The notes under the pieces are model-generated. The model ran no database searches. It saw only the letters and a list, made by a program, of their open reading frames with translations, and had not been told where the DNA came from. The position numbers and the translations under genes are program-made. Below are positions 1 through 64,000 of a stretch of 64,000 nt of DNA, piece after piece; the first letter of the stretch is position 1, and every line of letters starts with the position of its first letter. Source of the DNA: Paracoccaceae bacterium (GTDB taxonomy: Bacteria > Pseudomonadota > Alphaproteobacteria > Rhodobacterales > Rhodobacteraceae). The stretch is taken from contig JAKITO010000007.1 of the NCBI GenBank assembly GCA_021648025.1, forward strand, positions 1 through 64,000, read 5' to 3'.

Positions 1-888
1 GGCGAGGATGCGGTAACGCCGATAGAAAAAGGCGCCGCCCCGGATGTAACCGGCCCTGCGGGGCTGACGAAGCAATGGCAGGCGTTGCAGGAACGGGTTG
101 CGGCCTTACCTGGCCCGGTGCGCGATAAGGCCCGCGCGGGCCTGCGTAAAACCGTCGACTTTCAGAATGTTGATTATGGGGTGGCCTATCTGGACCGGAT
201 TGACGGTATTCTGGCGAAAGACAGCGCCAAACAGGGGTATCTGCTGACCCGTGAGGCCGCGAAACATATCGCCAATGCCATGGCGTATGACGATATCATC
301 AAGGTGGCCGACCTAAAGACCCGTGAGGCACGGTTTTCGCGGATCAATCGTGAGATGGGCCTGACAGGCGGCCAGCGGATCAAGCTGACTGAATATTTTC
401 ATCCCCGCGCAAGTGAAATTGCCGGCCTGATGCCTGCGCGTCTGGGCGCATGGCTTGAGGCCAGTTCCAGCAGAATGGCACGGCTGGACCGGTGGTTTGG
501 AAAAGGGCGGCATCTGCGTTCGGACCGGGTGACAGCATTTGTGATGTTGTATCTGTTGGGCGGGCAAAAGTCATGGCGGTTGAAAACCCTGCGTCATGCC
601 CATGAAGTTGCCCATCTTGAGGCGTGGTTGAGCCACACTTTGCGCCATGTAGACAAGGATTATCACCTAGCGGTAGAATTGCTGCGCTGTCGCCGCCTGA
701 TCAAGGGTTATTCTGACACCCACGCACGAGGGCTAACCAAATTCGACCGGGTTTGCGGTGCAGCCAGCCTTTTGGCCGGGCGAAAAGACGCTGCCGACTG
801 GATACAACGCTTGCGCGAAGCCGCGTTGCAGGACGAGGCTGGCGAGGCGCTGGACGGCGCGCTGAAAACGGTCAGATCGTTTACTTAG
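1..888 (+). CDS. Indolepyruvate oxidoreductase subunit beta, C-terminal part (partial at left edge)
   Basis: The reading frame is open from base 1, so the gene is cut by the window edge and only about 295 C-terminal residues are visible. They match the DUF6537-type tail attached to the gamma-type oxidoreductase domain in many alphaproteobacterial IorB proteins. Seen features are the VDFQNVDYGVAYLDRI stretch, KVADLKTREARF and, near the end, LIKGYSDTHARGLTKFDRV. With IorA, this enzyme class decarboxylates indolepyruvate and other arylpyruvates to aryl-acyl-CoA using ferredoxin, in the cytoplasm. A TTG at 85 is probably internal because coding continues upstream. The stop overlaps the convergent neighbour by 8 bases. 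The catalytic domain lies outside the window, so the call rests on the tail alone. Confidence 0.8.
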   Translation, partial: GEDAVTPIEKGAAPDVTGPAGLTKQWQALQERVAALPGPVRDKARAGLRKTVDFQNVDYGVAYLDRIDGILAKDSAKQGYLLTREAAKHIANAMAYDDIIKVADLKTREARFSRINREMGLTGGQRIKLTEYFHPRASEIAGLMPARLGAWLEASSSRMARLDRWFGKGRHLRSDRVTAFVMLYLLGGQKSWRLKTLRHAHEVAHLEAWLSHTLRHVDKDYHLAVELLRCRRLIKGYSDTHARGLTKFDRVCGAASLLAGRKDAADWIQRLREAALQDEAGEALDGALKTVRSFT

Positions 889-2032
889 GTATTGTCGCAA
901 GTCGCAGGCTTTGCAGCAGCTTTTCAACCCCCTTTTGTGTGGTCAGCACACCGGGCGACAGGCGCAGGGTCTGGCTGCGGGCATCGGCAAAAACCGCATC
1001 CGATTTCAGCTGTTGCAGCAAGGCACCCGCCGGGATCGTCTTGGGCAGGGCAATCATGATACTACCACCACGCTGATGTTCGGGGCGCGGGGTGGCAAGG
1101 GTCAGGCCAAGGTCATCAACCGCCTCGATCAGCATCCCCGTCAAGGCCCGGTTGTGGGCAAGCAGCGCGCCCATATCCTGACCTGCGTGCCATTCAAGGG
1201 CAGGCAAGGACGCAACATTGGCCATGATGGCCGGTGTGCCATGATCAAACCGGCGTGCGTCGGGGGCAAATTCGAACCGTTCCAGGTCCCAGGAAAACGG
1301 ATTGGGTTGCGAGAACCAGCCGCGCAATTCGGGCTGGCATTGCCGGGCCAGATTTGCCGCCACATGCAGGACGCCGGCCCCGGGTGTGCCGCACAGCCAC
1401 TTCAGGCTGGTGGAAATGGTGAAATCCACCGCCGGGTCAAGTACATCGTAAGGCAAAAGCCCTGCGGCCTGGGTAATGTCGACGCCAATCAGGCTGCCCA
1501 TTTTGCGACCATGTGCCACCAATGCTTCAAGGTCTATCCGGTGGGACGAAGTGGACGACACCCACGTCAACAACGCCAACCCGACATCCGCACCCCAGCC
1601 TGCAATCATGTCTTCGTCATCCACCCACGCCGCCCCCTGGCGCAGGGGAACTGTATCAAGTGTGAACCCGCGTCGCTCTGCCATTCCGGTCAGCATGAAA
1701 TGCAGCGACGGGAAACAATCCGCGGCGACCAGCACCCGCTTGCCGCGCAGCAGATCGTCCGGCAAGCTACTGATCAGCGAATGCAAAGAAGTGGTCACAT
1801 TTTCAGTTGTGGTCAGGGTGCCAGGCGGCGCATTGATCAGCCGCCGCCAGCCATCAATGAACTTTTGCCGCACACCCAGTGCCATACCCCATTGCTCATC
1901 GTCATTGGCCCCCCAGACTGAGGTGAATTCGCCAAGGGCGGCAAGGCTGTCGCGCGCCTTGCCGTCGTATTGGCCAATGGAATGATAGAGAAAATATGCT
2001 GATCCATCGAGGGGCTGGTTGGTGTAAGTCAT
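881..2032 (-). CDS. Kynureninase-like / class V PLP-dependent aminotransferase-family enzyme
   Basis: This 383-aa protein has a fold-type I PLP core of the class V / kynureninase type. It shows VDITQAAG (Asp about 185, expected to pair with the pyridine nitrogen) and SLKW with Lys about 211 as the Schiff-base lysine. A Gly-rich GTPGAG follows directly, and the C-terminal domain reads LRLSPGV. The start is set at the ATG encoding MTYTNQPLDG because similarity begins there; an in-frame ATG at 2050 is the alternative. Its 5' end is divergent from the RraA-like gene, suggesting a shared regulatory region. The true substrate is unclear. It could be a kynureninase, but position beside sugar-acid-type genes makes another PLP lyase or aminotransferase equally possible. 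Confidence 0.75.
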   Translation of the reverse strand: MTYTNQPLDGSAYFLYHSIGQYDGKARDSLAALGEFTSVWGANDDEQWGMALGVRQKFIDGWRRLINAPPGTLTTTENVTTSLHSLISSLPDDLLRGKRVLVAADCFPSLHFMLTGMAERRGFTLDTVPLRQGAAWVDDEDMIAGWGADVGLALLTWVSSTSSHRIDLEALVAHGRKMGSLIGVDITQAAGLLPYDVLDPAVDFTISTSLKWLCGTPGAGVLHVAANLARQCQPELRGWFSQPNPFSWDLERFEFAPDARRFDHGTPAIMANVASLPALEWHAGQDMGALLAHNRALTGMLIEAVDDLGLTLATPRPEHQRGGSIMIALPKTIPAGALLQQLKSDAVFADARSQTLRLSPGVLTTQKGVEKLLQSLRLATIPK

Positions 2033-2165
2033 GAAGAAAACCTTTGGCATGTCTGATCGCAAGGCTGGCACGGGCATTGCGTCCGCGCAATCCCTGTTGT
2101 GGGGGTGCGCGGATAGGTGCAGTAATAAGGTACGGGCAAAGCTGTGGCGCGGGAGGCGTTTCATC

Positions 2166-2816
2166 ATGACCAGGGAAATCACGCAAAAACTGGGTAGCTG
2201 CTATTCCGGTGTGGTGCATGACATCATGCGCGCAATGGGCCTTCGGAATTTTACCCTGCCGGTTGAAATCACCCCGTTGATGCCCGAGAAAACCTTGTGC
2301 GGCCCGGCCTTTACCATCGAAGGGCGGCTTGATGATACGGCGGACGGGCATCAGACCTTGCTGGAATGGACCGGGCTTTTGTCCAAGGCCAAATCCGGCC
2401 ACATCTGGGTTTGTCAGCCGCACACCCATGATCTGGCGCAGATGGGCGAATTATCGGCGGAAACCTTGCAGAAAAAGGGCGTGTTGGGTTGTGTTCTGGA
2501 TGGTCACGTGCGCGACACGAATTTCCTGATCGACATCGGATTTCAGACCTGGCGGCGGGGTCATACGCCCAAGGATATCGTTGGCCGATGGTTGCCGACG
2601 GCCACGGATATAGCGATCCAGATCGAGGATGTTTGCATCAATCCCGGTGACTTCCTGTTGGGGGATCGTGACGGTATGGTCCGGGTGCCGCGCGCGATTG
2701 TGCAGGACGTGACCGAAAAATCCATCACCGCAATGCACACCGAAAGCAAGGTGCGCGAGGCGATCATGCAAGGCGTCGATCCGCAGCAAGCCTATCTTGA
2801 GTTTGGCAAGTTCTGA
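2166..2816 (+). CDS. RraA family protein (oxo-acid aldolase/decarboxylase-like)
   Basis: This 216-aa protein belongs to the RraA / 4-hydroxy-4-methyl-2-oxoglutarate aldolase family. The typical GCVLDGHVRDT motif, with the Arg-Asp pair used for metal and substrate binding in the aldolase members, lies near residues 114-124. PGDFLLGDRDGMVRVP follows further on. The ATG at 2166 is chosen because GGAGG-like sequence (2152-2156) sits about 9 bases upstream and similarity begins with MTREITQKLG; upstream ATGs in the frame lack both. The stop (TGA) shares its last base with the next gene's ATG, so translation is probably coupled. In a cluster with a UxaA-type dehydratase, an aldolase or decarboxylase acting on a keto sugar acid is the likely role (inference). 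Confidence 0.85.
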   Translation: MTREITQKLGSCYSGVVHDIMRAMGLRNFTLPVEITPLMPEKTLCGPAFTIEGRLDDTADGHQTLLEWTGLLSKAKSGHIWVCQPHTHDLAQMGELSAETLQKKGVLGCVLDGHVRDTNFLIDIGFQTWRRGHTPKDIVGRWLPTATDIAIQIEDVCINPGDFLLGDRDGMVRVPRAIVQDVTEKSITAMHTESKVREAIMQGVDPQQAYLEFGKF

Positions 2817-3313
2817 TGCGGATCAAATCCCTGGATGTCTGCGCCTGCGCCTGTGCCATGCCAAGCGACGCCGCCACCGGAGACCTGCTGCGCGGTGCCA
2901 AACGCGCGGCAGGGATGGAGTTTCTGGTCTATACCCTGACCACTGAATGTGGGCAAACCGCGTCAATGTTTGGATTTGCGGGGGCAAGCGCGCAAGGCTC
3001 GGCGCATTTGGCGGCCTCATTGCAGCCGTTCCTTCAGGGGCGCGACCCGCATGACCGAGAAGCGCTGTGGCATGAATTCCGGGTGCAGGACCGGTTCTGG
3101 AGCCATTTACCGATCTATATCTATGGTCCGATTGATGCCTGCCTGTGGCTGTTGGCAGCGCAGGCGGCGGGGTTGCCTCTTTACAAATATATCGGTGCGT
3201 ACCGTGATCAGGTGCTGATCCGAGATGGCGTGGCTTACCTGCCCGATACACCGGGGTTGGGTCGTGATCTTGATTGGGCTATGATTGACAATGCAACTTT
3301 CCTGAAGTGTTGA
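2816..3313 (+). pseudogene. Mandelate racemase/muconate lactonizing enzyme family gene with the catalytic barrel deleted
   Basis: The 165-aa product starts like an enolase-superfamily protein. The N-terminal capping domain (residues 1 to about 125) ends in GLPLYKYIGAYRDQV, the usual entry to the TIM barrel. It then jumps at once to RDGVAYLPDTPGLGRDLDW, which resembles the extreme C-terminus of these enzymes. Roughly 200 residues that should hold the barrel, the acid-base lysines and the metal ligands are missing compared with the usual 360-400 aa. The frame is intact across the junction. The gene overlaps the RraA stop by one base and ends 1 base before the next ATG. I read it as an in-frame internal deletion, probably non-catalytic; a real small protein or an assembly error are alternatives. 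Confidence 0.7.
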
Positions 3314-3314
3314 A

Positions 3315-3650
3315 ATGAAATCTGATCTTTTGAATAAACTGCTGCAACTGTCGCCGGATGACAATGTACTGGTGGCCCTTGGCGCGACCCAACCGGGCGA
3401 GAATACGTTGGCCGACGGTCGCAAGATCACCGTGCAAACCCCCGTGACATTGGGCCACAAAATCGCCAGTAGAAACATCGCCCGCGGCGATAAAATCCTG
3501 AAATACGGAGTATCCATCGGCTCGGCAACGGTCGATATTCTGGTCGGCCAACACGTGCATGTCCACAATATGAAAAGTGACTATACCGCGACCTATATGT
3601 TGAGCGAAACAGCAGACGGGGACCAGACAAAAGGGGGCCAGAATGATTAA
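3315..3650 (+). CDS. UxaA family hydrolase, small (SAF-domain) subunit
   Basis: This 111-aa protein matches the SAF-type N-terminal domain of altronate/galactarate dehydratases and of SuyA-like sulfo-lyase small subunits. Seen are NVLVALGATQPGE near the start, then KIASRNIARGDKILKYGVSIGSAT and HVHVHN around residues 80-85. In this family the small domain closes over the active site of the large subunit and helps bind metal. Here the two parts are encoded separately, as in two-gene altronate hydrolases and in SuyAB. Its last 8 bases overlap the large-subunit gene, which supports co-translation. Substrate cannot be fixed from sequence: a sugar acid, a hydroxy acid or sulfolactate are all possible. 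Confidence 0.85.
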   Translation: MKSDLLNKLLQLSPDDNVLVALGATQPGENTLADGRKITVQTPVTLGHKIASRNIARGDKILKYGVSIGSATVDILVGQHVHVHNMKSDYTATYMLSETADGDQTKGGQND

Positions 3651-4830
3651 CGGTTACCTGCGACAAGACGGGCGCAAGGGCATCCGCAACCACATTTCCG
3701 TGGTCTATCTGGTGGAATGCGCCCGGTTTGTCGCCGACGAGATTGTTGTGCCGCATCGCGAAGCAGGCGCGCAGGTTATCGGTTTTCCCGGCTGTTTTCC
3801 CAATGAATACGCCCAGAAAATGCTAGAGCGGCTTGGTACGCATCCCAATGTCGGCGCGGTTCTGTTGGTGTCTTTGGGCTGTGAAAGTTTCAACCGGTTT
3901 GCCCTGGAAAAGGTCATCAAGGCAAGCGGGCGACCGGTGAAATCCATTGTGATCCAGAAAACCGGCGGCACCGCCAGCGCCATTCAGATCGGTCGCGATT
4001 GGGTAGCACAGCAGGTGAACCATCTGGCCAAAACGCCACGGGTGGAAATGGGCATGGATGAATTGATCATCGGCACGATCTGCGGCGGCTCGGACGCCAC
4101 CAGCGGCATTACCGGCAATCCGGCTGTCGGGCTGGCATTTGACCGGTTGGGCGCCGAAGGTGCTGCCTGTATTTTCGAAGAAACCGGAGAGTTGATTGGC
4201 TGCGAACAAATAATGGCAGCACGCGCGGCAACCCCCGAATTGGCGATTGAACTGCGCGCATCGGTGGAAAAGGCGGCGATGTATTATGACACGCTGGGCT
4301 TTGGCAGCTTTGCGGCCGGCAATGCCGAAGGCGGGCTTTCTACCATTGAGGAAAAATCGATGGGAGCCTATGCAAAGTCGGGGTCCGCAGAGATTGTCGG
4401 GCTGATCAAGCCCGGGGATGTGCCGCCCACCGGCGGGCTTTATTTGATGGATGTGGTGCCGGACGGTGAGGTGCGTTATGGCTTTCCCAACATCAGTGAT
4501 AATGCCGAGATTGTCGAAATGATGGCCTCGGGGGCGCATATGACCCTGTTTGTCACCGGGCGCGGTTCGGTTGTTGGGTCGGCCATAGCACCGGTGATCA
4601 AGATCTGTGCCAACCCTGAAACCTTTGCGCGGCTGTCCGAAGACATGGACATCAACGCCGGGCGCATCCTGTCGGGAACCAGCCTTGCTGACGTGGCGCA
4701 GGAAATTTACGAACACGTGGTGTCGGTGGCCAACGGCGCCGAAACCAAATCCGAGGCATTGGGCCACGCAGAGTTCATCCTGACCTACAAGAGCTTTGAC
4801 CCGATCGGGCCTGCCTGCCTGCCCGCTTAG
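3643..4830 (+). CDS. UxaA family hydrolase, large subunit (altronate/galactarate dehydratase-like)
   Basis: This 395-aa protein is the catalytic half of the UxaA pair. It has the family's conserved elements in order: GFPGCFPNEYAQ, VSLGCESFN, TICGGSDATSGITGNPAVG, and an EETGELIGCE stretch. The conserved cysteines within them are the expected metal ligands. The C-terminal part contains GGLYLMDVVPDGEVRYGF and TGRGSVVGSAIAPVIKIC. Length is normal for a stand-alone large subunit. The family dehydrates aldonates/aldarates to 2-keto-3-deoxy acids, or releases sulfite from sulfolactate. The gene ends the plus-strand run and converges on the aldehyde dehydrogenase gene, 39 bases away. Assignment to family is firm; the substrate is not. 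Confidence 0.87.
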   Translation: MINGYLRQDGRKGIRNHISVVYLVECARFVADEIVVPHREAGAQVIGFPGCFPNEYAQKMLERLGTHPNVGAVLLVSLGCESFNRFALEKVIKASGRPVKSIVIQKTGGTASAIQIGRDWVAQQVNHLAKTPRVEMGMDELIIGTICGGSDATSGITGNPAVGLAFDRLGAEGAACIFEETGELIGCEQIMAARAATPELAIELRASVEKAAMYYDTLGFGSFAAGNAEGGLSTIEEKSMGAYAKSGSAEIVGLIKPGDVPPTGGLYLMDVVPDGEVRYGFPNISDNAEIVEMMASGAHMTLFVTGRGSVVGSAIAPVIKICANPETFARLSEDMDINAGRILSGTSLADVAQEIYEHVVSVANGAETKSEALGHAEFILTYKSFDPIGPACLPA

Positions 4831-4850
4831 AGTGAACGTGAGGCGCTAAG

Positions 4851-4864
4851 TTGCCGTCGGGCAA
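4851..4864. terminator. Possible weak hairpin between convergent genes
   Basis: TTGCC-GTCG-GGCAA forms a 5-bp stem in the 39-base gap between two converging genes. CCCGCTT near 4822 and AAGCGGG near 4863 could make a longer alternative stem. There is no T-tract on either strand, so termination here is only a possibility. Confidence 0.25.
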
Positions 4865-4869
4865 GCGGG

Positions 4870-6321
4870 TTATCCATGAAAGGCCGCAACTGTTTTCAAC
4901 TGCGAAAATCCGTACAGCGCCTCGAAGCCTTTTTCGCGTCCATGGCCGGATTTCCCAACCCCACCGAACGGCAATTCCACACCGCCGCCGGCACCGTAAT
5001 TGTTGATGAACACCTGACCCGAGCGCAGCCGTTTTGCCAGCCGCATCTGACGTGCGCCGTCACGGGTCCAGATGCTGGCGACAAGGCCGAAATCGGTGCT
5101 GTTGGCGATTTCAACGGCCTGTTGTTCGGTGTCAAACGGGATCAGCACCTGAACCGGGCCAAAAATTTCGTCCTGTGCCAAAGGGTGGTCCGGGGGGACG
5201 TCGCCAAACAGGGTGGGGCGGACATAGGCGCCAGCCTTGGGCGCGTGATCGACGATCACACCCTGCCCAACGATCGGCAGGTTCGCACCTTTGGCCAGAA
5301 ACCCGGTAACGATGTCTTTCTGGCGGGCCGAAATCAGCGGGCCAACCCGCAAGTCTTCATTTGCCGGGCCGACGGTTAATTCCTGGTAGGCCGCGGCCAT
5401 GCGCGCCTTTACATCCTCATAGACGCCCCGTTGCACCAGAATGCGCGAGGAGGCCGAGCAGGTCTGTCCGGCGTTCTGGCATCCGGCGTTGACCAGAAAC
5501 GGCAAGGCCGCATCAAGGTCAGCATCGTCAAACACCAATTGTGGTGATTTGCCGCCCAGTTCCAACGTCACCGGAACCACATTGCGCCCAGCCGCCTGCT
5601 GCACCAATACACCGGTCGAGACAGAGCCGGTAAAGCTGATGTGCTGCACATCTTTGTGGCCTGACAAGGCTGCTCCGGCCTCGGCCCCCAACCCTGGCAC
5701 CACGTTCAAAGCGCCATCCGGGAGGCCGGCCTCTTGGGCGATATGGGCGAAGGCCAAGGCCGTCAGGCAAGCCTCTTCTGCCGGTTTCAACACGCAGGCG
5801 TTACCCATCGCCAGCGCCGCCCCAACCGAACGGCCAATGATCTGCATTGGATAGTTCCAGGGCACAATGTGCCCGGTCACCCCGTGTGGTTCGCGCAAAG
5901 TATAGACGGTATAGCCATCAAGGTAAGGAATGGTTTCGCCCATCACCTTGTCCGCCGCACCGCCATAAAATTCCATATAACGTGCCAGCGCCACCGCGTC
6001 GGCGCGTGCCTGAGTCAGCGGCTTGCCGACATCCATTGCTTCGAGGGCGGTCAGATCATCGACCCGCTCCAGCACGATCTGACCCATCCGGGTCAGGATA
6101 CGGCCCCGCTCCAGTGCCGTCATACGGCCCCAATCGCTGTCCAGCGCGGTCTGGGCCGCGCCAACAGCGGCATCCATATCCGTGACGTCGCCACGGGCGA
6201 TCTGGCAGATTTCGCTGCCATCCGAAGGGTTCACCAGGGGGAGGGTCCGGCGACTGAAAGCGGGTTGCCATTTGCCACCGATAAGGCAGAGCGTTGGGTC
6301 AAACCAGAGCGGATCAGACAT
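4870..6321 (-). CDS. NAD(P)-dependent aldehyde dehydrogenase family protein
   Basis: This 483-aa protein is a full-length ALDH. It shows PWNYP (Asn about 155), VLKPAEE (Lys about 179, cofactor site), ELGGKSP (general base Glu about 254) and GQTCSASSR with catalytic Cys about 288. EIFGPV and LPFGGVGKSGHGRE are present toward the C-terminus. It would oxidise an aldehyde to a carboxylate in the cytoplasm. The start ATG overlaps the stop of the fused ATPase gene by 8 bases, so it is the last gene of the transporter operon running from about 11730. This suggests it acts on a product of the imported compound (inference). The physiological aldehyde is unknown. Confidence 0.92.
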   Translation of the reverse strand: MSDPLWFDPTLCLIGGKWQPAFSRRTLPLVNPSDGSEICQIARGDVTDMDAAVGAAQTALDSDWGRMTALERGRILTRMGQIVLERVDDLTALEAMDVGKPLTQARADAVALARYMEFYGGAADKVMGETIPYLDGYTVYTLREPHGVTGHIVPWNYPMQIIGRSVGAALAMGNACVLKPAEEACLTALAFAHIAQEAGLPDGALNVVPGLGAEAGAALSGHKDVQHISFTGSVSTGVLVQQAAGRNVVPVTLELGGKSPQLVFDDADLDAALPFLVNAGCQNAGQTCSASSRILVQRGVYEDVKARMAAAYQELTVGPANEDLRVGPLISARQKDIVTGFLAKGANLPIVGQGVIVDHAPKAGAYVRPTLFGDVPPDHPLAQDEIFGPVQVLIPFDTEQQAVEIANSTDFGLVASIWTRDGARQMRLAKRLRSGQVFINNYGAGGGVELPFGGVGKSGHGREKGFEALYGFSQLKTVAAFHG

Positions 6322-7936
6322 GGTCAGGTCTCCTTGTCAGGTGGCCCGGACCGGGCAACACAGGGGGCAGTACTGGGGCGGCGGCGATCAGGGATTGCGT
6401 ATAGGGGTGTTGCGGGTTGGTAAATACGGATTCGGTTATCCCTTGTTCGACGATTTCACCGGCCTGCATCACCATCACGGTGTCGGTGACGGTGCGCACG
6501 ACGCTAAGGTCGTGCGAGATGAACAGATACGACAGTGAATGGCTGCGCGACAAGTCAGCGATCAGATCAAGGATTTGTGCCCGGATTGAGACATCGAGCG
6601 CCGACACTGCTTCGTCAAACACGATCAATTTCGGGCGGATGATAAGGGCGCGGGCGATGGCGATACGCTGGCGCTGACCGCCGGAAAATTCGTGGATGTA
6701 TTTTTGCGCGTCCGAGGGGTGCAGGCCGACGGCGCCTAGCGCCTCGGCGATGGCCTTGCTTCGTTCGGACCCTTTGGGCGGATCTGGTATCAGGTGGAAC
6801 GGTTCGGTGATGATGCGATCGACCTTGTGGCGGGGGTTGAAACTGCCGAATGGGTCCTGGAATACCACCTGCATACCCGCCCGCAGCGAGGGGTCCATAT
6901 CCGGGCCAACGGGTTTGCCGAAGGCGCGGATTTCACCGCTTTGCAGCGGCTCCAGGCCCAGAATGGCCCGTGTCAGGGTTGATTTCCCACAGCCGGATTC
7001 GCCGACCAGACCAACCCGGTCACCGGCCCTTAAGGTAAAACTGACGTCACGCACGGCGTGGGCATATTCACGCGGGGCGAACAGGCGGGTGCGCGGCAGG
7101 GCATAGTCACGAACGGCGTTTTTGACTTCCAGCAGGGGCTGTTGGTCGGCGGGCAGCCTTGGGAGTGAGACCTTGTGGCCGGACGCTTCAAACAAGGCGC
7201 GAGTATAGGGGTGGCGCATGTTGGAGAACAGCGCCTGGGTCTTGCCTTGCTCGACCACTTTGCCGTGGCGCATCACCACAATACGGTCGGCCATGTTGGA
7301 AACGACGGCAAGGTCATGGGTGATCATCAGCATTCCCATGCCGAATTCGGCCACCAGTTCCTTGAGCAGGTCGAGGATTTGCGCCTGCGTTGTGACGTCC
7401 AGAGCGGTGGTCGGTTCATCGGCGATCAGCAAGCGGGGGCGCTGGACGATGGCCATGGCGATCACCACCCGCTGGCGCTGACCGCCGCTGAGTTCGTGGG
7501 GGTAGCGCGACATGGGGAAACGGTCTTCGGGCAGGCCGACACGGGCCAACATATCGCGGGCTTGCTCCTCTGCCTTGGCGGGCGTCGTCGCAGTATGAAT
7601 GAGGACGGTTTCGGCCACTTGCGCACCGATGGGTTTAAGCGGGTTCAACGCCGTCATCGGTTCCTGGAAAACCATGCCTGCGGCATTGCCACGGATGGCG
7701 CACATCTCGGCTTCGCTGGCGCTCAGCACGTCTACCGCTTCAAGGTGGATCGCTCCGCTTACCTGGGCATCATCGGGCAGGAGGTGCATGATCGCGAGGG
7801 CTGTCATTGATTTGCCGGACCCGCTTTCGCCGGTGATGGCGACGATTTCACCGGGTGAGACGGTTAGCGAGACGTCTTTGAGGATGTCTGTGCCGTGAAT
7901 CGACACCGAGAGGTTTTTGATTTCAAGCAGGCTCAT
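6314..7936 (-). CDS. Dipeptide/oligopeptide-type ABC transporter, fused double ATPase (DppD-DppF type)
   Basis: This 540-aa protein joins two ABC ATPase domains. The first has Walker A GESGSGKS (about 36-43), the LSGGQ signature (about 149-153) and Walker B LLIADEP. The second has Walker A GESGCGKS (about 312-319) and FSGGQ (about 417-421). Each domain ends with the HPYT(R/Q) pattern typical of the oligopeptide transporter C-terminal extension. In E. coli the two ATPases (DppD and DppF) are separate; fusion is common in alphaproteobacteria. Its start overlaps the preceding permease stop by 4 bases. It would power import through the two permeases encoded upstream. Substrate identity depends on the binding protein and is not evident. 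Confidence 0.93.
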   Translation of the reverse strand: MSLLEIKNLSVSIHGTDILKDVSLTVSPGEIVAITGESGSGKSMTALAIMHLLPDDAQVSGAIHLEAVDVLSASEAEMCAIRGNAAGMVFQEPMTALNPLKPIGAQVAETVLIHTATTPAKAEEQARDMLARVGLPEDRFPMSRYPHELSGGQRQRVVIAMAIVQRPRLLIADEPTTALDVTTQAQILDLLKELVAEFGMGMLMITHDLAVVSNMADRIVVMRHGKVVEQGKTQALFSNMRHPYTRALFEASGHKVSLPRLPADQQPLLEVKNAVRDYALPRTRLFAPREYAHAVRDVSFTLRAGDRVGLVGESGCGKSTLTRAILGLEPLQSGEIRAFGKPVGPDMDPSLRAGMQVVFQDPFGSFNPRHKVDRIITEPFHLIPDPPKGSERSKAIAEALGAVGLHPSDAQKYIHEFSGGQRQRIAIARALIIRPKLIVFDEAVSALDVSIRAQILDLIADLSRSHSLSYLFISHDLSVVRTVTDTVMVMQAGEIVEQGITESVFTNPQHPYTQSLIAAAPVLPPVLPGPGHLTRRPDHV

Positions 7937-8748
7937 GAGCGGCGCACCCGCAGGCGGGGGTCAAGCAGGTCACGCAACCCGTCGCCCATCAGGTTCAGGC
8001 CAAGCACCGTCAGGATGATCGCCATCCCGGGGATCAACGCCAAGTGAGGCGCAAAGCTGACCATGGTTTGCGCATCGGCCAGCATCCGGCCCCAGCTTGG
8101 CGTTGGCGGTTGGGCGCCAAGGCCGACATAAGACAGGCCAGCCTCGGCAAGGATGCCGAGCGAGAACTGGATAGTGCCCTGAACGATCAGCAGGTTCATG
8201 ACGTTGGGAAGGATGTGTTCCACCGATATGTGCGTGGCGGATTTGCCGGCCACCCGCGCCGCCAGGATGAATTCTCGCTCCCACAGGGACAGGGCAGCCC
8301 CCCTTGTGATCCGTGCGAAAACCGGGATGTTGAAGATGCCGATGGCGATGATGGCATTGACCGCACCCGCCCCGAACACGGCGGTGATCAGGATGGCGAT
8401 GACCAGCGAAGGGAAGGCAAATACCAGATCGTTGGAGCGCATGACGATCTCGTCGGTCCAACTGCCTTTGCGGGCCGCCGCCAGCAGGCCCAGGGGCACG
8501 CCCAGAGCTATGCCAATACTGACGGCCACCAGGGCCACGGCGATCGAAGTGCGCGCGCCGACCATGATCATGCTAAAGATATCGCGGCCAAAGTGGTCGG
8601 TGCCGAACCAATGCAGCGCATTGGGGGTTTGCAGCTTCTGGGGGATATTCATTGCCGTATGCGCGTAAGGTGTCCAGACGAAGGAAACCAGGGCCGCCAG
8701 AATGACCAGAGAGGACAGGATCAGCCCAAGGATCAGATTACGGTTCAT
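7933..8748 (-). CDS. ABC transporter permease, DppC type
   Basis: This 271-aa inner-membrane protein has the DppC/OppC architecture. One N-terminal transmembrane helix comes first, then the HWFGTDHFGRDIFSMIMVGARTS segment characteristic of this subfamily. A five-helix core follows, containing the EAA loop AARVAGKSATHISVEHILPNV. It ends with RDLLDPRLR, another subfamily mark. It forms the translocation pore with the DppB-type permease encoded just upstream, whose stop overlaps this start by 4 bases. Tight overlaps on both sides indicate one transcript and translational coupling. Confidence 0.93.
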   Translation of the reverse strand: MNRNLILGLILSSLVILAALVSFVWTPYAHTAMNIPQKLQTPNALHWFGTDHFGRDIFSMIMVGARTSIAVALVAVSIGIALGVPLGLLAAARKGSWTDEIVMRSNDLVFAFPSLVIAILITAVFGAGAVNAIIAIGIFNIPVFARITRGAALSLWEREFILAARVAGKSATHISVEHILPNVMNLLIVQGTIQFSLGILAEAGLSYVGLGAQPPTPSWGRMLADAQTMVSFAPHLALIPGMAIILTVLGLNLMGDGLRDLLDPRLRVRRS

Positions 8749-9692
8749 GTGCGCGACCTCAGCCGTGGGTCAACGGCGCCGTAGGCCAGGTCGACGCAGA
8801 AATTGACCACGATGACAGCGAACACCAGCAGCATGACAACCGATTCCACCACGATCAAATCACGCGATGAGATCGACTGGAACACCAGCTGCCCCAATCC
8901 CGGCAGAAAGAACACTTTTTCGATGATGATTGACCCGGCGATCAGGAACGAGAACTGAAGACCAATGATGGTCAGCACCGGGATCATCGCATTGCGCAGC
9001 CCGTGGCGCCAAAGCGCCTGACGCCGACTTAGCCCTTTGGCGCGGGCCGTGCGCATGAAATCCTCGCCCATGATATCCAGCAAGGACGAGCGCATGACCC
9101 GCGCCAGGATTGCCGCCTGCGGTAGCGCCAGAGAGATGGCAGGCAGGGTCAGCGAATGCAGGCCCACCAACAACCCATCGTCCCAGCCGGCAAAGCCGCC
9201 CGCGCCGAACCAGCGCAGGTTGATGGCAAAGATCAGCACCATCATCATCGCGAACCAGAAATTCGGCACCGCCACACCAAGTTGCGTCGCCCCCATCACT
9301 GCGATATCCCCGGCTTTGCCCCGGCGCGAGGCCGCGTATACCCCGGCTGGAAAGGCAATAAGCGTTGAAAGCGCCAGCGCATAGAGCGCCAGTGGCAGTG
9401 ACACCCACATACGGTCGCCGATCATCGTCGAGACCGGGGTGCGATAGGTGTAGGAGATGCCGAAATCGCCCGTAACCATGCCGCTGACCCAGTTCAGGTA
9501 GCGTTCGGTTTTGGGCACATCAAGGCCAAGTTCAGCCCGCAGGGCGGCGATGGTATCGGGTTGTGCATTGATGCCCAGCATGAAGGATGCAGGATCGCCG
9601 GGGGCTACTTCGATCACCAGAAATATCACCAGCGAAGCGACAGCAAGGCTGACGATCAGCGAGAGCAGGCGTTTGAGTGAATAGCGCAGCAT
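8745..9692 (-). CDS. ABC transporter permease, DppB type
   Basis: This 315-aa permease begins with MLRYSLKRLLSLIVSLAVASLVIF, a typical DppB/OppB first helix. The VAPGDPASFMLG segment follows, and the EAA loop TARAKGLSRRQALWRHGLRNAMIPVLT lies around residues 215-240. FLPGLGQLVFQSISSRDLIVV precedes the last helix, and it ends YGAVDPRLR. About six membrane spans are expected. It is the partner of the DppC-type permease. The 58-base gap to the upstream cupin gene on the same strand shows no clear terminator. Confidence 0.93.
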   Translation of the reverse strand: MLRYSLKRLLSLIVSLAVASLVIFLVIEVAPGDPASFMLGINAQPDTIAALRAELGLDVPKTERYLNWVSGMVTGDFGISYTYRTPVSTMIGDRMWVSLPLALYALALSTLIAFPAGVYAASRRGKAGDIAVMGATQLGVAVPNFWFAMMMVLIFAINLRWFGAGGFAGWDDGLLVGLHSLTLPAISLALPQAAILARVMRSSLLDIMGEDFMRTARAKGLSRRQALWRHGLRNAMIPVLTIIGLQFSFLIAGSIIIEKVFFLPGLGQLVFQSISSRDLIVVESVVMLLVFAVIVVNFCVDLAYGAVDPRLRSRT

Positions 9693-9750
9693 GTCATTAT
9701 GTTAGGCGTCTGTAAGGCGAGGGTCCAGAGCCTGCAAACTGCGTGACGGC

Positions 9751-10155
9751 TTATTCAGCAGAACGCAGGTAATCCGCATCTGACACCTGTTCAAGCCAGT
9801 TTGCCGCCATCCCGTCCATAGTTTCCTGAATGGCCAGATGCGTCATCTCTGTTTGCGGGCCAGCCCCGTGCCAGTGTTCTTCACCGGGCGGGATCCAGAC
9901 AGTATCACCCGCGCGAATGGTTCTGGGCGCGGCATCGCGCAGCGCCACCAGCCCGGACCCGGACAGCACATGCAGGGTTTGGCCCAGAGGATGGGTGTGC
10001 CAGGCCGTGCGCGCTCCGGGTTCGAATGCCACGCGCAGGGCGTTCACCCGCGCCGGGGCAGGTGCGCTGATGATCGTATCCAACAAAACCGAGCCAGTGA
10101 AATAATCCGGATTTGAGCGATCGGTCGGACGGCTGCCTGCCGGGTGAATATCCAT
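9751..10155 (-). CDS. Cupin domain-containing protein
   Basis: This 134-aa single-cupin protein has the two conserved motifs. Motif 1 reads ARTAWHTHPLGQTLHVLSGSG (HxH and a later His). Motif 2 reads DTVWIPPGEEHWHGA (a Glu and His that complete the metal site). The start at 10155 is chosen because GAGGAGA lies about 4-10 bases upstream; the frame continues upstream without similarity. Such small cupins include isomerases, dioxygenases and lyases, and similar ones sit in sugar-acid degradation clusters. Its place inside a transporter operon suggests a role in converting the imported compound. The reaction cannot be named from sequence. Confidence 0.85.
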   Translation of the reverse strand: MDIHPAGSRPTDRSNPDYFTGSVLLDTIISAPAPARVNALRVAFEPGARTAWHTHPLGQTLHVLSGSGLVALRDAAPRTIRAGDTVWIPPGEEHWHGAGPQTEMTHLAIQETMDGMAANWLEQVSDADYLRSAE

Positions 10156-10202
10156 CGGTCTCTCCTCTGGCCGCAAACAGGAACGGAAGGTTGTAAGATG
10201 TT

Positions 10203-10227
10203 GCAGGGTGGGTGGAACCCACCCTGC
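10203..10227. repeat. REP-like perfect hairpin between SBP and cupin genes
   Basis: Perfect 11-bp arms, GCAGGGTGGGT and ACCCACCCTGC, are separated by GGA. The hairpin lies just after the stop of the substrate-binding protein gene and before the cupin start, inside the operon. No T-tract follows on the minus strand. The AGGGTGGGT / ACCCACCCT core recurs at 55272-55350, so this looks like a dispersed repeat; it may also dampen read-through or stabilise the SBP mRNA. Confidence 0.7.
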
Positions 10228-10236
10228 CAGCAAGGA

Positions 10237-11730
10237 TCAGTCTGCCCAGCTAACTGCCGTCAGGTCGGTCGCCTGGGTCGGGGCATTGACCCACAGACCC
10301 TGAACGCCGACCTTGGCGACACTCAAAGCTGCCAGTTGGAACAGATAGCCATTCACATAGTCCTCGGAAATGGTTGTCTGCGCCTGTTGCAGCAACTTGG
10401 TCCGCGCGTCCGGGTCGGTTGTGCTGTTCAGTGTGGCCATCAGGTCTTGAAAACCCTTGTTGTCATACTGAAAGTAATATTCCGGGCGGGCGTAGATGCC
10501 GATATCCATCGGTTCGGTATGGCTGACGATGGTCAGGCCAAAATTCTTGCCGCGAAACACGGTTTCCAGCCATTGCGCCCATTCGACGTTTGCGATCTCG
10601 GCCTTGATCCCGACTTCGGCCAGTTGGGCCGCGATGATCTCGCCGCCGCGACGGGCGTATGAAGGGGGTGGCAGGTGCAATGTGGTTTCAAACCCATCCG
10701 GGAACCCGGCCTCGGCCAGCAATTTGCGGGCCAGATCAGGGTCGTAATTCGAATTGCCGGTCAGATCGACATAGGCCGGGTTGTGTGGCGCGAAATGGGT
10801 GCCGATTGGGGTGCCATAGCCGAACATCGCGCCGTCGATAATCGCCTGGCGGTCAATCGCGTGGGCCAGTGCCTTGCGGACTTTGACGTCGTCGAACGGT
10901 GGCTGCTGGTTGTTGGTCGACAGGATCGTCTCGCCTTCGGTCGAGCCGATCAGCACCTGAAAACGCGGATCGGCCTCGAATTGCGGCAGGTTTTCGGGCG
11001 CAGGAAAGCCGGAAAATACGTCGACATCTTCGGCCATCACGGCGGCAAAGGCAGCCGTCGGGTCCGAGATGAATTTGAACGTTGCCTTGTCAAGGATCGC
11101 AGGCGTGCCCCAGTAATCGGCGTTGCGCTCGATCTCGATCTTGTCGCCTTGCACCCAGTTGGTGAATTTGAACGCGCCGGTGCCGACGGGGTTGGTCTTG
11201 ATGTCTGCGATGCTTTCGGGTGCGACAATCACCGCGTCACCCCAGGCCATGTTGAACAGGAAGTTGCCGTTAGGTTCGGACAGGGTGACCTTGACGGTCA
11301 GCGGATCAACCACGGACACATCCGTGATCCCGCCAAACAGCGCCTTTTGCGCGTTCGCACTGTCTTCGCCGCGCGCCCGGTCAAGCGAGAATTTCACGTC
11401 TCCGGCGTCCATATCGGTGCCATCGTGAAATTTCACCCCTCCGTGCAGCTTGAACGTATAGGTCAACCCGTCATCCGAAATTTCCCAGCTTTGCGCCAGG
11501 CCGGGCACCACGGTGCCGTCACCCATGAACCGGGTCAGACCTTCGAAGATGTTGGAATATGTCACCGAATCGATCGCCCCTGCGGCAGCACTGGTGGGGT
11601 CAAGATGCGGTGGTTCAAGCTGCATCGCCACGGTCAGCGATCCTTCGGCCATAAGCTGGCTGGCGGCCAGGGCCGATGTCAGTGCGATGATCGAACTGAA
11701 GCCTCTGATTCTTTTTGTGAATACGGTCAC
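10237..11730 (-). CDS. ABC transporter substrate-binding protein, peptide/opine (family 5) type
   Basis: This 497-aa protein starts with a Sec signal peptide (basic MTVFTKRIRG, hydrophobic IIALTSALAASQLMA, predicted cleavage after LMA). The family 5 extracellular solute-binding core follows: LDPTSAAAGAIDSVTYSNIFEGL, then GLAQSWEISDDGLTYTFKL, and VKFHDGTDMDAGDVKFSLDRA around residues 100-120. The start is GTG, with GAGGAG about 8-10 bases upstream. It is the first gene of the operon and would capture the substrate in the periplasm. Members of this family bind peptides but also glutathione, opines, sugars and nickel complexes. With an aldehyde dehydrogenase and a cupin in the same operon, a non-peptide ligand is plausible (inference). 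Confidence 0.92.
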   Translation of the reverse strand: MTVFTKRIRGFSSIIALTSALAASQLMAEGSLTVAMQLEPPHLDPTSAAAGAIDSVTYSNIFEGLTRFMGDGTVVPGLAQSWEISDDGLTYTFKLHGGVKFHDGTDMDAGDVKFSLDRARGEDSANAQKALFGGITDVSVVDPLTVKVTLSEPNGNFLFNMAWGDAVIVAPESIADIKTNPVGTGAFKFTNWVQGDKIEIERNADYWGTPAILDKATFKFISDPTAAFAAVMAEDVDVFSGFPAPENLPQFEADPRFQVLIGSTEGETILSTNNQQPPFDDVKVRKALAHAIDRQAIIDGAMFGYGTPIGTHFAPHNPAYVDLTGNSNYDPDLARKLLAEAGFPDGFETTLHLPPPSYARRGGEIIAAQLAEVGIKAEIANVEWAQWLETVFRGKNFGLTIVSHTEPMDIGIYARPEYYFQYDNKGFQDLMATLNSTTDPDARTKLLQQAQTTISEDYVNGYLFQLAALSVAKVGVQGLWVNAPTQATDLTAVSWAD

Positions 11731-11940
11731 TTTTGTACTCCTCAGTGAGGTTGATTATGCGGCTTTGTACCGGGGTTTTGCCCCGAGTGTTTAACTTTTG
11801 TGCTTGGTTTTCAAGTGGGTTGAGACAAATTCGGTCAGGCGAGGATGAAATTCATCCGAAGGCTGCGTTACTTTCCGGGCTGGATGCCTGTCCGGGTCTT
11901 GGCTAGGGTCGCCCGAACACATTAATTTCAGGGGCGGACC

Positions 11941-13440
11941 ATGACCTATATTCTGGCGATTGATCAGGGCACAACGTCTTCGCGGGCGATATTGTTTGAT
12001 GAAGATATGATGGCCGTGAATACGGTTCAGGCCGAGTTCACCCAGCACTTTCCGCAAGCCGGTTGGGTCGAACACAACGCAAATGAGATTTGGTCGACGG
12101 TCAAACAGGTATGCCGCATGGTGATGAACGAGAACGATGTGAACGCCAGTGAAATTGCCGGGATTGGTATCACCAATCAACGCGAAACAACGGTGGTCTG
12201 GGATCGCAAGACGGGAGAGCCGGTGCATAACGCAATTGTCTGGCAGGACCGGCGCACCGCACCCTTTTGCGAGGCATTGCGCAAGGCGGGGCACGAAGCC
12301 GAGATAACTGCAACCACCGGCCTGTTGCTGGATCCATATTTCTCGGGGACCAAGCTGAAGTGGATCCTTGATACGATCCCCGGCGCGCGGGCCAAGGCGG
12401 CAAAGGGTGATTTGTTGTTCGGAACAATTGATACCTTTCTGATTTGGCGACTGACCGACGGTAAGGTCCACGCCACAGATGCCACCAATGCCGCACGGAC
12501 GCTGATGTTTGACATCCACAAAGGCGAATGGAGCGCCGGGATTTGCGAATTGCTGGGCGTGCCAATGGCAATGCTGCCTCAGGTGCGCGACAGCGCGGCA
12601 GATTTTGGCAACACCGATAGTTCGGTTCTGGGTGGACCTGTCGCCATTCTGGGGGTTGCAGGCGACCAACAGGCGGCGACCATCGGTCAGGCGTGTTTTG
12701 AACCGGGGATGATGAAATCGACCTATGGCACCGGCTGTTTTGCCTTGCTTAATACTGGTGATACGCCAGTTGCCTCGAACAACAAGATGCTGACGACCAT
12801 TGCTTACCAGTTGAAGGGCAAACGAACCTATGCCCTGGAAGGGTCCATCTTTATCGCCGGGGCGGCGGTACAATGGTTGCGCGACGCGATGGGCATGATC
12901 GCGGCCGCCTCGGAAACCGGCGATTTGGCGCGCAAGGCGGATACATCGCAGCAGGTCACATTGGTTCCGGCCTTTACCGGCCTTGGTGCGCCCTATTGGA
13001 AGCCCGAGTGCCGCGGGGCGGTGTTTGGTCTGACCCGCAATTCCGGCCCGGCCGAGTTTGCCCGCGCGGCGCTGGAAAGCGTAGGCTTTCAGACCCGTGA
13101 CCTGTTGCAGGCGATGCAGGCCGACTGGCAAATGGATGCGGATGTCGTCCTGCGGGTTGATGGCGGGATGAGCGCAAGCGACTGGACCATGCAGAGCCTG
13201 GCCGACATTCTTGGCGCACCCGTGGATCGCCCGATGATACAGGAAACCACGGCGCTGGGGGCGGCCTGGCTGGCGGGTATGCAGGCCGGGATATACCCGG
13301 ATCAGGCCGGGTTTGCCGGGACCTGGGCGCTTGACCAGAGGTTTACGCCGGAGATGAGTAGTGACGACCGAGAGGTCGGATATGCGCGGTGGCAGCGGGC
13401 AGTGCAGGCGGCAATGTCATATTCAGGCGAGGCCCTTTAA
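11941..13440 (+). CDS. glpK: Glycerol kinase
   Basis: This 499-aa protein phosphorylates glycerol to sn-glycerol 3-phosphate with ATP in the cytoplasm. It matches GlpK over its full usual length. The N-terminal phosphate-1 motif is [15 protein letters not shown], followed by [17 protein letters not shown] and the IVWQDRR segment. The second domain has [16 protein letters not shown] and [10 protein letters not shown], and [11 protein letters not shown] lies toward the end. AGGGGCGG lies about 6-13 bases before the ATG. No glpD, glpF or glpR lies nearby; the gene is flanked by divergent and convergent unrelated genes. A single-gene transcription unit is likely, with the 210-base gap to the divergent SBP gene holding both promoters. 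Confidence 0.97.
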
Positions 13441-13483
13441 GGGGCTGACCTATGGCGGCACCAGAACTTGTCAGGAGAGTTTT

Positions 13484-14731
13484 TTAACCTTGCGTGATGA
13501 TTGGCGGTTTGGCGTTCAGTGCCGCAACCGAGAATCCGGCAAGGGCTTTGTATTTTTCGGCATGGGCCGCCAATTCGGTATGGGGAATCACCGTTTCGAT
13601 GTCGTCAAATACACCGCCGCAGAGGTCTTCGACCTGTTGCAACACGCCATCCGGTCCACCCCCGGCCCGGTTGGCAAGGCCGACGTTGGTGGTGACGGGG
13701 CGGGTTTCAGCCTCATAGGCCATTAACGCCTTTGCCGTGATTCCATGTTCCAGAATACGCGCGCCTATTACGCGCGCGTCGATAATCGCCTGACCTGCCC
13801 CGTTTGAGCCGACTGGATAGGTCGGGTGTGCCGCGTCGCCCATCAGAGTCACACAACCAATTGTCCATTGCTCCAGGGGATCACGGTCAACCATCGGGTA
13901 TTCATAAACCACATCGGCCCCTTTGATCAGCGAAGGCACGTCGATCCAGTCGAAGTTCCATTCCTGAAAATCCGGCAGAAAGTCGTTGATATCGGCCGCG
14001 CGGTTCCAGTCCTCTTTGCGCCAGTTTTCGCCAAGACCGAACTTTTTTTCGGCGATCCAGTTGATCGTGGCAATATTTGTAACCGGGTCCGGGTTGGATA
14101 TCGGGTAAGCCACAAGGCGCAGGTTGTCATGGCCGATCATCACCATCGAGGCACCGTTGAAATAGGCGTCAGCCTGCGTTGTCGCGCGCCATAACACCCG
14201 ACCGTTCCAGATTGGCGCGCCCTCATCCGGGTACATCTGCGCGCGCAGGGCGGAATGGATGCCGTCGGCGGAAATGATCAGACTGCCAGTGACCTTGTCG
14301 CCGTTTTCCAGGTGCAACTGTGGCCCGTCCCGGGTGTTTTCAAAGCCGGTTGCACGAGCCCCGGTTGTGATAACGCCCGCACCGGCGCGCTTGATCAGTG
14401 TTTCAAACAGCATCACCTGCAACGTGCCGCGATGCACCGAATATTGCGGCCAGGCATAGCCGGCCCATTGGCCGCGCGGTTCTTCCCAGATGGTGTTTCC
14501 AAGTTTGGAGTAAAACCCATATTGTCGGGTTTTCACACCAATGGCGTCAAGGTCTTCATCAAGGTCAAGATCCAGCAATTCCCGTACTGCATTGGGTTGC
14601 AGGTTGATGCCAACACCCAAGGGGCGGATTTCGCGGGTCGCCTCATAGATATGAAACGGCACGCCAATTTGGTGCAGGGTAAGCCCAAGCGTCAATCCGG
14701 CGATGCCGCCGCCTGCAATCAGAACTGTCAT
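13484..14731 (-). CDS. FAD-dependent monooxygenase (flavin-dependent aromatic hydroxylase type)
   Basis: This 415-aa class A flavoprotein monooxygenase opens with VLIAGGGIAGLTLGL (the GxGxxG FAD-binding fold, residues about 3-17). The middle DG motif reads ISADGIHSALR, and MGDAAHPTYPVGSNGAGQAI near residues 300-320 is the second FAD-ribityl site. Relatives hydroxylate aromatic or heteroaromatic acids (salicylate hydroxylase, PhzS, 3-hydroxybenzoate hydroxylase) using NAD(P)H and O2. It is convergent with glpK with a 43-base gap. The downstream idi gene on the same strand begins upstream of it, 18 bases away, so the two may be co-transcribed. The substrate is unknown. Confidence 0.87.
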   Translation of the reverse strand: MTVLIAGGGIAGLTLGLTLHQIGVPFHIYEATREIRPLGVGINLQPNAVRELLDLDLDEDLDAIGVKTRQYGFYSKLGNTIWEEPRGQWAGYAWPQYSVHRGTLQVMLFETLIKRAGAGVITTGARATGFENTRDGPQLHLENGDKVTGSLIISADGIHSALRAQMYPDEGAPIWNGRVLWRATTQADAYFNGASMVMIGHDNLRLVAYPISNPDPVTNIATINWIAEKKFGLGENWRKEDWNRAADINDFLPDFQEWNFDWIDVPSLIKGADVVYEYPMVDRDPLEQWTIGCVTLMGDAAHPTYPVGSNGAGQAIIDARVIGARILEHGITAKALMAYEAETRPVTTNVGLANRAGGGPDGVLQQVEDLCGGVFDDIETVIPHTELAAHAEKYKALAGFSVAALNAKPPIITQG

Positions 14732-14749
14732 TTTGTTTTGCCCCCGATG

Positions 14750-15307
14750 TTACCCGGTTTTGTTGATGGAATGCGCGGCGATAATCAAATCGGGACCAAA
14801 TATCGTATCGGCGTAGTCACGCAGATAGATTTTCAACCAGGGAGTAAAGCGCTTCGGGTGGCGCTGGGCCTCAGCCAAAAGATCGTGATAGTCGATCCAG
14901 CGGGTGTCCATGACTTCGTCCGGATTGGGTGTCACGTCGAGTTTGTCGCGTACATGGGCCAGGAACACATCTACTGCCTCATTCTCGACCATGCCGTTGC
15001 CGACATCTGCGCTATACTCCAGATGGTGGCGGAATTCGGGATAGAGGCCGGTGATGCCCAGTTCTTCGTGCAAACGGCGAACCGCGCAGGTGCTGGGGGC
15101 CTCGTTCCACATCGGATGAGTGCAGCAGGTATTGGCCCAAAGACCGGGCGTGTGGTATTTACCCAAAGCGCGGCGTTGCAACAGAATGTCGGTGCCACGG
15201 ATGACAAACACTGAAACGGCTTTGTGTTTCAGGCCTTGCTTATGGACCTTGAATTTGTCCACAGGGGTTAGCGTTCCGTTTACCCAGGCCGGGATCTGGG
15301 TGTTCAT
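14750..15307 (-). CDS. idi: Isopentenyl-diphosphate delta-isomerase, type 1
   Basis: This 185-aa protein interconverts isopentenyl and dimethylallyl diphosphate. It has the Nudix-like type 1 Idi fold: the catalytic-Cys motif NTCCTHP (about residues 59-65) preceded by YHTPGLWA, and the RRLHEELGI motif (about 78-86) carrying the catalytic Glu and metal ligands. W137-like TRWIDY is also present. Length is normal for bacterial enzymes. In Rhodobacterales idi is often linked to carotenoid or bacteriochlorophyll genes, but none are seen here. The neighbouring flavin monooxygenase on the same strand is the only candidate partner. Confidence 0.95.
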   Translation of the reverse strand: MNTQIPAWVNGTLTPVDKFKVHKQGLKHKAVSVFVIRGTDILLQRRALGKYHTPGLWANTCCTHPMWNEAPSTCAVRRLHEELGITGLYPEFRHHLEYSADVGNGMVENEAVDVFLAHVRDKLDVTPNPDEVMDTRWIDYHDLLAEAQRHPKRFTPWLKIYLRDYADTIFGPDLIIAAHSINKTG

Positions 15308-15441
15308 CCGGGGGTTTTCGTCAGGCAGGGAATCATGATTCTAACTCGCTAGGTCGGCTGTTGATTGACCAGACAATAGGCTGGTTCATGGCCCAGGCGC
15401 CAACTGTCAGAATGCCGCGTGATGAGATGTCGCAAACGGGG

Positions 15442-16443
15442 TCAGATTGCAGTACCGGACCAACAAGGCAGGGTGTCGCCCGGGGCGGGGCTGGCCAGAT
15501 GGACCGCCCGGGCAATCGCGCGCGCCAGACACAGCGAAGCCGCGTGGCCGATCAGTGGCAGGGCCGGTTCTGTTTTGTCCAATGGCGTGGCGCCGGTGGT
15601 CAGGGCAAACACCAGATCGCCGTCGCCGGGTGTATGCGCGGGCACGATGGCGCGGGCAATGCCGTCATGGGCGGCGGTTGCCATGCGTTGGCATTGGGCC
15701 TTGCTTAGGGCCGCATCGGTGGCGACGATGGCGATGGTGGTGTTGGCGCGGGCCATCATGTTTTCGGCTTTGCGGCTGCGCAAAATACGGCCAAGCCCGG
15801 TGGCCGGGTCCGGGCCCAGCCCACCAAATTCGCCGTCCACTTCAAACGGGGCGGCCCAGAAATGGCGTTCTCCGGGGGTGGTTACGCAGCCCATCGGGTT
15901 GACGGCAACCAATGCACCGACTGTGATGCCGTTTTCAAGCACAAATGAGGCAGACCCCAGCCCGCCCTTGAGCATTGCCGTCAGGGCACCCGTTCCGGCG
16001 CCGACCGTGCCGAGATCGAAGTCTGTTTTGGCGGTTTCAAACGCTGTTCGGCCCAACGCCCGGTAGGGGTTGTCGGCCCAATTCTTGTCACCGCCATTCA
16101 GCAGGTCAAACAGGATTGCCCCGGGCACCAGCGGGATAGTCGCATCAAACACCTGAAAGCCGCGACCTTGGGTGCGCAGCGCATCCACCACGCCCGAACA
16201 GGCATCAAGCCCAAAGGCCGAGCCCCCCGCCAAGGTCAGAGCATCGACCCGTGCCACGGATTTATCTGGCGCGAGCAGGTCGGTTTCACGGGTTCCGGGC
16301 GCGCCGCCCATGACGTGAACCGAGGCGGTAAAGGGTTCGTTTGCGGTCAGGACCGTCGCCCCGGATTTCAGAATTGTGTCCTGAGCGTTGCCAACCAAGA
16401 GGCCGGGGACGTCTGTGATCAGGTTACGGTGTCCGGGAATCAT
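15442..16443 (-). CDS. P1 family peptidase (DmpA/BapA-type, self-processing aminopeptidase)
   Basis: This 333-aa protein belongs to the DmpA/BapA N-terminal-nucleophile family, which cleaves itself into two chains and acts as an aminopeptidase or beta-peptidyl amidase. It begins NLITDVPGLLVGNAQD, a typical start. ALTLAGGSAFGLDA and GTVGAGTGA then GGLGSAS mark the large chain. ANTTIAIVATDAALSKAQ toward residue 235-250 is the expected cleavage region, where the Thr after Asn-Thr would become the new N-terminal nucleophile. No signal peptide is seen, so a cytoplasmic location is expected. It stands alone on the minus strand with 116 bases to the next upstream gene. Confidence 0.9.
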   Translation of the reverse strand: MIPGHRNLITDVPGLLVGNAQDTILKSGATVLTANEPFTASVHVMGGAPGTRETDLLAPDKSVARVDALTLAGGSAFGLDACSGVVDALRTQGRGFQVFDATIPLVPGAILFDLLNGGDKNWADNPYRALGRTAFETAKTDFDLGTVGAGTGALTAMLKGGLGSASFVLENGITVGALVAVNPMGCVTTPGERHFWAAPFEVDGEFGGLGPDPATGLGRILRSRKAENMMARANTTIAIVATDAALSKAQCQRMATAAHDGIARAIVPAHTPGDGDLVFALTTGATPLDKTEPALPLIGHAASLCLARAIARAVHLASPAPGDTLPCWSGTAI

Positions 16444-16490
16444 GGTCTATCTGATCTGATTGATGTGCAGAGCACAGGCATTTTTTGTTT

Positions 16491-16541
16491 GCGCCCTGAA
16501 GGGCGCGGTGCCTCCGGCGGGAGTTTTCTTTGCAAGATGAA
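16491..16541. repeat. Intergenic hairpin plus Rhodobacterales-type repeat element
   Basis: GCGCCC-TGAA-GGGCGC (16491-16506) is a perfect 6-bp hairpin. It is followed by CCTCCGGCGGGAG (16511-16523), then TTTTCTTTGCAAGATGAA. CCTCCGGCGGGAG followed by a T-rich patch and AAGATGAA is a pattern I recall as frequent between genes of Rhodobacteraceae (recollection, not searched). TGCAAGATGAA occurs again at 22198-22208. It lies between the SDR stop and the P1 peptidase start and may act in transcription termination. Confidence 0.45.
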
Positions 16542-16559
16542 CAGGGGAGGTTTTTGTCA

Positions 16560-17306
16560 TCAGATGCAGCGGCCTCCGTCAACTTCCATGGCAACGCCGG
16601 TGATCATGCTGGCCTCGTCCGAGCAGAGGAAGCAGGCGGCGTTGCCCATGTCTTCGGGTTGCGAAAAGCGGCCCAGGGGGATGGTTGACAGGAACTTGGC
16701 GCGAATTTCCGGGGTGTCTTCGCCCATGAAGGTTTTCAAAAGCGGGGTTTCGCCGGCCACCGGGTTGATGGCGTTGACGCGGATGCCGTCGGGGGCCAGT
16801 TCGATCGCCATGGTTTTGGTGGCGGTGATCATCCAGCCTTTGGAGGCGTTGTACCAGTTCAGCCGGGGCCGGGGCGAGATGCCTGCGGTTGAGGCGACGT
16901 TGAGGATTGCGCCCTGCGTGCGGGATTTCATGTGCGGCACCAAGGCCCGCGCAGTCAGGTAAACGGATTTCATGTTGACGCGGTAAAGCCGGTCAAAGTC
17001 GTCTTCGGTGATATCTTCCAGCAGGCCCGGCAGGTGCGAAATACCGGCGTTGTTGATCAGGATATCGACGTGGCCAAAGGTGTTTAGGGCCGCGTTCGCC
17101 ATGGCCTGTACCGAGGCCCCGTCTGAGACATCGACGGTTTGGGCGATGGCATTTTCGCCCAGGGTCTCGGCCATGTCACTTGCCGCATCGCCGTTGATAT
17201 CGGCGATCATGACCCGCGCGCCTTCGGTCAGGAATTTGGCGACGATGCCGGCGCCAAACCCGGATGCACCACCGGTTACAATTGCAGTTTTGCCGTTTAA
17301 TCGCAT
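16560..17306 (-). CDS. SDR family NAD(P)-dependent oxidoreductase (FabG-like)
   Basis: This 248-aa classical short-chain dehydrogenase has the cofactor motif VTGGASGFGAG (about residues 10-20). MIADINGD follows the second strand, consistent with an NAD-preferring Asp. NNAG is present, and the catalytic YNASK lies near residues 153-157 preceded by a Ser in NVASTAG. It ends VAMEVDGGRCI, typical of FabG-like members. The start at 17306 is chosen because similarity begins at MRLNGKTAIVTGG and GAGGC lies about 8 bases upstream. The arfB gene ends 28 bases upstream on the same strand. The substrate (a secondary alcohol or ketone) is undetermined. Confidence 0.9.
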   Translation of the reverse strand: MRLNGKTAIVTGGASGFGAGIVAKFLTEGARVMIADINGDAASDMAETLGENAIAQTVDVSDGASVQAMANAALNTFGHVDILINNAGISHLPGLLEDITEDDFDRLYRVNMKSVYLTARALVPHMKSRTQGAILNVASTAGISPRPRLNWYNASKGWMITATKTMAIELAPDGIRVNAINPVAGETPLLKTFMGEDTPEIRAKFLSTIPLGRFSQPEDMGNAACFLCSDEASMITGVAMEVDGGRCI

Positions 17307-17334
17307 GTTGTCTGCCTCATTTTTCTCTGCCAGT

Positions 17335-17751
17335 TTAATCGTCTGTGACTTTGCCCCGCAAGGTCTTGATGTCCGCCCGCACCTTTTTGGCATTCAGTCG
17401 ACGCCGGATTGACCCTTTGGTCGGGCGGGTGGCAATACGTCGTTTTGGCCGCGTCAACGCCTGACGGATCAAGGCTATCAACCGGTCGCGGGCGATATCA
17501 CGGTTGCGTGCCTGTGAACGGGTTTCGTCGCATTGGATGACAATCGCCCCGTCTTTGGTCCAACGCCGCCCGGCGAGCCGTTTAAGCCGCGTCTTGACCG
17601 GGTCGGGCAAAGACGGCGAGCGGGCGGCCTCGAACCGCAATTCAACCGCACTCGCCACTTTGTTGACGTTCTGACCGCCGGGGCCGGAGGCGCGCATGAA
17701 TTGTTCGCTAAGCTCCCAATCCTGAAGGGTTATGTCGTCGTTGATCCGCAT
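17335..17751 (-). CDS. arfB: Alternative ribosome-rescue factor ArfB (peptidyl-tRNA hydrolase, GGQ type)
   Basis: This 138-aa protein is a class I release-factor-like hydrolase. It carries the GGQ catalytic motif in ASGPGGQNVNKVASAV (about residues 21-36). A positively charged C-terminal tail (RRIATRPTKGSIRRRLNAKKVRADIK) matches the part of ArfB/YaeJ that enters the mRNA channel of stalled ribosomes. It lacks stop-codon recognition domains, as expected for the family. It releases nascent chains from non-stop complexes and probably backs up tmRNA. Downstream, the SDR gene starts 28 bases away on the same strand. Confidence 0.95.
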   Translation of the reverse strand: MRINDDITLQDWELSEQFMRASGPGGQNVNKVASAVELRFEAARSPSLPDPVKTRLKRLAGRRWTKDGAIVIQCDETRSQARNRDIARDRLIALIRQALTRPKRRIATRPTKGSIRRRLNAKKVRADIKTLRGKVTDD

Positions 17752-17793
17752 GTTTGGTAGTTTAGCCTGCCGGGGCAGGACTAGAAAGGCCGA

Positions 17794-18414
17794 TCAGGTC
17801 GTTGCATTCATCCGTTTGGCGATAATCCGGAAAGGGATTAACGCCAGCACGGCCAGAGACAATTTTACCAGCCAATCCGCGAGCGCCAGCGAGACCCAGA
17901 GCGGAGCGATTGGCCCGGCGCCCAGCAGGGGCAGTGCCTGGTTGGCCCAGGACACATCATTGGCGGGTTCAAGCCAGCGAAGCTGCGTCGAAAAGGCAAT
18001 GGAGAAGAACAGGATGGTGTCGACACTGGACCCGATCAGGGTCGAAGCAAGCGGAGCGCGCCACCATTTGCCAGCCCGCAGGGCCGAAAAGATGGAAACG
18101 TCCAGCAATTGCGCAGTCAGGAAGGCGAGACCTGAGCCGAAGGCGATGCGAAGTGTAACCAACGGGCCATATTCACCCGATATTTGCGTGCCGATCAACG
18201 AACAAGCCAGCCCGACAACAAACCCGGTCAGCACCACTTTGCGCGCGACGCGAGCGCCGTAGGCGCGGTTCATCAGGTCGGTGACAAGGAAGGCAAACGG
18301 ATAGGTGAACGCGCCCCAAGTCAACCATTGGCCCCAAAGGAATTGAACAAGGATGTTGGAGGCCACGACGATTGTGGCCATGGCAATAATGCCAGGAAGA
18401 TGGGTGCGGTTCAT
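17794..18414 (-). CDS. Queuosine precursor transporter (VUT/YhhQ family)
   Basis: This 206-aa inner-membrane protein has about six hydrophobic segments. It shows the family's conserved core: WGAFTYPFAFLVTDLMNRAYG near residues 32-52, with the acidic TD pair, and then ARKVVLTGF. It also has LDVSIFSALR and STLIGSSVDTILFFSIAF, further marks of the YhhQ/QPTR family, which imports preQ0 or preQ1 for tRNA queuosine synthesis. The start ATG is followed immediately by NRTHLPGI. No que genes are adjacent. Function is inferred from family; energy coupling is not known from the sequence. Confidence 0.9.
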   Translation of the reverse strand: MNRTHLPGIIAMATIVVASNILVQFLWGQWLTWGAFTYPFAFLVTDLMNRAYGARVARKVVLTGFVVGLACSLIGTQISGEYGPLVTLRIAFGSGLAFLTAQLLDVSIFSALRAGKWWRAPLASTLIGSSVDTILFFSIAFSTQLRWLEPANDVSWANQALPLLGAGPIAPLWVSLALADWLVKLSLAVLALIPFRIIAKRMNATT

Positions 18415-18506
18415 GGTTTCTGGTCCGTTTTGACAAGGGTGCGGCGACTTGGCTGGCCGTCATGGTAAGCAGGCGGCTGATACTGCGCCTGTTGCCGGGG
18501 CGCAAG

Positions 18507-19445
18507 TTATTCCGACACTGCGTATTCAACTATTTCCGTCCGCTGCAACGACAGGAAATTGTCGTCTGAGATCATCGTCAGGCGCGTACGTCGTTGTTTG
18601 TCGCGCCAGACCGCCAGCCCTTCCAGGTTGTCGTGGGTGCCGGTGCCAGTCAGGATCAACAATTGTTCATTTTGTGGGCGATCTGACACAATTTCCCAGC
18701 GGCGCACACGGGTTCGAAAGCCGAAAACGCTCCAGCCGCGTTCCAACAGATACAACCTCCCATCGGGATCAAAATCTGCCCCCACCGGCAAAAAGCCATT
18801 TCCTCCGGGCAGGGTGAAGGCCACTGACCATATGCCGTTTTGCACCACATACACGCGGATTTCGTCGCTTTTGGATAATTGCTCGGGGATCGCAAAAAGC
18901 CTGTTGCGCCCGTCAATTGCCAATGCCTCAAGTGATTTGTTTTTGGGAAAGGTTTTAAAGGCCTTGTGGCCGCTAAGGGTCATCGCCGAGGCGCCGGGGG
19001 GATGGTAACGGGCCACCCGCGTAACCCCTTCGAACGAGATGTGGACCACGCCGTTGCTGCCCAATGCCAACCCTTCGGAATCAATGACCCAGCGGGTCAG
19101 GAACCTTCCAGAGCTGGATTTCAGTCGCCACCATTTGCGAGGGGATATGCCAGTTATCCGGCTTTTGTCGCGCCTGATGCGCGCCCTGATCAGGCGGCCA
19201 CGGTCGGTGATAGCGGTCATGGTTGATCCGTCTGGCGAAATCTCGATTCCGGACCAGCCGCCGAACCAGGGTTTATCCATGACCCAGGGAAAACTGCTCA
19301 GATACCGCGCTGGATTCTGCCCCGGATTCTGGGCCAGATCCTGGGCCATATCCTGGGCCTGGGCCTTGTCGTCCGCCAAGGCGGTGCCGACAAGGCAGGT
19401 CAGGACCAGGGCTAAAGTTACTTGGACTGAAGAACGCCGGTACAT
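18507..19445 (-). CDS. Esterase-like activity of phytase family protein (secreted beta-propeller-like)
   Basis: This 312-aa protein has an N-terminal signal peptide (VTLALVLTCLVGTALA, cleavage before DDKAQ). The mature part resembles the esterase-like phytase family: WFGGWSGIEISPDGSTMTAITDRG, then DSEGLALGSNG, SLEALAIDGRNRLFAIPEQ, and HDNLEGLAVWRDK near the C-terminus. These regularly spaced acidic stretches are typical of a calcium-binding beta-propeller. A short Gln/Ala/Asp-rich linker after the signal peptide derives from three 12-base units. Its first bases overlap the 3' end of mepA by 28 bases, so it is likely co-transcribed. Real phytase activity is unproven for most of this family. 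Confidence 0.8.
   Translation of the reverse strand: MYRRSSVQVTLALVLTCLVGTALADDKAQAQDMAQDLAQNPGQNPARYLSSFPWVMDKPWFGGWSGIEISPDGSTMTAITDRGRLIRARIRRDKSRITGISPRKWWRLKSSSGRFLTRWVIDSEGLALGSNGVVHISFEGVTRVARYHPPGASAMTLSGHKAFKTFPKNKSLEALAIDGRNRLFAIPEQLSKSDEIRVYVVQNGIWSVAFTLPGGNGFLPVGADFDPDGRLYLLERGWSVFGFRTRVRRWEIVSDRPQNEQLLILTGTGTHDNLEGLAVWRDKQRRTRLTMISDDNFLSLQRTEIVEYAVSE
19324..19359 (-). repeat. Three 12-base units encoding a Gln-rich linker
   Basis: Three consecutive 12-base units share CTGGGCC at their ends (GGATTCTGGGCC, AGATCCTGGGCC, ATATCCTGGGCC on the plus strand). On the minus strand they encode an Ala-Gln-Asp/Asn pattern just after the signal peptide of the phytase-like protein. The repeat length keeps the frame, so unit number could vary without harm. 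Confidence 0.7.
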
Positions 19446-20302
19446 TGCTGGGGCAGATCGGCCAACACATATTCACGGCGTGGCTTTGGGGTGACTTTCG
19501 GGGCGTTCGGGTCTGCCTTTTTGGGCTTGGGCGGGTTAAGGATGTCGTTGACCCATTTTTGCGCGTCGGCGCAACCGTCGCCTTTGGGCGGAGGCGTCTG
19601 GTTGGTACAGCCTTTGCGCCCCCTCGGGCAAGTCAGGCGCACATGGAAATGATAGTGGTGACCCCACCAGGGCCGGATTTTAGCCAGCCACTTGCGATTG
19701 CCCTTTTCGTCGTTGCACATTTGCACTTTGGCGCCGGGGAACACAAATATCCGCGCGACCCTTTTGTCCTTGGCCGCCGCCCGCAAAAGCGCGTGATGCG
19801 CTGGTGTCCAGCTGCTGTTGACAAATGCACCATTGGCACGACGCATCGAAATCGACGACAGGTTTTCGCGCGCTGAGGTGCTTAGGTTCAACCGGTCGGG
19901 CGGTAGCATCCAGATATCAATATCAAGCCCGATCTGATGGCTTCGGTGTCCCGACAGCATTGGCCCGCCACGCGGCTGGCTGATATCGCCGACATATAGC
20001 CCCTTCCAGCCCGGTAGACTGGCGGCAAAGGTGCTGAGGTCGCGGATGTAATCAACGGTGCCCGGAAGTCCCCAATTGCGGTTGCGAGACAGCCGCATGG
20101 CCTGCCAGGTCGGGCCGGTTTCGGGCAGTTGCACGGCGCCGGCGACGCAGCCCTTGGCATAGCTGCCCCAGGCGGCAGCGCGTTGGCTTGAGCCATTGGT
20201 TTTGGAGCCGAACTGTTGTTTGGCAAGGATTTCGGCCAGTGCCTGGTGTGCTGGCCAGGCCAGCAGCAGGACCAGAATGCAGGACAGGCGGGCAAGAATC
20301 AT
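19418..20302 (-). CDS. mepA: Penicillin-insensitive murein endopeptidase
   Basis: This 294-aa periplasmic zinc endopeptidase cleaves the D-Ala-meso-DAP cross-links of peptidoglycan. A signal peptide (LARLSCILVLLLAWPAHQALA) precedes the MepA core. The zinc ligands appear in SGHRSHQIGLDIDIWM (HxxGxxxD) and WWGHHYHFHVRL (HxH). PRGGPMLSGHRSHQ and cysteines in CNDEKGN, LTCPRGRKGC and GDGCADAQ fit the family's disulfides. The proline/lysine-rich C-terminal tail (about 250-280) is an extension of uncertain role. Its start overlaps the MFS gene's stop by 4 bases, so translation is coupled. Confidence 0.94.
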   Translation of the reverse strand: MILARLSCILVLLLAWPAHQALAEILAKQQFGSKTNGSSQRAAAWGSYAKGCVAGAVQLPETGPTWQAMRLSRNRNWGLPGTVDYIRDLSTFAASLPGWKGLYVGDISQPRGGPMLSGHRSHQIGLDIDIWMLPPDRLNLSTSARENLSSISMRRANGAFVNSSWTPAHHALLRAAAKDKRVARIFVFPGAKVQMCNDEKGNRKWLAKIRPWWGHHYHFHVRLTCPRGRKGCTNQTPPPKGDGCADAQKWVNDILNPPKPKKADPNAPKVTPKPRREYVLADLPQQCTGVLQSK

Positions 20303-21663
20303 CCGGTTTGATCTCCTTCAGGTTTGACCCAGATTAGCGGAATGAGACCAATAACAAAGAGCACGACTATAGGCGACATGCCAATCCGTGCGCTGCCGGT
20401 CATTTCTGTTACCACCAGGATCAGAGCGGGGGCAATAAATGCCGTTGCTCGGCCCGAAAGGCCATATAAACCAAAGCTTTCGGTGGGGGAGTCGGGCGGA
20501 GAGTGGCGCACCATCAAGGTGCGGCTGGTGGCCTGCAATATTCCGCCCATGCCGCCGATCAACACGCCGCAGCCAAAGAAAATGGCATCTGGGAGGGTAG
20601 AGCCTTCGGGCAGGGGCATGCCATAAAGATGCGTGCGTGACATGCTGACAATGGTCAGGCAAACCAAGGTCAGCACGATGATGGCGCTGATGATCACCGG
20701 TTTGGGGCCAAAACGTTTGTCGGCTTTGCCGCCAAACCAACTGAACAAAGCCGAGGAGATCAGCGCGACGATGCCAAAGATGCCAATCTGGGTCAGTTCC
20801 CATTCCAGTACCAACCGGGCATAGACGCCGCCAAAGCCATAAAGCCCGTTCAGCGCATCGCGATAAATCATGGATGAGCCGAGGTAGGCCGACAGGCTGA
20901 TCCGCTTGGGCAGGTTGACGATGGACTGGCGCAGATGGCTGAGTGCCTGACCGACCGATCCACGTTTGCCGGTGGGGGCTTCGCGCACCCAGAGAAAATA
21001 GGGGATCATAAACAAGGCATACCAAATGGCAGTAAGCGGGCCGACAATGCGCGTGCCTTCTTTCTGGCTGGCGTCCAGTCCCAGTGCAGGGTCCAGCCCG
21101 ATCAGAGTCTTGCCGTTGCCCTGTTCGACAAACAGCAACAACAGAATGATCAGTGTGAGCAGGCCACCGGCATAACCAAAGGCAAACCCCGAACCGGATA
21201 TCTTGCCAATCTCTGCTGGGGTGCCCAGATCTGGCAATTGCGAATTGATGAATATCAGCGCATATTCCGCGCCAATAAAGCCAAAGCCAAAGGCATACAG
21301 CCCCCAAAGCATGTTGGATCCGTCCGGCAAGACCCACCAAAGGGCGCCGGCCCCGACCACATACATCACCGAGAACACCAATATCCACGGCATTCGGCGC
21401 CCGGATGTGTCGGCAAATGCACCGATGAAAGGTGCGCCAAAGCCGATGATCAATCCGGTTATGGTCAGGCACATGGCCCAGATGCTTTGCGCACCGGCCT
21501 TGGCGGCTTGCGCGTCCATGCCTTGTGCCAGATAATGCTCGGCGGCGACGGTGGCGAAATAGGGGCCGAAGATGAAGGTGACCAGCAACGTATGGTACGG
21601 CTGGCTGGCCCAGTCAAAGAACCACCAGCCCCATATGCGCTTGCGTAAAGATACCTCAGCCAT
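20299..21663 (-). CDS. MFS transporter, UMF1/Atg22 type
   Basis: This 454-aa protein has about twelve hydrophobic segments. The UMF1-family N-terminus WGWWFFDWASQPYHTLLVTFIFGPYF (about residues 11-36) and GAFADTSGRRMPWILVFSVMYV in the loop between helices 2 and 3 support the call. The start at 21663 is preferred over one eight codons upstream because AGAGGGCAGG is well placed and the family begins near MAEVSLRKR. UMF1 proteins are distant relatives of yeast Atg22, an amino-acid exporter, but most bacterial members have no known substrate. It heads a three-gene minus-strand run with mepA and the phytase-like gene, which hints at a link with recycling of cell-wall products (inference). Confidence 0.85.
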   Translation of the reverse strand: MAEVSLRKRIWGWWFFDWASQPYHTLLVTFIFGPYFATVAAEHYLAQGMDAQAAKAGAQSIWAMCLTITGLIIGFGAPFIGAFADTSGRRMPWILVFSVMYVVGAGALWWVLPDGSNMLWGLYAFGFGFIGAEYALIFINSQLPDLGTPAEIGKISGSGFAFGYAGGLLTLIILLLLFVEQGNGKTLIGLDPALGLDASQKEGTRIVGPLTAIWYALFMIPYFLWVREAPTGKRGSVGQALSHLRQSIVNLPKRISLSAYLGSSMIYRDALNGLYGFGGVYARLVLEWELTQIGIFGIVALISSALFSWFGGKADKRFGPKPVIISAIIVLTLVCLTIVSMSRTHLYGMPLPEGSTLPDAIFFGCGVLIGGMGGILQATSRTLMVRHSPPDSPTESFGLYGLSGRATAFIAPALILVVTEMTGSARIGMSPIVVLFVIGLIPLIWVKPEGDQTG

Positions 21664-21824
21664 GCCTGCCCTCTTTCTTGGCCTCATATTCTGGGCCTGA
21701 TATTTTTGTTAACCTGACTATGACAGGGGAATGCTTATCTAATCAAGTGGGTCATTGTGCGCCCCCCTTGCCCTTTGGTATTGCGCCGCTTAGGTGAAGG
21801 GCTGTTCGACAAGAGGTAAAATAT

Positions 21825-22112
21825 ATGGCGTCGTTGTATGAAATACTGAATCTGCTGCTGGATGTAGTCTGGTTCTTCATCCTTGCCCATGTGGTGATGA
21901 GCTGGCTGATAAATTTTCAGGTGCTGAATCTGCAACAACAGTTTGTGGGGCAGATCTGGTATGGGCTGAACCGCTTGTTAGAGCCGCTTTATGCCCCGAT
22001 CCGGCGCGCCCTGCCGCAGATGGGCGGGATTGATATGGCACCTTTGGTGGTGCTGATCTCGATCGTGGTTCTGCGGATTGTCCTGCGGAATAATGCGGCG
22101 TTCTTTTACTAA
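21825..22112 (+). CDS. YggT family membrane protein
   Basis: This 95-aa protein has two hydrophobic helices (about 5-30 and 70-92) flanking the conserved YggT stretch LEPLYAPIRRALPQMGGIDMAPLVVL. AAGAGG lies about 10 bases before the ATG. YggT proteins occur widely in bacteria and plastids, where the homologue CCB3/YlmG affects nucleoid or cytochrome assembly, but the bacterial role is not settled. It stands alone between the divergent MFS gene and recQ, 200 bases downstream. Confidence 0.9.
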   Translation: MASLYEILNLLLDVVWFFILAHVVMSWLINFQVLNLQQQFVGQIWYGLNRLLEPLYAPIRRALPQMGGIDMAPLVVLISIVVLRIVLRNNAAFFY

Positions 22113-22312
22113 GCCCTGCGTATGGGGCGGGGTTTGGAATTGAGTTTATACCCAGTGTCTTGTGCTTCTAGCGCAAAAATGCATCCCAATGCGCTGCTGC
22201 AAGATGAAGGGGGCGGGGGTGGCTTTACCGGCCCTTGTTCATGAATTCTTAGTGTGTGAATGTGCTTGTTGAGAGCAGATAGATACAATTTTATGTAAGG
22301 CCCTTTGAGCAT

Positions 22313-24352
22313 ATGACTGGTGCTGCCCCGCTTTTGCGTGATGTTTTTGGATTCGACAGTTTTCGCCCGGGTCAGGAAGAAATTGTTGACGCTGTGGTGG
22401 CAGGCGAAAACGTGTTGGCGATCATGCCGACCGGGGGCGGGAAATCTTTGTGTTTCCAACTGCCTGCCTTGATGCGCGACGGCGTGACTTTGGTGATATC
22501 CCCGCTGATTGCGCTGATGCGCGATCAGGTGCGGGCGTTGCAGGCGTCGGGTGTTTGTGCCGGTGCGCTGACCTCGGGGAATACCGAAGAAGAGACCGAG
22601 ATGGTGTGGGCAGCACTGGATGAGGGGCGGCTGAAACTTTTGTATATCGCGCCCGAACGGCTTGCGGCGGGGTCGGCCATGGGGATGCTGCGCCGCATTG
22701 GCGTCAGTCTGATTGCGGTGGATGAGGCGCATTGTGTGTCGCAGTGGGGCCATGATTTTCGCCCCGATTATCTGAAGATCGGGGCATTGCGGCGGGCGCT
22801 GGATGTGCCATTGGCGGCGTTTACGGCCACAGCAGACGCGGAAACCCGTGATGAGATTGTGGAAAAGCTGTTTGATGGGGTGCCTCCGCGCATCTTTTTG
22901 CACGGGTTTGACCGACCAAACATTCATCTGGCCTTTACTGCCAAAAACAACCCGCGCACGCAGATTTTGCAGTTTGCGGCAGCACGCAAAGGGCGTTCGG
23001 GCATTGTCTATTGCGGCACGCGTGCCAAGACTGAAACCCTGTCGCGCGCGTTGCGCGAGGAAGGCCATTCCGCCTGTTTTTATCACGCCGGTATGGACGC
23101 TGAAGACCGGCGCATTGTTGAAACACGCTTTTCCCGCGAGGATGGGTTGATTGTGGTGGCGACGGTGGCCTTTGGCATGGGTGTGGACAAGCCGGATATC
23201 CGTTGGGTGGCGCATGCCGATCTGCCCAAAAGCATCGAATCCTATTACCAGGAGATTGGCCGTTCGGGGCGTGATGGCGCACCGGCCGAGACATTGACCC
23301 TGTTTGGACCCGAGGATATCCGCCTGCGCCGCACGCAAATCGACGAGGGGCTGGCACCGCCGGAACGAAGGGTGGCGGACCATGGGCGGCTGAATGCCCT
23401 GTTGGGGTTGGCCGAGGCTTTGAAGTGTCGGCGGCAGGTTTTGTTGGGGTATTTTGGCGAAGAGTCTGAACCTTGTGGCAATTGCGATCTATGCGACACC
23501 CCAGCCGAGGTGTTTGACGGGACCGAGGCGGTGCGCAAGGCTCTGTCGGCGATCCTGCGAACCGGCGAATGGTTTGGCGCGGGGCATTTGATTGATATTC
23601 TTGTTGGCAACAAGACCGAAAAGGTGCAGGCGCGCCGTCACGATCAATTGCCAACCTTTGGGGTTGGCCGTGAATATGACAAACGCCAATGGCAGGCAGT
23701 TTTCCGGCAGATGAGCGGGCATGATCTGGTGCGTCCCGACCCGGAACGTCATGGTGCGCTGAAAATGACCGAGGCTGCGCGGCCGATTCTGATGGGTGAG
23801 GCGAGTATTACCCTGCGGCTTGATACGATCCAAAAGGCACCGCGTCGCCCGGCGGTCAAGGCGCTGGTGTCCGAGGAAGACGCGCCGTTGTTGTCAGCAC
23901 TCAAGGCCAAGCGGCGGGCGTTGGCAGAAGCGGCGAAAGTCCCGGCTTATGTGATATTCCCGGATCGGACCCTGATTGAGATGGCGGAAATGCGGCCCGG
24001 AAATCTGGATCAGATGATGGCAATTGGTGGGGTTGGCGCGAAAAAGCTAGAGCGGTTTGGCGCGGCGTTTCTGGAGGTGATCAACGGCGAGAGCGCGCCG
24101 ATGCATCCGGCAAGGCGCAAACTGGCCGGGCGCGCGGCGGGCAATGTTTATGACCAGTTGTTACAGGCGCAGGCCGGGCTGATGCGCGGCGTTGATGGGA
24201 TTGACAAGGTGATGAGTTGTTCGGCCTCGCAATTGGCACGGGTGGCGCAGATGCGCGGCGACGATGCGCAGGCACTGGAGCGGCTGTTGGGGGCACGTCA
24301 CGCGGAACGATTTGGCGCGGCGTTTCTGGACGTTTTGCGCGAGGCGAGATAG
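22313..24352 (+). CDS. recQ: ATP-dependent DNA helicase RecQ
   Basis: This 679-aa protein is a complete RecQ helicase of superfamily 2. Walker A is PTGGGKS (about 39-45), the DEAH box lies in VDEAHCVSQWGHDFRPDY (about 139-156), and motif VI is in YYQEIGRSGRDG. The RecQ-C-terminal zinc site has Cys at CRRQVLLGYFGEESEPCGNCDLC. A winged helix follows. Then come one clear HRDC domain (PAYVIFPDRTLIEMAEMRPGN) and a second, weaker HRDC-like block before the end (QLLQAQAGLMRGVD to FLDVLREAR). It unwinds DNA 3' to 5' in recombination and fork repair. yaaA follows after 24 bases, so the two are probably one transcript. Confidence 0.97.
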   Translation: MTGAAPLLRDVFGFDSFRPGQEEIVDAVVAGENVLAIMPTGGGKSLCFQLPALMRDGVTLVISPLIALMRDQVRALQASGVCAGALTSGNTEEETEMVWAALDEGRLKLLYIAPERLAAGSAMGMLRRIGVSLIAVDEAHCVSQWGHDFRPDYLKIGALRRALDVPLAAFTATADAETRDEIVEKLFDGVPPRIFLHGFDRPNIHLAFTAKNNPRTQILQFAAARKGRSGIVYCGTRAKTETLSRALREEGHSACFYHAGMDAEDRRIVETRFSREDGLIVVATVAFGMGVDKPDIRWVAHADLPKSIESYYQEIGRSGRDGAPAETLTLFGPEDIRLRRTQIDEGLAPPERRVADHGRLNALLGLAEALKCRRQVLLGYFGEESEPCGNCDLCDTPAEVFDGTEAVRKALSAILRTGEWFGAGHLIDILVGNKTEKVQARRHDQLPTFGVGREYDKRQWQAVFRQMSGHDLVRPDPERHGALKMTEAARPILMGEASITLRLDTIQKAPRRPAVKALVSEEDAPLLSALKAKRRALAEAAKVPAYVIFPDRTLIEMAEMRPGNLDQMMAIGGVGAKKLERFGAAFLEVINGESAPMHPARRKLAGRAAGNVYDQLLQAQAGLMRGVDGIDKVMSCSASQLARVAQMRGDDAQALERLLGARHAERFGAAFLDVLREAR

Positions 24353-24376
24353 GGAACTGCCCAAGGGGGATTATTA

Positions 24377-25171
24377 ATGTTGGTTGTTATTTCTCCGGCC
24401 AAGCGGCTGGATTGGTCGGAATGCGATGTCGAGGCGAGTGTGCCTGCGTTTCAGCAGGATGCGGCGCGACTTGTGCGCACGGCGCGTAATCTGACCTTGG
24501 GCGACCTGCGAAAGCTGATGGACCTGAGCCCGGATTTGGCGCGTTTGAACCGGGATCGGTTCAAGGTGTTTCAGGATGAGCCAGATGCGGATTTGACCCG
24601 CCCGGCGGCATTGGCGTTTGCTGGCGACACCTATCTGGGGCTTGAGGCGGGGACGCTTGATGCCGAAGAAATGGCCTGGGCGCAGGATCATTTGCGGATT
24701 TTGTCCGGGCTTTACGGGTTGTTGCGCCCTCTGGATGCGATCCAGCCGTATCGGTTGGAAATGGGTAGTCGTTTGAAAACCCGGCGCGGTAAATCGCTTT
24801 ATCAATACTGGGGCGACCAATTGTCCAAGACGCTGAATGCCCACGCTGAGCAGGTTGGTGCGCGGGTGCTGGTGAATTGTGCCAGTCAGGAATATTTCGG
24901 GGCGGTGGCCCCCAAGGCGTTGAAATTGCAGATAATCACGCCGGTGTTTATGGAGGACAAAGATGGCATGCCGACGATTGTCAGTTTCTTTGCCAAACGG
25001 GCACGTGGGGCGATGGCGCGGTTTATCGTGCAGAACCGGTTGCAGGATGCCGCGTCGCTCAGGGATTTTGACAGTGGTGGCTATGCCTTTGATGCAGCAC
25101 TGTCCGAACCGGACCGGCCGGTATTTTTGCGCCCCTATGTGACGGCATCTGCCAGCATGGCGGCGTCATAG
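24377..25171 (+). CDS. yaaA: Peroxide stress protein YaaA (UPF0246)
   Basis: This 264-aa protein matches YaaA across its length. It begins MLVVISPAKRLDW, and family blocks such as RPAALAFAGDTYLGLEAGTL, LSGLYGLLRPLDAIQPYRLEMG and VNCASQEYFGAV are intact. The C-terminal SFFAKRARGAMARFI completes the fold. In E. coli YaaA binds DNA and lowers free iron during hydrogen-peroxide stress. Pairing with recQ fits a DNA-damage or oxidative-stress unit (inference). Some 520 bases without a confident intact gene follow. Confidence 0.95.
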   Translation: MLVVISPAKRLDWSECDVEASVPAFQQDAARLVRTARNLTLGDLRKLMDLSPDLARLNRDRFKVFQDEPDADLTRPAALAFAGDTYLGLEAGTLDAEEMAWAQDHLRILSGLYGLLRPLDAIQPYRLEMGSRLKTRRGKSLYQYWGDQLSKTLNAHAEQVGARVLVNCASQEYFGAVAPKALKLQIITPVFMEDKDGMPTIVSFFAKRARGAMARFIVQNRLQDAASLRDFDSGGYAFDAALSEPDRPVFLRPYVTASASMAAS

Positions 25172-25691
25172 GCGCGAAACAATGTCCGAACGGGTGAATG
25201 CCCACCAAAACCCTCGGCGACTTAGAAGAATGTGATTGTGTCGCGATTTTACCCAAGGCGCAGGGGGGGACCTTTTTCGGCGCGCATTCGGTTATCTTTG
25301 CTTATTTTACCGTGTCTGAAATGAAATGCTCCAACCCTAGCGGTGCCATCCCGGATGATCACACAGACCCTCGCCGTAGGGCCATATTCGTGGCCAGATC
25401 AATCCTGACGGAAATGCGGGATCCGATCACCACGCCAGACCTTTGCTGATGGGGGCCATGCAGGGCCAAAATTATGTGATGCTTTGGCTGATGCCGACAA
25501 ATGGACAATCCAGATCGCCAAGCGTTCAGGCACGGTTGAAGGCTTTGAAGTTGTTCCAAGACGGTGGGGCGGCGAGCACATCCTGGCATGGCTCAACGCT
25601 GCCGCAGATTGGCCAAAGCTTGAGAGAAATTCATCGAAAGCTCAACAGGGTGGATACTTATCGTCCACATCAGAACCCTTCCGCTTGTTGA
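25172..25691. other. Gene-poor stretch with an IS remnant
   Basis: From 25172 to about 25380 I see no supported gene, only scattered short frames. From about 25380 onward the plus strand carries the degraded transposase end described separately. Beyond that there is no clear terminator or RNA gene. Confidence 0.5.
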
Positions 25692-25708
25692 TCAGCTTTT
25701 CGCGGTAA
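25380..25708 (+). pseudogene. Degraded IS5-family transposase, C-terminal remnant
   Basis: Translated from 25442, the plus strand reads FADGGHAGPKLCDALADAD, then KWTIQIAKRSGTVEGFEVVP and RRWGGEHILAWLNAAADWPK. This closely tracks the C-terminal third of IS5-group transposases (typical pattern FADGGYAG...WTIEIVKRSD...GFEVLPRRWVVERTFAWL). The catalytic Asp of FADGG is present, but the expected VVER reads GGEH, so the last catalytic Glu survives in a damaged motif. Only about 90 residues remain of some 250-270. A one-base shift upstream of 25442 would extend the likeness to about 25380. No terminal inverted repeat or target duplication is visible. It ends in the tail of the convergent DUF1244 gene. 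Confidence 0.7.
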
Positions 25709-26006
25709 CGTTTTCCTCAAACGCAATCTTGAAAGCGGCCTGCTTTTCGGGGCTGGCTTCGGTCTGATATTTTGTCTTCCACTCATCCATGCTCATGCCA
25801 TAATAAATCTCGCGGGCCTCGATCTTGCCGATCTCGATGCCCTTTTCGGCGGCAGCCTCTTGATACCAACGGCTCAGGCAATTGCGGCAGAAACCCGTCA
25901 GGTTCATCATGTCGATGTTTTGCACATCTGTCCGGTCCTGCATCAGATGCTGTTGCAACCTCCGAAACGCCGCCGCCTGAAGTTCGATTTCGGTCTGATG
26001 GTCCAT
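25692..26006 (-). CDS. DUF1244 domain-containing protein
   Basis: This 104-aa protein matches DUF1244. The diagnostic block MMNLTGFCRNCLSRWY, with its paired cysteines (about residues 33-48), sits in the middle. GMSMDEWKTKYQTEASPEKQAAF is the usual C-terminal end. The two Cys and nearby residues look like a possible metal or redox site, but no function is established for the family. It is divergent from pyk, sharing a 162-base upstream region, and its 3' end runs into the transposase remnant. Length and sequence look intact. Confidence 0.9.
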   Translation of the reverse strand: MDHQTEIELQAAAFRRLQQHLMQDRTDVQNIDMMNLTGFCRNCLSRWYQEAAAEKGIEIGKIEAREIYYGMSMDEWKTKYQTEASPEKQAAFKIAFEENVTAKS

Positions 26007-26168
26007 CCGGGCATTCCCATTCCAGTTGTTTCAATTGACTTAATTGCCCCGATCCTTGGTGTCACCCCCTCGTGACGTCGCATATGTCCGGTTGCTTGCA
26101 CCGACGATCTGCGCCATAAGTCGGTCGAAACTGTTTGCGATAACAATCCAGGTTTAAGGGAGTACAGT

Positions 26169-27614
26169 ATGAGGCGCAGGCGCAATGTTAAGATCGTGGC
26201 CACATTGGGACCGGCATCTGAAACCTACGAAGTAATCCGCGCCCTGCACGAGGCCGGCGCCGATGTGTTTCGCCTTAATATGAGTCACGGAACCCAGGAT
26301 GAAATCCGCCAGAAACACGAGATTATTCGTCAGGTCGAGGCCGACCTGCAAAGCCCGATTGCCATTTTGGCCGACCTTCAGGGGCCAAAGTTGCGCGTTG
26401 GAGCCTTCGCCAATGAGGCTGAGGATTTACAGGACGGAGCGGCGTTTCGGCTTGATCTTGATCCAACGCCGGGGGATATCAACCGCGTCTGCCTGCCGCA
26501 TCCGGAAATCTTCGAAGTGTTGAAGGTTGGCGCAACGTTGTTGGTCAACGACGGCAAAATCCGCCTGAAAGTCACTGGTTGCGGCGCTGATTCTGCCGAT
26601 TGCACGGTGATTGCGGGTGGCGTGATCTCAAACCGCAAAGGCGTCAATGTGCCTGATGTGGTGCTGCCGCTGGCCGCGTTGTCCGAAAAGGACCGCAGCG
26701 ATCTGGAGTTCGCCTGCGAGTTGGGTGTTGATTGGCTCGCTCTGTCATTTGTACAGCGCCCTGAAGACGTGGAAGAGGCGCGCGTGCTGTCCAAAGGCCG
26801 TGCCGCGATCATGTCGAAAATCGAAAAACCCAGCGCAGTTGAGCATTTCAATGAAATCCTTGCCGTGTCGGACGGCATCATGGTGGCACGCGGTGATCTG
26901 GGTGTCGAATTGCCGGTGTCCGCGGTGCCGCCGATCCAGAAACGGCTGGTGCGTCGCTGTCGTGCCGCGGCCAAACCGGTGATTGTGGCGACGCAAATGC
27001 TGGAAAGCATGATCGACAGTCCGATGCCAACCCGGGCCGAAGTTTCGGACGTGGCCACCGCGATTTACGAAGGCACCGATGCCATCATGCTAAGTGCGGA
27101 ATCCGCCGCCGGCAGTTTCCCGATCGAAGCGGTGCAAACCATGGACCAGGTTGCCATCGAGGTCGAAGCCGACCCGACCTATGCCCAGATCATCGCAGCC
27201 TCGCGTTCGGTCAAAGGCAGTTCAGTAGCCGACAGTATTGTCGCAGCTGCTCGTGAAATTGCCGAAACCACTGATATCAAGGCAATCTGCTGTTTCACCC
27301 AAAGCGGCACAACCGCGCTTTTGACTGCCCGTGAACGCCCTGGTGTGCCGATCATTGCCATGACGTCTCTAAGAAATACCGCCCGTCGGCTGGCCCTTAG
27401 CTGGGGCTGTAACTGTGTCATGACGCCCGAACTTGAACGGTTCAAAGATGCGGTGGTCAGTGCTGCCCGCGCCGCCCGGGCCGGTGGATTTGCCGACACG
27501 ACTGATCAGATCGTTGTCACAGCCGGCGTGCCCTTTAACGTTCCCGGTACCACCAATATCCTGCGGGTTGCCCCTTGTGATGAACGTTTGATATACCGCA
27601 CCGACCCGGGTTAA
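26169..27614 (+). CDS. pyk: Pyruvate kinase
   Basis: This 481-aa enzyme converts phosphoenolpyruvate and ADP to pyruvate and ATP, the last step of lower glycolysis. It begins RRRNVKIVATLGPAS with the barrel and shows RLNMSHGT, LADLQGPKLRVG, and the catalytic lysine motif MSKIEKPSAVEHFNEI (about 215-230). ARGDLGVELP carries the metal-binding Asp, and KPVIVATQMLESMI follows. The C-terminal allosteric domain has CCFTQSGTTALLTARERP. AAGGGAGT lies about 8-13 bases before the ATG. A small membrane-protein gene starts 46 bases downstream and may share its transcript. Confidence 0.97.
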   Translation: MRRRRNVKIVATLGPASETYEVIRALHEAGADVFRLNMSHGTQDEIRQKHEIIRQVEADLQSPIAILADLQGPKLRVGAFANEAEDLQDGAAFRLDLDPTPGDINRVCLPHPEIFEVLKVGATLLVNDGKIRLKVTGCGADSADCTVIAGGVISNRKGVNVPDVVLPLAALSEKDRSDLEFACELGVDWLALSFVQRPEDVEEARVLSKGRAAIMSKIEKPSAVEHFNEILAVSDGIMVARGDLGVELPVSAVPPIQKRLVRRCRAAAKPVIVATQMLESMIDSPMPTRAEVSDVATAIYEGTDAIMLSAESAAGSFPIEAVQTMDQVAIEVEADPTYAQIIAASRSVKGSSVADSIVAAAREIAETTDIKAICCFTQSGTTALLTARERPGVPIIAMTSLRNTARRLALSWGCNCVMTPELERFKDAVVSAARAARAGGFADTTDQIVVTAGVPFNVPGTTNILRVAPCDERLIYRTDPG

Positions 27615-27660
27615 AGTACACCTTAGAGCCAGGTAAATTCAGGTAACAAGGTCGGATCGG

Positions 27661-27885
27661 ATGGACACAGATTTAGCGCTGATACTTGGACTTGTCATCA
27701 GCGGGTTTTCAATACCGTCGATCATTTCCGCCATGAGCGACGGACGCTCGCCACGTGTTTCAATGATCACAATCCTTCTGGCGGGTGGTCTGATTCTTTA
27801 TGCTTTGATGACCCACCCCGGCGGATATAGCATCAATCAGATACCTGACGTATTTTTCGGTGTCATTGGCCGGTTTTTGAACTGA
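27661..27885 (+). CDS. Small two-helix membrane protein (uncharacterised)
   Basis: This 74-aa protein has two hydrophobic helices (about 5-24 and 36-52) separated by a short polar loop, SDGRSPRVS. The C-terminal part (HPGGYSINQIPDVFFGVIGR) is soluble or peripheral. I recall similar small proteins downstream of pyk in Rhodobacterales, but I cannot name a family. It is convincing as a gene because codon use fits, it is spaced 46 bases after pyk, and it lies on the same strand. Its stop sits inside the first copy of an 18-base tandem duplication. Function is unknown. Confidence 0.7.
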   Translation: MDTDLALILGLVISGFSIPSIISAMSDGRSPRVSMITILLAGGLILYALMTHPGGYSINQIPDVFFGVIGRFLN

Positions 27886-27909
27886 ATCACTTATTTGAAC
27901 TGAATCACT
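27877..27909. repeat. 18-base tandem duplication over a stop codon
   Basis: TTGAACTGAATCACT occurs at 27877-27891 and again at 27895-27909, a period of 18. The first copy carries the last codons and stop of the small membrane protein; the second repeats the same stop in frame. This looks like a replication-slippage duplication. Confidence 0.85.
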
Positions 27910-28037
27910 GGCGAATCTGCCTCATCCCCCTTGCCAGCGGCGCACGATATGCGTAAACGGCGCATCTTACCCGCGCGTCCGGCCAATGTGGCATGCCGAG
28001 TCGCGCATTTAACCGACCCGAATTCAAGGAGACGGAA

Positions 28038-28238
28038 ATGCCCAAGATGAAGACCAAATCAAGCGCCAAAAAGCGCTTTAAGATTACTGCGACCGGCAAG
28101 GTTATGTCAGGTCAGGCCGGCAAGCGGCACATGATGATCAAGCGGAGCAAGAAATTCATCCGCAATGCGCGCGGCACCACGACCCTTAGTGCCCCCGACG
28201 CCAAGATCATCAAACGCTTTATGCCCTACGACCGCTGA
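28038..28238 (+). CDS. rpmI: 50S ribosomal protein L35
   Basis: This 66-aa protein is bL35, beginning [21 protein letters not shown] and ending in the usual IKRFMPYDR. It is highly basic and of standard length. The ATG at 28038 is used because AAGGAGA lies 7-13 bases upstream (28025-28031); an upstream in-frame start would add residues absent from the family. rplT follows after 15 bases, the conserved L35-L20 pair. No infC lies upstream, and pheS is not immediately downstream, unlike many genomes. Confidence 0.97.
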
Positions 28239-28253
28239 TAGGAGACACCTGAT

Positions 28254-28619
28254 ATGTCACGCACCAAAGGTGGGACAATTGCCCACGCACGCCACAAAAA
28301 GATCATCAAAGCCGCCAAAGGTTATTCTGGCCGCCGCAAAAACACCTTTAAAACCGCGACCCAGGCGGTCGATAAGGCCAACCAATACGCCACGCGCGAC
28401 CGCAAGATCCGCAAGCGGAATTTCCGCGCATTGTGGATCCAGCGGATCAACGCCGCCGTGCGTTCGCACGACGAGGCGCTGACCTATTCGCGCTTTATCA
28501 ACGGGCTGAACATGGCCGGGATCGAAGTTGACCGTAAGGTTCTGGCCGACCTGGCTGTACACGAACCTGACGCATTTAGTGCAATTGTTGCCAAGGCACA
28601 GGCTGCTTTGGCCGCCTGA
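28254..28619 (+). CDS. rplT: 50S ribosomal protein L20
   Basis: This 121-aa protein is bL20, an early assembly protein that binds 23S rRNA. It starts [28 protein letters not shown] and has the long basic N-terminal helix. The globular C-terminal domain reads [25 protein letters not shown]. It is full length. L20 represses its own operon in several bacteria, but I see no convincing leader structure in the 150 bases upstream of rpmI. No terminator hairpin is obvious after the stop. Confidence 0.97.
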
Positions 28620-28960
28620 TTCCAATTCAGTTGCCATCACTAACCAACCCGCTCAATCAATGACCCGGGTCGGCACGGTTTCTGGACGCGATTGATTTGA
28701 TGTGCCCGGGATCAGAGGGTCAGGTGGTTTCCTCTGGTTTCCTCCTGGCCGTTTCCCCTGAACCGGTGCAGCCCTCCTCTCGGGTATGCTACGCATACTC
28801 TGGCGGGCAGCAGCGGTGCAATGTCCAGCGATCCATAAAACCGATGCGGGTCGTGGCCAATCGACCCGACCCGTCCGCAACGGCGGCCAACGCATCAACC
28901 GACGCGCCTGTTTCGCATCATGTTGAGCGTTAAATCAGCGTTCCATTTTCGAAGTATGGC
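28620..28960. other. Intergenic stretch after rplT, with one palindrome
   Basis: I find no supportable gene in this gap. GTATGC-TAC-GCATAC (28784-28798) is a perfect short palindrome. GTTTCCTC repeats near 28728-28743. No rRNA, tRNA or known small RNA was recognised, although an unannotated small RNA cannot be excluded by eye. Confidence 0.5.
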
Positions 28961-31519
28961 CTAGAACATGATCGCATCGAGTTGGCCGAAAATCCGGGCG
29001 CTGCCATAACGGGAAACGACCAGGTCCCTGTTTGCGGTCAGTTCTTCTGCCCGGGACCGGTCCGTATTCTGCCGGAATTGCAATATCTTTGCCACCGCCG
29101 CATCCGTGTTTGCGACAACCCAGTCGCGGTGGTAAAACATCTCTGCTTCTGTCCAGTCCCAGACCACGGGATGGCATCCCGACAGGACACCGTCAGCCAG
29201 GGCGTAATGAAAGCTCTCAAAGTCGCTGGGGGACAGTATATGATCCACTGTGTCATAGAATTTCGCGACATCATTGCCCCAGCCGTGAAATTCCACGGCG
29301 GCTTTCAGGTCAGGGTCACTTTCAATGTCCGAGTAGATTTTATAATAATAGTCGAGCTCGGCGCGCCTGTGGCCTTTGGTCATGAAGTCGATCGTTTCCG
29401 GTCGGGGTCCCTTGATCACCAGGCGGGCAGAGTGTCCTGCTTTGATCAGAGTGTCGAGAACTCTGACGGCCCGATCCAGCCTTTTGCGTTTTGGGATGAT
29501 TCCGACCATGCCCAGGGTGATCGTTTCGGAAAATGATTTAGCCGCAGGCAGGTATTCATTTTCAAGAATAAAATTATTCACGATACAGGTTTTTTCGCGG
29601 GGGAGGTCAAACATCCTGATGTACTCTTGCCTGACCAATTCAGACACAAAAATGAACCGGTCGACACGGGCATGGTTTATTTCATTGCCGAATCTTTTTC
29701 CCGGTTCCTTGATTTCCTGCAGATGCACCCTGACAATCAATTTGGGACCGGGGCGCAGGTTTTTTGAATACCAGACGGAATTGGCCAGACCCCATTCGCA
29801 GAAAACGACCTGGGATTTTGACATGATTTCCCGCGAGGACTGCTCGTTGGTGGGCCCGCCCCATTCCCATGGGTCATAGACCACCTTCGCACCCCTGCTT
29901 TTGAGATCGGAATAATAGGGGAATATGAACTTGGGATCATGGGCCGCGAAGCAAATTGTGCCGTCAAAGGGGGCGGTGTGGTCGCTTTTGGGCGGGACCA
30001 GCCTCGTTGCCAGAATTCCAATAGAATGGCGTTTCGAGATGGCAGTGCGCAGCTCACTGGGTACCTTTTGCGGGGGGCTGTTCAGCAGCCGCCGAAAGCC
30101 CGCAAAGTCGCGGACGAAAAAGGGATAATCCTTGCCCAGGGTTTCCCGGTTGACGCCATTGGGATAGGCAATGCCGGGAAGGGCGGATGCGACCCCTTCA
30201 ATCAGTTTGGTCGAGAGTTCAAGGGTATGCTCTTCGAACTCTGCGGGTCGCCAGCACCAGGCAAAATCCATCTTTTGCATTTCTTCCTGTGCGCTTGCGC
30301 GATCCAGTGCCCCCAGGCGGTGGGCCTTTATCCGTTCCAGACCCTGCACGATCTGCTGGCGGAAAACCCGGTTTTCCTGATTGGTTGCCGCCCCGGATAT
30401 CTTGTCGCCAATAATTGTCACTTCAATATTCATACCTTCGCCCTGAAGGATGCCCACCCATTTTATCAACTGCCGGATGCCCCAGTTTGGGGCAATTTTA
30501 CCGGCGTATCCGATACGAATGCTGCCCCGCCTGCGGGGGGGGGGACCGGGTAGCCTGAACAGCGTATCCGGGATTGGTGGCGGAATCATTATTGCCTTGA
30601 AGGGGTGCCGGGTCAGGGTGCGGATCAGGTTTTCCAGCTGGGGGGTCTGAACCAGCAAGGCGGCGGATTGCCTGGCCAGGACATCGACCGAGCGCCGCGC
30701 CAGATCCGTGATGACAATTTGGTTGTCTCGGTGTTCGTACAGATCGGTAAGATAGATATAAGAGCGCTTGTAGAACTGCCGGTCGGACAGCAATTCACAA
30801 GCCGCCGCGAGACCGCGGATGAAAACGGATTTCACCTTGGGAAGAAGATGGTCAAGGGCCCGCACCAGTCGAATGCTTGCGGCAATGTCAAGGGTCTGAA
30901 GGTCTGGCCGGACATTACCAGGTGTGAGGATCAGCACGTTTTCCCGATTGGTGATGTTTTTTATGATGACATCGCGCTCCAGGTGGTTCTTGGAGATGAT
31001 GATTACCTTGCCGTTCTGGGCCAGCATTGATGCCATCGAGGACATCCAGATCGCCGATCCGTCAACCGTGTTGAGGTCGATGTGGGCATAAAGGATTTGC
31101 CTGGCATCCGAAAACCCGCGTTTTTCGACAAGCTGTTTGAAAGGTTCGAAAGGTTCCAGAGGGTCCATGATGTCGCGGTTGTCCAGCCTGGCTGTCGTGC
31201 GCCCGACCCAGGCCAGTAGGGAGGCGTCTTTTAGGGTCTCCGGCAGGGATGAGAGTTTCTCCAGGCAATGCACAGCGACATCCGGGTTCCGGCTTTTTGC
31301 GGCCTCATACAGTTGCAAAAGCCCAGGGGTTGATTCGCAAACCGACACCGCCTTGGCCAAAAGGTGGCCGACTGAACGTTCCCGACCGGCTTTCATGAGA
31401 AAACCGGCTGCCTTCATCAGGCCGTCTGCAGACTCTTGACGTTCGCTGCTCAAAAGATATTCGGATGCAGGAATTAGGCCTTTGGCGCAATCATGTTTTT
31501 CCATTTTGGAATCCATCAT
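28961..31519 (-). CDS. Large glycosyltransferase with two tandem GT-B (GT4-like) modules
   Basis: This 852-aa protein has no signal peptide or membrane helix. After an alpha-helical, possibly TPR-like N-terminus (about 1-125), a first GT-B module spans about 130-510. Its donor domain has IRIGYAGKIAPNWGI, VTIIGDK and LSTKLIEGVASALPGIAYPNG. A second, different module spans about 515-852. It has TICFAAHDPKFIFPYYSDLK and YDPWEWGGPTNEQSS, then LGMVGIIPKRKRLDRAV, LVIKGPRP and the donor-site-like ILSPSDFESFHYALADGVLSG. Codon use is less GC-biased than in its neighbours, hinting at transfer. It probably builds a surface polysaccharide, but no other polysaccharide genes adjoin it. The acceptor and sugar are unknown. 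Confidence 0.75.
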   Translation of the reverse strand: MMDSKMEKHDCAKGLIPASEYLLSSERQESADGLMKAAGFLMKAGRERSVGHLLAKAVSVCESTPGLLQLYEAAKSRNPDVAVHCLEKLSSLPETLKDASLLAWVGRTTARLDNRDIMDPLEPFEPFKQLVEKRGFSDARQILYAHIDLNTVDGSAIWMSSMASMLAQNGKVIIISKNHLERDVIIKNITNRENVLILTPGNVRPDLQTLDIAASIRLVRALDHLLPKVKSVFIRGLAAACELLSDRQFYKRSYIYLTDLYEHRDNQIVITDLARRSVDVLARQSAALLVQTPQLENLIRTLTRHPFKAIMIPPPIPDTLFRLPGPPPRRRGSIRIGYAGKIAPNWGIRQLIKWVGILQGEGMNIEVTIIGDKISGAATNQENRVFRQQIVQGLERIKAHRLGALDRASAQEEMQKMDFAWCWRPAEFEEHTLELSTKLIEGVASALPGIAYPNGVNRETLGKDYPFFVRDFAGFRRLLNSPPQKVPSELRTAISKRHSIGILATRLVPPKSDHTAPFDGTICFAAHDPKFIFPYYSDLKSRGAKVVYDPWEWGGPTNEQSSREIMSKSQVVFCEWGLANSVWYSKNLRPGPKLIVRVHLQEIKEPGKRFGNEINHARVDRFIFVSELVRQEYIRMFDLPREKTCIVNNFILENEYLPAAKSFSETITLGMVGIIPKRKRLDRAVRVLDTLIKAGHSARLVIKGPRPETIDFMTKGHRRAELDYYYKIYSDIESDPDLKAAVEFHGWGNDVAKFYDTVDHILSPSDFESFHYALADGVLSGCHPVVWDWTEAEMFYHRDWVVANTDAAVAKILQFRQNTDRSRAEELTANRDLVVSRYGSARIFGQLDAIMF

Positions 31520-32027
31520 TTATATGTTCAATACTTGTATATTTATGCAAGTTCCCGTGCAACGCAGCATTTCCGGATCATGCCAGGTAAGCGGCCATGA
31601 TTTAGGTAAGGGATTTCCATCCAAGTGTTTTCCCGGGCAGCCATTCACGAGCCAGCCATATTGGATCGCCATTGGGCCGAGAGACAATGGCGATGACCGC
31701 ACGAGGATGTTGAAAAGGAAAACGCCCGTCTTCGCAAAGAAGTTCGCCTGCTTCGTGAGGAGGGGGGGATAGTAAAAGGGGCGGTCCTGGGGTCAGGACC
31801 CATTGATCCTGCACCACTGGCGCTGATTTGCCTGCGCGCGTATCCCCAAGGGCGGCTATTGCAGGAAAAGACGGTAATCCGACAGTGACCGGCAAAGTGA
31901 CGCAAGGTTTGCCCAGCCCGCGTCGTTTGCAGTTTGCGTGTGCCTGGATTTCGTTGTTACACTTGTCTGGAAACGGGCCAGTGCGTAACTTCTTGACGCC
32001 GCTTGTCGAACACCAATGAGGGACGTG
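31520..32027. other. Gap of about 500 bases with an IS3-type remnant
   Basis: This gap separates the glycosyltransferase from the beta-oxidation operon. Its middle contains the short orfA-like fragment described separately. The right part (31850-32027) should hold the operon promoter, but I see no clear -35/-10 pair. No intact gene is supported. Confidence 0.5.
31703..31790 (+). pseudogene. IS3-family orfA remnant (leucine-zipper end)
   Basis: One plus-strand frame reads HEDVEKENARLRKEVRLLRE, then EGGIVKGAVLG. This follows the C-terminal coiled coil of IS3-family OrfA (typical ENARLRREVRLLREEREILKKAA). Only about 30 residues are recognisable, a stop lies just upstream in the frame, and no DDE orfB follows. 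GGTCCTGGGGTCAGGACC (about 31783-31800), an imperfect inverted repeat, overlaps its end and could be an old element terminus. It is too short for a secure call. Confidence 0.4.
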
Positions 32028-34115
32028 ATGCCAGACGCAATCGGATATGAACTGTTGGGCGATATCGCCATCCTTGAATCCCGCAACCCACCGGTCAATG
32101 CCTTGGGCATTGATGTGCGCAAAGGGCTGGTTGACGGAATTGACCGGGCTGCCCGCGACGGTGCCAAAGCAATCCTGATCTATGGCGCCGGGCGGACATA
32201 CTTTGCCGGTGCCGACATTCGCGAATTTGGCATGAAACCGATGGAGCCGGGGTTGCCCGAGGTCTGCGACCACATCGAAGCCTCGCCTTTGCTGGTGGTC
32301 TCGGCCTTGCATGGCACGGCCCTTGGTGGCGGGCTTGAGGTGGCCATGTCCAGCCATTACCGCATTGCCGTGCCTTCGGCCCGGGTTGGCCTGCCTGAGG
32401 TCGGCCTTGGCATTCTGCCAGGTGCCGGCGGTACGCAACGCCTGCCGCGCCTGACCGGTATCGAGGCGGCGATTGGTATGGTGACAACGGGCCGTCAGGT
32501 CGGTGCCGCCGAGGCGCTTGACCTGGGCATTCTGGACCGGGTCGCAGAAGGTGAGCCGCGACAGATCGGTCTGACTTATACGCAGGAATTGCTGGACAGC
32601 GGGGCACAGCGCCGCCCGGTTTGTGATATGCCTGCACCTGCGGCGATAGATTTCCAGGCAGCACTTGGCGCGGTGCAAGGCAAGGCGCGCGGACAATTGT
32701 CGCCGGTGAACGCGTTTCTGGCGGTTCAGGCCGCTGCCGAACTGCCATTTCGCGACGGGCTGGCGCGCGAGCGTGAATTGTTCATGGAGCTGATGGCATC
32801 CGATCAGCGCCATGGGTTGATCCATGCGTTTTTCTCCGAGCGTGCGGTGGGCAAACTGCCCGAACTCAAAGGGGTTGAGCCGCGTGAATTGTCGGCTATC
32901 GGCGTGATTGGCGGCGGCACCATGGGGGCTGGGATTGCTACGGCTGCCTTGTTGTCGGGGCTAAATGTGACGATGCTCGAAATGACACCCGCTGCAGCAG
33001 AGGCCGCACGGGGCCGCATCGAAGGCAATCTGAACGGCGCTTTGAAACGCGGCAAAATCTCGCAAGCGCAGTTTGAGGCGCTGACGACGCAAGCCTTGAG
33101 CATTTCAACCGAATACGACGCCCTGAAGGACGTCGATCTGGTGATCGAAGCGGTATTCGAAGACATGGACGTCAAAAAGACCGTGTTCAAGCGCCTTGAT
33201 GCGGTCTGCAAACCGGGCGCGGTTCTGGCCACCAACACCTCATATCTTGACGTCAACGAAATTGCGGCAGCGACATCGCGCCCCCAAGACGTGATCGGGT
33301 TGCACTTCTTCTCGCCTGCGCATGTGATGAAACTGCTTGAAGTGGTTGTTGCCGACAAAACTGCGCCAGATGTGGTCGCCACCGGTTTTGCGCTGGGCAA
33401 GAAGATGGGCAAGATTTCGGTGCGCGCCGGGGTCTGCGACGGGTTCATCGGCAACCGTATCCTGTCCACCTACCGCACTTGCGCCGATCACATGATCCTT
33501 GACGGGGCCAGTCCCTATCAGATTGACAAGGCACTGGTGGATTTCGGCTTTGCCATGGGTCCGTTTGCGGTGGCTGACCTGGCCGGCCTGGATATTGGCT
33601 GGGCGGTTCGCAAACGGCTGGCCGCTACGCGGGACAAGCGCGAAAGAGTGCCAAGTTTCCCGGATACTTTATGCGAACAGGGCAATTTCGGTCAGAAAAC
33701 CGGCAAAGGTTATTATGACTATGCCGCCGGACTTCGTGCCGGGGTGCCAAACCCGGATGTGCCGACCATGGTTGATGCCAACCGGGCTGAACTGGGCATC
33801 ACCCCGCGTGATTTCACCGACAAGGAAATCGTACGGCGCTATATGGCCGCAATGGTCAATGAGGCGGCCAGGGTTGTCGGCGAAGGCATCGCCCGTCGCC
33901 CGCTGGACGTGGATATGACGCTGCTGTTCGGCTATGGCTTTCCGCGGTATCGCGGCGGGCCGCTAAAGTGGGCCGACCTGACCGGCCTTGAAGGTCTGCT
34001 GAACGACATCAAAACCTACGCCAGCGAAGATGAATATTTCTGGCAACCCGCCCCCCTACTGCAACAGCTGGTCGCCCAAGGGCGCAGCTTTGACGATCTC
34101 AACAAGGAAGCCTGA
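32028..34115 (+). CDS. Bifunctional enoyl-CoA hydratase / 3-hydroxyacyl-CoA dehydrogenase (FadJ/PimF-like)
   Basis: This 695-aa protein joins a crotonase domain (about 1-190) to an NAD-binding 3-hydroxyacyl-CoA dehydrogenase (about 285-690). The crotonase part has HGTALGGGLEVAMSSHYR (oxyanion hole) and GLPEVGLGILPGAGGTQRLPR with the catalytic Glu pair. The dehydrogenase part begins IGVIGGGTMGAGIATAALLSG, and the catalytic His is in IGLHFFSPAHVMKLLEVV. GAGGGA lies 5 bases before the ATG at 32028. It does the second and third steps of beta-oxidation. It heads a six-gene operon with spacings from a few bases to overlaps. The order resembles the pim dicarboxylate operon of Rhodopseudomonas (known there), so a dicarboxyl-CoA substrate is possible. 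Confidence 0.9.
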   Translation: MPDAIGYELLGDIAILESRNPPVNALGIDVRKGLVDGIDRAARDGAKAILIYGAGRTYFAGADIREFGMKPMEPGLPEVCDHIEASPLLVVSALHGTALGGGLEVAMSSHYRIAVPSARVGLPEVGLGILPGAGGTQRLPRLTGIEAAIGMVTTGRQVGAAEALDLGILDRVAEGEPRQIGLTYTQELLDSGAQRRPVCDMPAPAAIDFQAALGAVQGKARGQLSPVNAFLAVQAAAELPFRDGLARERELFMELMASDQRHGLIHAFFSERAVGKLPELKGVEPRELSAIGVIGGGTMGAGIATAALLSGLNVTMLEMTPAAAEAARGRIEGNLNGALKRGKISQAQFEALTTQALSISTEYDALKDVDLVIEAVFEDMDVKKTVFKRLDAVCKPGAVLATNTSYLDVNEIAAATSRPQDVIGLHFFSPAHVMKLLEVVVADKTAPDVVATGFALGKKMGKISVRAGVCDGFIGNRILSTYRTCADHMILDGASPYQIDKALVDFGFAMGPFAVADLAGLDIGWAVRKRLAATRDKRERVPSFPDTLCEQGNFGQKTGKGYYDYAAGLRAGVPNPDVPTMVDANRAELGITPRDFTDKEIVRRYMAAMVNEAARVVGEGIARRPLDVDMTLLFGYGFPRYRGGPLKWADLTGLEGLLNDIKTYASEDEYFWQPAPLLQQLVAQGRSFDDLNKEA

Positions 34116-34118
34116 CCC

Positions 34119-35291
34119 ATGAAACAAGCCGTCATCGTATCCGCCGCCCGCACCGGCCTTGCAAAATCTTTTCGTGGGTCATTCAACATGACCCACGGCG
34201 CGACCATGGGCGGCCATGCCGTTCAGGTCGCGGTGGAACGCGCCGGGATTGACCCGGCAACCATCGAGGATTGCATGATCGGTTGCGGCTATCCCGAGGC
34301 CGAAACCGGGGCCAACATTGCCCGCCAGATCGCCATTCGCGCAGGATTGCCGGTAAGCGTTTCGGGTCTGACGGTAAACCGGTTCTGTTCGTCCGGGTTG
34401 CAGACAATCGCACTGGCCGCCAATGCGATTACAGGCGGTGGCACGGGGCCGATGATTGCCGGCGGGGTCGAAAGCATTTCGATGGTGCAACCCAAAGCCC
34501 GCAACGTATCTGAGGCATGGATCGCCGAGCATAAACCGGCGATTTACATGGCGATGATCGAAACGGCGGATATTGTGGCGCAACGCTATGGCATCAGCCG
34601 CGAAGATCAGGACGCCTATGGTCTGCGCAGTCAACAGCGCATTGCAGCGGCGCAAAACTCGGGCATCTTCGATGATGAGATCGCCCCGATGCAGGCGACC
34701 ATGGCCGTTCAGGACCGTGAAACCAAAGAGATCACCATGCACGAAGTGACCGTGGACAAGGACGAATGCAACCGTCCCACCACCACCGCCGAAGGTCTGG
34801 CCGGTTTGAAAGTGATCCGCGAAGGCGGGTTCATCACTGCGGGCAACGCCAGTCAACTAAGCGACGGTGCCGCCGCCGTGGTGCTGATGGAGGCGAAAGA
34901 CGCCGAAAAGCAAGGCATTGAGCCGATGGGCGCCTTCAAAGGTTTTGCCGTGGCGGGTTGTGAACCAGACGAGATGGGCATCGGCCCGGTGTTTGCCGTG
35001 CCGCGCCTTTTGGAGCGCCATGGTCTCAAGGTCGACGACATTGATATCTGGGAATTGAACGAGGCATTTGCCAGCCAGGCGCTGTATTGCCGCAACCGGC
35101 TGGGCATCGACGACGAGAAATGCAACGTCAACGGTGGCTCGATCGCCATCGGCCACCCGTTTGGCATGACCGGCGCGCGGATGACCGGGCATATATTGCG
35201 CGAAGGCAAGCGGCGCGGGGCAAAGCTCGGCGTTGTCACCATGTGCATCGGTGGCGGCATGGGTGCGGCCGGCCTGTTTGAAATTTACTGA
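34119..35291 (+). CDS. Acetyl-CoA acyltransferase (thiolase; PimB/FadA-like)
   Basis: This 390-aa thiolase performs the final, CoA-dependent cleavage of 3-ketoacyl-CoA. The nucleophile is Cys about 90 in [15 protein letters not shown]. The catalytic His is in [18 protein letters not shown] and the second Cys in [15 protein letters not shown], both near the C-terminus. Length is standard for the family. It begins 3 bases after the upstream multifunctional enzyme and is followed 14 bases later by the first acyl-CoA dehydrogenase. It would supply acetyl-CoA and a shortened acyl-CoA to the next round. Confidence 0.95.
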
Positions 35292-35305
35292 TTGGGGGCA
35301 CTGTC

Positions 35306-36505
35306 ATGGACCTGAGTTATTCATCCGAAGATCTGACCTTTCGCGACCAGGTGCGCAGCTTTCTGGCCGAAAAACTCCCCTCTGAAATATCCGAAAAGAT
35401 GCGCCTTGGTCAGGTATTGGGCAAAGCGGCCTTTGACCAATGGCATTCAATCCTCAACGATCAGGGCTGGCTTGCTCCCAACTGGCCCGCCGAATTTGGC
35501 GGTGCCGAATGGAACGCCGTGCAAAAGCACATTTTCGAAGAAGAATGCGCCATGGCCAACGCGCCGCGCGTTGTGCCCTTTGGCCTGACCATGCTGGCCC
35601 CGGTGTTGCAAAAATTCGGGTCAGACGCACAAAAGGCGCATTACCTGCCGCGTATCCTGTCGGGCGAGGACTGGTGGTGTCAGGGGTATTCCGAACCGGG
35701 TGCCGGCTCTGATCTGGCCTCGCTCAAGACCAAAGCAGTTCGGGATGGCGACCACTATATCGTCAACGGCCAAAAGACCTGGACCACATTGGGCCAGTTT
35801 GCCAACTGGATATTCTGCCTTGTGCGCACCGACCCGGATGTCAAGCAACAGGAAGGCATATCATTCCTTTTGATCGACATGGCAACGCCGGGCATCGAAG
35901 TGCGCCCGATCATCCTGTTGGACGGCACCCCCGAGGTCAATGAAATCTGGTTCACCGACGTGCGCGTGCCCATCGAGAATCTGGTGGGCGAAGAGAACAA
36001 AGGCTGGACCTATGCCAAATACCTTCTCACTCACGAGCGCACCAACACCGCCGGTGTCGGGTCGTCCCATGCCGGTCTGAATGCGGTCAAACGCATGGCC
36101 CGGGCCGAGGTCTCAAATGGTCGCCCGCTGATCGAAAACCCACATTTCGCCGCCCGTCTGGCTTTGGTCGAAATTGACCTGTTGGCCATGTCCACCACCA
36201 ACCTGCGCATTGTCTCCAAGGCGGCGGTCGGGCAGGCCCCCGGCGTTGAGGCGTCGATGCTCAAGGTCAAAGGTACAATCATCCGTCAGGAAATCAACGA
36301 TCTGGCGCGGCGTGCGGCAGGGCCTTACGCGATGCCGTTTGTCTCTGAGGCGGTCGAAGGCGACAACGCACCCCCCATTGGCCCGGACTATGCAGGGCCG
36401 GTGGCGGCGCAGTATTTCAACAACCGCAAACTGTCGATCTTTGCCGGCAGCAACGAAATTCAGCGCGGCATTATCGCCAAGGTGAAACTGGGGGCGATGG
36501 GATGA
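35306..36505 (+). CDS. Acyl-CoA dehydrogenase, large-subunit type (PimC-like)
   Basis: This 399-aa flavoenzyme catalyses the first oxidation of acyl-CoA to enoyl-CoA. It has the FAD-binding signature QGYSEPGAGSDLASLKTKA (about residues 131-149), followed by VNGQKTWTT. The C-terminal helices end in FAGSNEIQRGIIAKVKLG. The interrupted C-terminal region (AVEGDNAPPIGPDYAGPVAAQYF) resembles the large subunit of pimeloyl-CoA dehydrogenases. Its stop overlaps the start of the second dehydrogenase by 4 bases, so the two are probably made as partners of a heteromeric enzyme that needs ETF as acceptor. Confidence 0.92.
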   Translation: MDLSYSSEDLTFRDQVRSFLAEKLPSEISEKMRLGQVLGKAAFDQWHSILNDQGWLAPNWPAEFGGAEWNAVQKHIFEEECAMANAPRVVPFGLTMLAPVLQKFGSDAQKAHYLPRILSGEDWWCQGYSEPGAGSDLASLKTKAVRDGDHYIVNGQKTWTTLGQFANWIFCLVRTDPDVKQQEGISFLLIDMATPGIEVRPIILLDGTPEVNEIWFTDVRVPIENLVGEENKGWTYAKYLLTHERTNTAGVGSSHAGLNAVKRMARAEVSNGRPLIENPHFAARLALVEIDLLAMSTTNLRIVSKAAVGQAPGVEASMLKVKGTIIRQEINDLARRAAGPYAMPFVSEAVEGDNAPPIGPDYAGPVAAQYFNNRKLSIFAGSNEIQRGIIAKVKLGAMG

Positions 36506-37644
36506 ATTTTGAACTGACTCAAGAGCGGCAAATGCTGCAAGACACGCTGCGTCGGTTTCTGGCCGATCGCTATGACACCAGGACCCGCAATGAAATCCTG
36601 GAGTCCGACGCCGGGCTGAGCGCGAATATCTGGAGCGAAATGGCCGAATTGGGCATTGTTGGCGCGATGTTCACACAAGATCAGGGCGGCTTTGGTGGCG
36701 CCGGGTTTGACTTGGCCGTGGTGTTCGAAGAACTGGGCCGCGCCGGCGTGGTCGAGCCGTTTCTTGATACCGCAATTCTGGGCGGCGGCCTGATCGCGGC
36801 ACTTGGTTCTGACGCGCAAAAAGAGCTGCTTGACCAGGTCATCGGCGGCACCTTGCATCTGGCGTTCGCCCACGGTGAACCAACCAGCAGGTATGACCTT
36901 GCCCAGGTGGAAACCAGCATCGTACAAAACGGGCAAAACGTTACCCTGAACGGGCGTAAGGCGGTTGTGATCAATGCCGAGGCCGCGGATCTGTTGGTCG
37001 TCTCGGCACGCGAAAGTGGTGCGGCGGGGGGGGCAGGGGGCGAAGACGGTATATCGCTTTTTCTGGTGCCAACAGACATGGCGGGGGTCGAATTGCAAGG
37101 CTATCCCATGCTTAGCGGTGGACGCGCTGCCGAAGTGGTTTTGAACAATGTGACCTTGCCTGTGTCCGCACGGCTGGGCGCAGCAGGCAAGGCGTTTCCG
37201 GCCATTGCCGAACGCGCGGCGGCTGCAAGCGTCGCCTTGGCAGCCGAGGCGCTGGGGGCAATGGAAACAGCGGTAAGGCTGACCGGCGAATACCTGATGA
37301 CCCGCAAACAATTTGGCCGTCCAATCGGCACATTTCAGGCGCTACAGCACCGGTATTCCGACCTTTTGATCGAGTTGGAGCAAGTGCGATCAGCAGTGAT
37401 CAACGCCGCAGGACACCTGGAAAGCGACGCAAAAACAAGAGATTGGCACGTCGCGGCGGCGCGCAACCTGATTGGCCGTGCTGGCCGAATGGTTGCCGAA
37501 GACGCAATCCAGATGCATGGCGGCATTGCCATGACGCAGGAATATGAACTGGCGCATATCGCCAAGCGGATTATCATGACCGATCACCGCTTTGGCGATA
37601 CTGACTATCATCTGGAGCGGTTCATTGCCCTTAGTGCCGCCTGA
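36502..37644 (+). CDS. Acyl-CoA dehydrogenase, small-subunit type (PimD-like)
   Basis: This 380-aa protein is a second acyl-CoA dehydrogenase family member. It begins NFELTQERQMLQDTLRRFLADRY, and the C-terminal part reads TRKQFGRPIGTFQALQHR and QMHGGIAMTQEYELAHIAKRI. The central FAD region is looser than in its partner (EPTSRYDLAQVETS replaces the usual EPxAGSD), as is common in the small subunits of heteromeric dehydrogenases. Which subunit carries the active-site Glu cannot be decided by eye. It is coupled at both ends: 4 bases with the large subunit and about 11 with the thioesterase frame. Confidence 0.9.
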   Translation: MNFELTQERQMLQDTLRRFLADRYDTRTRNEILESDAGLSANIWSEMAELGIVGAMFTQDQGGFGGAGFDLAVVFEELGRAGVVEPFLDTAILGGGLIAALGSDAQKELLDQVIGGTLHLAFAHGEPTSRYDLAQVETSIVQNGQNVTLNGRKAVVINAEAADLLVVSARESGAAGGAGGEDGISLFLVPTDMAGVELQGYPMLSGGRAAEVVLNNVTLPVSARLGAAGKAFPAIAERAAAASVALAAEALGAMETAVRLTGEYLMTRKQFGRPIGTFQALQHRYSDLLIELEQVRSAVINAAGHLESDAKTRDWHVAAARNLIGRAGRMVAEDAIQMHGGIAMTQEYELAHIAKRIIMTDHRFGDTDYHLERFIALSAA

Positions 37645-38059
37645 AGCCCCAAGCGGTATTATCGAGGATAATTCTGGCGCTCAGAAAACCATCGGCTATG
37701 TGATCGACCTGCGCCCGGACGCTGGGGATGTTGCCTGTATGTTGGATGTTTTGCCCAAGCATCTTAACCGCAATGGGATGCTGCATGGCGGGATCATGAC
37801 GATCCTGCTGGACGTGGCCTGTGGCTATGCCGCGTCCCTGTCGTTTGACCAAACGAAAATCGCCCCGGTGCTGACCGTGTCGCTGAACATGTCCTACGTG
37901 GCCCCAGGGGGTGAAGGGCGGGTGACGGCGATTGGCAAGGTGGCTGGTGGCGGCCACAAGATTTGTTATGCAAATGGCGAATTGCGCGACGAAAGCGGAC
38001 AACTGATTGCCAGTGCGGCCTGTGTTTTCAAAAGGGTCAACCAAAGACCTGTGACATGA
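37634..38059 (+). CDS. PaaI family thioesterase (hotdog fold)
   Basis: This protein of about 141 aa has the hotdog thioesterase pattern LNRNGMLHGGIMTILLDVACGYAA (about residues 46-69), with HGG and a downstream Asp typical of PaaI-type enzymes. VLTVSLNMSYVAPGGEGRVTAIG follows. The start is uncertain: GTG at 37634 fits the family length, TTG at 37625 is possible, and both lie within the preceding gene's end. It would hydrolyse stalled or over-accumulated acyl-CoAs to free CoA during the pathway. The stop overlaps the next gene's ATG (ATGA). Confidence 0.85.
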   Translation: MPPEAPSGIIEDNSGAQKTIGYVIDLRPDAGDVACMLDVLPKHLNRNGMLHGGIMTILLDVACGYAASLSFDQTKIAPVLTVSLNMSYVAPGGEGRVTAIGKVAGGGHKICYANGELRDESGQLIASAACVFKRVNQRPVT

Positions 38060-39558
38060 GTGACAAGCCAACGACCCCGCCTCGTTGGCATCACTTTCTC
38101 GACGCGCAAATCAAGAACCGGCCTGACGCTTTGGCGTTGACCGACAGTATTGGCACGTCCTGGGACTATGCCGGTCTGGATCGCGCCTGCGAGGCGGTCA
38201 AAGAAATCTTGCAATCCGCTGGCGTCAAAACCGGGGACCGGGTGCTGATTGTTGCCGAAAATTGCGCCGCAGCAGTCGCCGCCCTGTTCGCCTGTTCGCG
38301 CCTTGGGGCGGTCGCGGTGCCGACCAATGCCCGCCAGACCAACGCTGAGGTTGCCCGCATCCTGGACCACGCCCGCCCGGCGGCTGTGTTGCTGACCAGC
38401 GAAGTATCAAAAGACGCCGCGAGCCATGGCGCGCGCATGAAGGCGCAAGGTATTACCGGGGCATTTGGAACCCTGTTGCTGGCCACGCCTTATGCGTCCA
38501 ACCCTGATTCAGACCGCGATGTTGCTGTGCTGCTTTACACCACCGGCACCACTGGCACGCCCAAAGGCGTGATGCTGACCCACGGCAATCTGGTGTTTGG
38601 CGGGCGGTCATCGGTGGCGATCCGGGGCATGACCCAAGCGGATGTGATCTATGGTATATTGCCGCTGACCCATGTGTTTGGCCTGTCGTCGATTGTTACC
38701 GCAGCGATGTGCGCCGGGGCGCTGATCCGGTTCGAAGCGCGGTTTTCACCTGAACGCCTGTACCGGGCGTTGGGCGATGGGGTGACATTGCTGTCTGCGG
38801 TGCCGCAAATACATGCCCTATTGATGCAATACACCCGCGAACAGGGTCTTGAGATCCTTCAAAACAGCGCGCTACGCTATGTATCCTCGGGCGCGGCGCC
38901 GCTTGATCCGGAATGGAAACGCAAGGCCGAAGCATTTTATGGCGTGGCCTTGCAAAACGGCTATGGCATGACGGAAACCACGGCCGGGATATGCGTGACG
39001 CAAAGCGCGCTGGGTGACCCCGATGTGTCAGTTGGCCCACCATTGCCGGGTGTCGAGGTGGCAATCAAGCAGCCAGATGGTGACGGCATCGGCGAGGTGC
39101 TGACCCGCGGCCCCAATGTGATGAAAGGTTATTATCGCAACCCGGGCGAGACCGAAAAGGTGCTGGATTGCGATGGCTGGATGCATACCGGCGATCTGGG
39201 GCGGATTGATAAGGCTGGTTTCCTGCACATCATGGGCCGCTTGAAGGAACTGATCATTCATGGCGGTTTCAATGTGTTCCCGCCCGAGGTTGAGGCGGCG
39301 CTGAATGCCCACCCTCAGGTGATCCAATCGGCGGTGATTGGCCGAAAAGTTGACGGTGATGAGCAAGTGCTGGGGTTTGTTCAGGTGGCAGTCGGTGATG
39401 CGCCGGACCCGGAACAGCTCCGACAATTTGTCGCCGGTCAACTGGCCGGATACAAACGGCCAGCCCAGATTATCATGGCCACCGACCTGCCGGCCGCGCC
39501 CACCGGTAAAATCCTGCGCCACCGATTGCTTGAAGTGTTTGACCGCCAATTGACCTGA
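38056..39558 (+). CDS. AMP-binding acyl-CoA synthetase (PimA/fatty-acid-CoA ligase-like)
   Basis: This 500-aa adenylate-forming enzyme activates a free acid to its CoA thioester. It has the P-loop-like motif LLYTTGTTGTPKGVMLTHGN (about 172-191), NGYGMTETTAG, and GWMHTGDLGRI with the AMP-binding Asp. The C-terminal hinge reads GRLKELIIHGGFNVFP, and the catalytic Lys lies in PTGKILR. The start at 38056 follows from the ATGA overlap with the thioesterase stop and from similarity; an upstream in-frame start lies inside that gene. It closes the operon and would feed substrate into it. Chain type (dicarboxylate, medium-chain or aromatic) is not known. Confidence 0.92.
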   Translation: MSDKPTTPPRWHHFLDAQIKNRPDALALTDSIGTSWDYAGLDRACEAVKEILQSAGVKTGDRVLIVAENCAAAVAALFACSRLGAVAVPTNARQTNAEVARILDHARPAAVLLTSEVSKDAASHGARMKAQGITGAFGTLLLATPYASNPDSDRDVAVLLYTTGTTGTPKGVMLTHGNLVFGGRSSVAIRGMTQADVIYGILPLTHVFGLSSIVTAAMCAGALIRFEARFSPERLYRALGDGVTLLSAVPQIHALLMQYTREQGLEILQNSALRYVSSGAAPLDPEWKRKAEAFYGVALQNGYGMTETTAGICVTQSALGDPDVSVGPPLPGVEVAIKQPDGDGIGEVLTRGPNVMKGYYRNPGETEKVLDCDGWMHTGDLGRIDKAGFLHIMGRLKELIIHGGFNVFPPEVEAALNAHPQVIQSAVIGRKVDGDEQVLGFVQVAVGDAPDPEQLRQFVAGQLAGYKRPAQIIMATDLPAAPTGKILRHRLLEVFDRQLT

Positions 39559-39578
39559 GCCTGGTCAGTAGCGCGCCC

Positions 39579-40448
39579 TCAGTCGGAGTCAGGCTCCAAC
39601 TTGTCCTGCGTTCTGTTATCAAAGTCACCGGCGTCATGGCGCTCGTGCAATTGCCCTTCCGGGTTGCCAAACGACCGGTTGACCATCACCCCGCGTTTGA
39701 CGGCCGGGCGCGCGGCAATCTCGGTCGCCCAGCGATTGACGTGCCTGTAAGAGGCCGTATCCAGAAACTCAGCTGCCTCGTAAACGCGGTTTTGCACCAA
39801 GGCGCCGTACCAGGGCCAGATTGCCATATCAGCGATGGAATAGTCATCACCGCACATAAACGCGCGCGTGCTAAGGTTACGGTCCAATACGTCAAGCTGG
39901 CGTTTCACCTCCATGGCAAAACGGTTGATCGGGTATTCGTATTTTTCGGGCGCATAGGCATAGAAATGCCCGAACCCACCGCCCAGATACGGCGCGCTGC
40001 CCATTTGCCAGAACAGCCAGGACAGGCACTCGGGGCGGTTGTCGGGTATAAACGCCCCGAACTTTTCGGCCAGATGCAGCAGGATTGCACCGGATTCGAA
40101 CACCCGGACCGGTGCGCCATCGCTATGATCCATCAGCGCCGGGATTTTTGAATTCGGGTTGGCGGCAACAAAACCGCTGCCAAACTGGTCGCCGTCACCA
40201 ATTTTGATCAGCCAGGCGTCATATTCCGCGCCTTTGTGCCCCGCCGCCAGCAATTCTTCCAACATCACCGTCACTTTGACGCCATTGGGCGTGGCCAGTG
40301 AATAAAGCTGCAAAGGGTGTTTGCCGACCGGCAAATCCTTGTCATGGGTGGCCCCGGCAATGGGTCGGTTGATGCTGGCGAAACGACCACCGCTTTCGGA
40401 GTCCCAGGCCCAGACTTTGGGAGGGGTATACTCTTGTGATTTGCTCAT
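39579..40448 (-). CDS. yghU: Glutathione S-transferase, YghU-type (disulfide-bond reductase)
   Basis: This 289-aa protein is the nu-class GST YghU. The long N-terminal extension (SQEYTPPKVWAWD, NRPIAGATHDKDLPVGKHPLQLYS) precedes the thioredoxin-like domain. VTVMLEELLAAG, NPNSKIPALMDHS and VFESGAILLHLAEKFG make up the glutathione site. YSIADMAIWPW is the N-capping box of the C-terminal helical domain. The start at 40448 is chosen because similarity begins with MSKSQEYTPP. YghU in E. coli binds two glutathiones and reduces disulfides. It is convergent with the beta-oxidation operon and divergent from mreB, with no apparent link to either. Confidence 0.92.
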   Translation of the reverse strand: MSKSQEYTPPKVWAWDSESGGRFASINRPIAGATHDKDLPVGKHPLQLYSLATPNGVKVTVMLEELLAAGHKGAEYDAWLIKIGDGDQFGSGFVAANPNSKIPALMDHSDGAPVRVFESGAILLHLAEKFGAFIPDNRPECLSWLFWQMGSAPYLGGGFGHFYAYAPEKYEYPINRFAMEVKRQLDVLDRNLSTRAFMCGDDYSIADMAIWPWYGALVQNRVYEAAEFLDTASYRHVNRWATEIAARPAVKRGVMVNRSFGNPEGQLHERHDAGDFDNRTQDKLEPDSD

Positions 40449-40670
40449 TGGGGAAATCTCTTGCTTGTTGGTTGCGACAAAAAGATCAGAGCAAACCCCG
40501 CCTTCTCTTGATGCCGCCCGCCACAATGGCTGGTCGCTGCCAAAGCGCAAGGAACTAATTCACGACAGCCCAGGCTTGCAGGCTACCGGCAGAATCGCGC
40601 CCTTGTCTGTGAATCGGCCCTTTCGCCCGTCTGGCCAGATGACTATAAGCCTATATTCCAGCGGTTCTGA

Positions 40671-41765
<1,095 letters not shown>

Positions 41766-41821
41766 GACGCGCACCCTTTTGACGAACGGTTAACGGCGCG
41801 GACTGCGTTGAAAGGAGCCAC

Positions 41822-42721
41822 TTGGCCAAAGACCGATCACAAAGAGAGGATTTCACAACCCCGCTACGCCGGTTGCTGGTGGGGGTAATTGTGTTGTGCC
41901 TGCTGGCCATTTTCCTGGTCTGGCGAATCGACAGCCCCCGGGTCGAACGGTTTCGCGCCCAGGTGACCGACAAGGTGATGCCCAGCATGGATTGGGCCAT
42001 GGCGCCGGTGACTGGCCTGATCAATCTGGCGAAGGACTTTCAAAGCTATCAGCGCCTGTCGGACCAGAACCGCGAATTGCGCAGCGAATTGCGCCAGATG
42101 CAGTCCTGGAAAGAGGCCGCTTTGCAACTGGAACAGGAAAATGCCCGGCTTTTGGATCTGAACAATGTGCGGCTTGATCCGCGCCTGACCTTTGTGACCG
42201 GGGTGGTGATGGCCGACAGCGGGTCGCCATTTCGCCAATCGGTGCTGCTGAATGTCGGTGCGCGCGATGGCATCCGGGATGGTTGGGCGACAATGGACGG
42301 CATCGGCCTTGTCGGGCGAATTTCCGGGACTGGTAAAAACACATCACGGGTGATCCTTTTGACGGATGCGGCCAGTGCAGTTCCGGCGTTGATCCAGCCT
42401 TCCGGGCAGATTGCAATTGTGTCGGGGGACAACACGATTGCGCCACTGATCGAGTTCCTTGAAAACCGCGATGCGGTGCGCGCCGGGGACCGGGTGGTCA
42501 GCTCTGGCGACGGCGGGGTGTTTCCCGCGGGTCTGCTGATCGGGCAGGTTGCAACAGATACGTCGGGGCGGTTGCGCGTGCGCCTGTCGGCTGATTATGA
42601 ACGGCTGGAATTTCTGCGGGTGCTGCGCCATCACGGGGTTGAAGCGGTCACTGACCCTGGCACAATTGTAGAACCTGTGACGGCACAGGATACGGACGCA
42701 GAAGGGGCGGGCGATGGCTGA
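41822..42721 (+). CDS. mreC: Rod shape-determining protein MreC
   Basis: This 299-aa bitopic protein has a short cytoplasmic N-terminus and one transmembrane helix (about 17-38, LLVGVIVLCLLAIFLVWRI). A coiled coil follows (about 75-105) and then the beta-rich domain with SVLLNVGARDGIRDGWATM and GRISGTGKNTSRVILLTD. The start codon is TTG, with AAAGGAGCC about 6-12 bases upstream. It bridges MreB with PBP2 and activates the latter. Its last 8 bases overlap mreD. Length and domain order are normal. Confidence 0.95.
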   Translation: MAKDRSQREDFTTPLRRLLVGVIVLCLLAIFLVWRIDSPRVERFRAQVTDKVMPSMDWAMAPVTGLINLAKDFQSYQRLSDQNRELRSELRQMQSWKEAALQLEQENARLLDLNNVRLDPRLTFVTGVVMADSGSPFRQSVLLNVGARDGIRDGWATMDGIGLVGRISGTGKNTSRVILLTDAASAVPALIQPSGQIAIVSGDNTIAPLIEFLENRDAVRAGDRVVSSGDGGVFPAGLLIGQVATDTSGRLRVRLSADYERLEFLRVLRHHGVEAVTDPGTIVEPVTAQDTDAEGAGDG

Positions 42722-43256
42722 ACTCTCTACCTCGCGTCTGTGGTTGATGCGGGTCGGCTTTGTCGGGCTGGCCTTGTTGATCCTGTTCTTTCATCTGTTG
42801 CCGCTGGACACGGTGCCGCGCCGCTGGGCACCGCCCGATCTGTTGGTTGCGTTCACATTTGCCTGGGTCTTGCGGCGACCCGATTATGTGCCGGTGCTGA
42901 TCCTGGCGCTGGTGATGCTGGTCGCGGACCTGATGTTGCAACGCCCACCCGGATTGCAGGCAATGCTGATGGTTCTGGGCTGTGAATATTTGAAGAACCA
43001 GACCGCCGGGCTGCATCAGGCCAGTTTTCTGGGTGAATGGATGGCCGTGGGGATTGTGCTGGTGGGGATCACTGTTTTGAACCGGCTTATTCTGGGAATC
43101 CTGGCGGTTGATCCGTCACCTCTGGGCCTGAACCTGATCCAGATGGGGCTGACGTTTCTGGTATATCCCGTGGCTGTCGTGCTGTCTCAGTCGCTGATGG
43201 GCGTGCGAAAACTGGCGCCTGGTGACGCCGATGCACTGGGGCGGGCGCGGTTATGA
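42714..43256 (+). CDS. mreD: Rod shape-determining protein MreD
   Basis: This 180-aa polytopic membrane protein has five to six predicted helices, from LWLMRVGFVGLALLILFFHLL to LIQMGLTFLVYPVAVVLSQ. Sequence conservation in MreD is weak, so the call relies on hydrophobic pattern, length and position between mreC and mrdA. It overlaps mreC by 8 bases and mrdA by 4. It is thought to balance the action of MreC on PBP2. Confidence 0.9.
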   Translation: MAELSTSRLWLMRVGFVGLALLILFFHLLPLDTVPRRWAPPDLLVAFTFAWVLRRPDYVPVLILALVMLVADLMLQRPPGLQAMLMVLGCEYLKNQTAGLHQASFLGEWMAVGIVLVGITVLNRLILGILAVDPSPLGLNLIQMGLTFLVYPVAVVLSQSLMGVRKLAPGDADALGRARL

Positions 43257-45193
43257 GGCGAAACCCCAGAGAGCTGGAAATGACCCACCGCAAGCTGAGC
43301 AGGCGGGCGTTGATGCTGGGTGGGTTGCAGGCCGGGATTGTTGGTGCGCTGGCCTTGAGGATGCGGCATTTGCAGGTCAAACAGGCCGATCAGTTCCGCC
43401 TGTTGGCAGAAGAAAACCGCATCAATATCCGCCTGATCGCCCCGACCCGGGGTGAAATGTTTGATCGTAACGGGTTGGTTCTGGCGCAGAACATTCCCAG
43501 CTATCGCATCACCATGGTGCGCGAAGACGCGGGCGATGTTGAGAGTGTCATTGATGACTTGTCCCGTCTGATCACCCTTACCCCCGAAGATATTGATCGC
43601 GCTTTGGCCGAAATGCGCCGCAGCCCGCCGTTCCTGCCAATCACCCTGACCGACAACGTTAGTTGGGACGATATCGCCCGCGTTTCGGTCAACGCCCCTG
43701 CCTTGCCCGGGGTGACACCCGAAGTTGGCCTGACCCGGGTTTACCCGCGCCGTTCGGACTTTGCCCATGTGGTCGGCTATGTCGGCCCGGTCAGCGACTA
43801 TGACCTGGACCAGATCGAAGACCCCGATCAAGTATTGTTCATCCCGCGCTTTCAGATCGGCAAGGTCGGTGTCGAGGCCAAGCGCGAAGATGCCTTGCGC
43901 GGGTCGGCCGGCAGTAAACGGGTCGAGGTCAACGCCACGGGCCGGGTGATGCGCGAACTTAGCCGCCAAGAGGGCAAACCGGGCGCAGACCTGCAATTGG
44001 GCGTCGACGCAGAGCTGCAAGGGTACGTTCAGGCACGCCTTGGCAATGAGAGCGCGAGTGTGGTGGTGATCGATGTGGAAAATGGCGATGTGCGCGCAAT
44101 TGCGTCGTCACCGACCTATGATCCAAACCTGTTTGTGCGTGGTATTTCGGTGGCGGATTACCGGGCATTGACGGAGAACCCTTATCGCCCGTTGGCGTCA
44201 AAAACAGTGCAGGGCACCTATCCGCCGGGGTCGACGTTCAAAATGGTGGCGGCGATGGCCGGGCTTGAGGCCGGGTTGATCGACCCGGATGACACGGTCT
44301 ATTGCCCTGGCTATCTTGAGGTTTCGGGACGCAGGTTTCATTGCTGGAAACGCGCCGGGCACGGGCATGTGGACCTGCAAGACTCGCTTAAAGAAAGCTG
44401 CGACGTTTATTATTACGATCTGGCGTTGAAGGTTGGCATGGACCGGATTTCGGCCATGGCGCACCGGTTGGGGCTGGGCGAAAGGTTTGATATCCCGATG
44501 TCCGCCGTGGCCCGGGGTCTGGCCCCGGACCGGGCCTGGAAAAAACGCACCCGCGGCGAGGATTGGCTGGTTGGAGATACCGCCAATGCGGTAATTGGTC
44601 AGGGGTTCATGTTGTCTTCACCTTTGCAACTGGCAGTGATGACCGCACGGCTTGCCACCGGGCGTTCGGTGCGGCCCCGGCTGGTCAAGTCGATCAACGG
44701 GGTTGAGCAACTGTCCGGGGCAGGGGATTCTCTGGGGCTGAACGAGAACAACCTGCGTCAGATACGCAAGGCGATGTTCTCGGTGACCAACCAACGCGAT
44801 GGCACCGCCTATCGCAGCCGGATCATCGACGACGCGTTTCGCATGGCTGGCAAGACCGGCACCTCTCAGGTGCGCAACATTAGTGCCGCCGAACGCGCCT
44901 CTGGCGTGATCCGCAACCGTGATCTGCCGTGGAATCGGCGCGACCACGCGCTGTTCGTCGGCTTTGCACCCTTTGACAACCCAAAGTTTGCGGTGTCTGT
45001 GGTGGTGGAGCATGGCGGCGGTGGGTCCGTCGCGGCCGCCCCCATCGGGCGTGATGTGATGTTGCAGGCACTGTTTGACGCAACCCCCCCCCTTGCCGCC
45101 TATCCAACTGGCGACCGCCAAAGGATCAAGGCGCAACAGGAACGTCTGAAACGCGAACGTCTGCGCCCAGATACCGTAAGTGACCGCGCATGA
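43253..45193 (+). CDS. mrdA: Penicillin-binding protein 2 (elongasome transpeptidase)
   Basis: This 646-aa transpeptidase cross-links peptidoglycan during lateral growth. An N-terminal anchor (ALMLGGLQAGIVGALALRM) is followed by the dimerisation or pedestal domain starting NRINIRLIAPTRGEMFDRNG. The active-site Ser is in YPPGSTFKM (SxxK, about residue 325), ESCD stands in the SxN/SxD place, and GKTGTSQV is the KTG motif near 540. Some extra C-terminal residues (QQERLKRERLRPDT) are charged. It overlaps rodA by 4 bases, reflecting its tight partnership with that glycosyltransferase. Confidence 0.97.
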   Translation: MRRNPRELEMTHRKLSRRALMLGGLQAGIVGALALRMRHLQVKQADQFRLLAEENRINIRLIAPTRGEMFDRNGLVLAQNIPSYRITMVREDAGDVESVIDDLSRLITLTPEDIDRALAEMRRSPPFLPITLTDNVSWDDIARVSVNAPALPGVTPEVGLTRVYPRRSDFAHVVGYVGPVSDYDLDQIEDPDQVLFIPRFQIGKVGVEAKREDALRGSAGSKRVEVNATGRVMRELSRQEGKPGADLQLGVDAELQGYVQARLGNESASVVVIDVENGDVRAIASSPTYDPNLFVRGISVADYRALTENPYRPLASKTVQGTYPPGSTFKMVAAMAGLEAGLIDPDDTVYCPGYLEVSGRRFHCWKRAGHGHVDLQDSLKESCDVYYYDLALKVGMDRISAMAHRLGLGERFDIPMSAVARGLAPDRAWKKRTRGEDWLVGDTANAVIGQGFMLSSPLQLAVMTARLATGRSVRPRLVKSINGVEQLSGAGDSLGLNENNLRQIRKAMFSVTNQRDGTAYRSRIIDDAFRMAGKTGTSQVRNISAAERASGVIRNRDLPWNRRDHALFVGFAPFDNPKFAVSVVVEHGGGGSVAAAPIGRDVMLQALFDATPPLAAYPTGDRQRIKAQQERLKRERLRPDTVSDRA

Positions 45194-46329
45194 GTTATCT
45201 TGAATACTCCGTCAAATCGGCACCCTCTGGTCTGCGCAAAATTCTTTATCTGAACTGGCCTTTGACGATCCTTGTGGTGACCGTCGCGGGGGTTGGGTTT
45301 CTGATGTTGTATTCGGTCGCCGGGGGGTCATTCACCCCCTGGGCCGAACCACAGATCAAACGCTTTGGTGCCGGGTTTCTGGTGATGCTCGGCGTGGCAA
45401 TGGTGCCAATCTGGTTTTGGCGTAACATTTCGGTGGTGGCTTACGGTGTTTCGATATTGCTGCTGCTGGCGGTGGCATTTTTTGGCGATGTGGGCATGGG
45501 GGCAAAACGCTGGATTGATCTGGGGTTCATCCGTCTTCAGCCATCAGAACTGACCAAGATCACCATGGTGATGTTATTGGCCGCTTATTACGACTGGCTG
45601 CCGGCCAAGCGTATCTCAAAGCCTCTTTGGGTCGCATTGCCGGTCTTGCTGATCTTGTTGCCGACCTTCATGGTCTTGCGCCAACCGGACCTTGGAACCT
45701 CGATCCTGTTGCTGTTTGCCGGGGGCGGGTTGATGTTTCTGGCGGGCGTTCACTGGGCTTATTTCGCCGCCGTCATAGTGTCCGGTGTCGGTCTGGTCGT
45801 CGCGGTATTTGAAAGCCGGGGCACGACCTGGCAACTGCTGAAAGGCTATCAGTACAAACGCATTGATACGTTTCTGGACCCGGGCAGCGACCCACTTGGG
45901 GCCGGATACCACATCACCCAATCCAAAATCGCGCTTGGGTCGGGCGGCTGGACCGGGCGGGGGTTCATGCAAGGCACCCAATCGCGGCTGAATTTTCTGC
46001 CGGAAAAGCACACGGATTTCATCTTTACCACCTTGGCGGAAGAGTTCGGCTTTGTCGGCGGCATCTCACTTTTGGGGCTTTATTCCCTGATCATCATCTT
46101 TTGTGTCGCCACCGCGATCGCCACCCGCGACCGGTTTTCATCGCTGGTAACCAGCGGCATTGCGATCACATTTTTCCTGTTCTTTGCGGTCAATATGTCG
46201 ATGGTCATGGGCCTGGTCCCGGTGGTCGGCGTGCCTTTGCCACTGGTCAGCTACGGAGGCTCGGTCATGTTGGTCTTGATGGCCGCCTTTGGTCTGGTAC
46301 ACAGCGCGCATATTCACAGGCCCCGTTAA
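45190..46329 (+). CDS. rodA: Peptidoglycan glycosyltransferase RodA (SEDS family)
   Basis: This 379-aa SEDS protein polymerises lipid II into glycan strands together with PBP2. It has about ten membrane segments. Family motifs are GAKRWIDLGFIRLQPSELTKI (about residues 100-120), VLRQPDLGTSILLLFAGG, and the loop GSGGWTGRGFMQGTQSRLNFLPEKHTDFIFTTLAEEFG. VPLPLVSYGGSVMLVLMAAFG is near the end. The catalytic Asp/Glu residues of the large loop appear to be present. It ends the mre operon. ghrA follows after 22 bases and may be read through. Confidence 0.97.
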   Translation: MSYLEYSVKSAPSGLRKILYLNWPLTILVVTVAGVGFLMLYSVAGGSFTPWAEPQIKRFGAGFLVMLGVAMVPIWFWRNISVVAYGVSILLLLAVAFFGDVGMGAKRWIDLGFIRLQPSELTKITMVMLLAAYYDWLPAKRISKPLWVALPVLLILLPTFMVLRQPDLGTSILLLFAGGGLMFLAGVHWAYFAAVIVSGVGLVVAVFESRGTTWQLLKGYQYKRIDTFLDPGSDPLGAGYHITQSKIALGSGGWTGRGFMQGTQSRLNFLPEKHTDFIFTTLAEEFGFVGGISLLGLYSLIIIFCVATAIATRDRFSSLVTSGIAITFFLFFAVNMSMVMGLVPVVGVPLPLVSYGGSVMLVLMAAFGLVHSAHIHRPR

Positions 46330-46351
46330 CTGGCCCCGTTAGGACCACATC

Positions 46352-47284
46352 ATGACCGCCAATATCCTGTTTGCTGCCCATGCCAAACGCTGGGCCGAAT
46401 ACCAACAACCGCTGATCAACGCTTTGAACGCCGCCGGGGTGGATTTCGACCTGCGGTCAGAGTTTTCCCCGGACCAGGTTGATTACATCGTCTATGCCCC
46501 CAACAGCGAAGTGCAGGATTTTACACCATACACCCGGCTGAAAGCGGTGCTGAACCTTTGGGCCGGGGTCGAGACCATCACTGGTAATGCAACCCTGAAG
46601 GTCCCCCTGGCAAGAATGGTCGATCACGGGCTGAAACAGGGTATGGTGGAATGGGTGACGGGGCATGTGTTGCGCCACCATCTTGGAATGGACGCGCATA
46701 TCGTCAACCCGGACCACCGATGGAAACCAACCACCCAGGCTTTGGCCCATGACCGCCCGGTCACAATGCTTGGGATGGGCGAATTGGGCCGTGCCTGCGC
46801 CCTGTCATTGGCCAGCATCGGCTTTCCCGTCACCGGGTGGAGCCGCACACCCCGCGACATCGACACCATCACCTGCCTGCACGGTGATGGCGGATTGCAG
46901 ACCGCATTAAGCCGCGGTGAAATTATCGTTCTGCTGTTGCCGGACACGCCCGCCACCACCCATTTGCTGAACGCCAAAGCAATTGCCGCAATGCCCCGGG
47001 GGGTTGTGATCATCAACCCCGGTCGCGGGCCGTTGATCGATGATGATGCCCTGCTTGATGGGTTGAACACTGGTCAGGTCGGCCATGCAACACTGGATGT
47101 GTTCGAGGTTGAGCCGTTGCCGGAAGAACACCCTTTTTGGGCCCACCCAAATGTGACGGTCACGCCGCATATCGCGTCGGAAACCTGCGCGGACACGGCC
47201 AGCCAGACGATTGCCGAAAATGTGCGGCGCGGGCAGGCCGGAGAGGGGTTTTTGCACCTTGTGAATCGTGATCTGGGTTATTGA
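46352..47284 (+). CDS. ghrA: Glyoxylate/hydroxypyruvate reductase A-type D-2-hydroxyacid dehydrogenase
   Basis: This 310-aa protein has the 2-hydroxyacid dehydrogenase fold. LGMGELGRACALSLASIGF is the GxGxxG NAD(P) motif (about 138-157), followed by GWSRTPRDI with an Arg that favours NADPH. NPGRGPLIDDDALLDGL holds the catalytic Arg region, and HP and TPHIASET supply the Glu/His pair. It would reduce glyoxylate or hydroxypyruvate. Its stop overlaps the convergent sterol-desaturase-like gene by 7 bases. The link with the cell-wall operon upstream is probably only positional. Confidence 0.9.
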   Translation: MTANILFAAHAKRWAEYQQPLINALNAAGVDFDLRSEFSPDQVDYIVYAPNSEVQDFTPYTRLKAVLNLWAGVETITGNATLKVPLARMVDHGLKQGMVEWVTGHVLRHHLGMDAHIVNPDHRWKPTTQALAHDRPVTMLGMGELGRACALSLASIGFPVTGWSRTPRDIDTITCLHGDGGLQTALSRGEIIVLLLPDTPATTHLLNAKAIAAMPRGVVIINPGRGPLIDDDALLDGLNTGQVGHATLDVFEVEPLPEEHPFWAHPNVTVTPHIASETCADTASQTIAENVRRGQAGEGFLHLVNRDLGY

Positions 47285-48330
47285 CCTGGCTTTGCAGTAT
47301 ACATCTGCCGCCGCCGTTCCTTGACCATTGCCGTGGCGTCGGCCGTGCCGTCATGGAACGTGCCAAACCACTTGTCCCAGGGCATTTCATCAGTGCCATA
47401 GTTGCATTCAAAGTACCGGTGATGCAGTTGATGAAAGAAATACCCCATGCCGATCCGCTTTTTACCGTCAATCAACAGGCTCTCAAATCCTGAATGGCTG
47501 AAAATTGAGATCAGCACATTGAATTGCAAGTGAAAGATCACATGCAGCGGGCTTGACGGCACCACAAAGTGGATCAGCACCGAACCAAGGTAAATCAGAT
47601 GTTCAACCGGGTGCATTGCCATACCGGACCACGGCCCAAGGTTGATGTTGCGGTGATGCAGCGCATGCACGCGTTTGTACAATGGTGGCCAATGCAATGC
47701 CCGGTGAACCCAGTAGAAAAAGAACGAATACCACAGCGGGATCAGAACAAACATCGCCACAAACCAGATTGATCCGGCCACACTGTCGCCGAAGGCCAGC
47801 AACGGCGCCAGCCCGTTGGCCTGTGCGCCCAGCAAAACAACCTCCCAGAAGGTCCAGAAAAATACGCCACTGGTCAGGGACCAGAACACATTGTCATGCA
47901 CCTGATTGCTGAAGGTGAACATGCGGCCCTTTTTGACCAATGGGCGCGCGTCGAACTGAAGTTCCTTGCCCTGCCTGGAATAGCGAAAGAAATACAGGTG
48001 GATGGCTCCGGCCATGACAATCAACAACAGCATGTTGCGGATATAGATATGCGCGATCCAGCCAAGTTCGCCGGCATTGAAGCTGCCGACATTTTCAACC
48101 GTGCGGGTCAGCAACAGCCAGCTTAGAATGGCGGCGACCAGAAACACCACCCGCCCCGTCAGCTCGATCCAGTTCGAGGCGAGGGATTTCAACGAAACCA
48201 ATGGCCGCGGCGGCCAGATGAAAATGGGCGAATTCACCAGTGGTACATCCGGGTGCCAATCCCATTTCGGATCGGCAACAACCGGCTTGTCGCCCGCGTC
48301 ACCCTGGATTTTTTTGGCTTCGCTATCCAT
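47278..48330 (-). CDS. Sterol desaturase / fatty acid hydroxylase family membrane protein
   Basis: This 350-aa integral membrane di-iron enzyme has several helices (for example VVFLVAAILSWLLL and NMLLLIVMAGAIHLYFF). Its histidine boxes are HRALH, HALHHRN and HQLHHRYFE, with the HxxxH, HxxHH, HxxHH spacing seen in family members. FYWVHRALHWPPLYKRVHALHH is diagnostic. The start at 48330 is preferred because similarity-like content begins with MDSEAKK and the earlier in-frame start is only seven codons longer. Possible activities include C-5-type desaturation or fatty-acid or carotenoid hydroxylation. The convergent overlap with ghrA is 7 bases. Substrate unknown. Confidence 0.88.
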   Translation of the reverse strand: MDSEAKKIQGDAGDKPVVADPKWDWHPDVPLVNSPIFIWPPRPLVSLKSLASNWIELTGRVVFLVAAILSWLLLTRTVENVGSFNAGELGWIAHIYIRNMLLLIVMAGAIHLYFFRYSRQGKELQFDARPLVKKGRMFTFSNQVHDNVFWSLTSGVFFWTFWEVVLLGAQANGLAPLLAFGDSVAGSIWFVAMFVLIPLWYSFFFYWVHRALHWPPLYKRVHALHHRNINLGPWSGMAMHPVEHLIYLGSVLIHFVVPSSPLHVIFHLQFNVLISIFSHSGFESLLIDGKKRIGMGYFFHQLHHRYFECNYGTDEMPWDKWFGTFHDGTADATAMVKERRRQMYTAKPGQ

Positions 48331-48360
48331 GTCGCAAATTTCCCATCGCATCCGGCGTGG

Positions 48361-48600
48361 TTAGAACGCCTTGTATGTCATCGTCGTCAAGGACCGTTTG
48401 ATCCCCGGGATGCTAAGCAGCTTGTCGTTGATGTATTTGCCCACATCTTCGCCTTTGGGGATATACATCTTCATCAATAATTCAAAATCGCCACTGGTGG
48501 AATAAAGCTCTGAATGGATCTCGCGCAGGGCTATTTCCTCGGCCACCTTATAGGTATGGCCGGGTTTGCAACGAACCTGAATGAACACACATATGGTCAT
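48361..48600 (-). CDS. Stand-alone Lrp/AsnC ligand-binding (RAM) domain protein
   Basis: This 79-aa protein is only the RAM (regulation of amino acid metabolism) domain of Lrp/AsnC proteins. The pattern is VFIQVRCKPGHTYKVAEEIA, ELYSTSGDFELLMKMYIP and KLLSIPGIKRSLTTMTY. There is no helix-turn-helix, and the length is about half the usual 150 aa. Such single RAM proteins form oligomers and may bind amino acids or modulate full-length Lrp proteins. It lies upstream of the desaturase-like gene on the same strand, 30 bases away, and is divergent from hisB. Confidence 0.9.
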   Translation of the reverse strand: MTICVFIQVRCKPGHTYKVAEEIALREIHSELYSTSGDFELLMKMYIPKGEDVGKYINDKLLSIPGIKRSLTTMTYKAF

Positions 48601-48774
48601 GGAGCAGCCTCAATCATGTTTCCTGCGCAGGCTGGCACGGGCATGCGTGATGCGCAATCCCCATTTGGCCACAGGTGGGGCCTGGTGATGATATGACACC
48701 TTGGAACGCCCTGTCCTTGCGCCTATAAGCCCCCAACCCTCAGAGATATCCGGGCCCACAAAGGTAATAACCAG

Positions 48775-49362
48775 ATGCGCACCAGCCAGATCAGCCGCAA
48801 AACCGCCGAAACCGACATATCCGTGTCGATCAATCTGGACGGCGACGGACGTTATGACAATCAAACCGGCGTCGGGTTCTTTGATCATATGCTTGACCAA
48901 CTGGCCCGCCATTCGTTGATTGATATGGAAATCCGCGCACAGGGTGATCTGCATATCGACGACCACCACACCGTCGAAGATGTGGGCATCGCCCTGGGTC
49001 AGGCCCTGAGCCGCGCGCTGGGCGACAAACGCGGTATTCGCCGCTATGGGGCCTGCCATCTGGCAATGGACGACGCCCTTGTGCGCTGTGCGCTGGACCT
49101 GTCGGGGCGGCCATTTCTGGTCTGGAACGTTGACTTTGCCGCCGCCAAGATCGGCACCTTCGACACCGAACTGGTGCGCGAATTCTTTCAGGCGTTCAGC
49201 ACCCATGGCGGCATTACCCTGCATGTGGACGCGCTGCACGGGTTCAACGCGCACCATTTGGCCGAGGCCGCGTTCAAATCCGTCGCCCGCGCCTTGCGCG
49301 AAGCGGTCGAAAATGATCCGCGCAAAAGTGATGCGGTGCCGTCGACCAAAGGCATACTTTAG
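48775..49362 (+). CDS. hisB: Imidazoleglycerol-phosphate dehydratase
   Basis: This 195-aa enzyme catalyses the sixth step of histidine synthesis. It shows the repeated metal-binding motifs of monofunctional His[14 protein letters not shown] (about 37-49), [10 protein letters not shown] (about 61-70), and the second-half copies [14 protein letters not shown] and [25 protein letters not shown] lies about 8 bases before the ATG. It lacks the phosphatase domain of enterobacterial HisB, as normal for alphaproteobacteria. hisH starts 5 bases after its stop. No His-rich leader peptide is visible in the 170 bases upstream. Confidence 0.97.
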
Positions 49363-49366
49363 GGCG

Positions 49367-50005
49367 ATGCTGACAGCCATCATCGACTATGAAAGTGGCA
49401 ATCTGCATTCCGCCGAGAAGGCATTTCAACGCATGGCAGCTGAGGTAGGCGCCGGCCGAATCATCGTCACATCTGACGCCGATGTGGTGGCGCGCGCCGA
49501 CCGGATTGTCCTGCCCGGTGATGGTGCCTTTCCGGCCTGTGCCGCGGCGTTGCGCGGGCGATCCGGCCTGTTTGACGCCCTGCGCGAGGCGGTTGAAACC
49601 CGTGGCCGACCGTTTCTTGGAATCTGCGTCGGCATGCAGTTGATGGCCAGCCGGGGCCGGGAATATCAGGACACGCCGGGGCTTGACTGGATCGGCGGCG
49701 AGATCGACAGAATAATCCCCTCAGACCCCAATCAGAAGGTGCCGCATATGGGCTGGAACGATCTGGTGATTGACCAGAGCCACCCGGTTCTGGAGGGCGT
49801 AAAGACCGGTGACCATGTGTATTTTGTCCACTCTTATCATTTTGCGGTCTCGGACCCGGCGGACCGGTTGGCACATGTCGATTATTCCGGTGATGTGACG
49901 GCGGTTGTTGCCAAGGGCACAATGATCGGCCTGCAATTTCACCCCGAAAAAAGCCAGGCCATCGGGCTAAGGATGATCGCCAATTTCCTGCGTTGGTCCC
50001 CTTGA
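49367..50005 (+). CDS. hisH: Imidazole glycerol phosphate synthase, glutaminase subunit
   Basis: This 212-aa class I glutamine amidotransferase provides ammonia to HisF. It begins AIIDYESGNLHS, a typical HisH start. The nucleophile is Cys in GICVGMQLM (about residue 87), and the His/Glu pair appears in GLQFHPEKSQ near the C-terminus. PHMGWN and YFVHSYHF are further family motifs. The ATG at 49367 is used because it lies 4 bases after hisB and fits the family; coding in the same frame continues upstream, but only as the alternate frame of hisB. HisF, its obligate partner, is not in this window. Confidence 0.96.
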   Translation: MLTAIIDYESGNLHSAEKAFQRMAAEVGAGRIIVTSDADVVARADRIVLPGDGAFPACAAALRGRSGLFDALREAVETRGRPFLGICVGMQLMASRGREYQDTPGLDWIGGEIDRIIPSDPNQKVPHMGWNDLVIDQSHPVLEGVKTGDHVYFVHSYHFAVSDPADRLAHVDYSGDVTAVVAKGTMIGLQFHPEKSQAIGLRMIANFLRWSP

Positions 50006-50033
50006 AACAAGGTTAACGCAGGGTTTGCCCAGC

Positions 50034-51596
50034 CTACGACACATCCTTATAGTTGATCTCACGCTTATCCTCGCCCGGTGCGGATTTATCGCGCCGCACC
50101 AGCAGACGGTTCAATGCGTGCACATAGGCCTTGGCCGAGGCCACAACCGTATCGGTATCCGCCGACTGACCGGTAACAATCCGCCCGTCTTCCTCAAGCC
50201 GGACTGAGACAGTCGCCTGCGCGTCAGTGCCCTCGGTCACCGCATTTACCTGATACAACTGCAACCTGGCATTATGCGGGAACAGCGCCTTGACTGCGTT
50301 AAAGGTGGCATCAACCGGCCCGTCACCGGTTTGGGTGGTTTTTTGTTCGACCCCGTCAATCTGCATCACCAGATCGGCCTGTTGCGGCCCATGGGTGCCA
50401 CAGACCACCCGCAGAGAGGTGATTTTCAGACGGTCATTTTCCGGGTCCGTACCGACCCCCATCAAGGCCACCAGATCGTCGTCAAAAATCTCTTTCTTGC
50501 GATCTGCCAGTTCTTTGAAGCGCACGAACACATCGCGCAGCTGATTATCGCCCAGTTCAAACCCCAGATTGTTCAGTTTTGACCGCAGCGCAGCGCGGCC
50601 TGAATGTTTGCCCATGACGATATTGGTCTCGGTCAGGCCGACATCTTCGGGGCGCATGATCTCAAACGTCTCGGCGTTTTTCAGCATGCCGTCCTGATGG
50701 ATGCCCGATTCGTGGGCGAATGCGTTCTTGCCGGTGATCGCCTTGTTGAACTGCACCGCAAAGCCGCTGACTGTCGCCACCTTGCGTGAGATTGCCATGA
50801 TCTTGGTGGTATCAATGCCAGTGGTCCACGGCATGATGTCAGGCCGGACTTTCAACGCCATCACCACCTCTTCCAAGGCGGTATTGCCGGCCCGTTCACC
50901 CAGCCCGTTGATCGTGCATTCAATCTGACGCGCGCCACCGGCCACAGCGGCCAAAGCGTTGGCTGTGGCCATGCCCAGATCGTTGTGACAGTGCGTGGCA
51001 AACACCACATCTTGCGCGCCCGGGACAGTTTCGATCAGACGTTTGATCAGATCGGCACTTTCGACCGGGGCGGTATAGCCCACCGTATCGGGGACATTGA
51101 TTGTGGTCGCCCCGGCAAGAATCGCGATCTCGATGGTGCGACACAGGTAATCCCATTCGGTCCGGGTGGCGTCCATCGGCGACCATTGCACGTTGTCACA
51201 CAGGTTGCGGGCGTGGGTCACGGTTTCGTGGATGCGATCCGCCATTTCATCCTGGGTAAGATTGGGAATCGCCCGGTGCAGCGGCGACGTGCCGATAAAC
51301 GTATGAATGCGTGGCGCGCGGGCGTGTTTCACCGCCTGCCAACAGCGGTCGATATCGCCTATGTTGGCCCGCGCCAGCCCGCAAACCACGCTGTTCTGCA
51401 TGGTTCGTGCAATCGCGGCCACCGCCTTGAAATCTCCTTCCGAGGCGATGGGAAACCCGGCTTCGATGATATCGACGCCCATATCATCCAGCATCCCGGC
51501 GATTTCGAGTTTTTCGTCGTGGGTCATGGTGGCGCCCGGGCTTTGCTCTCCGTCGCGCAATGTGGTGTCAAAGATGACAACTTTGTTCTGGTCCAT
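50034..51596 (-). CDS. leuA: 2-Isopropylmalate synthase
   Basis: This 520-aa enzyme condenses acetyl-CoA with 2-ketoisovalerate in the first committed step of leucine synthesis. The catalytic (beta/alpha)8 barrel opens VVIFDTTLRDGEQSPGATMT (the Arg-Asp pair that binds substrate and metal). It includes HCHNDLGMA (metal-binding HxH) and AFAHESGIHQDGMLKN. The C-terminal leucine-binding regulatory domain spans about 390-520. The start at 51596 is set by the family consensus MDQNKVVIFDTT; an in-frame ATG 18 codons upstream lacks similarity. It is convergent with hisH. A probable leucine-rich leader peptide and hairpins precede it on the same strand. Confidence 0.97.
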   Translation of the reverse strand: MDQNKVVIFDTTLRDGEQSPGATMTHDEKLEIAGMLDDMGVDIIEAGFPIASEGDFKAVAAIARTMQNSVVCGLARANIGDIDRCWQAVKHARAPRIHTFIGTSPLHRAIPNLTQDEMADRIHETVTHARNLCDNVQWSPMDATRTEWDYLCRTIEIAILAGATTINVPDTVGYTAPVESADLIKRLIETVPGAQDVVFATHCHNDLGMATANALAAVAGGARQIECTINGLGERAGNTALEEVVMALKVRPDIMPWTTGIDTTKIMAISRKVATVSGFAVQFNKAITGKNAFAHESGIHQDGMLKNAETFEIMRPEDVGLTETNIVMGKHSGRAALRSKLNNLGFELGDNQLRDVFVRFKELADRKKEIFDDDLVALMGVGTDPENDRLKITSLRVVCGTHGPQQADLVMQIDGVEQKTTQTGDGPVDATFNAVKALFPHNARLQLYQVNAVTEGTDAQATVSVRLEEDGRIVTGQSADTDTVVASAKAYVHALNRLLVRRDKSAPGEDKREINYKDVS

Positions 51597-51653
51597 TGTT
51601 TGTCCTAAGCTGAGATTGAAAGATTTGTGTATACGGCGCCGATCAAACATCCC

Positions 51654-51684
51654 CTGAGCGCAAGCGCCAGACAGGCGCGCTCAG
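51654..51684 (-). promoter_or_regulatory. Attenuator-like hairpin between leader peptide and leuA
   Basis: On the plus strand CTGAGCG (51654-51660) pairs with CGCTCAG (51678-51684). Inside, CGCC (51665-51668) pairs with GGCG (51674-51677). The leader peptide's stop codon lies within the first-transcribed arm, as in ribosome-controlled attenuation. leuA starts 57 bases further on. No strong U-tract follows, so it may work by translation or by an alternative pairing. Confidence 0.5.
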
Positions 51685-51725
51685 AGGCAGCTTAGCAGTC
51701 GCAGACCCGCAGACTCCAAAGGCAT
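51681..51725 (-). CDS. leuL: Probable leuA leader peptide (14 aa, five Leu)
   Basis: An ATG at 51725 opens a 14-codon frame, MPLESAGLRLLSCL, that ends in TGA at 51681-51683, about 85 bases before the leuA start on the same strand. Five of fourteen residues are leucine, three of them in the last five. The stop codon lies inside the first arm of the hairpin at 51654-51684. This arrangement is what ribosome-mediated attenuation of leucine genes requires. No clear AGGAG precedes the ATG; instead a perfect hairpin (51727-51741) does. It is inferred from sequence alone, and the leucine excess could be partly chance in GC-rich DNA. Confidence 0.55.
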   Translation of the reverse strand: MPLESAGLRLLSCL

Positions 51726-51726
51726 A

Positions 51727-51741
51727 CCCGCGCGTCGCGGG
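51727..51741 (-). promoter_or_regulatory. Hairpin just upstream of the leuA leader ATG
   Basis: CCCGCG-CGT-CGCGGG is a perfect 6-bp GC-only stem ending one base before the leader ATG. It would cover the ribosome-binding region of the leader frame, so it could be a pause structure or limit leader translation. Its role is inferred. Confidence 0.45.
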
Positions 51742-51824
51742 GCGTTTGGGGCAATGGAAATTGGTGTCTGCTGTACCATAACGCAAAGGTTAGCCGGTCT
51801 GAATTAAAAGATACAGCCCCAATT

Positions 51825-53315
51825 TCAGGCTCTGATAACACCGTCACCGGTAATTGCATAGTTTGACAATGTAGTGTCGGCAAAGGTCATGCGATGGTCC
51901 AGAATACGCCGTGTCAGGCGCAACATTTCACCGGCATACGCCGGATCGTCGGCCAGGTTTCTGGCCTCGCCCTCGCCTCGGTGATCAAACAACATCGGTG
52001 GAAGACCGCCATTGAGATGCACCAGCGTCAGGTGGCGTTCGCGCAGGATCGACAGGTTACATTTTGTGATCGGCAAGCCGTCACTGGACAAGCCGTCCGT
52101 CCCCCCGGGGATGCGGGCGAAATCCAGTTCGGCCCAGGTATAATCGCGCCAACCGTCCGGCACATCGCCCCGCATCAGCGGATAAAGCGAGCGACCATCG
52201 ACCGAGGTGGGAATATCCAGACCGGCGAAATCAAGAAGGGTTGGGAAAATGTCGATACATTCGGTTGGTGCGTCAATAATCTGACCTGCGTTTTCAAGGT
52301 TCGGGTCGCGGATGATCAATGGCACTTGGAACGCGGAGTCAAAGATCGTGCTTTTGCCCCAACTGCCATAGTCACCCAGCATTTCACCGTGATCTGAAGT
52401 CAGGACAATCAAGGTTTCATCATACTGCCCGCTGTCTTTCAGAAACTGGATTATCCGACCGATGTGATGATCCACTTCTGCCGCCAGTCCCAGATAGACC
52501 TGCCGCAATGTCCTTGTGGATTCCGGGGTGTCGGTAAGGTCGGCAACCCCCGGCAGAAACCGGGTGATCGGTTGGCTTGCACGGGCCTCTTGCATCAGTG
52601 GGTGGTCGGCAATTTCCGGGCTGATTTCGCGCGGCACGGGGATGTCGTTGCTTTTACAAAGCCGGTTATACGGCTCGGGCGCAACAAATGGAGGGTGCGG
52701 GCGGAGGTATGTCAGATGAACGAACCAAGGGGCCTTCAACGGTGCCAGGGTTTGCAGGCACTGGTCGGTCAAAAACGCTGTGTCAGAATCCTCTTTGGCA
52801 TAAAATGCCGGGCTATCAATGTCCGGCCCATCGGGCAGATAGAACTGATCAAACGGCGGCACTTTATAGCCTCTGGAGGCAAGGGCTCCGCGCCACATTA
52901 GGCTGACTTCCATACGCATTTCCAGCCGTTCCTCAAACCCGGCCATAGGCATTTCATAATCGCGAAGTGCCGGGTCGCCGGGATGGTGAATGCGCGGGTC
53001 CTGGGTGGTATCGGTATAGCCGAACAGCATCGGCACATAACCGGCTTTGCGCATTTCCCGCGGCACCGTCGGGATCATATGGTCAAGGGGCGCGCCATTG
53101 CGCACAGACCGGTGGTTCATCGCGTATTGCCCGGTTAAAAGCGACGCGCGCGATGGGCCGCAAGGGGTTATCACACTCCAATGATTGGCAAAACTGATTG
53201 CGTCCTGCATCAGCGCACGAATATTGGGTAATTCGGCAGCTTCGGCCATGCCGCCGTGCAGCAAATCAGCGCGGAACTGATCCACGGTGATGAACAGAAC
53301 ATTTTTGCGTTTCAT
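51825..53315 (-). CDS. Sulfatase-family phosphonate monoester hydrolase/phosphodiesterase-like enzyme
   Basis: This 496-aa alkaline-phosphatase superfamily enzyme has VLFITVDQFRADL with the metal Asp. CGPSRASLLTGQ (about residues 53-64) carries the Cys expected to become formylglycine. TSDHGEMLGDYG holds the second metal site. MNHRSVRNGAPLDH and YLRPHPPFVAPEPYN closely follow rhizobial phosphonate monoester hydrolases (PMH) rather than classical arylsulfatases. These promiscuous enzymes split phosphonate monoesters, phosphodiesters and some sulfate esters. No signal peptide is evident, so a cytoplasmic location is expected. Its 5' end faces the Na/Pi symporter gene, which suggests a phosphate-supply role (inference). 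A maturase gene is not adjacent. Confidence 0.85.
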   Translation of the reverse strand: MKRKNVLFITVDQFRADLLHGGMAEAAELPNIRALMQDAISFANHWSVITPCGPSRASLLTGQYAMNHRSVRNGAPLDHMIPTVPREMRKAGYVPMLFGYTDTTQDPRIHHPGDPALRDYEMPMAGFEERLEMRMEVSLMWRGALASRGYKVPPFDQFYLPDGPDIDSPAFYAKEDSDTAFLTDQCLQTLAPLKAPWFVHLTYLRPHPPFVAPEPYNRLCKSNDIPVPREISPEIADHPLMQEARASQPITRFLPGVADLTDTPESTRTLRQVYLGLAAEVDHHIGRIIQFLKDSGQYDETLIVLTSDHGEMLGDYGSWGKSTIFDSAFQVPLIIRDPNLENAGQIIDAPTECIDIFPTLLDFAGLDIPTSVDGRSLYPLMRGDVPDGWRDYTWAELDFARIPGGTDGLSSDGLPITKCNLSILRERHLTLVHLNGGLPPMLFDHRGEGEARNLADDPAYAGEMLRLTRRILDHRMTFADTTLSNYAITGDGVIRA

Positions 53316-53574
53316 CGGCGTATTCCTGGAGAATCGTTCCTCCCGCTAGCACACAGAATTTCACAAAACTATAGGGTTGAGTGGACATTTGTCGAAAAAT
53401 GCGGTTTGAGGGCGTCTCGGAGATACAACGGCACATCAAGCCAATTCTGACAGACCAACTTTCGCACGGGCGAAACACTGATTTCAGATTGGTTTGGCGG
53501 GGGGCGGAATGATCTGGAATGGCTAGGTTTCGGTTATCAGTGTCCAGGAATAGAGCGAACAACAAGGGCGCGGC

Positions 53575-55257
53575 ATGAGTATTGTAAGCTTTCTGGTGGA
53601 ATTGACCGGTGCCACGATGCTGCTGCTTTATGCCGTGCGCATGGTGCGTACCGGGATAGAACGGGCCTTTGGCGCATCGTTTCATCGGATCATGACGACA
53701 ACCAGCAACCCGGCAAGCTCGGCAGCCACAGGGCTGGTCATGGCCGTGGTCATGCAAAGCTCGGCCGCTGTCGCCCTGCTGGTCGCGGGGTTTGCAGGAA
53801 CTGGCGCGATCAGCTTTGGCGCGGGGTTGGCGGTGGTCCTTGGGGCGGATTTGGGGTCGGCTTTGCTGATCCAGGTGTTGTCGTTCAAACTGGAATGGCT
53901 GGTGCCGGTGTTGCTGGCGGTCGGCGGTGGGTTTTTCATCAAATCAGACCGGCGCAAGCTGAAACAGGCCGGGCGGATCATCCTTGGTATCGCCTTTATC
54001 CTGATATCGCTGCGGTTTTTGCGCGAAACCATGGACCCAATCCGCGATTCTGCGTTTTTGCCATCAATTGCCGGATACCTTGAAGCCGATTTTATTGCCG
54101 CATTCCTGATTGGTGCATTGCTGGCCTGGGCGATGCATTCCTCGGTTGCGGTGATATTGATGTGCGTGACTATGGTGGCAATTGACGCCATCCCGATTGG
54201 GGCTGGCGTTTCACTGGTGTTGGGGGCCAACCTTGGCTCGGCGATCATTCCTATCTGGCTTAGCCGGGGCCTGTCGCCGGTGGCGCGGCGGGTGCCATTG
54301 GCGAACTTTCTGTTGCGGGGCAGCGGGGCGGTTTTGATGGTGGTGATTGTCAACAAAACGCCAATCCTGTCTGTTTTGGGCTGGAACGATGGGGCGCAGG
54401 CGTTGATCAACATGCATGTCGCCTTTAACATGTTGCTGTTGCTGGCTCTGCCGTTCTGCCGGTTTCTGGAAGGACCGATGGCCAGGTTTCTGCCGGAGAT
54501 CAGCACACCCGAAGAAGACCTGCCGCATGAATATGTCTCGGTGCTTGATCACAGCGCAAAATCGGTGCCAACCTTGGCCCTGGCCAACCTGAAACGCGAA
54601 GTGTTGCGGATGGAGCAGGTGATGCAATCCATGTGCGCGCCCTTGATGGAGCTGTTTCGCGAATATGACAAAGACCGCGCCCAGGCCCTGACCGACCGCG
54701 ATGGGGTTTTGAACAAGGCGCTGGACGATATCCGCCATTATGTCGCTGAAATGCCGTCTGACAAGATGACCAAGCAGGAATCGAAACGTGCCCGCGAATT
54801 GACTGAATACGCCATTGCGCTAGAAGCATCAGGTAATCTGGTGGTGAAATTCCTGCTGCCTCAGGTACGTGAGAAAGCCCGCAACGGTGTGAAGTTCTCC
54901 AAGGCGGGGCGTCAGGAACTGATAAATATGCACGAACGGGTGATGGCCAACATGGGGTTGGCGTCAAATGTGTTGGTTTCCGACGATATTGAAAGTGCGC
55001 GGTTGTTGTTGGAAGAAAAGACCGAAATGACCCGGATGGAACGGTCAAGCCGCAAGAAACACCTAAGGCGGTTGTCGGAGGGGTCACAAGCCAGCTTTGA
55101 CAGCAGTGACATTCACCTGGAAATGTTGCGGGTCTTGCGGGAAATCAACAGCCATGTGGCGTCGGTCTGTTATCCGATCCTGTACCGGGGCGGTCAGTTG
55201 CTGGAAACACGGCTGATCGAAACGATGGATGACGACCCGGACGCTGTAGAGAACTGA
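53575..55257 (+). CDS. Na/Pi cotransporter family protein with PhoU-like tail
   Basis: This 560-aa protein contains the two inverted PNaS repeats of type II sodium-phosphate cotransporters. The QSS motifs appear as MQSSAAVALLVAGFAGTG (about 58-75) and MHSSVAVILMCVTMVA (about 183-198). LGADLGSALLIQV and LGANLGSAIIPIWL follow them. About nine membrane segments extend to residue 310. The soluble remainder (about 330-550) is helical and PhoU-like, with LKREVLRMEQVMQSM and HERVMANMGLASNVLV. It should import phosphate or regulate its flux. The divergent PMH-like gene 259 bases away makes a phosphate-related pair. Confidence 0.92.
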   Translation: MSIVSFLVELTGATMLLLYAVRMVRTGIERAFGASFHRIMTTTSNPASSAATGLVMAVVMQSSAAVALLVAGFAGTGAISFGAGLAVVLGADLGSALLIQVLSFKLEWLVPVLLAVGGGFFIKSDRRKLKQAGRIILGIAFILISLRFLRETMDPIRDSAFLPSIAGYLEADFIAAFLIGALLAWAMHSSVAVILMCVTMVAIDAIPIGAGVSLVLGANLGSAIIPIWLSRGLSPVARRVPLANFLLRGSGAVLMVVIVNKTPILSVLGWNDGAQALINMHVAFNMLLLLALPFCRFLEGPMARFLPEISTPEEDLPHEYVSVLDHSAKSVPTLALANLKREVLRMEQVMQSMCAPLMELFREYDKDRAQALTDRDGVLNKALDDIRHYVAEMPSDKMTKQESKRARELTEYAIALEASGNLVVKFLLPQVREKARNGVKFSKAGRQELINMHERVMANMGLASNVLVSDDIESARLLLEEKTEMTRMERSSRKKHLRRLSEGSQASFDSSDIHLEMLRVLREINSHVASVCYPILYRGGQLLETRLIETMDDDPDAVEN

Positions 55258-55271
55258 CCTGTCAGTGGTTG

Positions 55272-55350
55272 GTAGGATGGGTTTTCAACCCATCTTTCCA
55301 TGCTGCCGGCCATGCTGTCGGGGGGAAGGTGGGTTGAAAACCCACCCTAC
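55272..55350. repeat. Pair of inverted REP-like elements between convergent genes
   Basis: A 23-base element at 55272-55294 and its inverse at 55328-55350 differ at two positions. Each contains an internal palindrome, TGGGTTTTCAACCCA in the first and its like in the second, so the unit can fold as one long stem or two small ones. The GTGGGT/ACCCAC core matches the hairpin at 10203-10227. It occupies the gap between two converging genes, where it may end transcription from both sides. Confidence 0.8.
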
Positions 55351-55364
55351 GGATTGTTGCAGTG

Positions 55365-57080
55365 TCAAGCTCTTTTCACCATCACCCGGATTTGTTTCCC
55401 GATCTCCTGGAGCACGGACAATTCACCGATTTTCCGTAGCTTGTTTGCCTGTTCGTCGAAAGAGCTTCGGCGCAGATCAAGGAAAATATGGCCGCCTGAA
55501 TTCACTTTCTGTCCGAAAAATTCAAGATATACATCGACCGGAAAATGAAACCCGCAGGCAAGAAAGCTGACGGCAATATCAACTGAATCGACCGACATGA
55601 TATCGTTTTTCGAAGGGTTAAGGCGTTCGACCGAATTTGCATCGACGCTGTTCTTCGTCAGAAATTCCACAGCTTTCGAGAGCTTTGAATACGCAGACCC
55701 TTCATCGGTATAACCAAAATGCTTTTGGTCGTTTTCTTCCAGATCAATCAGAACCAATCTGGACTGAAATGCCTGGTGCATGAACAGGTCGAAAATGGCG
55801 TACCCACAGCCAATATCTGCTATGGATTTGTTCGGGATGGTTTCCAAAACCGGCATCAGCGCATCAAATTCCGTGCCAATCACCCGGGTTGCACGCTCTG
55901 CGAGAATTGCGCCATGGTTCGTGACAATAGCATCCAAACCCGCTGTCGACCCATCCGACCACGCCTTAATCAGGCGCCCGGGTTTTGGTACATCGACAAG
56001 AATTTCGGATCTTTGCAGAATGAAATTCAGCAGGTCCTGATCGTCAAACATTGAGTAGTCGAATTTCGAAATATCGAGCATTGAGCCTTGTCCTCGGGTG
56101 GGTTTCGCCGGGAATTCCTGCATACAGTCCTTGATGAATTTCTTTTCCAGCAGAAACTTACGGGATAATTGGTCAACCGACATATCCCCGGCCAAAGCCA
56201 TTGTGCCAATCATTTCCCGGAAACCCGGCTCGTCGGCCTGCGCGTGCTTTTTCACGATTTTGGCCGGAATAGGTGCCGCACCCGGGTTTACGCCATGTTT
56301 ATCCAGCAGCTTGTCCATGAAACTGCCACGGCGGGGCGTGTTGTTTTCCTTTTCCTCAAGCCGGGGTTTCATCCGCCGGGCCCAGAAATGCACACCACGG
56401 GTGGCGTCGCTAAGGTTTTCTTCTGGTTTGAACCGGCTGATGATCAACTGGTTACGGTCTTTGAATGAAATCGGATAAAATGCTTCAACTGGCTGAGCAT
56501 GCTCTATCTCGCCCGTCTGTTGCAGGAAATGGGTGACCGCCGCAGGTCCGGTAAAACCCCAATTCTGCTGCGTCATATGCACCGGAGTCCCGGCATCTTT
56601 TTCGCGCCGCAACTCGGCTTGCAGGTCATCGTTCAGCCAGGGGCCGATCGCATATTCATCCTGAAAAAACTGCAACAGGGCCTTCAGGGTTTTCGACGTT
56701 TTGGGCAGCCCAAGCACCGCATTGCAAACCAGCCCCGGCTTTTCCCAGCCAAACACAAACCTGGATTTATAGTCAAACGGGCGATAGCAGTAGATATCCG
56801 CATCGACCCATATCTTGCTGGTTTTTTTCAGAAGTTGCAGCCGCCAGATATCCGCGTGGATTGCCGGGCTTCCGGTGCGGGCGTGTTTATACATCGGCTC
56901 ACCCGGGAAAATGTCGCTGGCGTCACCGGCATGAACACCCTCGGGGATGTTGGTAATGGGTGCATAGCTATACAGGGTGATATGATGACCCGCGTCGGCA
57001 AATGACTTGAGACACAACTGTTCCAGCCAGGACAGCTGACCGCCGATCCAAAGGCTGGCGATTTCAGGGAGTTTGGCCAT
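55365..57080 (-). CDS. Glycosyltransferase (GT32-like) fused to a SAM methyltransferase-like domain
   Basis: This 571-aa protein has two halves. The N-terminal half (about 1-235) resembles GT32/capsular polysaccharide transferases: ASLWIGGQLSWLEQLCLKSF at the start, the DxD metal site in IWVDADIYCYRPF (about residue 94), and TQQNWGFTGPAAVTHFL. A lysine-rich, probably flexible linker (about 238-345) follows. The C-terminal half (about 400-571) has the SAM-binding motif I SIADIGCGYAIFDLF, then LVLIDLEEND and a late SFLACGFHFPVDVYLEFF. The ATG at 57080 fits AAGGA 11 bases upstream better than a GTG three codons earlier. It may add and methylate a sugar on a surface glycan (inference). Confidence 0.7.
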   Translation of the reverse strand: MAKLPEIASLWIGGQLSWLEQLCLKSFADAGHHITLYSYAPITNIPEGVHAGDASDIFPGEPMYKHARTGSPAIHADIWRLQLLKKTSKIWVDADIYCYRPFDYKSRFVFGWEKPGLVCNAVLGLPKTSKTLKALLQFFQDEYAIGPWLNDDLQAELRREKDAGTPVHMTQQNWGFTGPAAVTHFLQQTGEIEHAQPVEAFYPISFKDRNQLIISRFKPEENLSDATRGVHFWARRMKPRLEEKENNTPRRGSFMDKLLDKHGVNPGAAPIPAKIVKKHAQADEPGFREMIGTMALAGDMSVDQLSRKFLLEKKFIKDCMQEFPAKPTRGQGSMLDISKFDYSMFDDQDLLNFILQRSEILVDVPKPGRLIKAWSDGSTAGLDAIVTNHGAILAERATRVIGTEFDALMPVLETIPNKSIADIGCGYAIFDLFMHQAFQSRLVLIDLEENDQKHFGYTDEGSAYSKLSKAVEFLTKNSVDANSVERLNPSKNDIMSVDSVDIAVSFLACGFHFPVDVYLEFFGQKVNSGGHIFLDLRRSSFDEQANKLRKIGELSVLQEIGKQIRVMVKRA

Positions 57081-57250
57081 TGATGCCACGGTCCTTCGTT
57101 ATGATCCTGTCGCCCTTACTGCCAAGGGACGTTACATTTCTGTATTCCCGCATATCATGCTCTCATACAAGCAAGCCGTGACAATATCGGTTCACTCTGC
57201 GCCGTGCAGCGGCTAAAAGGCCACTTAGGATTTAAGCGGAGCCCGCGAAG

Positions 57251-58768
57251 ATGACTGCCCCCAAGCCTGTTGTGTTGTGTATTCTTGATGGTTGGGGGGT
57301 TTCTGCGGACATCCGGACCAATGCGCCGTATCTGGCGAAAACCCCGACGTTTGATGCGATTATCGCCCAGGGGCCTGCTGCGCAGCTGATCACCCATGGG
57401 CCTGATGTGGGCCTGCCACGCGGGCAGATGGGCAATTCCGAGGTGGGCCATACCAATATTGGCGCTGGCCGGGTGGTGGCGATGGACCTGGGGCAAATTG
57501 ATCTGGCGATTGAGGATGGCTCATTTTTTCGGGAACCTGCGTTGCTGGCATTCATCGCCAAGCTGAAGGCAAGCGGTGGCACCGCGCATCTGCTTGGGCT
57601 GGCGTCCGATGGCGGGGTGCATGGTCACATCAATCATATCGTCGCGGCGGCGCAAGCGATTGATGATGCGGGTGTGCCGGTGGTTTTGCACGCGATGACG
57701 GATGGACGTGATGTAGCGCCCAAATCGGCTAACGGGTATCTCGACGCTCTGCAAATCCGCCTGCCGGGGAAGGTGCGCATTGTCACTGTTACCGGGCGCT
57801 ATTACGCTATGGATCGTGATAATCGCTGGAACCGGGTAAAGCTGGCATATGACGCCATGATACGTGGCACGGGCCGGGTGGCGGCAACGCCCGATGCGGC
57901 GGTTCTTGCGGGGTATGACCGCGACGAAACTGATGAATTCATCCTGCCGTCGGTGATCGGCGACTACAGCGGCGTGAAAGACAATGACGGCATTTTCTGC
58001 CTGAATTTCCGCGCCGACCGAGTGCGTGAAATTCTTGCCGCAATCGCACAGCCCGGCTTTGATGCGTTTCATACCGGTGCAAGACCGGAATTGGCCGCAA
58101 TGCTGGGCATGGCAGAATATTCCCAAGCCCATACCGAATATATTTCGACCGTCTATCCCAAACCTCGGATTGTTCACACTCTGGGCGCATGGGTTGCCGC
58201 GCAAGGCTTGCGTCAGTTCCATCTGGCTGAGACCGAAAAATATCCGCATGTGACGTTCTTTCTGAACGGCGGCAAAGAAGAACCCGAACTGGGCGAAGAC
58301 CGGTACATGGCGAAATCGCCCGATGTGGCGACCTATGACCTGAAACCTGAAATGTCAGCGGATGAGGTCACGGACCAGTTCGTTGGTGCGATTGAGGCCG
58401 GGTATGACCTGATCATCACCAATTACGCCAACCCCGACATGGTCGGCCATACTGGCGACCTGAACGCCGCAATCCTTGCCTGCGAGGCGGTGGACCGGGG
58501 GCTGACCCGCGTGGTGACGGCCTTGCAAAAGGCCGGTGGCGCGATGATTGTCACCGCCGACCACGGCAATTGCGAAATGATGATCGACCCCGAAACCGGC
58601 GGGCCACATACAGCCCATACGCTGAACCCGGTGCCGGTGGTTCTGGTCGGCGGGCCACAAGGCGCACAATTGCACAATGGACGGCTGGCCGATCTGGCCC
58701 CAACCCTGTTGCACCTGATGCAAATCGAGGCACCAGCCGAAATGACCGGAACGAGCCTGATTTCATGA
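57251..58768 (+). CDS. gpmI: 2,3-Bisphosphoglycerate-independent phosphoglycerate mutase
   Basis: This 505-aa enzyme interconverts 3- and 2-phosphoglycerate. It belongs to the alkaline-phosphatase-like iPGM family: CILDGWGV with the first metal Asp, and the phosphorylated Ser in GQMGNSEVGHTNIGAGR (about residues 57-73). HAMTDGRDVAPKSA, and metal sites VTADHGNCEMM and PHTAHTLNPVPVVLVG, lie further on. Length is normal. Its stop overlaps the ATG of the EnvC-like gene (ATGA), a common gpmI-envC-ctpA order in alphaproteobacteria. Confidence 0.97.
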   Translation: MTAPKPVVLCILDGWGVSADIRTNAPYLAKTPTFDAIIAQGPAAQLITHGPDVGLPRGQMGNSEVGHTNIGAGRVVAMDLGQIDLAIEDGSFFREPALLAFIAKLKASGGTAHLLGLASDGGVHGHINHIVAAAQAIDDAGVPVVLHAMTDGRDVAPKSANGYLDALQIRLPGKVRIVTVTGRYYAMDRDNRWNRVKLAYDAMIRGTGRVAATPDAAVLAGYDRDETDEFILPSVIGDYSGVKDNDGIFCLNFRADRVREILAAIAQPGFDAFHTGARPELAAMLGMAEYSQAHTEYISTVYPKPRIVHTLGAWVAAQGLRQFHLAETEKYPHVTFFLNGGKEEPELGEDRYMAKSPDVATYDLKPEMSADEVTDQFVGAIEAGYDLIITNYANPDMVGHTGDLNAAILACEAVDRGLTRVVTALQKAGGAMIVTADHGNCEMMIDPETGGPHTAHTLNPVPVVLVGGPQGAQLHNGRLADLAPTLLHLMQIEAPAEMTGTSLIS

Positions 58769-59922
58769 AGTTCTGCATATCCCTCATCCTTTTTTCACTC
58801 ATGGGCGCGGCAACTTTCGCCCAATCCGACCCGGGCGAAGCGGCCCTTGCGGCGTCCGAACAGCTTCAATCCGCCACCGCCCTGCTGGACAAGGCCGAAG
58901 GTGCGCGTGACCGGGTGCGCGCCCTGACCGAAACCGTGCGCGCCTATGAGGCCGGTCTTGCAGCCATGCGTGACGGGGTGCGCCGCGCGGCAACCCGCGA
59001 GGCACAGCTAAGCCGCCGGTTACAGGCCCGCGAGGGCGATATTGCCCAACTTCTTGGGGTGCTTCTGACCATCGAATCGGCCCCCGCGCCGGTGCTGCTT
59101 TTGCATCCTGCTGGCCCGCAGGGCAGTGCGCGCGCCGCAATGATGCTGGCCGAGGTGACGCCGGGGCTGACCGCCAAAGCCGCCGCACTTAAGGATGATC
59201 TGGAAGAAATGCAGATGCTGCGGAAATTGCGGCAGGCGGCCTCGCGCACGCTCAAAGCCGGGTTGGCCGGAGTTCAACAGGCGCGCGCACGGCTTAGCAA
59301 GGCAGTTGCAGATCGCACAGACCTGCCGCGCCGTTTCACCGAAGACCCGGTGCGCACGGCGATATTGCTGTCCTCTACCGATACCCTGGATGCCTTTGCC
59401 GACGGGCTGGGTGATATTGCCAGTGGCGACATCACCGAAACCAGCGCGGATATCAGCCTTTTGAAAGGCAATATTCCTTTGCCCGTGCAAGGCATCATCC
59501 TGCATCGCGCAGGCGAGGCGGACGCCGCCGGGATCAAACGCGTCGGGATCATCCTGGCCACCAGGTCGCGGGCATTGGTAACAACGCCCACAGCGGCAAC
59601 GATCCGCTATCAAGGCCCGCTTTTGAATCTTGGCAAGGTGGTTATTCTGGAACCACAGCCGGGGACGCTTTTTATTCTATCGGGTCTGGCCGAAGTCTAC
59701 GGCGAGATCGGTCAGGTCATTCCAGAAGGCTCTCCTGTTGGGCTGATGGGCGGAGCTATCAGCAATAATGAGCCGAATAATGGTGCACAATCCACAGCTA
59801 TTGTGTCACTAAGCGGTGAAGGCACTGGAACTAATCGTTCAGAAACGCTCTATATAGAGGTCAGAGAGGGCAAAAGCCCTGTGGACCCGGAAACGTGGTT
59901 CCAAACGGATAAGGATGGATAA
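58765..59922 (+). CDS. EnvC-like murein hydrolase activator (degenerate LytM domain)
   Basis: This 385-aa protein has a signal peptide (KFCISLILFSLMGAATFA) and two long coiled-coil stretches (about 25-110 and 130-195). The C-terminal LytM/M23-like domain spans about 270-380. The metal ligands of active LytM peptidases are missing: where HxxxD and HxH are expected the sequence reads GIILATRSRALV and VVILEPQPGTLFIL. LYIEVREGKSPVDPETWF still marks the domain end. Such degenerate proteins activate amidases at the division site. The start at 58765 follows from the ATGA overlap and the signal peptide; an upstream in-frame start lies within gpmI. ctpA follows after 6 bases. Confidence 0.9.
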   Translation: MKFCISLILFSLMGAATFAQSDPGEAALAASEQLQSATALLDKAEGARDRVRALTETVRAYEAGLAAMRDGVRRAATREAQLSRRLQAREGDIAQLLGVLLTIESAPAPVLLLHPAGPQGSARAAMMLAEVTPGLTAKAAALKDDLEEMQMLRKLRQAASRTLKAGLAGVQQARARLSKAVADRTDLPRRFTEDPVRTAILLSSTDTLDAFADGLGDIASGDITETSADISLLKGNIPLPVQGIILHRAGEADAAGIKRVGIILATRSRALVTTPTAATIRYQGPLLNLGKVVILEPQPGTLFILSGLAEVYGEIGQVIPEGSPVGLMGGAISNNEPNNGAQSTAIVSLSGEGTGTNRSETLYIEVREGKSPVDPETWFQTDKDG

Positions 59923-59928
59923 TCGAAC

Positions 59929-61272
59929 ATGAAGAAATTCGTGATGGCCGCGGTTGGCGGTACTTTGGCAGGCATTTTGGCAACAACCCAGGTGGCAGGG
60001 CCACTTTTGGCGCAGGAATCCACGCGCAATGTCAACATTTACGAGCAGCTGGACCTGTTTGGTGATATTTTTGAACGCATCCGCGTGCAGTATGTCGAGG
60101 AGGTCAACGAGAAAGATCTGATCGAGGCGGCAATCAACGGCATGCTGACCTCGCTTGATCCGCACTCCAGCTATCTTTCACCCGAAGATGCCGCCTCTAT
60201 GCGGGTACAGACGCGCGGGGAATTTGGCGGCCTGGGCATCGAAGTCACGCAGGAAGAGGGCTTTATCAAAGTTGTGTCACCCATCGACGGCACCCCGGCA
60301 GACGAGGCCGGGATCGAAGCTGGTGATTTCATTACCCATGTTGACGGCGAAAGTGTTCTGGGGCTGACCCTTGACAAGGCAGTCAAGTTGATGCGCGGCC
60401 TGGTCGGAACCGAGATTATCATCACCGTAGTGCGCGAAGGCGAGCCAGAGCCGTTTGATGTGTCGATCATCCGTGATACGATCAAGCTGACGGCGGTACG
60501 GGCCAGGACCGAAGGCACCACTGTGGTGCTGCGCCTGACCACCTTCAACGATCAAACCACCCCAAACCTTGAGTCCGGGATAAAAGAACAGATCGAAGCC
60601 GCTGGCGGAATCGAAAACGTGAGCGGGTTTGTTCTGGACCTGCGCAACAATCCCGGCGGCCTGCTGACCCAGGCGATTCGAGTGTCCGACGCGTTCCTTG
60701 AATCGGGCGAGATTGTCAGCACACGGGGCCGCAACCCCGAGGATGGCGAGCGGTTTAACGCCACACCCGGTGATCTGGCCGGCGGTTTGCCGATGGTGGT
60801 GCTGATCAATGGCGGATCGGCGTCCGCCTCTGAAATCGTGGCCGGCGCGTTGCAGGACCATCGCCGGGCGATTGTTGTTGGCACCAAAAGCTTTGGCAAA
60901 GGCTCGGTTCAGACGGTGATGCCTTTGCGTGGTGACGGGGCAATGCGCCTGACCACGGCGCGTTATTACACACCGTCGGGCCGGTCGATTCAGGCGTTGG
61001 GTGTATCGCCAGACATCATAGTTGACCAACCCCGCCGCAAACCAGAGACCGAAGAAGAGGATGAGGAAACCAAAACTTCGCGCAGCAGACGCTCTGAGGC
61101 CGATTTGCGGGGCCGGTTGAACAATGACAGCCTGTCCGAAGACGAGATTCGCCAGATCGAAGAAGACCGCACCAAGGCGGAAGCCGCCGCTGATCTTCGG
61201 GAAAAGGATTATCAACTGGCCTATGCGATCGACATTCTGACTGGATTGTCAGCGCTTGCGCCAACGAAGTAA
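59929..61272 (+). CDS. ctpA: C-terminal processing peptidase (S41 family, CtpA)
   Basis: This 447-aa periplasmic serine peptidase has a signal peptide or anchor (AAVGGTLAGILATTQVAGPLLA). The N-terminal helical cap follows, then the PDZ domain (GGLGIEVTQEEGFIKV to LMRGLVGTEI, about 95-180). The catalytic Ser is in NGGSASASEIVAGAL and the Lys in GTKSFGKGSVQ, about 25 residues apart, as in the Ser-Lys dyad. The C-terminal stretch (EEEDEETKTSRSRRSEAD) is highly charged. It trims C-termini of envelope proteins and often controls wall hydrolases, consistent with following the EnvC-like gene. Confidence 0.96.
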   Translation: MKKFVMAAVGGTLAGILATTQVAGPLLAQESTRNVNIYEQLDLFGDIFERIRVQYVEEVNEKDLIEAAINGMLTSLDPHSSYLSPEDAASMRVQTRGEFGGLGIEVTQEEGFIKVVSPIDGTPADEAGIEAGDFITHVDGESVLGLTLDKAVKLMRGLVGTEIIITVVREGEPEPFDVSIIRDTIKLTAVRARTEGTTVVLRLTTFNDQTTPNLESGIKEQIEAAGGIENVSGFVLDLRNNPGGLLTQAIRVSDAFLESGEIVSTRGRNPEDGERFNATPGDLAGGLPMVVLINGGSASASEIVAGALQDHRRAIVVGTKSFGKGSVQTVMPLRGDGAMRLTTARYYTPSGRSIQALGVSPDIIVDQPRRKPETEEEDEETKTSRSRRSEADLRGRLNNDSLSEDEIRQIEEDRTKAEAAADLREKDYQLAYAIDILTGLSALAPTK

Positions 61273-61283
61273 CCTTACCAAGC

Positions 61284-61312
61284 AAGGGCCGCACCAGGAT
61301 GGCGCGGCCCTT
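61284..61312 (+). terminator. Likely terminator hairpin after ctpA
   Basis: AAGGGCCGC (61284-61292) and GCGGCCCTT (61304-61312) form a perfect 9-bp stem 12 bases after the ctpA stop. TAGGCATTGTTTCTT follows, a weak T-rich tail. The position and stem strength fit a factor-independent terminator ending the gpmI-envC-ctpA unit. Confidence 0.75.
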
Positions 61313-61528
61313 AGGCATTGTTTCTTGATGCCGCCACACGCACATTTTGCGCATTGCCCCCCAAACCAAGGCTGATTTGGCCACTTTGACCCGCAGAATG
61401 TGAATGTGGGTTCAGAGATGATTGCATTCATTTATATAAGTATTTATGAATGTGTTTAATTGTGACATTTCGCCGGACCTGCCAAAACCTGACCCGGAGA
61501 TGGTCATTGAATTGAAGTGGAGCCATGC

Positions 61529-61960
61529 ATGTACCGCAAAGCCAGCAGCGGACGTTTTATCGGCCTTTCGACATTTCTGATCGTCATCGTGATGGCGGTG
61601 TTTACCTGGGTCATGTACGGCATGGCCCAGCAGGTATTCGTGATGACCGACATCATGGTCGAACTTAGCGACAGCTTTAAGTCGATGGTCGAAATTCAAC
61701 AGGTCATGGTCGCCGATATCCATTCCATGAGCATTGATATGTCCGAGATGAACCAAAAAGTTGGTAGTATGACCGAATCGGTTGGCGACATGTCCGGGTC
61801 AATCGGGACGATGTCTTCATCGGTCGCCGGTATGGGCGACGCGGTGAACAGCCTGGCCGGCAGTGTTGGCCGCATGTCCTATGACGTGTCCAAAGCCTCA
61901 TATGCAATGTCCAACCCGATGTCGTTTATGTGGGGCAACAACAGCCCGTTTCCCTTCTGA
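61529..61960 (+). CDS. Membrane-anchored Met/Ser-rich coiled-coil protein (uncharacterised)
   Basis: This 143-aa protein has one N-terminal transmembrane helix (about 11-31, GLSTFLIVIVMAVFTWVMYG). A helical region of seven-residue rhythm follows (about 45-125): DIHSMSIDMSEMNQKVGSM, then SVGDMSGSIGTMSSSVAGM, then MGDAVNSLAGSVGRMSYDV. Met, Ser, Val and Gly recur at fixed places, suggesting a long two- or four-helix bundle outside the inner membrane. The C-terminus is MSFMWGNNSPF. The ATG at 61529 has GTGGAG about 6-11 bases upstream. I recognise no family, though such patterns recall signalling helices of chemoreceptors. The gene starts 256 bases after ctpA and 26 bases before the M41-like gene. 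Confidence 0.65.
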   Translation: MYRKASSGRFIGLSTFLIVIVMAVFTWVMYGMAQQVFVMTDIMVELSDSFKSMVEIQQVMVADIHSMSIDMSEMNQKVGSMTESVGDMSGSIGTMSSSVAGMGDAVNSLAGSVGRMSYDVSKASYAMSNPMSFMWGNNSPFPF

Positions 61961-61986
61961 ACTGAATTTTCGGATAGACCAGCACC

Positions 61987-62550
61987 ATGTACGATGACAT
62001 TGTTTGTAATATCCCCGAAGGCCGGTGCAGCGATCATACCTATCGTCTGGCCGTATATGAAGCAGGTCATGCGCTGACCGCGCGCGCGCTGGGGCTGAAA
62101 CTCATCTCGGTCAAGATGCTGCCGCGTCCGCCGGTTCTGACCAGCGACAAGGCGTTTGCCAATAACGATTGGGGTGCATTTGTCGAAATGTTGGAAAACC
62201 GGATTATCGAGTTATTCGGTGGTCAGATCGCCGAACAACACTGTTGCGGCACCAATACCTGTTGCAGTGGAGACATTGCCCGGATTGATGAGCTTGCCAA
62301 GCTGGTGGCCGGTTTAAGTGGCGCGGAAGATTCCGAAGCGGTGATGTTCGAGCTTGAGGACGCAGCAATTGAGATTTTCGCCGATCAAAAATACCGCGAT
62401 GCCATTGTGCCTATTGCCGAGTTTTTGTTCCATCGGGCTGAAACGGGCAGAGAGGTCATTGACGGGCCGGATATTGAGGCCGAGCTGGACAAACATGTTC
62501 CTGTTGCCGAGCGGAAGACCTGGTTGAAGCGGGTGTTTTCCTTCGGGTAG
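61987..62550 (+). CDS. FtsH/M41 peptidase-like protein with altered zinc motif (YEAGH)
   Basis: This 187-aa protein resembles the isolated M41 peptidase domain of FtsH without AAA domain or membrane helix. RLAVYEAGHALTARALGL (about 20-37) aligns with the FtsH helix containing HEAGH, but the first zinc His is Tyr24 (codon TAT, one change from CAT). Glu25 and His28 remain. The third-ligand region GGQIAEQHCCGTNTCCSGDI (about 78-97) keeps the Asp, 68 residues after His28 (about 74 in E. coli FtsH). The insert with four clustered Cys and one His is unusual. It may be an inactive relative, or may bind metal through the Cys cluster. It is close behind the membrane coiled-coil gene, 26 bases apart. 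Confidence 0.65.
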   Translation: MYDDIVCNIPEGRCSDHTYRLAVYEAGHALTARALGLKLISVKMLPRPPVLTSDKAFANNDWGAFVEMLENRIIELFGGQIAEQHCCGTNTCCSGDIARIDELAKLVAGLSGAEDSEAVMFELEDAAIEIFADQKYRDAIVPIAEFLFHRAETGREVIDGPDIEAELDKHVPVAERKTWLKRVFSFG

Positions 62551-62576
62551 GATCGCTTTGTCACGGGCCGCTCTTC

Positions 62577-62595
62577 AAGCCCTGAAGAAGGGCTT
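62577..62595. terminator. Bidirectional terminator-like hairpin
   Basis: AAGCCCT-GAAGA-AGGGCTT forms a perfect 7-bp stem in the 62-base gap between two converging genes. A short T-run follows on the plus strand and an AAG-rich side serves the other strand. It fits a shared terminator. Confidence 0.65.
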
Positions 62596-62612
62596 TCATC
62601 GCAGCTTTTCGG

Positions 62613-63194
62613 TTAGACCCCTTCCAGTTCCGACGACGGGATGACACGAAAAAACTGCCCCAAAGACCAAAGACCAAACCAACCTTCGTGATGCACCCCA
62701 AGATCGACCAACCGGTAAAAACTTTTGCGGTCGATCAACGCCTCCAGCCCGGCGCGGACCATTACATATGGCGAAGGCTCTCCCGTTTCTTCATCCCGGA
62801 CCACGCGAATCGGATTGTCTGGCCCGGCCGTGACCATGTCGTCGACCTGGGTGGTGAACTGCAAAACCTGGTCGGCGCCCGTCCCGGTTGCCTCAAAGTC
62901 CACCGCCACAAACGGCGCATCATCAACCGTGATGCCGACCTTTTCCACTGGAGTAACCAGAAAATACTTGCCCCCCTCCAATTTCAGGATCGACGAGAAC
63001 AGCCGTACCAGTTCAAACCGGCCAATCGGCGTGCCAAGGTAGAACCACGTCCCATCCCTTGCGATTCGCATGTCCAGATCGCCGCAAAACTCGGGGTTCC
63101 ACAGGTGAACCGGCGGCAATCCCCGCCCCTTGGAAGCCCGCACAGCGGCGGCAATGCCCTCAGCCGAGGGGGTAACAGTATTTTGTCCACTCAT
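62613..63194 (-). CDS. DUF1285 domain-containing protein
   Basis: This 193-aa protein matches DUF1285, a family of cytosolic beta-barrel-like proteins of unknown biochemical role. Conserved pieces are PPVHLWNPEFCGDLDMRIARDGTWFYLGTPIGR (split by the normal family pattern) and YFLVTPVEKVGITVDDAPFVA, with ATGTGADQVLQFTTQVDD following. The start at 63194 is chosen because AAGGA lies about 12 bases upstream; an ATG at 63206 is possible but leaves no space for the ribosome-binding site. It is divergent from the MoxR gene, a pairing I recall as common in alphaproteobacteria. Confidence 0.88.
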   Translation of the reverse strand: MSGQNTVTPSAEGIAAAVRASKGRGLPPVHLWNPEFCGDLDMRIARDGTWFYLGTPIGRFELVRLFSSILKLEGGKYFLVTPVEKVGITVDDAPFVAVDFEATGTGADQVLQFTTQVDDMVTAGPDNPIRVVRDEETGEPSPYVMVRAGLEALIDRKSFYRLVDLGVHHEGWFGLWSLGQFFRVIPSSELEGV

Positions 63195-63264
63195 TGCGTT
63201 TGTCATTCCTTCCCGGCACGATACAACTACACTGGCACTATATACGCCCCATGAAAGGAAAGTC

Positions 63265-64000
63265 ATGTCCGATCCTGACGCTCTTGTCGCCGAAATCGAG
63301 GCGCTGGAAGAAAAGTTGGCCGAAGCCAAGGCATCCATCACCCGGCGTTTCATCGGTCAGGAAAGGGTGGTCGATCTGACCCTGACCGCCCTTCTGTGCG
63401 GTGGTCATGCCTTGCTGATCGGCTTGCCTGGTCTTGGCAAGACGCTTTTGATTGAAACCCTGTCGACGGTGATGGGGCTGGATGGCAACCGCATCCAGTT
63501 CACGCCCGATCTGATGCCTGCCGATATTCTGGGGTCCGAGGTTCTGGATACAGACGCCGATGGGCGACGCAGCTTTCGCTTTGTGCCCGGGCCGGTGTTT
63601 TGCCAGTTGCTGATGGCCGATGAGATCAACCGCGCCAGCCCCCGCACCCAATCGGCCCTGTTGCAGGCGATGCAGGAACGTATGGTCAGCGTTGCGGGCG
63701 AAGATCGGCCGCTGGACGCACCATTCCACGTTTTGGCCACCCAGAACCCGATTGAACAAGAAGGCACCTACCCCTTGCCCGAGGCCCAGCTGGACCGGTT
63801 TTTGGTGCAGGTCGATGTGGATTACCCATCCCGTGAAACCGAGCGTGACATTTTGATGGCCACAACCGGCATAGACGAACTGGAGGCAACCCAGGTATTT
63901 GAACCGGGTGAATTGCTGGCGGCGCAGACGTTGCTTAGGCGCATGCCGGTCGGAGAATCGGTGGTCGAGATGATCCTTGATCTGGTGCGTGCCTTTCGCC
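63265..64000 (+). CDS. MoxR family AAA+ ATPase (partial at right edge)
   Basis: The first 245 residues of a MoxR ATPase are visible; the gene runs off the window. Walker A is GLPGLGKT (about 53-60), followed by RIQFTPDLMPADILGSEVL. Walker B with the sensor region reads LLMADEINRASPRTQSALLQAMQE, and ATQNPIEQEGTYPLPEAQLDRF is diagnostic for MoxR. AAAGGAA lies about 4-10 bases before the ATG. MoxR proteins usually work as chaperones with VWA and DUF58 proteins encoded downstream, which would be expected just beyond the edge (inference). Confidence 0.93.
   Translation, partial: MSDPDALVAEIEALEEKLAEAKASITRRFIGQERVVDLTLTALLCGGHALLIGLPGLGKTLLIETLSTVMGLDGNRIQFTPDLMPADILGSEVLDTDADGRRSFRFVPGPVFCQLLMADEINRASPRTQSALLQAMQERMVSVAGEDRPLDAPFHVLATQNPIEQEGTYPLPEAQLDRFLVQVDVDYPSRETERDILMATTGIDELEATQVFEPGELLAAQTLLRRMPVGESVVEMILDLVRAFR

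Follow-up and report, generated by a model that had tools for sequence, protein, structure and literature searches.

Introduction

Pseudo-proteases built on the M41 peptidase domain are already known, and those found described all keep the AAA motor. The chloroplast proteins FtsHi1-5 share the M41 fold, carry a broken HExxH motif, and live on in a membrane complex (PMC8197885, PMC11266112); they act in this complex in chloroplast import (PMC11266112, PMC8197885) and keep the ATP-binding motif (PMC11266112). Their AAA motor is kept, and nearly all of their active-site residues are lost. Furthermore, a small soluble partner has been described for a bacterial dynamin-like GTPase: RdcA (YjdA) of E. 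coli needs RdcB (YjcZ), which is co-encoded in the same operon, for regulation that depends on the GTPase (PMC6510439). RdcB is without similarity to proteins of known function, and the target of the RdcA-RdcB pair is a diguanylate cyclase (PMC6510439). Two other known systems resemble parts of the gene set described below, i.e., RND tripartite efflux systems of the MdtB/CmeB/AcrB type, which share the pump (ACR_tran) and adaptor (RND_mfp) matches, and LolA/RseB-fold carriers, which share the fold of a periplasmic protein of approximately 260 residues.

This report concerns a short M41-like gene in the window, the whole stretch of 64,000 nucleotides that was analyzed from a Paracoccaceae bacterium. 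Its product, referred to here as the YEAGH protein, differs from FtsHi in lacking the motor and in having lost just the first His. In the open-access literature, no matching description of a motor-less M41 protein was found, and a limited search of the same literature found no RND operon with ParA, dynamin-like, and M41-like genes. What sets the protein apart from known M41 pseudo-proteases is the survival, under selection, of the peptidase fold alone, in which a fixed Tyr has taken the place of one ligand. The new finding lies in the genomic context: strict co-inheritance with genes for an RND pump, a ParA-type ATPase, and a dynamin-like GTPase suggests a compact envelope-transport system. 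As far as sampled, this system is restricted to one family, and it appears to be previously undescribed; the gene set also supplies a partner list for asking what a motor-less M41 fold does.

The YEAGH Gene and the M41 Fold

The gene begins with an ATG start codon, and its translation contains ...LAVYEAGHALTARALG...; the coordinates of the features are collected in Table 1. No AAA domain is present in the ORF, as the first-pass annotation had stated, and neither a transmembrane segment nor a signal is predicted in the protein. Two further, normal M41 genes with frames of 662 and 635 codons are located elsewhere in the same genome, so the YEAGH gene is a third, short M41-like gene.

Table 1. 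Features of the YEAGH gene and its coiled-coil neighbor in the window
Feature	Position	Strand	Remarks
Stand-alone protein with predicted M41 fold	61987..62550	+	187 aa; ORF, family alignment, AlphaFold and PDB comparison
Invariant Cys14 codon	62026..62028	+	13/13 family members
Altered zinc motif Y-E-A-G-H, TATGAAGCAGGTCAT	62056..62070	+	Residues 24-28 (Y24-H28); HEAGH in FtsH
CCGTNTCC stretch with C86, C87, C92, and C93	62242..62265	+	Before the Asp ligand; alignment with FtsH
Asp96 codon, aligned with the third zinc ligand of FtsH	62272..62274	+	Asp in 13/13 family members and 8/8 FtsH
Coiled-coil neighbor, one N-terminal transmembrane segment	61529..61960	+	143 aa; co-inherited

The relationship with FtsH and m-AAA (MEROPS M41, PF01434) is based on the fold of the peptidase domain. 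The Pfam Peptidase_M41 profile (PF01434) matches with an E-value of 2.8e-4 and 21.3 bits, which is under the curated cut-off of 29.9, and hhalign against FtsH M41 domains returned 94.5% with an E-value of 7.5e-8. The structure was modeled with AlphaFold2 fed with a ten-row family alignment (pLDDT 80.8, pTM 0.82) and compared with the PDB by Foldseek and VIA-align 2. All 21 of the top PDB entries were FtsH, m-AAA, or FtsHi, with Z-scores of 11.7-14.6 over 122-161 residues, and the next unrelated fold reached a Z-score of 4.4. The catalytically dead FtsHi was among the best structural matches, tied in Z-score with active m-AAA and FtsH. Because the strong matches comprise only FtsH, m-AAA, and FtsHi, the M41 topology, for which a structural check had been proposed in the first-pass annotation, is confirmed, and the protein as predicted clearly has the M41 fold. 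In the predicted model, Tyr24 and H28 lie in a helix spanning residues 17-34, and D96 lies near the N-terminal end of a helix spanning residues 95-111.

Residues E25, G27, H28, an AE pair (E83), and G95-D96 are aligned with their FtsH counterparts, including the catalytic Glu (E25), the second His (H28), and the Asp ligand (D96), in agreement with the earlier statement that Glu, the second His, and the distal Asp are kept. By contrast with FtsH, the ORF lacks the AAA domain and the FtsH transmembrane region, and Tyr takes the place of the first His. The C-terminal part is also shortened, with approximately 31 residues of the C-terminal half of FtsH missing after residue 131 in the alignment. 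The family additions relative to FtsH are the conserved C14, C87, and C92, together with R33, E75, D101, and E102.

Active-Site and Cys Residues

Residue counts were taken from an alignment of 13 family members and eight FtsH proteins. Position 24 is Tyr in all 13 members and His in all eight FtsH proteins; the Tyr is encoded by TAT in six members and TAC in seven, and the motif in the window gene reads TAT GAA GCA GGT CAT. H28 and D96 are invariant, whereas E25 is kept in 12 of 13 members and replaced by Gln in L006. Accordingly, YExxH is found in 12 members, YQxxH in one, and HExxH in none. The loss of the first zinc His, noted previously from the window alone, therefore stands, whereas its attribution to a recent CAT-to-TAT change in this strain does not, because Tyr is present in every member through both Tyr codons; the outcome in which all homologues carry HEAGH did not occur. 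A sequencing error or strain mutation was likewise ruled out by the fixed Tyr and its two codons. Since the first His is lost, the canonical HExxH...D zinc site cannot form as written.

In some zincins, Tyr takes part in binding the metal, as established for astacins. An active protease with Tyr, His, and Asp ligands, in which an ATPase or GTPase of the gene set stands in for the AAA motor, would fit the retention of E25, H28, and D96 in 12-13 of 13 members. Nevertheless, the gene persists in L006 with its catalytic Glu changed to Gln, and the missing residues of the C-terminal half belong to the hexamer-forming region of the FtsH M41 domain, and we consider such activity very unlikely.

The Cys residues differ in their conservation. 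C14 and C87 are present in all 13 members and C92 in 12 (Ser in L006), whereas C93 is found in nine and C86 in one; C14, C87, and C92 are absent from the aligned positions of the FtsH proteins compared. The CCGTNTCC stretch with its four Cys had been described as an unusual insert that could supply another metal site. Neither an insert nor a metal cluster of four Cys is supported: conservation holds for C87 and C92 but not for C86 and C93, the stretch adds no net length because it takes the place of the FtsH loop ahead of the Asp ligand, and the invariant C14 had been overlooked. Selection still acts on the pocket, as the persistence of Glu, His, and Asp and the gain of invariant Cys show.

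The main rival to a partner protein with a disabled peptidase site is a rewired metal site, in which Cys (C92 and/or C87, possibly C14) replaces the first His and the metal is held with H28 and D96; E25 would then be the general base or a second-shell residue, and the protein a metalloenzyme or a metal or redox sensor. This arrangement is possible, if on the unlikely side. It is consistent with the family-specific conservation of the three Cys and with C92 being located only four residues ahead of the Asp ligand. Furthermore, the long-branch member L006 (5968-6552), with YQAGH and C92S, has lost the catalytic Glu and one Cys together, as if the two were linked, although the pattern comes from one event on a long branch. 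C14 precedes Y24 by ten residues and, judging from the model, probably lies before the motif helix begins; owing to this position, the three Cys need not share one site.

Family Distribution and Selection

Rhodobacterales genomes and MAGs contain close relatives with 53-73% identity (loci L004, L005, L006, L009, L010, L011, L015, L016, L017, L073, L074, and L075), and genome G232 has a broken copy. All 13 intact members are from Alphaproteobacteria and, where placed, from one family (Rhodobacteraceae-type); their length is 187-200 residues, depending on the start codon. Against 385 genomes of the class, the family profile matched only the window's own genome at an E-value of 1e-8, and in 398 genomes of the phylum the matches outside the family were all in open frames of 521-875 residues, as for FtsH. 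A stand-alone HEAGH intermediate was not found in these wider searches. A phage or plasmid origin was considered and rejected, as no relatives were present in phage records, plasmid records, or viral contigs. PHROG and PADLOC searches returned weak matches or none.

The YEAGH gene is under purifying selection, with dN/dS of 0.07-0.18 between members; in some pairs, synonymous changes are close to saturation. Decay of an FtsH fragment or a sequencing error might have been suspected, given that the motif is one base from HEAGH and that G232 carries a broken copy. This reading is refuted and retains practically no probability: all 13 members have the Tyr, through two different codons, dN/dS is low, the gene belongs to a conserved gene set, and two normal M41 genes are present besides it in the genome.

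In the tree, the YEAGH and FtsH groups are fully separated by a branch of 2.77, which is too long to name the FtsH paralogue of origin. A divergent FtsH paralogue was also observed at L021 (G266:C25), where an FtsH-like frame of 702 codons with HEAGHIVVAQALHV and ...AECSCLGSVSSGAGAG... lies on a very long branch.

Gene Set around the YEAGH Gene

Comparison of loci revealed a co-inherited nine-gene set that recurs around the relatives and has the YEAGH protein as one member. The other members are an RND adaptor (RND_mfp), an RND pump (ACR_tran, E 3e-140), a Pro-rich secreted protein, the LolA/RseB-fold periplasmic protein, a ParA-type ATPase (KGGTGKST), a TPR membrane protein, a dynamin-like GTPase (Dynamin_N, E 1e-13) with two predicted C-terminal hydrophobic segments, and a Met-rich coiled-coil membrane protein. 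At ten loci (L004, L005, L006, L032-L035, and L073-L075), the YEAGH gene comes immediately after the dynamin-like gene in the same orientation. In G002 and G003, which belong to the window's genus, the genes run coiled-coil, YEAGH, adaptor, and pump. In the window's genome, the set is split over two contigs: C4 carries the coiled-coil and YEAGH genes without the rest of the set, flanked by a C-terminal-protease-type gene (59929-61272) and a divergent gene, and C56 (L069) carries the adaptor, pump, periplasmic protein, ParA, TPR, and GTPase genes together.

The coiled-coil gene was found in eight of nine genomes tested and near the set wherever the contig was long enough. Its product in the window contains 19 Met in total, with Met every seven residues at positions 53, 60, 67, 74, 81, 88, 95, and 102, and such a coiled coil with a Met core could form a rod that responds to redox state or metal. 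The periplasmic protein was modeled with a pLDDT of 82.2 and resembles the RseB/MucB and LolA folds with Z-scores of about 8-11, a range in which the tool warns of common arrangements, and its match list is dominated by the LolA/RseB fold. A LolA/RseB-like carrier beside an RND pump would fit the export of lipid or hydrophobic cargo.

The exporter context and the Cys conservation would also suit a metal-free redox switch, in which a C87-C92 or C14-C87 disulfide turns the protein into an oligomerization or membrane-remodeling cofactor controlling the GTPase or the pump. However, a stable disulfide is unlikely at the predicted cytosolic location, and we regard this switch as improbable.

Co-Inheritance with the Dynamin-Like GTPase

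When 394 genomes of the family were searched, the YEAGH protein matched strongly in G000, G002, G006, G122, G195, and G379 and, as the broken copy, in G232; the dynamin-like GTPase gave strong matches in exactly the same seven genomes, again broken in G232. Among ten species of the genus of G195, four genomes carry both genes and six carry neither. Disregarding phylogeny, the chance of such overlap is 4e-15 for the 394 genomes, a value made too small by shared ancestry, and 0.005 for the genus. At the decayed set of G232 (L036, G232:C22:233000-252900), the middle part of the YEAGH gene is missing, the dynamin-like gene is reduced to a C-terminal piece, and only the adaptor and coiled-coil genes look intact; no ParA match was found in this genome. 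The presence, absence, and decay of the YEAGH gene thus coincide with those of the dynamin-like gene, except in G001, where the GTPase and ParA are present and a YEAGH match is absent in an assembly that is 76% complete. A functional link is favored by the pattern within the genus and by the shared decay in G232.

Proposed Role of the YEAGH Protein

A family-specific pseudo-M41 protein, most likely acting as a soluble cytosolic partner of the dynamin-like GTPase/ParA machinery, is the reading we favor, and we give it about an even chance. The protein is probably a repurposed partner of the gene set and not a working protease, because the key zinc residue is Tyr in every relative found and the gene is inherited with membrane-export and dynamin-like genes. 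The earlier suggestion of a pseudo-peptidase or regulator has accordingly gained support from the invariant Tyr, the M41 topology, and the tie to a non-proteolytic gene set. An FtsH-type peptidase fold would have been cut loose from the AAA motor and the hexamer, and the fixed Tyr would prevent formation of the normal HExxH...D zinc site, leaving a protein that presumably lacks proteolysis. It may then bind the neighboring dynamin-like GTPase as an adaptor or regulator within a putative membrane-associated machine of this GTPase, the ParA-type ATPase, and the TPR membrane protein. Such a machine would serve the RND pump with its LolA/RseB-fold periplasmic protein, and the YEAGH protein may thereby help to position or regulate the exporter. 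The RdcA-RdcB system likewise pairs a dynamin-like GTPase with the gene of a small soluble partner, although RdcA is soluble, whereas the GTPase of the set has the predicted hydrophobic segments. The loss of the catalytic Glu as well in L006 supports the pseudo-M41 partner; the almost complete conservation of Glu25, H28, and D96 counts against it, as a pure scaffold would need less.

An extension that we consider doubtful is that a new metal site of Cys87/Cys92, His28, and Asp96 senses metal or redox state and gates the dynamin-like/ParA machine that places or drives an RND exporter of lipids or hydrophobes. If so, the nine genes would form an undescribed system for envelope transport in which a pseudo-protease occupies the cytosolic end.

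As for the pseudo-M41 partner, the YEAGH gene lies beside the coiled-coil gene (and the RND adaptor gene in G002 and G003), not the GTPase gene, in the window's genome, G002, and G003, so another member of the set could be the direct partner.

Downstream of the YEAGH gene in the window, a divergent uncharacterized gene follows directly on the minus strand (62613-63353), and a gene for a MoxR-type AAA ATPase, as judged by sequence, lies on the plus strand (63268-64000); both are outside the set in other genomes.
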